Positions 1 through 26,220 of a stretch of DNA of 26,220 bases are shown one piece after another. A program made the translations under genes and the position numbers. The notes beneath the pieces were generated by a model that saw nothing but the letters and a program-made list of their open reading frames with translations, searched no databases and had not been told where the DNA came from. Position 1 is the first letter of the stretch, and each line of letters starts with the position of its first letter. Origin of the DNA: Chromera velia (Eukaryota; Sar; Chromeraceae); assembly GCA_018398765.1 (NCBI GenBank), contig JAHBMJ010004204.1, forward strand, positions 134,532 to 160,751, given 5' to 3'.

Positions 1-120
1 CCGCACACACACACGCAAAAGAGGCAAAAAGGCAGACATGGTGCAGATGCATTTCACAACACGCGCGGAAGCATGGAATGAACAAATTGGGAGCCACTCA
101 AAGAATGCAAGAAAAAAAGA

Positions 121-1549
121 TCATTTCCATGGCATCCCATGATTTGACTCTACTGCTCGAAACAGCATCCCCAGTTCCCTTTTTTCCCCCTTCAATACCT
201 CCACCATCCAACCAGAGGCAAGCTTCACTTCATAAGTGTGGTACTCTTTTTCTTGCGGGGCTGCATATTGTGTGCAGAAAACAGACGTCCATCTCCCACC
301 TCCACCCCACTCACCAAGGGGCAAACCCTCTGATGCGACTGGAGAGGTATGTGTCTGACATGCTCTCCCCCACCGTCCAGCCGTCAATCGAGGAGTCTGC
401 CTCCCGCCCCGATCGCAGGTCCGGACTCAGCACGCCCCCGTGATCTGAGAGCGCCTGACCGACGGATCTGCTCGCAGAAACCAAAGAGTTAGAAGCTTTA
501 GTAAACTTGATAACGCAACGTGAGAAATTTGGAGACATTTGGCGGTTTTAGTTCGAACCCACAACAACCTTTTGTACAGACTGCGCTTGCATATTTGACA
601 TTCCTGACGTGAAAGAAATCTCTCTGGAATTTCAATTATTTGTTTAAAGTGGCTTGCCCCACAACCCGCCTGACTGACTGACTGACTGACTGACAGCATG
701 AGAGCTCCCAGGCCTCCGTATTGGAGTTCCCCCAGGGATTCGTCTCCCATAAGTCTTTCGATGACTGCCGTCACGTAGCCTTGCCTTCCCGGCTCTGCGA
801 CGAGCTTTCCTGTTTGTGCGGTTTTCACCTGAATACAAATCAAAAAATAAAAAATGAATGGTGCGATGTACGAGATCCACAAAAAATACAAAGTCCCGTA
901 TGCATGCACACGCATACATACAGACACACAAGCAGAGAGAGACAGTAATTGACATCTCTCCACTGCCAAAACCACACGCCACTCAACACTGCTGATGCAG
1001 GTTGCATGAGTTACGCAATGCTTGGAGGTACCGCAAGTCCCTTCTCTCTGTCTCTTTTCCTTTCGCTGATACAGGGGGGAGCAGGCACAGAGTAGCAGTC
1101 ATACTCGATCTCCAATCCAAAAACTCAAATTCATCCATGCAGTCTCCCAATCGATCCCACAAAAACACTCTGCCTAATTTCTCGATAAAAGCAAAAGAAA
1201 GAATCCAAAGACGCACAGATAAAGAAAGAACTCATAGCCAGGTCAGCCGTTCTTCATTCATAGACGAAGACCCCCGTCCTCTTGCAATCACACACAAAGA
1301 GGGAGGACATTTCCGCACAAAGCGAAAGACGGCTGAGGAGAACACACTCGGAGGACACGAGAAAATAACGCGCACGATAGCAAGAGCCGCATTGCGTGAG
1401 AGAGATTGAAGGGAAGGGACTCTTCTCCCACCCACCGATAGATACGTTTTCCCGACAGCAGACCCCATCAGTGCCCCCACAAGAACTCCCCTGAACCTGT
1501 CCAGATCCATCAGGTGCTCTCGGGCCATCTCCCTGTACGCACAGGCACG

Positions 1550-1593
<44 letters not shown>

Positions 1594-2030
1594 GGGAGAG
1601 AGAGAGAGAGAGTTGTGCACTTCAAGAGTGAGGCTATGCGAAGAACGATGAAGGAAGGGGAGGCACAAGATGAAACCCGGAGTATCATTTTCGCCGCTGG
1701 AAGCAACGGAGAGTTGAGGAGGGTGCATGAAACTCGGACTGACGGTGTCGGCGCCTCTCTGTGCAGTCTGTGGAATGTTATGGGAAGGTCGGTCTGTCTT
1801 ATTTCTTCGTCTTCCGCGATGCTGTTGGGGTTCTCTCTTTCCCTCTGGAGTAGCTTGAGGACGTCCAAGCTGGTGTCCTTCTGTTCCATGTCATGCAGTG
1901 CCGTCTCCTTCTTCCTCGTGCTGGCACATCGAGCGGAACGAAGTTGGTGAGGCTGCGTAGTCACGAATGCAGTCACGTACAGGGCACTCCCTGCCAAGAC
2001 AGGGATGGCAAGGGGAAAGACAAGACGCAT
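121..2030 (-). CDS. Predicted five-exon gene, putative plastid-targeted protein of unknown function
   Basis: I do not recognise a family. A phase-consistent model on the minus strand is 2030-1744, 1532-1436, 828-691, 454-340 and 260-121, giving about 258 aa. The N-terminus starts at ATG 2030 with a hydrophobic signal-peptide-like stretch (LVFPLAIPVLAGSALYVTAF). It is followed by a basic, Ser/Thr-rich stretch containing TTQPHQLRSAR and TALHDM. A Phe just after the predicted cleavage site is typical of bipartite leaders for complex red plastids. Exon 2 holds a weak hydrophobic segment (GVLVGALMGSAVG), which may be a membrane helix. Exons 3-5 are acidic to neutral, and the protein ends in HGMPWK before TGA at 123-121. 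Introns start GTCAGT, GTGGGT, GTCAGT and GTCGCA; intron 1 carries a CA/GA microsatellite and intron 3 a GTCA repeat. Exon 1 is the best supported. The joins of exons 4 and 5 are the least certain, and a small extra exon between 1435 and 829 is possible. Confidence 0.5.
671..694. repeat. (GACT)n microsatellite at a splice donor
   Basis: Six tandem copies of TGAC. Read on the minus strand this is GTCAGTCAGTCAGTC, and its first unit serves as the predicted donor of intron 3 of the minus-strand gene. The repeat offers several equivalent GTCAGT donors in a row. Confidence 0.85.
1554..1612. repeat. (CA)n followed by (GA)n microsatellite
   Basis: About 19 CA dinucleotides, a short G run, then about 8 GA units. 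It lies inside predicted intron 1 of the minus-strand gene and produces spurious poly Cys-Val open frames in the reverse direction. Confidence 0.9.
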
Positions 2031-2827
2031 TGAGCGCGTCCGAAGATGTGGCGCTTTCTTGGACCTTAGTGCCAAAAAAGAAACAAGCCTGCGGCGTCTC
2101 CAAACAACATTACTTTCAGAAGGCAATAAGTCGAACGAGTGTCGGTCGCACTGCTGTTGACAGCTGCAGCCAGTTCATGATCTGTTTCTCGCCGGCTGCT
2201 GATCTGCAAGGTATATAGTGTGAGCGAATGGCCCGACTCTAGCAGTGGTACGTGCATGTCCTCGGTTGGATTGGAGGTGACTTTTCAAGCAACTTGCTAG
2301 AGGTGCACGTGCTCGGTCAGGCTCTGCATGGCTCTGCATGCATGATTCTCCCTAACTCGTCTCGCGAAGCCTTTTCGACAGACTGTCACCAAAGCAAGTT
2401 GAAACACGAGGACGAAACTTGAGCACTTGGACGTGTCGGGCTTGAAGAAGCAGAGAAAAGCAGCATCTATATATCAGAGGAAGACACCCTCGCCGCGTCG
2501 GAAGTCAATCACACCGCGACGCGTGACCGCGTTGATGATCGTAGCTCGGAACCAGCGAGACGCCGTCTCCTTGTCTCTGCAATTAATTATCGCTTTCTTT
2601 AACTCGGAGTTAGTTCGCACACACACCGGTGTCACGAATGCCATCATTGACACGCGCAAATATTCTCTCTCTTCAAAGGTGGACGTGGGAACTAAAAGGC
2701 TTCAACACAATGAGGGAGCAGACTTCAGCACCGGAGACGGGAATGGAAGTTTTCAGCAATCGAATCTTTCTCGTGCCTTCTTTCTGGCTTTTCTTGTCGA
2801 GCAACGCAGCACAGCTTTTGAGCGAAG
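2031..2827. promoter_or_regulatory. Divergent intergenic region, probable bidirectional promoter
   Basis: About 800 bp separates the ATG of the minus-strand gene (2030) from the ATG of the large plus-strand gene (2828). Two TATA-like words are visible: TATATA near 2211-2217, about 180 bp upstream of the minus ATG, and TATATAT at 2468-2474, about 350 bp upstream of the plus ATG. A cluster of TGCATG words lies at about 2325-2345. Several short open frames in 2427-2976 overlap the start of the large gene in other frames and show no recognisable protein. A short 5' untranslated exon of the large gene could be here. Promoter function is inferred. Confidence 0.3.
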
Positions 2828-3580
2828 ATGCAACGCTCTTTTTTCTCGAGGTCCCTGAGGGCCGCTTTCAATTGGCCTGCAGAGACTATTCTCTTGTCCT
2901 TCAGGAATGGGATCTTTGCTGTGAGAGACAAGTCGGGGGCTTTCCATGCGGACAGGCGTTTGGAGCCTCTGTATAGAGAGAGGTTCCACCGTGTATTTAA
3001 TTTCTATGAAGGAGACGTCGCGGGGGTGGTCTCCAAGGAGGATCTTTCTTTTCACATTCACAGGAATGGACAAGCAGCGTACGGTCGACGGTTCGGGTGG
3101 GTGGGCAACTTTTTGAAGACGCCTGACGGCCCTCAGGCTCCTGTAAGATCGGCAAATGCTGATCAATACTTCGTGATCAATATCCGGGGTGAGGTTGAAG
3201 GAGGGCCGTTCAGGTACGTCGGGGACCCGAACTCGGAGGGTCAGCGCGTCGTGTGGACAGAGGAGGACTCTACCCCTGTGATAGTGGACAAGGACTTCCG
3301 TCCCTGGTGCAAGGAGACGGCAGAGACTTCCAAATGGATCGAGGCCTGTGTGCCTCATAAGGGACTGGCTGTGGTGAGAGACAGAGACGGATTCTTCTTC
3401 GTCAACCAGGAGGGGCGTGACGTAGGGAAGGGGAGACGGTACATGACCGCAGAGCCCCACTACAACGGACAGGCCCGTGTTCGTTTGTTTGATGGACGAT
3501 GGGCGGTGATTGATGAGGAAGGGCGTCAACTAGTTGACCTCGGGGAGTCCTCTCTGTCTGCCTCCACAGAGCTGGAGGCA
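2828..3580 (+). other. WG-type repeat domain of the giant protein (residues ~27-235)
   Basis: The segment has the alternation typical of bacterial WG repeats: an aromatic-rich turn, a Gly/Ala stretch, then an 'F-x-(I/V)-x-x-x-G' strand. Visible units include RVFNFYEGDVAGV, GWVGNF, YFVINIRGEVEGGPFRYVGD, KGLAVVRDRDGFFFVNQEG and HYNGQARVRLFDGRWAVIDEEG. In bacteria, domains of this kind precede methyltransferases in some surface-glycan loci (family knowledge from memory). They are thought to be binding or scaffold modules. What this one binds cannot be read from the sequence. Confidence 0.65.
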
Positions 3581-5225
3581 ATTTCTAAAGCCTACTGGTC
3601 GAGCTTCTCGTTGAAGCACATACTTGACTCTGACCTTCTCCGCAAAAGATGTCAGCGTGGAGGGGGGGCAGAAGTTCCACTTAGGAGTGATAAAAAGGGC
3701 TTAGAGAATCAGGAGATGGGCTCATTGGCAGCAGCAGGACAAGCCGAGGCCGTCCTGCTAGAGACGGCTGCAGAACTCGGCCTGTGCAGGTCTGCAGACT
3801 CATCAGAGAGACTTCAAAGTCCGCTTTCTTCTGCGAACTTCCTCCCAGACGTCACATTGCCGTCTCCTTCTGTGAAGGAATTGTCGAAACGAGGAGAGGC
3901 AGGGGGGTCCCCGAAGAGACTGGAGCTCTCGACGAGAGGCCGTCTCCTCACTTCCCCCTGTGACGAGACGGGAGGGCATTCTGAGATTGCAGACAGGTGT
4001 CAGTACTGGCTGCAGGACCGCTTTCTCATTCCCTGGATGAGAGGGATGAGAGGCCCCAGTGGGGAGGGGGCAGGGGTCTTTGAAGGGAATGCAAGAGAGA
4101 AAGACACGTTTGCGTCCATTGCAAAGGACCCGAAGGCGGTCTCCCTGTCCCAGCGGGTGCTTTCGTCCTATGCCTCTGAAGACTGGAAGGGCATTGCCGA
4201 GTACCTTCCTTTGAAAAAGAAAAATGTCGAGGGGGGGAGGGGGGAGGATCCCGCAAAGCCGTTGTATGCAGGGAACGAAGATCAGATGACGATTGTGGAC
4301 CTCGGTGGTGGGCAGGGGGTGCTCCTTCGTGAGATAGAGACGGCTCTTAGAGAGTCTGTGAGGGAGACTGGAGATTCGATCTGTCCCCCCCGCCTGATCT
4401 GTGTGGAGAGACCCGAGGTCGTGGCCCAGGCTACAGAAGGGGGGGGAGGGGCATGCCGGGGCCCTGGTGAAGTGTCGTGTGTGGAGTTCCAGGAGGGGGA
4501 CCTTTTCTCTGGTCCCCTTCCCCCTGCAGACTTGTATCTCCTCTCTCGTGTCCTCCATGATTGGCCCACAGATCGTTGCGTTGAGCTTCTCAAAAGAGTC
4601 AGAGAAGAGGCCCCAAAAGAGTCAAGACTGGTGGTGGTGGATCGTGTCAACGACCCCGAAAGGCATCGTCACGCGTTTCTGTCTCTCCACATGAATTTGA
4701 TTCAGAACGCACTCGAGAGGACTCAAACCGAGTGGGAGGATTTGTTCAAGTCGTCTGGATGGTTCCTGGAGAAACACAGGGACTTCAACAGACATGTGAT
4801 CTTCGCACTGTCCAAGCAACACGCACACACACAGACACAAACATCGGAGGACACACCCCAACTCCCAGTCTTCCAGAGCACACCCTCCCAGACAAACACG
4901 AACAGCGCAGGGGAGGTGCGCAAGGCGGTTATCCCCATCGCGGGAAGAGGGACACGCCTGGGCCTGCAGTCTGCGGCAACTCCGAAGGCTCTGCTTCCTC
5001 TCGCAGTGCGGACACAGACAGAGACAGATCTGAAGGAGGGCGGTTGTGGGGGGTCTTTGAAGGGCACAACACCCGAACAGGTATCCCTGATCCCATCCCT
5101 CTCTCTCCTGCTCAAGCAGCTGGACAACGCTGGAGGAGGGTGCATTGAGAAGGTCGGTCAGCTTCCTTTTAACCCAATTTCCACCCACTCATCACCACGT
5201 ACTCATGCAGACTCATGACAAGATG

Positions 5226-5310
<85 letters not shown>

Positions 5311-8300
5311 AGGGACACGGACGCACGTGCACACGGACGCACGTGCGCACAGCGCTCTGGCTGATCTCTCTATCACCACCCATCCGTGAATGTTTTCTGC
5401 TCACGGGAGGCTGTTGTTTGTTTCGTTCTTTTGTGTCTGCAGACGTGCCACCCTTTCTTTTTTTTTAGTAGGGGTCTATCTCATTTTCTGCTCTTTTCAG
5501 TTCTCCTTATCTCCCCCTCTCGTCTCTCTCTGTCTCGACGGGATTTTGCAGGTGTGCATTGTTGCCTCAGAGGAGCAGATCTCAGCCGTGGAGTCTCTCG
5601 TGAAGAACATGAAACGTGGCTTTGACAACAAAAAAGGACAGGGGGGCGGAGACGGAACCGCAGGGCTCAGAGCTGAGGTCTCGATTGTCGTTCAGGAAAG
5701 CCCCGAGGGATCCGGGGATGCGGTTTTGAGGGCGAAGGAGTTTGTGGGGGACGAGCCTTTCGTTTTGGCTCTGGGGGACCATGTGTTCTCTTCAGGTTGC
5801 GTTGAGTCTCTTCTCCTCGCCTGGAGACGTCTCCATCTGTCGGGGTCGGTGAGAGAGGCAGGGTCGGAGTGCGGGTTGGTAGATGGGAAAATGAGGGGCG
5901 TCTCTCTCTGCGGGGTGCGGGTGTGTGAGAGAGATGAGGTTGAAAGAACCGGGTTGCTTAGAGCCCACTCTGATCCAGTCGGGTCAGGGGCAAAAGAGCT
6001 TAAGTCGAGACTCCATGCCTTCTCAATGATGCCGTGGAGAGTGGCAGAGACGGCTGAGAAGCCTGCAGAAGGATCTGAAACCACGACACGATTTGCAATC
6101 CGAGGTCTTGGGGGTTTGCAAGGGGACTCTCTCTTCTACTCCCAACTGGTAGGCAGATCTTCGCTTTCGTCTTTTGGCATGCAGACGTCTTTCATCGTTG
6201 CTTCCTGCTTACCCTTTCAGTCGTCTTCTTCCCCCTTCTCTCCTTTCTTTTCCATTCCTTTCATTTCCTTCCGTGCGCTTCCCTTCGTGATTGTATCTCA
6301 AAACATCTCAACGCGGCAATTCCTCTCATCGGCTTTTTAAAATTTCCTTTGACATCGTGTGACTCATCAAAAGAATCACTTTCCTCCACGCCACTATCAT
6401 ATTCATATGTGTGCGATGCCGGCACCTTGCAGGGTGTCGACATTTTCTGTCCCAGAGTGTTCGAATTTCTCGAAAATGAAAAGAAGGCGCGGGAGAGGGG
6501 AATCGAAGAAGACAACCAGAGAGTTGGCCGGGGTCCCATTCTTCCCTCAGAACTCTGCATCCGTGAGGTTGTGCAGAGAAGTCTGGTGGCCCAGGGCAGC
6601 CTCTTCGCTTGCCTGATTGACGGTGCGGGGCTGGACATCGGGACCCCGTCGGCCTATGTTGGGGCCCTCCGCACGGTCTTGAATGCGTCCGCAGCATTCA
6701 GCGTGGAGAGGAATGAGCTGGCCTCTGTATGCTCATCAGAGAGAGTGAAAGTCACCGGTGAGCAGATGCTGGAAGCATTGAGGGGCCTGCAGTCTCTGTC
6801 GTTCAATGGAAGTTGTCACCCTCCCTCAGCTGTTGCTGCTCTCTTGTCTGCCGCGTCGGAGAAAATGACCGAAGGTTCCTTCGGGGTGCATATCGCGAGT
6901 GCTCCCGGAAGAATGGACCTCATGGGGGGGTTCGCTGACTACTCAGGGAGTGCAGCTCTGCAGGCTCAGACGGTAGAGCGCACATTCGTTTTGGCGACAG
7001 CGTTTCGCTCCCCCGGTCCTCCCCGGGTCCATTTGAGGGCCGTGCAGGCGAAAGATGTGGGGGCGTTTGTAAGGGGTGACTCGGCCTGTCTGTCAGGGCT
7101 GGCTGTGAGGGATTGTGAGTTTCCCTCTCACGGGACGCTCTTCTCCAACGGGGGGCGTCTGAGCTCTTCTGCGGAACTGAAAGAAGGGCTGCGTCTAGCT
7201 TTGCCGTCTCCGCCAACGTCAGAAAAAGAGGGGGGGTGCGATCCGCCAAGTGCGAAGTGGGCATTTTATCTGACTGGAATGCTCCACTCAGTCATGAAGG
7301 AAAAGCAGGTCGGCCAGTTGGTCTGCATCTCCGTCTGTCGTCTTGCAGGCTGTGCCCTTGTCTGCTTTCTTGCCTATCCAAAGTTGATGTCACTTTGTTG
7401 GTAGCCTCTTTCTTCCTTGCAGCCTTTTGTTTGACGCTACTTCTTTTCTTTTCTTATCCCTGCATAGGAGTGCAATGCCGCTGTTGCCAATGTCCCTCTG
7501 CCTCTCTGCTGTTGCAGCGTCGGGTTGGTGGGACTGTCGACTTCTCGAAGCTCTCATTTGCCCTCGTGAGCGTTTCAGATCTGCCTTGGAATTCGGGCCT
7601 CGCCTCCTCGGCCTCCGTGGAGGTGGCCACGGCGATGGCGGTGCAGAGGGCTCTGCAGGCAGTGAGTCGTGATCACATCTCCTCGTCCTTGTCTCTGTCA
7701 ACAGACAGAATTGCCCAACTCTGCCAGCAGGTCGAGCACGATGTCCTAGGGGCAAAGTGCGGTTTGATGGATCACCTCGCGGTCCTACACACAAATCACC
7801 CGATAGACACCCTCCCAGGAAACGTCCATTTGAATCCCCAGGGACAGCCTCAGACAGGACTGGTATCCATGGTCTGTAGAGAACCCCTGTCGTCCCCCCC
7901 ATCAGAGGGTGTCTTTCTGCCTCCTGGACTCACAACGATTGCTGTCGAGTCGGGGGTGACGCGGTCTGTTGCTACAAGTCCGTATGGGACTGTGCGCACT
8001 GCAGCTGCGGTGGGAAGGGATCTGATCATCGCGAGTCTGAGAGAGAACCTCCAACACTTGACTGACCTGTCCCCCTCAGCATTCGCACAGATGGCAGGGG
8101 AACTGCCAATCCGTCTGTCAGGAGAGGAACTCGCAGAGAGGTACAGTCAGCTCCTCTCTCAGAAGACACTGAGCGCTCTCCGTCCCGAAACCCTATACCC
8201 TGTGCGTGCGTCAACAGAGCACCCGATTCAAGAAAACTTCAGAGTGAACTCCTTCAGCAGTCTTCTGCAGACGCTCAACCTCACAGCAGCAGATCCAAAA

Positions 8301-10175
8301 AGAGGGCAGAGTAACAGGGGGGGACGAGCGGTGCCGTCTTTAGAGGAGCGTGTGTTTGGGCAGTTGGGGGAGTTGATGCGTCAAGCACACGTGTCCTATG
8401 GGAGGTGTGGATTGGGGTCATCAGCTACGGATGATCTGGTCCGTATGCTCACTGAAGGGGGAGAGGGGCGCTTGGCGGGTGTAGTGGGTGCAAAGGTGTC
8501 GGGCGGAGGTTCGGGTGGGTCGGTGGTTGCCCTTGTGAAAGTCCCAGAGGGCAGCTCTCCGTTTCCCTCCCCTGAGCAGAGAGGGAGGCTGGATGGGCTG
8601 GGCGCTCTATTCAGAGAGAGGAGGGGGGGGTCGGAATCCGCAGGCATTGTCCGTTGGGCTGTGCCTGGGAATGCCGGTGCCCTCTCTCACGGGTGCGTGT
8701 CGGGCATGACAGCCCTTGGTTGCCCTTCTGTGAGCTCCGCTGTGGGGTCACAGAAGCGTCTGTTCTCCTCCTGTGTGTCAAAAGGGGGATGTCGAAAGAG
8801 GGGGGGGCTGGAAGGGTTGAGTGGAAACAGTCAGGACGAGAAGGGGAAGGAAAAGGTCAGCAGTCCAGGTTGTTGGACCCCCTCCGTTTTGGTAGTCAAC
8901 CATGGTCTCCCTCCAGACTTCAATGGGGGGTCGGAAGTGTACGCTGAAACCTTGGCAGTCCAACTGCAGAAGTCAGGACTGTGCAGTCGGGTTGCTCTCT
9001 TTGCGAGAGAGCAGGACCCCTTTAGGCCAGATTTTGTTCTTCGGAAGGCGAAGGACAATGAAGTGAAAGCGGGGAAGGGGATTGAGAAGTATTTGATCAA
9101 CTTTCCTCGTGAGGCCCCGTACTATCGTTTCAAGGCTGTGCCTGTCGAGGAGGCATTCAGGTCCGTTGTGAGGGAAACGAAACCCGACATTGTCCATTTC
9201 CACCACCTGAATCATTTGTCCCTTGGCCTCCCCAAAGTAGCGAAGGAGGAAGGGGCCAGTGTTGTGAAGACTCTGCACGACTTTTTCGTCCTCTGTCCGA
9301 GAGGCCAATTTGTCGTTACAGGACCGACGCTCAGAGAGGGGCAGGAGCCATGGAGGGAGTGTGGGGGGCAAGAAGACAAGAAGTGTGCTCGTGAGTGTAT
9401 AGGCAGTCGGTATGAGACAGGCCTCGAAGACTCGTCTCTTCTCTCAATGCCTGATTCCACTTTGAGCTCTGAAGAACAGTACTGGACTCAGTGGGTGGGC
9501 AGACGGATGGCAGCCATGCGAGAGGCATGCCGTCACATCGATATGTTCCTAGCGCCCAGTCGGCATCTGATGTCGACGTTCAGCGAGAAATCCAGCATTC
9601 CGCCCGAGAAACTTCGGCACATGCCGTATGGCCTAGATCTCACTCGGGTTGAAGGGAGGCAGCGCGACCGGCCTGCTGTCTCTCCTGAGTCCCCCTTTGT
9701 GTTTGCATACATCGGAAGACATCAGGCATCCAAGGGCGTCAATCTACTGGTAGATGCTGCGTTGAATCTTCTCCAGGAAGACGGGGCGTCGAAGTACGGG
9801 GATGCTCCGGGGTTCCGAGTGAAGATCTTCGGCCGACACGAGACGCACGCGTACACAGTACACAGCCCTGCAGAGGAAGGTGATGGAGTGTGATCATCCC
9901 TATGCGTCGAGTGTGATTCAGTTCGAGGAAGAGTACTCGAACGATCAGATCGTGCAGAGCGTTTTCAACCATGTCGACTGTGTGGTTGTGCCGTCGATAT
10001 GGAGGGAGAACCAACCGTTGGTCATTCTCGAGAGCTTCCAAGCGGGAGTTCCTGTGATCACTTCTGAAGCAGGGGGCATGGGGGAGTTGGTTCAGGATGG
10101 TGTGAACGGGTTGACGTTCAGACACAGAGACGGGAACTCTCTGAAGGAAACCATGAAGAGAGCATTAAACGACCA

Positions 10176-10243
<68 letters not shown>

Positions 10244-12479
10244 GTCACACACAACTGACATGCTCCACCACAGACGGCACACAACCGTCGTCAGACTCAA
10301 GGAAGCCTCTCTTGCCGAGGGTAGCGAGACGCTGTTGGAGAGTCTCGGGGTCCTCTCTCTGCCCTTTCGGACTCAACAGGTACATTTGTGGTGCATATGC
10401 ATATAGATGGACACAAAAGAGCAACTGGGTGTAGGTAGAACAACGAGGTGCCCCTTTTGTGTCTGTCTCTTCGTCCAGTTTTTGTGGTTGCTTCTCTTTC
10501 CTGTATTGGATGGTCACCCTTCCACTCACTCCCGCTCTGCCTGAGTGCGTTGATACCCCCAATATTTTTCTTTTCCTCTGCATTTCCCTCCCCCTCTAAT
10601 CTATCTGCAGGTCTGAACAACCTTGAAGGGCCTCTGTCCGGTGTCGTCTCCGCAGAACAGACAGAGGGGGAGGGGATTTCCGAATCGCCCCGGACAGAGA
10701 CAGAGACAGACGCAGAGGCTGCTCCCCCGCCTCTGGAGGTTCTCCCTGCGCTCTACAGAGTGACGTTCGACACTAACCCAGATGATTGTAATTTTTCATG
10801 CACCATGTGCGAGCAGCACTCCGAGTATTCCCCTTTCCAGAAGGAGAGAATGGAGAAGGGCATCAGGAGAAGGAGGATGGACTTTCAGATCATCGAGAAG
10901 GTTGTCACAGAACTTGCCTCGAGAGGCCTTAAAGAGATCATCCCGACAACGATGGGCGAGCCGCTGATGTACAAAGAGCTGCCGAAGGTGATCGATCTGT
11001 GCAAAGAAAAAGGAATCAAAATGAATCTGACTACAAACGGTTCCTTCTACGGCAAAGGTGTTGACTGGTGGGCGCCTTTGATTGTTCCTGTGGGGTCTGA
11101 TGTGAAGGTTTCGTGGAACGGGATCTCTCAGGTCACACAGGAAAAAATCATGAAGAACTCTCGACTGGATAGACAGGTCGGTTGATTGGTTGGTCGAATG
11201 GTTGGCGCACTTCTACCCTTATTCCATGTACGCACCATCGAAGCTGTGTTTCTACTGTTCCTGCGGCTGTTTTTGCTCCCTGCTTTGAAACCCTCGCACT
11301 CTGCATGGGAATGTAGTCTTTCTTGTCGCCTTGGACATTGAGTGTCGATCCAGCTTTTCCTAAGTATGGTTCACTTCGATCACAGTGAACAGGTACTCCA
11401 CTCTCCAATGTACGTACTTCGTTGGTCCAATCAACTCTCTTTTGCGTTCACTTTAATTCATGGGATCACAGCTGTATCCTACACTTCGTGTGTGCATGCA
11501 GAAGGCTAACTTGGAGCGCCTCGTCTTTCACAGAGACGAGGAAGCAAAGAGGGGTGGGAACTACTGCGGCATCGCTTTACAACTCACTTTCATGGAGACG
11601 AACCTACCGGAAATTCCCGACCTTGTGCGATTCGCGATAGAGTCAGGATGCGATCGCGTGAAAGGGCACCACTTGTGGGCCCACTTTGCGGAGATGCAAG
11701 ACGAAAATCTGAGGAGATCGGAGGAGAGCATTCTCAGGTGGAATGCGGTGGCGAGAGAGTGCAGAGAGATTGCGGCATCGGTCCCTCGATGGAGGTCTCA
11801 AGAGAGAGAAGGAGTTGGCGAGCCTTTCATCAAGTCAGCACTGATCTGCTAGAAACATGTCGACTTTTGTTTATGTTTTTGAGTTACTGAGTGCAGGCAG
11901 AAACATGGTTGGTGACTGGATCTTCACAACTAAAATTCAAAGTGACAATCTATGGATTGATCGCCTGTGTGATGCGCTCCATGACTCTGCAGCATTGAGC
12001 GAATTATTGATACGCATCCGCATCAAAGTAAAGTTTTGAAGACATGAAGCAGTTACCCCTTTTTTGATTATAATTTGAAGCTCTTCAAGTGGGGGTGATT
12101 GCAACATTGCATCACCGAGCAAATGTTTTGGATGAATGGGAAAGCGGTAACTCTGTGCAGGTTGGTGAACTTCTATGATTTGAGCACCTCTGCTGCGGCT
12201 GGTCCTGAGGGGAGACCTGCAGAGATTCACCCCGAGGCCGTGTGCCCCTTCCTCGGGAGGGAGGCCTGGGTGAACTTTGGGGGAAGATTCGACCCCTGTT
12301 GTGCCCCTGATCACTTGAGGAAGAGTCTCGGTGACTTCGGCAAGGTGGGGGGGGAGGGAGGGAAGTCCGTTCTGGAGGTGTGGGAGTCTCCTGAGTATAG
12401 GGACCTGGTGAGGGGGTACCACCAAAGAGAGCTGTGCAAGGGGTGCAACATGAGGGTGCCCCCTGGGACGAGGGTCTGA
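2828..12479 (+). CDS. Giant fusion protein: WG repeats, O-methyltransferase, sugar nucleotidyltransferase, GHMP sugar kinase, GT4 glycosyltransferase, radical SAM/SPASM
   Basis: Seven exons are supported by frame, splice sites and domain continuity: 2828-5152, 5552-6148, 6433-7308, 7518-10243, 10611-11176, 11502-11833 and 12161-12479 (TGA 12477-12479). The phases agree at every junction once a 7-bp tandem duplication at 9852-9865 is discounted; the product would be about 2,577 aa. Domain order: WG repeats (~27-235), Methyltransf_2 (~300-660), GalU-like nucleotidyltransferase (~697-1060), arabinokinase-like GHMP kinase (~1125-1650), GT4 (~1720-2150), radical SAM (~2215-2470), SPASM-like tail (~2472-2577). 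Introns are 209-399 bp, begin GTCGGT, GTAGGC, GTCGGC, GTCACA, GTCGGT and GTCAGC, and end in (T/C/A/G)TGCAG. The exon 4 donor at 10244 is the least certain. Linkers are rich in Gly, Ser and Glu, as expected in a nuclear gene. Each domain alone is bacterial in character, and together they form a plausible sugar activation, transfer and modification pathway. There is no clear signal peptide; the start is the first ATG before the first WG unit. Alternatives are a polycistron-like set of separate genes, for which I see no internal starts, or a recent pseudogene. Confidence 0.8.
3725..4830 (+). other. Methyltransf_2-type O-methyltransferase domain
   Basis: This resembles SAM-dependent O-methyltransferases of the plant caffeate/bacterial antibiotic type. 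A short dimerisation helix (AVLLETAAELGLC) and the stretch LSQRVLSSYASEDWKGIAEY precede motif I, VDLGGGQG, at about residues 490-497. The adenosine-binding acidic residue lies in CVERPEVV, followed by EGDLFSGPLPPADLYLLSRV. The active-site segment VLHDWPTDRCVELLKRVRE carries the family's catalytic-base His at about residue 577. The end (EWEDLFKSSGWFLEKH) also fits. All key motifs are present, so the domain could be active. A long polar insert separates the WG domain from this core. Confidence 0.8.
4916..6690 (+). other. GalU/RmlA-type sugar-1-phosphate nucleotidyltransferase domain (three exons)
   Basis: The domain starts at about residue 697 with VRKAVIPIAGRGTRLG and TPKALLPL, the G-x-G-T-R and P-K nucleotide-binding signature of NTP_transferase enzymes. 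After the first intron it resumes as CIEKVCIVASEEQ. It continues with the GDAVLRAKEFVGDEPFVLALGDHVF stretch, which holds the metal-binding Asp in LGDHVF and closely follows the GalU pattern. It ends in exon 3 with LIDGAGLDIGTPSAYVGALR, where DIGTP is diagnostic of this family's C-terminal part. It is expected to join a sugar-1-phosphate with UTP or dTTP, releasing pyrophosphate. The exact sugar and nucleotide cannot be told. The exons are separated by introns 5153-5551 and 6149-6432. Confidence 0.8.
5226..5346. repeat. (CA)n microsatellite plus a duplicated GC-rich unit in intron 1 of the giant gene
   Basis: About 80 bp of (CA)n with TC and TA interruptions is followed by a direct repeat containing ACGGACGCACGTGC twice. 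It lies within intron 5153-5551. Confidence 0.9.
6880..8700 (+). other. L-arabinokinase-like GHMP kinase domain (two exons)
   Basis: The first GHMP motif is ASAPGRMDLMGGFADYSG at about residues 1129-1146. The exact 'APGRxDxMGGxADYSG' form is that of plant L-arabinokinase rather than galactokinase, which has N-L-I-G-E-H. After intron 7309-7517 the ATP-binding motif appears as GLASSASVEVA (about 1293-1303). It is followed by CQQVEHDVLGAKCGLMDHLA, SGVTRSVATSPYGTVR, VRASTEHPIQENFRV and a C-terminal GHMP motif, GAKVSGGGSGGSV. All three catalytic motifs are intact. The expected reaction is ATP-dependent phosphorylation at C1 of a free sugar (arabinose or a related pentose or uronate), feeding the adjacent nucleotidyltransferase. 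A kinase-pyrophosphorylase fusion is known in plant fucose salvage (FKGP), but with a different nucleotidyltransferase and the same idea of salvage. Confidence 0.8.
9852..9865 (+). repeat. 7-bp tandem duplication causing a frameshift
   Basis: TACACAG occurs twice in direct succession at 9852-9858 and 9859-9865. The upstream frame runs into TGA at 9891, while the conserved GT4 reading downstream needs one copy fewer. A 16-bp GT...AG stretch at 9858-9873 would also restore the frame if spliced, but this is far below usual intron sizes here. Confidence 0.8.
10174..10241. repeat. (CA)n tract, apparently coding for about 22 His-Thr residues
   Basis: A CA repeat with two CATA interruptions follows directly on the GT4 reading frame (AAC GAC, then CAC ACA...). 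It ends at CAG T|GTCACA, where a phase-1 donor matches the acceptor at 10610. In the favoured model the repeat is translated. No GT donor lies between the last GT4 helix and the repeat. Confidence 0.7.
10611..11833 (+). other. Radical SAM domain (two exons)
   Basis: The core begins ALYRVTFDTNPDDCNFSCTM. Its C-x3-C-x2-C cluster motif (Cys at about residues 2232, 2236 and 2239) binds the 4Fe-4S cluster that cleaves S-adenosylmethionine. It continues with MDFQIIEKVV and IIPTTMGEPLMYKELPKVIDL, where MGEPL is the SAM-binding 'GGE'-like element. LTTNGSFYG (strand 3) and VKVSWNG follow. After intron 11177-11501 it resumes KANLERLVFHRDEEAKRGG and ends ESGCDRVKGHHLWAHFAEMQ. The FDTNPDDCN form suggests a bacterial subfamily whose product I cannot name. 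Substrates of radical SAM/SPASM enzymes include peptides and sugars. Confidence 0.8.
12161..12479 (+). other. SPASM-like cysteine-rich C-terminal domain (last exon)
   Basis: The last exon follows an in-phase TGCAG acceptor (AA|G junction with exon 6). It reads LVNFYDLSTSAA, then VCPFLGREAWVNFGGRFDPC and CAPD, and closes with LVRGYHQRELCKGCNMR before TGA. The spacing C-P-F-x5-W-V-x2-G-G-x3-P-C-C and the final C-x2-C are typical of SPASM domains, which hold auxiliary iron-sulfur clusters in radical SAM maturases. Confidence 0.7.
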
Positions 12480-12486
12480 AGAACGT

Positions 12487-12612
12487 ACGTAAGAAAGAAA
12501 GAAAGAAAGAAAGGAAGCAAGCAAGCAAGCGAGCGAGCAAGCAAGCAAGCAATAAAGAAATAAATAAATAAAGAAAGAAAGGAAGGAAGAAAGAAAGAAA
12601 GGGAAGAACGAA
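12487..12612. repeat. (GAAA)n/(CAAG)n/(AAAT)n microsatellite
   Basis: Purine-rich tetranucleotide repeats just downstream of the stop codon of the giant gene. The long Phe/Leu/Ser-rich reading frames on the opposite strand are a by-product. Confidence 0.9.
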
Positions 12613-12839
12613 GAAAGGGAAGAAGGGAGTCACCAGAGATGTTCAGAAACTGCTGTTCAGATTCGAACAAGAGATTTGACCCAGGACGTCTCTTGTCTGT
12701 CCAAATATCAGCTTTCAAATCCTTGAGTATGACGGAGAAAGGGTGCTGACTCGATCCTCTCCGAACAAATCCTAGACTGGACATCGAACGGGGAACAGCT
12801 GTGAAGACGCAAACCGTTCGGAGCCGTTCACCTAGATCT

Positions 12840-12863
12840 CTCTTTCTTTCATTCTCTCTCTCT

Positions 12864-12911
<48 letters not shown>

Positions 12912-13020
12912 CTTCTGTGAGGAGTGTGCCTGCGTGCGTGCGTGTGTGTGCGTGCGTGCGTGCGTGTGTGTGTGAGAGAGAGAGAGAGAGAAGAGAGAGA
13001 AAGAGAGAGAAAGAGAGAAA
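12840..13020. repeat. (CT)n, (TGCG)n and (GA)n compound microsatellite
   Basis: About 70 bp of CT repeats, then TGCG/TGTG repeats, then GA repeats with AGAGAAAG interruptions. The CT and GA arms are complementary and could fold back. Confidence 0.9.
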
Positions 13021-13601
13021 CGGTGTGTGCATGCGTGCGACGAGCGTGTCTGCGCACGCACGCTTCTTGTCATTCGATTTGCTGGTGATGGAGCCTTTGG
13101 CATTCACGCAACTCTCGCAAGCATGTGTGGAAAAGAGCATTCGTTTATTATATATGATTCCTGGCGCCTCAGATTCGCTTTCATGCTGTCGCGGCTTTTG
13201 TGCATTACCAGGAAGTCTTCAAATAAGCTGCAAAGCTTGCGGCAAAGGACTTCGCTTCTTTAAAAACCTGCCTTGCACACTGTGACTCTGTGAACGCTGC
13301 CAGTGCCAGTGGGCGTTCCCTTTAATACGACATAGGACACATTTCTTCAAAAATGTGAAAACATCCATGGATGTTTCATTGGACTTCCACAAGAAATTAA
13401 GTAATTATTCACTTGAATTGTTAGTTAAGTTGCTGTAGATATAGAATTAAAATCTACTTAAATAGGTAAAATCTTAGAATTTAGTTGCATGGAGTGTCAG
13501 TGATAAATAATAAAATGATATAATGTGTTAAAAAATATTTTTGAGATGAAAGCGTACAAAGACTTTATGTAAATTAAATAGTAAACTTTAATAAACTGTG
13601 C

Positions 13602-13643
13602 ACTGGGGTTAGGCATCCTCTAACTAACTAACTAACCGACTAA
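13602..13643 (+). repeat. Isolated copy of the LINE 3' end (hairpin plus CTAA tail)
   Basis: ACTGGGGTTAGGCATCCTCT followed by (AACT)n matches the end of the RT element at 19573-19618, with one difference (CATC versus CATT) before the repeats. GTTAG and CTAAC can pair across a 7-nt loop. Upstream sequence is not similar to the element, so this would be an almost completely 5'-truncated insertion. Confidence 0.55.
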
Positions 13644-14029
13644 CAACCATTGCTAGCTCTAACTAGCTATAGAATAAATTAATTGATATATGAATTTTGT
13701 AGAAACAATCATGATATCTATAGTAATATCTGTAACAAACAGTCCTAAATATTTCTAAAGATTTAACTTGCCACATGTTTGTCATGCTACTTGTAAAAGC
13801 TGGTTTAAAACACCATTAATAATTTAATATTGAATTATATTGAATCAAAACCTAGATCAAAACATATGTCAAAATCAATTGTCAAAAGCATCATGATGTC
13901 TCAGGCTGAAAATTGAATCGAAGTCTGAGAAGATTCAATCGACTCGTCAATCTTAGTCAATCTTGCAAAAAAACCGCCAAAGAGCGCACACGAGTCTTGA
14001 AATGGCATTTTTGAGTAGCCACTCAGGGC

Positions 14030-16154
14030 TTACATGGTTGTGTCAGCTGCACCACCAGCATCACCGCCTCCATCCCCTCCAGCATCTCCCCCCGCATCCC
14101 CACCGCCATCCCCTCCCCCATCACCCCCGCCATCACCTCCACCGTCTCCGCCTCCATCCCCTCCTCCATCATCCCCCCCGTCCACCGCCCCCCCGTGATC
14201 GGAGACTTCCGGACGCTGTCGGATGGGAGCGTGCAGGGCGTGGAAAGGGAGGACAGCCGCAGCCTCTCCCTCCTTGCCAACCTCCTCGTCCTCATCCTCT
14301 TCATAATCTGTCCGACGATGCAGCAGAGCCCTCATCGTCGGCGAATGCTGAATTGTGACCTGCTTCAGTTCCTGTCCCCCCCCCGCCTTCGTGTCTTCAT
14401 TCAGGATATATTTCTTCCAAAGAGTGCGACGGAACCAGAGGATTGCTACGAAGAAAAGGAAATTTGTGACCACGAGATACGACAAAATGACGAACGCACC
14501 GGTATCTACGGCCTCATACCTGACGGTGATCACTGCGCTCGCAAGGATCCACAAAATGAAGAAAAACACCCCCACAAATTTATCTACCAACATCAGATGG
14601 TGCGCAGACGCCACCTCGGCCCCATGCAAAACACTGCCGAGCAGGGCCAGCTGAAAGAGAGAAAGGACAGCAGCAAGACAAGAGAGCAAGCTGTAATCAG
14701 CTAATTTCATGTACGAGGTGCTAGGCAGGGAGTTAAAGCTGAGAACGATGGAGAAAAACGCACCTACAGAACCAGAGACGCGAATTGCCAATTGAGGGAA
14801 CTCCCTCGTTGACAACGTCACCAGACAGAACGCAAAAAACGTGGCAGCGAAAGGCGCCCCCACCGCCCTAATGTAGGCAGAAAGATTGTTTCTCTGCAGG
14901 GTAACGATGAAGCTCAACTTCCACCCCGTGTCCCCTGGCGCGTTCAGAGATCTGGCGGCTGTGGCTGCACTTCCAAGCGGTACCTCCTCTGCGATTGCTG
15001 TGAACTTATCGAACTTCCACCCTCCTTGCAAAGCGAACCCAGACTGGACCCCTGAATTGTCAGCGATGCGCATGGTGATGAATTTGGTGCTTTTGAGCGA
15101 CTCCGCTGTGAGGATAATGTCCTGCCTGCATCGATCCATGCAGCCAAGCAGACAGACACAGGGGTTCTGAGGATTTTGAAAGGACATTGTGCTATAGGCT
15201 GAACGCAGTCATTCTGCGGCCCCGTGGGTCCAAAATTGGAGCTGTGCCGAGCTACAGTCCTACGAATAGCACTGGGAACGAGAAACGAGACGTAAGCATG
15301 ATGCACGTCGAGCAGAGCCTCCGAATCCGTCGGTGCCAGGGAGCAGGCGAGGAAAAACACAAACAGATGAAAACCAATGCGAGTCAGATGAAAGAAGGGC
15401 GAATCCATTCCATGTGGAATGATCACACCAGCGCAGGAAAAAGAGAGGGAGGGGGAAGAGAGGGAAAGAAAGCGAGAGTGCATGGACCCAGCGGAAAAAG
15501 GTCAGAATGTCCATGAAAGCACGTGTGATCCACAAAACAATTGAGGTCAGACAGAGGGAAGGAAGAAAAAGCTGGCGATAGAACGGGCGAAGAGAAATGA
15601 GAACGAGTCCACGAACAGACAGTGAAGTGTGCGTGCATGCATCAAATGATCGATGCAGGACCCGACAAGATGAGTGGACCTACGGACGTGTCAAATGGCC
15701 ACTGTCTCAAGTCAAACGGTGCACGGAACTGTCCACTCACGAAGTGTCGTGACAGGACGGCCCCGTTCGGGTGCGTTTGTGAACCCGAGAAGTCCGCAGC
15801 CAAAAAATTGGCAGCAGAAGTCCATATCAGGAGGTCCTTCACGTTACTATTGGTCACTGCGTCCTTGCAATAGGACCCTACCCAAAAGCCTCCCCAATAC
15901 TTGCCCTCGCTTTCCGAGAAACTTGCAATCTGGCTGAAGGTCAGCGTCAGTTCACAGTCCTCTAGATGGGAAGCGATGAAAGTGGTGTCGCATACGTACC
16001 CGGTGCAGGAGAAGGTGGAGGCAGAGACTGCCGCTGTTGTGGTCGTTTCGGTTGAGTCGTCCTGTGCAGCGACTCGTAAGATCTCCCGCGGCAAGAGAAA
16101 AAACACAATTACAAAATTAAACAGAGACAGATAAAAGCGGGCGCTCGCTGCCAT
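14030..16154 (-). CDS. Pentameric ligand-gated ion channel, Pro-loop type, with an extra helix and Gly/Asp tail
   Basis: Two exons, 16154-15688 and 15125-14030, join in phase 2 (donor GTCCGT, acceptor GATGCAG) to give 520 aa. Residues 1-30 are a signal peptide (FVIVFFLL, cleavage near RVAAQD). The extracellular domain ends in FRAPFDLRQWPFDTQDIILT (residues 143-162, spanning the splice junction). This is the family's loop signature, but without the two flanking cysteines, as in bacterial homologues such as GLIC. M1 (~241-261) follows LQRNNLSAYIRAVGAP, M2 is ~268-288, and the M2-M3 linker LPSTSYMKLADY (~289-300) is diagnostic. M3 is ~297-322 and M4 ~338-357 (VDKFVGVFFFILWILASA). A fifth hydrophobic helix (~364-387) then places the C-terminus in the cytosol. 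The tail has an acidic patch (YEEDEDEEVGKEGE) and about 11 G-G-G-D or A-G-G-D units. The ligand and ion selectivity cannot be inferred. The exon join is strongly supported by motif continuity. Confidence 0.85.
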
Positions 16155-16879
16155 GACGACTCATTCGCACCCACTTCCGCCCACGGCTCTTTTCAATTGG
16201 GCTGGCAACCAGTTGGAACGATTAGGAATGCACAGTCTGAAGCAAGGCCGACTCACTCTGCCTGAGAGAGAATTGATTCGCAGAAGTAACGGATTATATA
16301 CGTGAGCAACCCTGGTAGAGCTCAAGTCAAGGCAGGCAGGTTCACAGTGGTCCGTCCATCTTCTGACCGTTTTCACGATCGTTCACGAAGGAATTTGTAA
16401 AGCAGTAAGCAGACAAGAATCCCTGAGCGGGACGACAGAGTCGAATCACCTGCATCGATCCGCATGCGGTTTGTATATGGAACCTCAGGTCCTGTTTTGA
16501 AGTTGTTTTTCCTCACGTGTTGCTTTCAACTTCACTGTGTGTCGAACTGACCCAAGTCCTCTTCATCACTTCGTGACCTGAGTCATCAGTCTATGTATAT
16601 ACTTGTTGTTTCACGGTTCCATCCAGAGTCCTTGCACTACCTTGCATAGCGTGGAAGTCGTCGTCGTTACTGATGTCACTGCAGGCATGGTGTGTGGATG
16701 CATGCTCCATTGTATGCTAGAATTATATAATGGCAGCGTCGATCGATCTTTTGAGATTGAGTGCATATATATAGTTAATTTGCAATTTTGCATCGATCGA
16801 TCGAATGGCCGCGGATGCATGCAGGCCTTCCATGCAGACATTCATGCATGTTTATATATGCATGTTGCACGCAAGTTGC
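16155..16879. promoter_or_regulatory. Upstream region of the ion channel gene with palindromic TGCATGCA and CGATCGAT words
   Basis: No credible ORF. It contains TATATA words near 16295 and 16590-16770, a CGATCGATCGAT run near 16790-16803, and repeated GCATGCA/ATGCATG palindromes at 16700-16865. It borders the 5' break point of the retrotransposon. The regulatory role is inferred from position. Confidence 0.3.
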
Positions 16880-16896
16880 AGTGTTGCAGACATATG

Positions 16897-19434
16897 GGCC
16901 TGTGAAACCGAAAAAGGACGGAGCAGGGTTTGGGTGGGGGGTTAAGCGTAGAACGAAAGAGGCTTGGTTTGATGAAGAATGCAAGTCCATGCAAAAGGAA
17001 GTGAGGGAGGCGGACCGCGTTTGGAAGTTGGTGAGAGATGTGGGTGGGAGAGGGTTGGAATTCGATCGCCTTCAGAGACTACTCCGGGTCCGCCGTAGCC
17101 TCTTTAAACGCAAACAGGCTGCTTGGAAGAAGAAAGAAGCACAGAGGGTTCAAGAAGAACTCCTCAAGGATCCTCTCTCCCTTTGGAAAAGGAAGAAGAA
17201 AGCCGCGCTGTGGTGTATCACGCCCGTCCCCCCGCGCATTCTCGAACTATTGGGCGGGTGTTTTTGAAGATTCGAACGAGGAGCCTCTCCCTTCGGTCCA
17301 TCCCCCTGCCCCTCCTCCCTTCCACCCCTCTGCTCTGCCCTTCTCTTTTCACCAGATCTCTTCCCACCTGAAGAAAATGAACAAGAAGAAAGCTGCCGGC
17401 CTTGAAGGCATCTCTCCCGCACAGCTAGATCTCTACTTTGCCGAATCTGCCCTCTCCCGCTTTTTACTTTTTGTTTTATTTAACCTGATGCATATTCATG
17501 CTTGCTGGCCTCCTTCATGGAATGTTTTGCGCATTTGCCCAGTTCCGAAAGGCCCTGCTTCCCCCTCTCCCAACGAATGGAGACCAATCCATGTTGTGAA
17601 CTCTTTTGCAAAACTTTTCGGCCGCCTGATGGACTGCCGTGTGCGTTCCCAGGTCCGTCTTAACTTCAGACAGCTGGGGTTCCGTGAAGGGGTGGGAACG
17701 AGAGAGGGGGTTGGTGCTCTTGCCTCTGTTGTCTCTTCGTGCAAAAAGAAAAGAAAGGCTCTGTTGGCAGGTTTTGTTGACTTTTCAAAGGCGTTTGACA
17801 CTGTGCCGAGAGCAAAGTTAATTCAGAAACTGAGAAATGAGGGCGTGAGTGAGGCAGACATCTGCATGATCTGTGAAATATACAGAGAGGTATGGGGCAA
17901 GGTTGATGGGAACTCTCTACGTTTTCGGGAAGGCGCTGGAGTGAAGCAAAGGGATGCCCTCTCACTTATTATTTTTCTTCTGTACATAAATGATCTCCCC
18001 CGTGTGTGTTCTGCAAGTAAGAGCGAGGCAAGGCATGCCAGCGAGGCAGTCGAGCAAGAGTCGGCAGACGTAGAAATGGAAGCGAGCAGTAGAGAGGAGC
18101 CAGAGAGCGAGCCGGAGCCAGTTTTGCTGGATGATTGTATCCTGGACAGTTTGGGTTATGCTGATGATCTCTGCTTTCTTGCCTATTCCGTCTCAGACCT
18201 TCAATTAAAAAAAATTCTCTGCTCAAGTATTGCAAAGAATTGAGACTTACAGTCAATCTGAAAAAGACAAAGATTCTCTACCTGTCTGCCTCTGTATTTG
18301 GGGAAAGCTCCGGTTTGGTGGTGTATGAAGGGAAAGAGGTTCAATGGGCAACGGAATACAAGTACTTGGGGTGCCTGTTCTTTGAGGGGGGATGCCTCAG
18401 TGAGACAGTTGAATCGCGTATAACTTCGGCCTCGCACGCCCTGGAGGCTATGTTTGGTCTGATTGCCAGCATGGGTCCCCTCAGTGTAGATGCGCAGATG
18501 ACTGTTTTTAGAGCGTGTTGGTGCCCTGTCGCACTGTACTGCCTCGAATGCTTCCCTCTTCGTGATGCCGATCTTCTTGCAATCGATGCTTTACAGCTCC
18601 GTTTTATATGCTGGTCTGGCCGTCTGTCGGCTCGCAGTCTTCGTTTGCCCTCCCTGTGTATTTTCGGCCTGCTTCCTGCAAAAGCCCTGCTTTGCTCTAG
18701 AGTGGCCGACTGGTGGTGCTCGCTCTCGCAAACTATGCACACCGTTCCCGCTGCAATGCCGCGTGCCTCGAAGGGAAACAGTTGTCCAGAGTTTTCGAGA
18801 GCTTCCTTGCGGCTGTTTCGTTGGGCTGGTCTGGATTTTGTTTGTTCGTTGGAGGTGGGAGTGCCGCAACACCCTGGTACCAGCGGGCAGCAGCGACGGA
18901 GAGTTTAAGGCACCGGCTCTCTCTTCTTTAAGGGCAGAGCTAGACATACAGTTGCAGAAGAGGTCTGCACGCAGCGGGCGGGGGCTATCGTTTCTTCGCA
19001 TTTCCCTCCTCTTGCCAAGCTTACCCCCCTTCAACAAGCTTTTCCCTTCTCTCATCACATTGATTCACATGTTTGTGTTTCTTCTTTGCAATAAATCCGC
19101 CTTTGGTCTCTACTCCTTTTCTGCCTTCCCTCGATCTGCTCTCATAGTAACCGACGGCTCTCTATTCGGTTTCTTACGTCTGCTCTCATTTAACTCACAA
19201 GGCGAAAGTAGTGCTCTGTCTGTTGAATGTAGCGACCACAAACTCTGTGTACATGATTCTTGTATTCGGTGTGTTGATGACTTCATGCATAGACTTTCTT
19301 CATGTGCCAAGTGGCTGAATGAAAGAGAATTTCTGCACTGCCTGGCTGAGCTAGAATCCATTAATTCAAATGATTGTAACTGTCCACTCCCTGGTGCAAG
19401 TACATCTGAACTCTTCATCCGTAATGTTATTTGA
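16897..19434 (+). pseudogene. LINE reverse transcriptase, broken in about three places
   Basis: RT fingers: MNKKKAAGLEGISPAQLD and VPKGPASPSPNEWRPIHVVN. Motif A is FVDFSKAFDTV (about 17771-17803). Motif B is GVKQRDALSLIIFLLYINDL, where the usual G-D-P-L-S-P is changed to R-D-A-L-S-L. Motif C is YADD (18157-18168). An acidic insert of about 40 residues (rich in SEAR, EEPESEPEP) lies between B and C, which is unusual. The thumb has KKTKILYLSA and EYKYLGCLFFEGG. The C-terminus holds a C-x-D-x-C...H-x4-C type cluster (CIRCVDDFMHRLSSCAKW). Frames change near 17230 (a C run), near 18205-18215 (an A8 run) and near 18860-18905. The first two lie at homopolymers, so sequence error is possible, but the altered motif B supports real decay. 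Confidence 0.75.
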
Positions 19435-19572
19435 TTGCTCCTACGCTCACATCCGGTCTGTCTCTTTAATACCTGTCTCCCTATTCTAGAAAGTGATTAA
19501 CTGGTCAACTCCACCGGCAACTTAACAAACAATAACCATGCATGTATGTGCCGCCCGGGAGCTTAGCGCTCC

Positions 19573-19618
19573 AACTGGGGTTAGGCATTCTCTAACTAAC
19601 TAACTAACTAACTAACTA
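19573..19618 (+). repeat. LINE 3' terminal hairpin and (CTAA)n tail
   Basis: ACTGGGGTTAGGCATTCTCT precedes about seven AACT units. GTTAG pairs with CTAAC across a 7-nt loop, placing a stem directly before the simple repeat. This resembles the stem plus short tandem tail that LINE reverse transcriptases recognise to prime on their own RNA. Confidence 0.65.
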
Positions 19619-19619
19619 T

Positions 19620-21682
19620 GAGTCACATGACATGTTTACTGCATGCAGTGCATGAGGATTGAAAGGTGAACTAGTGCGTCACTAGAATACATTCTAGAAT
19701 GGCAAGCCGCCCACCAGAGTCATCCGTTAATCATTGCGGAATCGTTTTGTTCTCCGTTACGATCGAAAAGCGCTGAACGCATTTTTTGCAAAGCTTTCGA
19801 TACTTTACATCTAGCCTTACATAACTTTACATAACTTGTCATTCGATTTGAATTATCAAAGCTCTATAAATGCAGGTCTTGAGGGGAATTTAGCGTTAAT
19901 TCGCAGCGCGGCGGTTGGCAAAGAAATGATAATTGTGGGTTTTGTCATGCATGTCATGTCCCGATATATGGGAGGCGAATTATTATTTAGGACAACAACT
20001 TTGGACGGTGCTCAACCTTCGGCAGTGAATCGGCACAAAGTAAATCACTATAACTATCACTATCTATTACTATCTATATGTTAACTGCAGATGTACTATC
20101 TACAACATACTACTAGTACATGTTTATATTATATCTAATAAACCTTTAATATGCACCGTGATTAATTTTGCTCTAAATTTAATTAGCCTTATAATAGTAT
20201 AACTATACCCTGTTCATCACTATTCTCTATGATATATAACTTTTTCTTACTATTGAATTGCAATGCCTAGCAATGCCCTAAGTAGCCGTAAGCAATGCCA
20301 TCAATGATAATAATGGTTACATCATGGTTTCCATAAGATATCACAATAAACTATAATGTAATAACGATTCAAAGTTTAATTTGAGAACCATGCAACAATC
20401 AACTTTATAGAACTTCTGTCCATTGCGGCTTGCTGCATCTTGCTACCGCGGCGGCTTGTTTCATTAATTCTTGGCTTGATTGAGATGAGCCCTGCCAATG
20501 GCCCGCAATGGGAGTACCATTGCTGGTGCCATCGGTTGCAGAATCAAAGAAGGACCTTCACACCGACACGTGCGACTTTCTCAATCATAATTCACCCGAG
20601 AAACAACTAAATTGGGTGGACGCCTGTACATGAGCATGCGGTCAACAGCTTTGCCCGCAAGCATGAGTGGAGTTGTGCATCTCCCTTTCGAGGAAAACAC
20701 AAGAGAAAATGACTGTCAAGGACCCAGCGAAACAGAAACCGTCAGTCTGACTGAAAGACGGTAAAAACAAAAGCCAAGAGGAAACTGCACAGACAACGAC
20801 ATACACATACGCATACACGTACACATGCACACGCAGAGAGAAAGAAGGGAAAGGGGGGGAGATACAAAGAGAGAGAAAGAAAGCATACAATGGAGCGCAA
20901 GGACATGCAAAGGGAACGCATGAATTGTCAAACAAAGCATGACAGGGACGGACAAGAAGAAAGTTGATCGACAAATAATCAATGAATGAAGCGCCAATCC
21001 CGATCTAAACAAACACACATAAGATACAGACGATCCTCTAGAGAGAAGAGGCGAAGATATATCGGGGACAAGAAGATGCAACAACCAGACAAACAATGCA
21101 TGACAGAGAGACGCCCGGGCAGAATAAAGAGAGGTCCGCTGCGGAAGAAGGTCAATGGATGACAAATGAGTCTCCGAGAACAAATCGATCAAAACAATTT
21201 CTCGGAGAGGGGAAGGGAACAGTGCAAGCAGACGGAGCTGACGGGAGGAAAAGACCCGGCCCCAAAGAAACAAAGCAAGAAGGAAAGAAAGCAGAGTGCA
21301 CGGAAGGAACGTCCCGAATCTTCAATCACGAGAAGGAAGAAAAAAAAAGAGAAAAGGATAAAAGGGAATCATGGTCTCCAAACAAATGCCTTTTGGCTTT
21401 TCCATGTCTGTTCCCCCCTCCCTCCTTCAGCTCTCACCACTCTCGTTTTCCATGCCTTCCCAAACCCACACATCTATCCATTGGATTCCTTCGCATACAA
21501 GCGAGGAGAAAGAAAACCCAAAAGTATAGAGGAGACTCATAATCTGATCGTCCGACCCCTTTCCTCTCAGCACAAAGCGGATGAGCTCTGCGCGTTTGCA
21601 TATCAACAGAGAGAGGGAAAGAGAAGAGCAGACCCGACCAGAAAAAAGCAGAGAAGAGCAGCGGGAATCACCAACTGGAAAG
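19620..21682. other. Gene-free region: AT-rich, then purine-rich on the plus strand
   Basis: From 19620 to about 20640 the sequence is AT-rich with stretches such as TATCACTATCTATTACTATC, and no credible protein. From about 20640 to 21680 it is rich in AGA/GAAA on the plus strand and holds long low-complexity Lys/Glu/Arg frames. It most likely includes the 3' UTR of the minus-strand CBM20 gene, which ends at 21683. Confidence 0.6.
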
Positions 21683-24532
21683 TCAAGGTGCACAATCTGC
21701 GGAGGAAATCAGATTACACTCGTTGCAGGATGGAAAGTCTTTCTCATGAATGCAGATGCCCTTCCGTCCGCAGTCATTACAACGTGACAGAATGCGTCCA
21801 TCCTCACAAATGCCCTTCCCCCCGCAATCCTTGCACCGTGAGCGCTGGCGGCCGTGCTCACAGATGCTTGCACCTCCGCACTCTTTGCACTGGGCACGAA
21901 TGCGACCATGCCCACAAAGGCCCTTCCCCCCGCACTCCGTGCAACGTGAGCGAATGCGTCCATGCTCACAAATGCTCCCACCTCCGCACTCGTTGCACTG
22001 AGAGCGAATACGACCGTGCTCACAAAACCCCCTCCCCCCGCAGTGTTTGCACTTAGAGCGCTGTCGACCGTGCTCACAAATGCTCCCACCTCCGCACTCC
22101 TTGCACTGAGAGCGAATGCGGCCGTGCTCACAAATGCTCTTCCCTCCACACTCCTTGCACTGGGAGCGAATGCGTCCATGCTCACAAAGGCCCTTCCCCC
22201 CGCACTCCTTGCAATGAGAGCGCCGTCGGCCGTGCTCACAGACGCTCGCACCTCCGCACTCCTTGCACGAAAACCGGTGTCGGCCGTGTTCACATATGCC
22301 CTTCCCCCCGCACTCTTTGCACTTAGAGCGCTGTCGACCGTGCTCACAAAGGCCCTTCCCCCCGCACTCTTTGCACTGAGAGCGCCGTCGGCCGTGCTCA
22401 CAGATGCTCGCACCCCCGCACTCCTTGCACGAACAGCGGTGTCGGCCGTGTTCACATATGCCCTTCCCCCCGCACTCCTTGCACTGGGAGCGAATGCGTC
22501 CATGCTCACAGATGCTCGCACCTCCACACTCCTTGCACTGAGAGCGCCGTCGGCCGTGCTCACAGATGCTCGCACCCCCGCACTCCTTGCACGAACAGCG
22601 GTGTCGGCCGTGTTCACATATGCCCTTCCCCCCGCACTCTTTGCACTTAGAGCGCTGTCGACCGTGCTCACAAAGGCCCTTCCCCCCGCACTCTTTGCAC
22701 TGAGAGCGCCGTCGGCCGTGCTCACAGATGCTCGCACCCCCGCACTCCTTGCACGAACAGCGGTGTCGGCCGTGTTCACATATGCCCTTCCCCCCGCACT
22801 CCTTGCACTGGGAGCGAATGCGTCCATGCTCACAGATGCTCGCACCTCCACACTCCTTGCACTGAGAGCGCCGCCGTCCATGTTCACAGAGGATCCGTCC
22901 GTGCTTGTTTCTCAGAGTCTTGACCTCCCCCGCATGTCCTCTCTTTCCCCCTTCCCTCCTCACAGACACGCTCTTGTGCCCACTGCCCCCCTCTTTGTTG
23001 TGAGTGCGAGGACAGCCGTGGAGACACAGGTCTACCCTCTGAAGACTCCTGTCCATTCCCTGCTCCCCCCCTTCTCCCACTTCTTCAACCTTTCTCTTCA
23101 AATGATCTCGATGACTCGTCTCATGCCCCCCGCCCTGCTCAGTCACTCCATCGTTGAAGGATGGGAGACGGGCGTTCTGAAGTTGCGGGACTGTCGGAAA
23201 GGTGTGTGCAGAAACATTTCTTTCTCTCGCCAAATTCACTTGACGGCTTCCCTTGTCTGACTGCGGTTCGGAAACTGAAGCGGAAAGAGAAGAGACACGG
23301 CGGCGTTTTGATCCCCCACATGCGGCAGACGAGCACAGCCACTGCCCGTCTACAGATGGCTGTTGGAAGATCGAGTCACTCTCTCCGACCAACAGACCAG
23401 AACCAGGCACAACATCGCATCCACCGGACCGGGTCACACCATTCACACCCCCTGCATTCTTCCCAGCCCCTCCCAGCAAATCCCCCTCTTCCCTCCCCAC
23501 CCCCCACCGATTCTTCAGAGATGCAGGTGCAAATCGGAGTGCCTCGTGACAGTCACTGTCTTCATACCCTCTTTTCAGTCCGTTCACCCCACCCCCCTGC
23601 CTTCGCATAAACACATCAGCAGAGGTCTCAAGACGACCCCGAGAAACAGACACACAGTTACTCTCAGCAGACTCAGCAGATGAAACCAGAGTGTTGGCAT
23701 TCTCAACATCGTGCTGTGACGACACCCTGTCTCTGCGAATGAGAAGATCATCCTCAAACTGTACATACGGACCCGTCCCACCCCCCTTCTCCTTTCCCTT
23801 TCCACTCTCTCTGTGTGAAGAAGATAAATGGGCAGAAGGCAGTGGAGAGGCAGAAAGCAATGCAGAGTCACTCTCTACAGGGACGTCACGGACCAAACAG
23901 TGGCCCTCAAAAGGACCCCCGAGGCTCTTTCCGCCATGCGTTCCCCCCATCTTCTTCTCCCTGCCCGTCTCAGGTACGAACTCTGAGGACACAGAGGGTG
24001 GCGGGTGCTCAGAGACTTCGAAGTGCTGTTGCGCTGACACCATGTCCTCTTGTGCTAACGGAGTCACCTGCGTCTCCCTCTCTCCCCATCGCCCACCAAA
24101 CAACGCAAACCCACCATTCACGACCTCCACCTCCCGCGGCCCACACCCCAAAGGCTCCCAGACGCACCCAAAACAGTCCTGACTTCGACCGTTCGGGGAA
24201 GCTGCTGCTGAGAGCGCAGAGGTGACTTGGAAAGAGCTCTGAGACCATTGAGTCAACCCATGATTGGACAAAGGCATTGCATCACACGATGACGAACCCG
24301 ATTCGATCAGGGCAAACTGAAATCGTACTTGAGAGCACGTGCTGTGATGCATCGGAAACGACATCCACACTCTTGAGAAGGCAGGGTTCTTCACTCGGTA
24401 GAGAGCGATACCGCGACTTGCGTCCCACTCTCCGAGTTCAGAGCTGCTCCCAACAACCACCAGCATCTGCCCCTCCCGAGGCTCCACCCCAGTGCAAGCA
24501 AAAAGCACACCACCCCCCGCGTTTGCCTCCAT
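21683..24532 (-). CDS. CBM20 starch-binding domain protein with 22 tandem C-H-C-C repeats
   Basis: Uninterrupted frame from ATG 24532 to the stop at 21683, 949 aa. The same frame stays open a few codons upstream but without an ATG. Residues 8-76 match the CBM20 pattern: VLFACTGVEPREGQMLVVVG, SSELGEWDASRGIALYRV, then a conserved Trp in RVWMSFPMHH and VRFQFALIE. Trp36 and Trp56 are candidate glucan-stacking residues. Residues ~90-545 are a polar, Ser/Gly/Glu-rich, probably disordered region. Residues 549-940 are 22 units of 18 aa with consensus C-E-H-G-R-x-R-S-x-C-K-E-C-G-G-K/A-G/S-I, each offering C, H, C and C for one zinc. The last two units are degenerate. Such repeats are common in algae and oomycetes, but their role is unknown to me. 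There is no signal peptide, so a cytosolic location, where chromerids and dinoflagellates store starch, would fit (inference). Antisense and alternate frames through the array are open only because the repeat lacks stops. Confidence 0.8.
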   Translation of the reverse strand: MEANAGGGVLFACTGVEPREGQMLVVVGSSSELGEWDASRGIALYRVKNPAFSRVWMSFPMHHSTCSQVRFQFALIESGSSSCDAMPLSNHGLTQWSQSSFQVTSALSAAASPNGRSQDCFGCVWEPLGCGPREVEVVNGGFALFGGRWGERETQVTPLAQEDMVSAQQHFEVSEHPPPSVSSEFVPETGREKKMGGTHGGKSLGGPFEGHCLVRDVPVESDSALLSASPLPSAHLSSSHRESGKGKEKGGGTGPYVQFEDDLLIRRDRVSSQHDVENANTLVSSAESAESNCVSVSRGRLETSADVFMRRQGGGVNGLKRGYEDSDCHEALRFAPASLKNRWGVGREEGDLLGGAGKNAGGVNGVTRSGGCDVVPGSGLLVGESDSIFQQPSVDGQWLCSSAACGGSKRRRVSSLSASVSEPQSDKGSRQVNLARERNVSAHTFPTVPQLQNARLPSFNDGVTEQGGGHETSHRDHLKRKVEEVGEGGEQGMDRSLQRVDLCLHGCPRTHNKEGGSGHKSVSVRREGGKRGHAGEVKTLRNKHGRILCEHGRRRSQCKECGGASICEHGRIRSQCKECGGKGICEHGRHRCSCKECGGASICEHGRRRSQCKECGGKGLCEHGRQRSKCKECGGKGICEHGRHRCSCKECGGASICEHGRRRSQCKECGGASICEHGRIRSQCKECGGKGICEHGRHRCSCKECGGASICEHGRRRSQCKECGGKGLCEHGRQRSKCKECGGKGICEHGRHRFSCKECGGASVCEHGRRRSHCKECGGKGLCEHGRIRSQCKECGGKSICEHGRIRSQCKECGGGSICEHGRQRSKCKHCGGRGFCEHGRIRSQCNECGGGSICEHGRIRSRCTECGGKGLCGHGRIRAQCKECGGASICEHGRQRSRCKDCGGKGICEDGRILSRCNDCGRKGICIHEKDFPSCNECNLISSADCAP
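21713..22888 (-). repeat. 54-bp coding tandem array with a 324-bp higher-order repeat
   Basis: 22 copies of a 54-bp unit. By the residues after GR, units 1-12 follow the order RRSQ, IRSQ, HRCS, RRSQ, QRSK, HRCS (the last copy HRFS) twice, a period of six units. The nucleotide match is nearly exact over 324 bp; for example, GTCGGCCGTGTTCACATATG occurs at both 22441 and 22765. Units 13-22 are more diverged, so the array appears to have grown at its N-terminal end. Confidence 0.85.
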
Positions 24533-25846
24533 TACGGACAATCGGTCAATCAAGCAAAATTGCCAACCAGAGAGACAACCAGAAGCCCCGGCCTCAGAGA
24601 TCTCTGCAGGATATCAAACAACGCACATGAGTCAATTCACGATTGGATTATTTGCAAACAAGCTCTCAAGGAGTCTACTTTTCAACACCGCTGGGGGGGA
24701 AGTCTCCAAACAGGCACTCACTGACCTCAGGAGAAGACACTCGCGACAGGTCGCTGATGGCGGTGGAGACAAAACAGTCCTTCAGAGAACGAATGACTCG
24801 GGCAGTGAGCAGCGAACGAAACTTTTCTCAACCCGAAGAAGAGGAACGCGATCCCGAGCAGAGACTTGTCCTCGTGACCAAAAGACAAACTCAGTCAACA
24901 GCGACTTGAATCAGAGCTTCGGCAACGGGCGAGACAATCACCTAATCACCGAGACAGACCGCACGCGAAGCCGCTCGCTGGCTCTGAAATTATCCACTGC
25001 TTGAACCCAGCTGAGATGAGAAGTGCCTCTCTGGTTCCGCAACCCGACAAAGGAGTCAACGAAGTTTCCGATCAAGGTCGAAGATCAAGCGAGCTCGGAC
25101 TCTATACAGATCGAAGACACCGAGACACCTCCAAGTACACAGAGGATCCAAAAGTGCTTTGTGACCGCGTTTTTACCTGATTCCTTGGGAGAATCCTGAT
25201 TCACGTGTACACCATAGCTACCAGAGATGTATACATATATAGTTTGGCATTCTTATGCATTCTTAATTGTGAAATGAATGGCACAGTCTCAAGTAAAGTG
25301 AGACCAAGTTCAGAGGTCGACGATCGCTTTCAATTAATGTCACATGCAAGTTCGACGGTAACTTCGACCCGCGCACGCGCGCATCACGCGCACTGCATGA
25401 GTGACATATGAGTGACGATGCATGATGCAGTGGCATCTGTAGCTCGTTGCAAATCAGTTGGCACTGTTGAATTTAAATGCATGCATGCATCCGCCTAGCG
25501 GGCCCGGCTGCATGTGCATGCATCAATCATGCTGACCGTCTACGTATCGTGATTATGATATCAGAGCTAAAAATTAATCAAACAGCAGATTCAGTTCTCC
25601 ACTACTACCATATGAAAAGCTACCTCACAACGAAGCTCAAGACCCTTTAAAACCATATATAGTCGAGCAGGCTCCACCTATAAAGAGTTAAATCTCGCAA
25701 ATTTTCACAGGTAGACTAAAGCCTTAAAGATTGTAACTTTCATGGGGGGCACATCTGTTGCTTCCTGTCTTCTTCCTTCTCTCTCGTCTGTCCCATCGCG
25801 AGAAGAGTGACATGTGCTTACTTAGCACGCACATGCATGGATCTTG
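24533..25846. other. Upstream region of the CBM20 gene, no credible gene
   Basis: Plus-strand open frames here (up to about 170 codons) are polar and low in complexity and overlap the N-terminal coding region of the CBM20 gene, so I treat them as chance. From 25200 on the sequence has TATATA (25228-25240), a (CGCGCA)-type run near 25370-25390 and a dense TGCATGCA cluster at 25475-25525 with an inverted-repeat character. Promoter elements of the minus-strand gene and of the right-edge ORF probably lie here. Confidence 0.4.
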
Positions 25847-26220
25847 ATGGGAATGGGCGATGTGTGTGGGCAGACTGGCTGTGGGGAGCCTCTGCAGTTA
25901 GTGGAACAATTTAGATGGATACCTGGAAGAGGGAGACGGCGAAAGATCACTTTCTTTCGCTGGAATCTTGAGATGGATCACATCTGCTCTATCCAGGATA
26001 CAGAGTATCGACTACATCTATGCAACCTCGACTTTCTCAAGTTGAGGCACGACGAGTGGCAGTCCTTTTTCGATGACCTGTGTTGGGAGGCGAGGCGTTG
26101 CCGCTTACGTTGCATGAGCTGCCATGAACGACCAGGTCGTCCTCGCTATAATTTGGTCAGTTTAGTTACTACCGTATGTTCAATAATTCACCGCAAAATT
26201 TCAAAAGATATAACTTTGCA
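25847..26220 (+). CDS. Partial ORF running off the right edge, unknown protein
   Basis: From ATG 25847 the frame stays open for 124 codons to the end of the window without a stop. It reads MGMGDVCGQTGCGEPLQ, then EQFRWIPGRGRRRKITFFRW, HDEWQSFFDDLCWEARRCR and RCMSCHERPGRPRYN. It is rich in Trp, Cys, Arg and aromatic residues and not of low complexity, which argues for coding. C-x2-C pairs around RCMSC could bind metal. I recognise no family; it may be a first exon or part of a mobile element. Confidence 0.4.
   Translation, partial: MGMGDVCGQTGCGEPLQLVEQFRWIPGRGRRRKITFFRWNLEMDHICSIQDTEYRLHLCNLDFLKLRHDEWQSFFDDLCWEARRCRLRCMSCHERPGRPRYNLVSLVTTVCSIIHRKISKDITL

Follow-up and report, generated by a model that had tools for sequence, protein, structure and literature searches.

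The stretch of DNA analysed here (the window; 26,220 nucleotides of contig JAHBMJ010004204.1 of Chromera velia) raises the question of whether a single nuclear gene can carry sugar activation, transfer and modification in one chain, and of where such a gene has its relatives. The host genome is eukaryotic, 178 Mb in size, and holds the gene once. We consider it probable that this spliced nuclear gene joins relatives of UC4 and UC3, two genes of the Undecim Cluster, around a sugar-activation pair in one long chain. The Undecim Cluster, carried by intracellular symbionts, is a mobile island of eleven genes, the function of which is called unknown in PMC12801941.

Modules and their boundaries

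The predicted gene comprises seven exons on the forward strand and, when spliced, carries six modules in the order WG, O-methyltransferase (OMT), GalU-type nucleotidyltransferase (NTase), GHMP kinase, GT4 and radical SAM/SPASM, all of which are present (Table 1). Four of the five module boundaries, namely WG-OMT, OMT-NTase, NTase-kinase and kinase-GT4, lie inside single long open exons, within open frames of 798, 441 and 924 codons; the matches to GHMP_N, GHMP_C and Glyco_transf_4 all share the 924-codon frame of exon 4. The fusion from the WG part to the N-terminal half of GT4 is thus written in the DNA. The fifth boundary, between GT4 and radical SAM, is less well supported than the other four, and of the preliminary description, which had placed six modules in one frame, the modules and four boundaries stand, whereas the last join is weakened by a frame break and by junction 4. 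Pfam searches, of the kind that description had proposed as a check, recovered Methyltransf_2 (E ~1.3e-24 to 1.4e-24), GHMP_kinases_N (1.2e-11) and GHMP_kinases_C (5.5e-5), both above their cut-offs, Glyco_transf_4 (2e-13), Glyco_trans_1_4, Radical_SAM and SPASM; NTP_transferase was weak (18.4 bits in exon 2 and 24.7 bits in the spliced protein, with a cut-off of 21.2), and WG fell below Pfam reporting in the window (E 0.1 and 0.05).

Table 1. Features of the Chromera velia gene, in positions of the window (whole gene, 2828-12479).
Feature	Position	Strand	Remarks
Exon 1	2828..5152	+	775 codons; open frame 2822-5218 of 798 codons
WG repeats	~2906-3553	+	exon 1
O-methyltransferase core	~4289-4762	+	exon 1; Methyltransf_2 match
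NTase start	~4913-5152	+	exon 1; GalU N-terminal stretch, E 0.0015
Exon 2, NTase middle	5552..6148	+	NTP_transferase, RmlA and GalU models; phase 0 on both sides
Exon 3, NTase end and GHMP kinase start	6433..7308	+	kinase from ~6877, motif APGRMDLMGGFADYSG
Exon 4, first part	7518..9851	+	rest of GHMP kinase (to ~8550), GT4 N-terminal half (from ~8870)
Tandem 7-bp repeat, TACACAG x2	9852..9865	+	frame shift site
Exon 4, second part	9866..10333	+	GT4 C-terminal half (ENQPLVILE); Glyco_trans_1_4 7.5e-16
(CA)n tract	~10173-10242	+	exon 4, after GT4 C-terminal half
Exon 4 end, candidates	10243, 10333 or 10379	+	donors and phases
Exon 5, linker and radical SAM core (CNFSCTMC)	10611..11176	+	Radical_SAM 1.4e-9
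Exon 6, radical SAM continued	11502..11794	+	gapless across junction 5; open frame over exons 5-7
Exon 7, SPASM (CPFLGREAW...CCAPD...CKGCN) and stop codon	12161..12479	+	SPASM 3.1e-7

Likeness to UC3 and UC4

UC3 (WD0613) and UC4 (WD0614) adjoin in phage WO. A profile built from bacterial UC4 proteins matched the WG part of exon 1 (residues 27-271) with 112.7 bits, and a search of 72,556 plasmid records with the WG part at E 0.01 returned three matches, all of them Arsenophonus UC4. Against the same records, GT4 scored 179-182 bits with these three Arsenophonus records and at most 71 bits with the other 27 of 30, and the radical SAM part scored 330-335 bits with the same three and at most 61 bits with the other 8 of 11. 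By sequence comparison, then, the WG part is specifically like UC4, and GT4 and radical SAM are specifically like UC3. The order of GT4 and radical SAM/SPASM is that of UC3, and identity to the 26 bacterial rows aligned is 37.8-43.1% for GT4 and 46.6-50.3% for radical SAM, with the tested radical SAM and SPASM cysteines (five of them in exon 7) and both EX7E glutamates common to all 26; a separate comparison of the spliced radical SAM domain with bacterial copies gave 45-49%. The Chromera version differs from UC3 in forming the end of a longer chain, in being split by introns, in the frame break within GT4 and in that neither a UC2 nor a UC5 neighbour was seen at the gene.

The methyltransferase presents a different picture. 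Like UC4, the Chromera gene has WG followed by a methyltransferase, and the UC4 profile gave a second, colinear match on exon 1 over the methyltransferase, although with 12.3 bits. In contrast to the Chromera gene, where the SAM motif DLGGGQG is present, all 23 scorable UC4 rows lack it in what is a weak part of the alignment. The Chromera methyltransferase scored at most 22.4 bits against UC4, 48.4 bits against the locus L057 described below and 61.5 bits against ordinary O-methyltransferases; no Arsenophonus record appeared among the best 60 of its 123 matches in the 72,556 plasmid records, those 60 being ordinary O-methyltransferases or unannotated. Since it is no closer to the Undecim Cluster's own methyltransferase than to generic enzymes, it may have been recruited separately from UC4.

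Of 343 genomes from the order Rickettsiales, 24 have the radical SAM, with UC4 homologues beside it in all 21 surroundings read from those genomes. Homologues of both UC3 and UC4 occur in 26 of 26 bacterial or phage loci, several of which are near-identical, and UC2, UC3, UC4 and UC5 are consecutive in 23 of these; L013 is without UC2 and UC5, and the other two, L037 and L038, are cut off by the ends of their contigs. The Chromera chain, in contrast, places its UC4 part before its UC3 part, the reverse of the cluster, and the eleven-gene arrangement UC1-UC11, in which UC2 precedes UC3 and UC5 follows UC4, is not that of the Chromera gene. With a joined UC2 and UC5 query at E 0.001, read exon by exon, UC5 had no match in the Chromera assembly and UC2 had one weak UC2-type match, on a bacterial-looking contig. 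A 27th locus, the mobile contig L057 (IMGVR_UViG_2917530833_000001), holds GT4, radical SAM, O-methyltransferase and WG as unfused genes adjoined by a phage-type integrase, its methyltransferase having an intact SAM motif; it differs in an extra tyrosine-phosphatase-like gene and in that neither kinase nor NTase was seen within the 14.6 kb read of its 45.8 kb. The R. buchneri aminoglycoside cluster was also considered as a relative and set aside because no radical SAM, WG or PhyH is among the gene rows listed in the available parts of its descriptions (PMC8770908, PMC6300072).

The preliminary description knew of no protein with this architecture. Within the searches made, this holds for the whole chain and is limited to it, since GT4-radical SAM is already known as UC3 and WG-methyltransferase as UC4, adjacent in phage WO. 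Among the open-licence papers listed, none treats Chromera and the Undecim Cluster together.

The frame break and the last join

All six introns have GT-AG ends. Junctions 1-3, the end points of which were placed by hand from motif positions, are in phase 0, and exons 5 (from 10613), 6 and 7 form one open frame running to the stop codon, with the bacterial alignment gapless over junction 5 and showing a 5-residue gap at junction 6. The earlier statement that phases agree at all six junctions does not hold for junction 4, which is in phase only if the donor is at 10244 or at 10334, and then solely in the frame past the 7-bp break; the donor CAG/GTACAT at 10380 is out of phase, and codon-usage scores mildly favour the frame leading to it. 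With the 10334 donor the chain comes by arithmetic to 2,594 residues instead of the ~2,577 first given. At the break the repeat is a perfect tandem, and codon-usage scores change frame there; in 6,675 bases that are clearly coding, perfect tandem 7-mers occur at 3 positions. Frame preference shifts again past the (CA)n tract. Given the frame break and the imperfect junction 4, the radical SAM part may be unjoined, or the gene may be decaying.

If it is unjoined, the locus would hold two adjacent genes, one of WG-OMT-NTase-kinase-GT4 ending near 9891 or 10379 and one of radical SAM/SPASM in exons 5-7. The frame stop at 9891-9893, after the repeat, is consistent with this, as are the less favoured donors needed at junction 4 and the separate GT4 and radical SAM genes of the Arsenophonus plasmids (L010-L012) and of L057. 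However, GT4 coding resumes in the next frame past the break with EX7E intact, GT4 and radical SAM share a single frame in 23 of 26 bacterial rows (22 of 776-787 residues, plus L013), and the frame from 10439 to CxxxCxxC has no methionine before the motif, so that the second gene would need an upstream exon. We regard two genes as unlikely, though deserving of some weight. Decay, in which the 7-bp repeat would truly shift the frame and leave the full chain unmade, would account for the perfect tandem repeat that breaks the frame, for the (CA)n in the same exon and for the renewed change of frame preference after it. Against decay, the radical SAM exons are without a stop, the tested cysteines are kept and the other exons are open; moreover, assemblies also tend to err at short tandem repeats and at (CA)n tracts. 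This, too, we believe to be improbable, and in our reading the whole chain is probably produced in spite of the break.

The sugar-activation pair and a possible role

Exon 2 matched RmlA and GalU models (1.5e-6 and 2.1e-6), and the best PDB match of the NTase covered 41 residues. For the kinase, GalKase_gal_bdg was found in exon 3 at 2.5e-4, just below its own cut-off, and the best PDB matches were AbGHMP (9ulx, 9uly; 6.7e-41), followed by galactokinases (4.1e-10). Its motif APGRMDLMGGFADYSG in exon 3 aligns to 9ulx, and AbGHMP shares the APGR-D-MGG-ADYSGS motif and the later GHMP motifs; a literature search found no paper on AbGHMP. We take the kinase to resemble plant ARA1, of the arabinokinase type. 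Among the plasmid records its only matches were weak ones to galactokinases, in five records. Neither this kinase nor this NTase was found in any of the 26 loci, and the Chromera gene is therefore the single case in which the two are partnered. A comparable arrangement is that of FKGP (fucokinase/GDP-fucose pyrophosphorylase), in which a pyrophosphorylase precedes a GHMP kinase in one chain for sugar salvage; the Chromera NTase differs in being GalU-type, and Pfam at E 0.05 detected no fucokinase or fucose-pyrophosphorylase domain in the spliced NTase and kinase. Given the likeness to UC3 and UC4, and that the kinase and GalU-type enzyme were found in none of the 27 loci, the gene appears to be a UC3/UC4 core in eukaryotic form that carries a sugar-activation pair of its own.

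A chain of sugar activation, transfer and modification, as first proposed, is a reasonable interpretation of the modules; the reactions in it, with their order, sugar, acceptor and product, are put forward as predictions. The kinase would convert a free sugar and ATP to a sugar 1-phosphate, from which the NTase would make an NDP-sugar; GT4 would pass the sugar of this donor to an acceptor, and the radical SAM enzyme and methyltransferase would modify the glycosylated product, with the WG part serving perhaps as a scaffold or binding module. The GT4 of UC3 (E 1e-10) and the radical SAM (best 3.1e-5) gave no close solved relative naming a substrate. By gene-fusion logic from the Chromera chain, the symbiont cluster may have the same activation-and-transfer role, with UC1, UC2 (of epimerase/dehydratase type) and UC10 supplying the NDP-sugar instead. 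The phage WO cluster starts with the nucleotidyltransferase UC1 and includes a UDP-glucose 6-dehydrogenase, UC10, its functions being predicted only; UC2 is closest to UDP-glucose 4-epimerase and then to UDP-glucuronate decarboxylase among the best 60 of 124 matches. A nucleoside-antibiotic reading of the symbiont cluster would, we assume, draw on its PhyH and threonine-aldolase-like genes.

It is possible, and we suggest it tentatively, that a eukaryote took up the Undecim core as a one-chain factory for sugar activation, transfer and modification, that the symbiont cluster makes a modified glycoside and that UC4 derives from a working O-methyltransferase. If so, a symbiont-type biosynthetic core has been built into a nuclear gene. 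By tying UC3 and UC4 relatives to a sugar kinase and an NTase, the gene offers a first testable guess at the role of the symbiont gene set: free sugar in, NDP-sugar and modified glycoside out. The modules might instead serve unrelated reactions, their joining meaning little and the GT4 donor coming from the general pool, as would fit the presence of this kinase and NTase in 0 of the 27 loci read; yet the two sit between the UC4-like and UC3-like parts of one chain, and the phage WO cluster likewise starts with a nucleotidyltransferase, and we think this reading unlikely.

Of the 398 genomes of the source phylum, one matched at 1e-20, that of Chromera velia itself. In an unrooted radical SAM tree the Chromera row has a long branch and falls outside all 26 bacterial rows. 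Rooting with three distant plasmid proteins, in a tree that left out six near-identical rows (L047, L050-L053 and L055), failed, the outgroup branches being 6-10 changes per column long; neither the constraint that holds the bacterial rows together (p-AU 0.362) nor that which pairs the Chromera row with L057 (p-AU 0.387) was rejected. Bacterial contamination, or an assembly artefact joining a symbiont cluster to algal DNA, we consider most improbable, since, although the same assembly includes a bacterial-looking contig (C4039), the gene has GT-AG introns, the window contains no Ns, a reverse transcriptase and a CBM20 frame lie further along it and the radical SAM part is at most 50.3% identical to any bacterial row. 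Contig C4039 was seen as two pieces of ~3.8 kb, with a GC of 0.66-0.68 and 95-96% of their length under open frames.

Extent of the fusion

The window corresponds to G000:C3508:134532-160751 in an assembly of 177.8 Mb and 4,040 contigs, for which the genome collection used contains no relatives. Much of the gene is held by open frames of 798, 441 and 924 codons. Pfam reported Methyltransf_2 (1.4e-24), GHMP_kinases_N, GHMP_kinases_C, Glyco_transf_4, Glyco_trans_1_4, Radical_SAM and SPASM in the window, in the order that the preliminary description had given for the modules; NTP_transferase passed its cut-off of 21.2 only after splicing (24.7 bits), and no WG domain was reported by Pfam.

Features of the window; exon ends were set by hand from motif and splice output
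Feature	Position	Strand	Remarks
Exon 1	2828-5152	+	GT-AG introns
Exon 2	5552-6148	+	GT-AG introns
Exon 3	6433-7308	+	GT-AG introns
Exon 4	7518 to about 10333	+	GT-AG introns
Exon 5	10611-11176	+	GT-AG introns
Exon 6	11502-11794	+	GT-AG introns
Exon 7	12161-12479	+	
Reverse transcriptase	17035-18240	+	RVT_1, 1.8e-13
976-codon frame	21683-24613	-	CBM20 starch-binding domain, 3.4e-7

The splice phase is 0 at junctions 1, 2, 3 and 5 and 2 at junction 6. The earlier statement that the phases agree at all six junctions could not be confirmed, as junction 4 is problematic: the frame shifts in exon 4 at a tandem TACACAG repeat (9852-9865), which is followed downstream in the same exon by a (CA)n tract, of the donors, those at 10244 and 10334 alone give a compatible phase, and codon-usage scores mildly prefer the frame ending at the 10380 donor, the phase of which does not fit. 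Since the boundaries between the WG repeats and the O-methyltransferase and between the latter and the nucleotidyltransferase lie within exon 1, that between nucleotidyltransferase and kinase within exon 3 and that between kinase and GT4 within exon 4, the fusion from WG to GT4 is independent of the splice guesses. The unusual fusion is real over most of its length; the last joint, between GT4 and radical SAM, is putative, and the gene may or may not be intact. Among the best candidates listed in a radical SAM search of the assembly, the sole matches of this kind are the exons of the window itself.

Relationship to the Undecim Cluster

Queried with the spliced radical SAM module, prokaryote genomes yielded one relative, in a Midichloriaceae genome bin (Rickettsiales; 47% identity), and the plasmid collection 11 records, of which three, all Arsenophonus plasmids, reached 330-335 bits (45-47% identity) and the others at most 61 bits. 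In these relatives radical SAM is fused to or adjoins GT4, and a WG-methyltransferase gene and one of PhyH type come next. Among phage records, two of Wolbachia phage WO matched; in one of them UC1-UC11 surround the match, which identifies the region as the Undecim Cluster (WD0611-WD0621). PMC9203015 describes UC3 as an N-terminal glycosyltransferase fused to a C-terminal radical SAM domain, reports that the region was passed between Wolbachia and a Rickettsia carrying pREIS2 as a plasmid, places homologues in Cardinium and Phycorickettsia, and treats the functions of the cluster as predictions; PMC12801941 terms the functions unknown and notes a duplication in strain wPau. The Chromera gene represents a eukaryotic form of a symbiont gene pair already known, to which a sugar-activation pair has been added, and the fusion makes Undecim Cluster function testable.

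Among the 343 genomes of the order, 24 held a radical SAM match (threshold 1e-30), as did one of 398 sampled evenly from the phylum (threshold 1e-20), the query genome itself. The surroundings were examined for 21 of the 24 (20 regions and locus L006), and 26 loci were compared (L006, L010-L013 and L036-L056), several of them almost identical. Homologues of UC3 and UC4 occur in all 26 and UC1 in nine; UC2-UC3-UC4-UC5 are consecutive in 23, the exceptions being L013, without UC2 and UC5, and L037 and L038, which end early. In the Arsenophonus locus L010 (7828-10196) and the matching regions of L011 and L012, the GT4 and radical SAM genes are missing from the annotation tables as far as these were available, and both frames are open.

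The modules occur on two contigs of viral or mobile type. The phage contig L013 (2-11754), with portal and terminase genes, bears as cargo a WG protein and a fusion of GT4 with radical SAM. The mobile contig L057 (8689-14648) has separate genes for GT4, radical SAM, a tyrosine-phosphatase-like protein, O-methyltransferase and WG, together with a phage-type integrase, and is perhaps the unfused state of the modules. The algal kinase and nucleotidyltransferase were found neither in the 26 loci (E 1e-4 and 1e-5, in stretches of up to about 29 kb, beyond which a kinase gene would escape) nor in the 14.6 kb of L057 examined.

Plasmid records, 72,556 in all, served as the specificity control. Three of them matched the WG region at E 0.01, each an Arsenophonus UC4, and the GT4 half reached 179-182 bits with the same three and at most 71 bits with the other 27 of 30. 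The algal methyltransferase, unlike these, matched 123 records; the 60 listed reach 79 bits and include no Arsenophonus.

Transfer from a symbiont to the eukaryote would be the simplest story. In trees built without outgroups, long branches separate the algal rows of both radical SAM and GT4 from the 26 bacterial rows, outside which they lie; with three distant outgroups there was no resolution. Phycorickettsia, from which the cluster has been reported, is a member of the Rickettsiaceae and an algal symbiont.

The methyltransferase and the proposed working of the chain

Compared with a common program, the algal methyltransferase scored 61.5 bits with hydroxyindole O-methyltransferase, 48.4 with the L057 enzyme and at most 22.4 with UC4; its place, not its likeness, suggests descent from the methyltransferase of UC4. 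SAM-binding motif I (DLGGGQG in the alga) is missing in each of the 23 symbiont UC4 rows that extend over this part (for example, L036, 14987-16678), where the alignment is weak; of the rows left out, two end early and L013 is without the methyltransferase part. As the motif is missing from these rows, yet is present (IIDVGGGLGA) in the separate methyltransferase of L057, which is related to Arsenophonus UC4 at 70-80 bits, symbiont UC4 looks like a methyltransferase whose SAM site was lost.

The nearest structure to the kinase is AbGHMP (PDB 9ulx; 6.7e-41), with which it shares an APGR-D-MGG-ADYSGS motif, followed by galactokinases (4.1e-10), and the nucleotidyltransferase is nearest to GalU types (6e-9 across 41 residues). 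Together, the two would convert a free sugar to an NDP-sugar. Both EX7E glutamates of GT4 and all eight tested cysteines of radical SAM/SPASM are common to the 26 rows, as is the GSEVY of GT4, save for one position in one row. The likeness of symbiont UC2 to UDP-glucose 4-epimerase and UDP-glucuronate decarboxylase (among the best 60 of 124 matches) and the annotation of UC10 of phage WO as UDP-glucose 6-dehydrogenase mean that the algal and symbiont systems could both supply a GT4 of this type with a UDP-sugar, an inferred convergence. In a search at E 0.001, which could miss a spliced gene, the assembly gave no relative of UC5 and one weak UC2-type match, on a bacterial-looking contig.

Other features of the window and assembly

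Two pieces of contig C4039 of the same assembly (about 80129-80980 and 129251-130918; GC 0.66-0.68, 95-96% under open frames) hold two nucleotidyltransferase matches and one epimerase-type match, and look like bacterial DNA within the assembly. In the window, GGGGTTAGGCAT then CTAA repeats, noticed by eye (about 13605-13645 and 19575-19618), flank the reverse transcriptase, and the 976-codon frame has many cysteine-rich repeats by eye.
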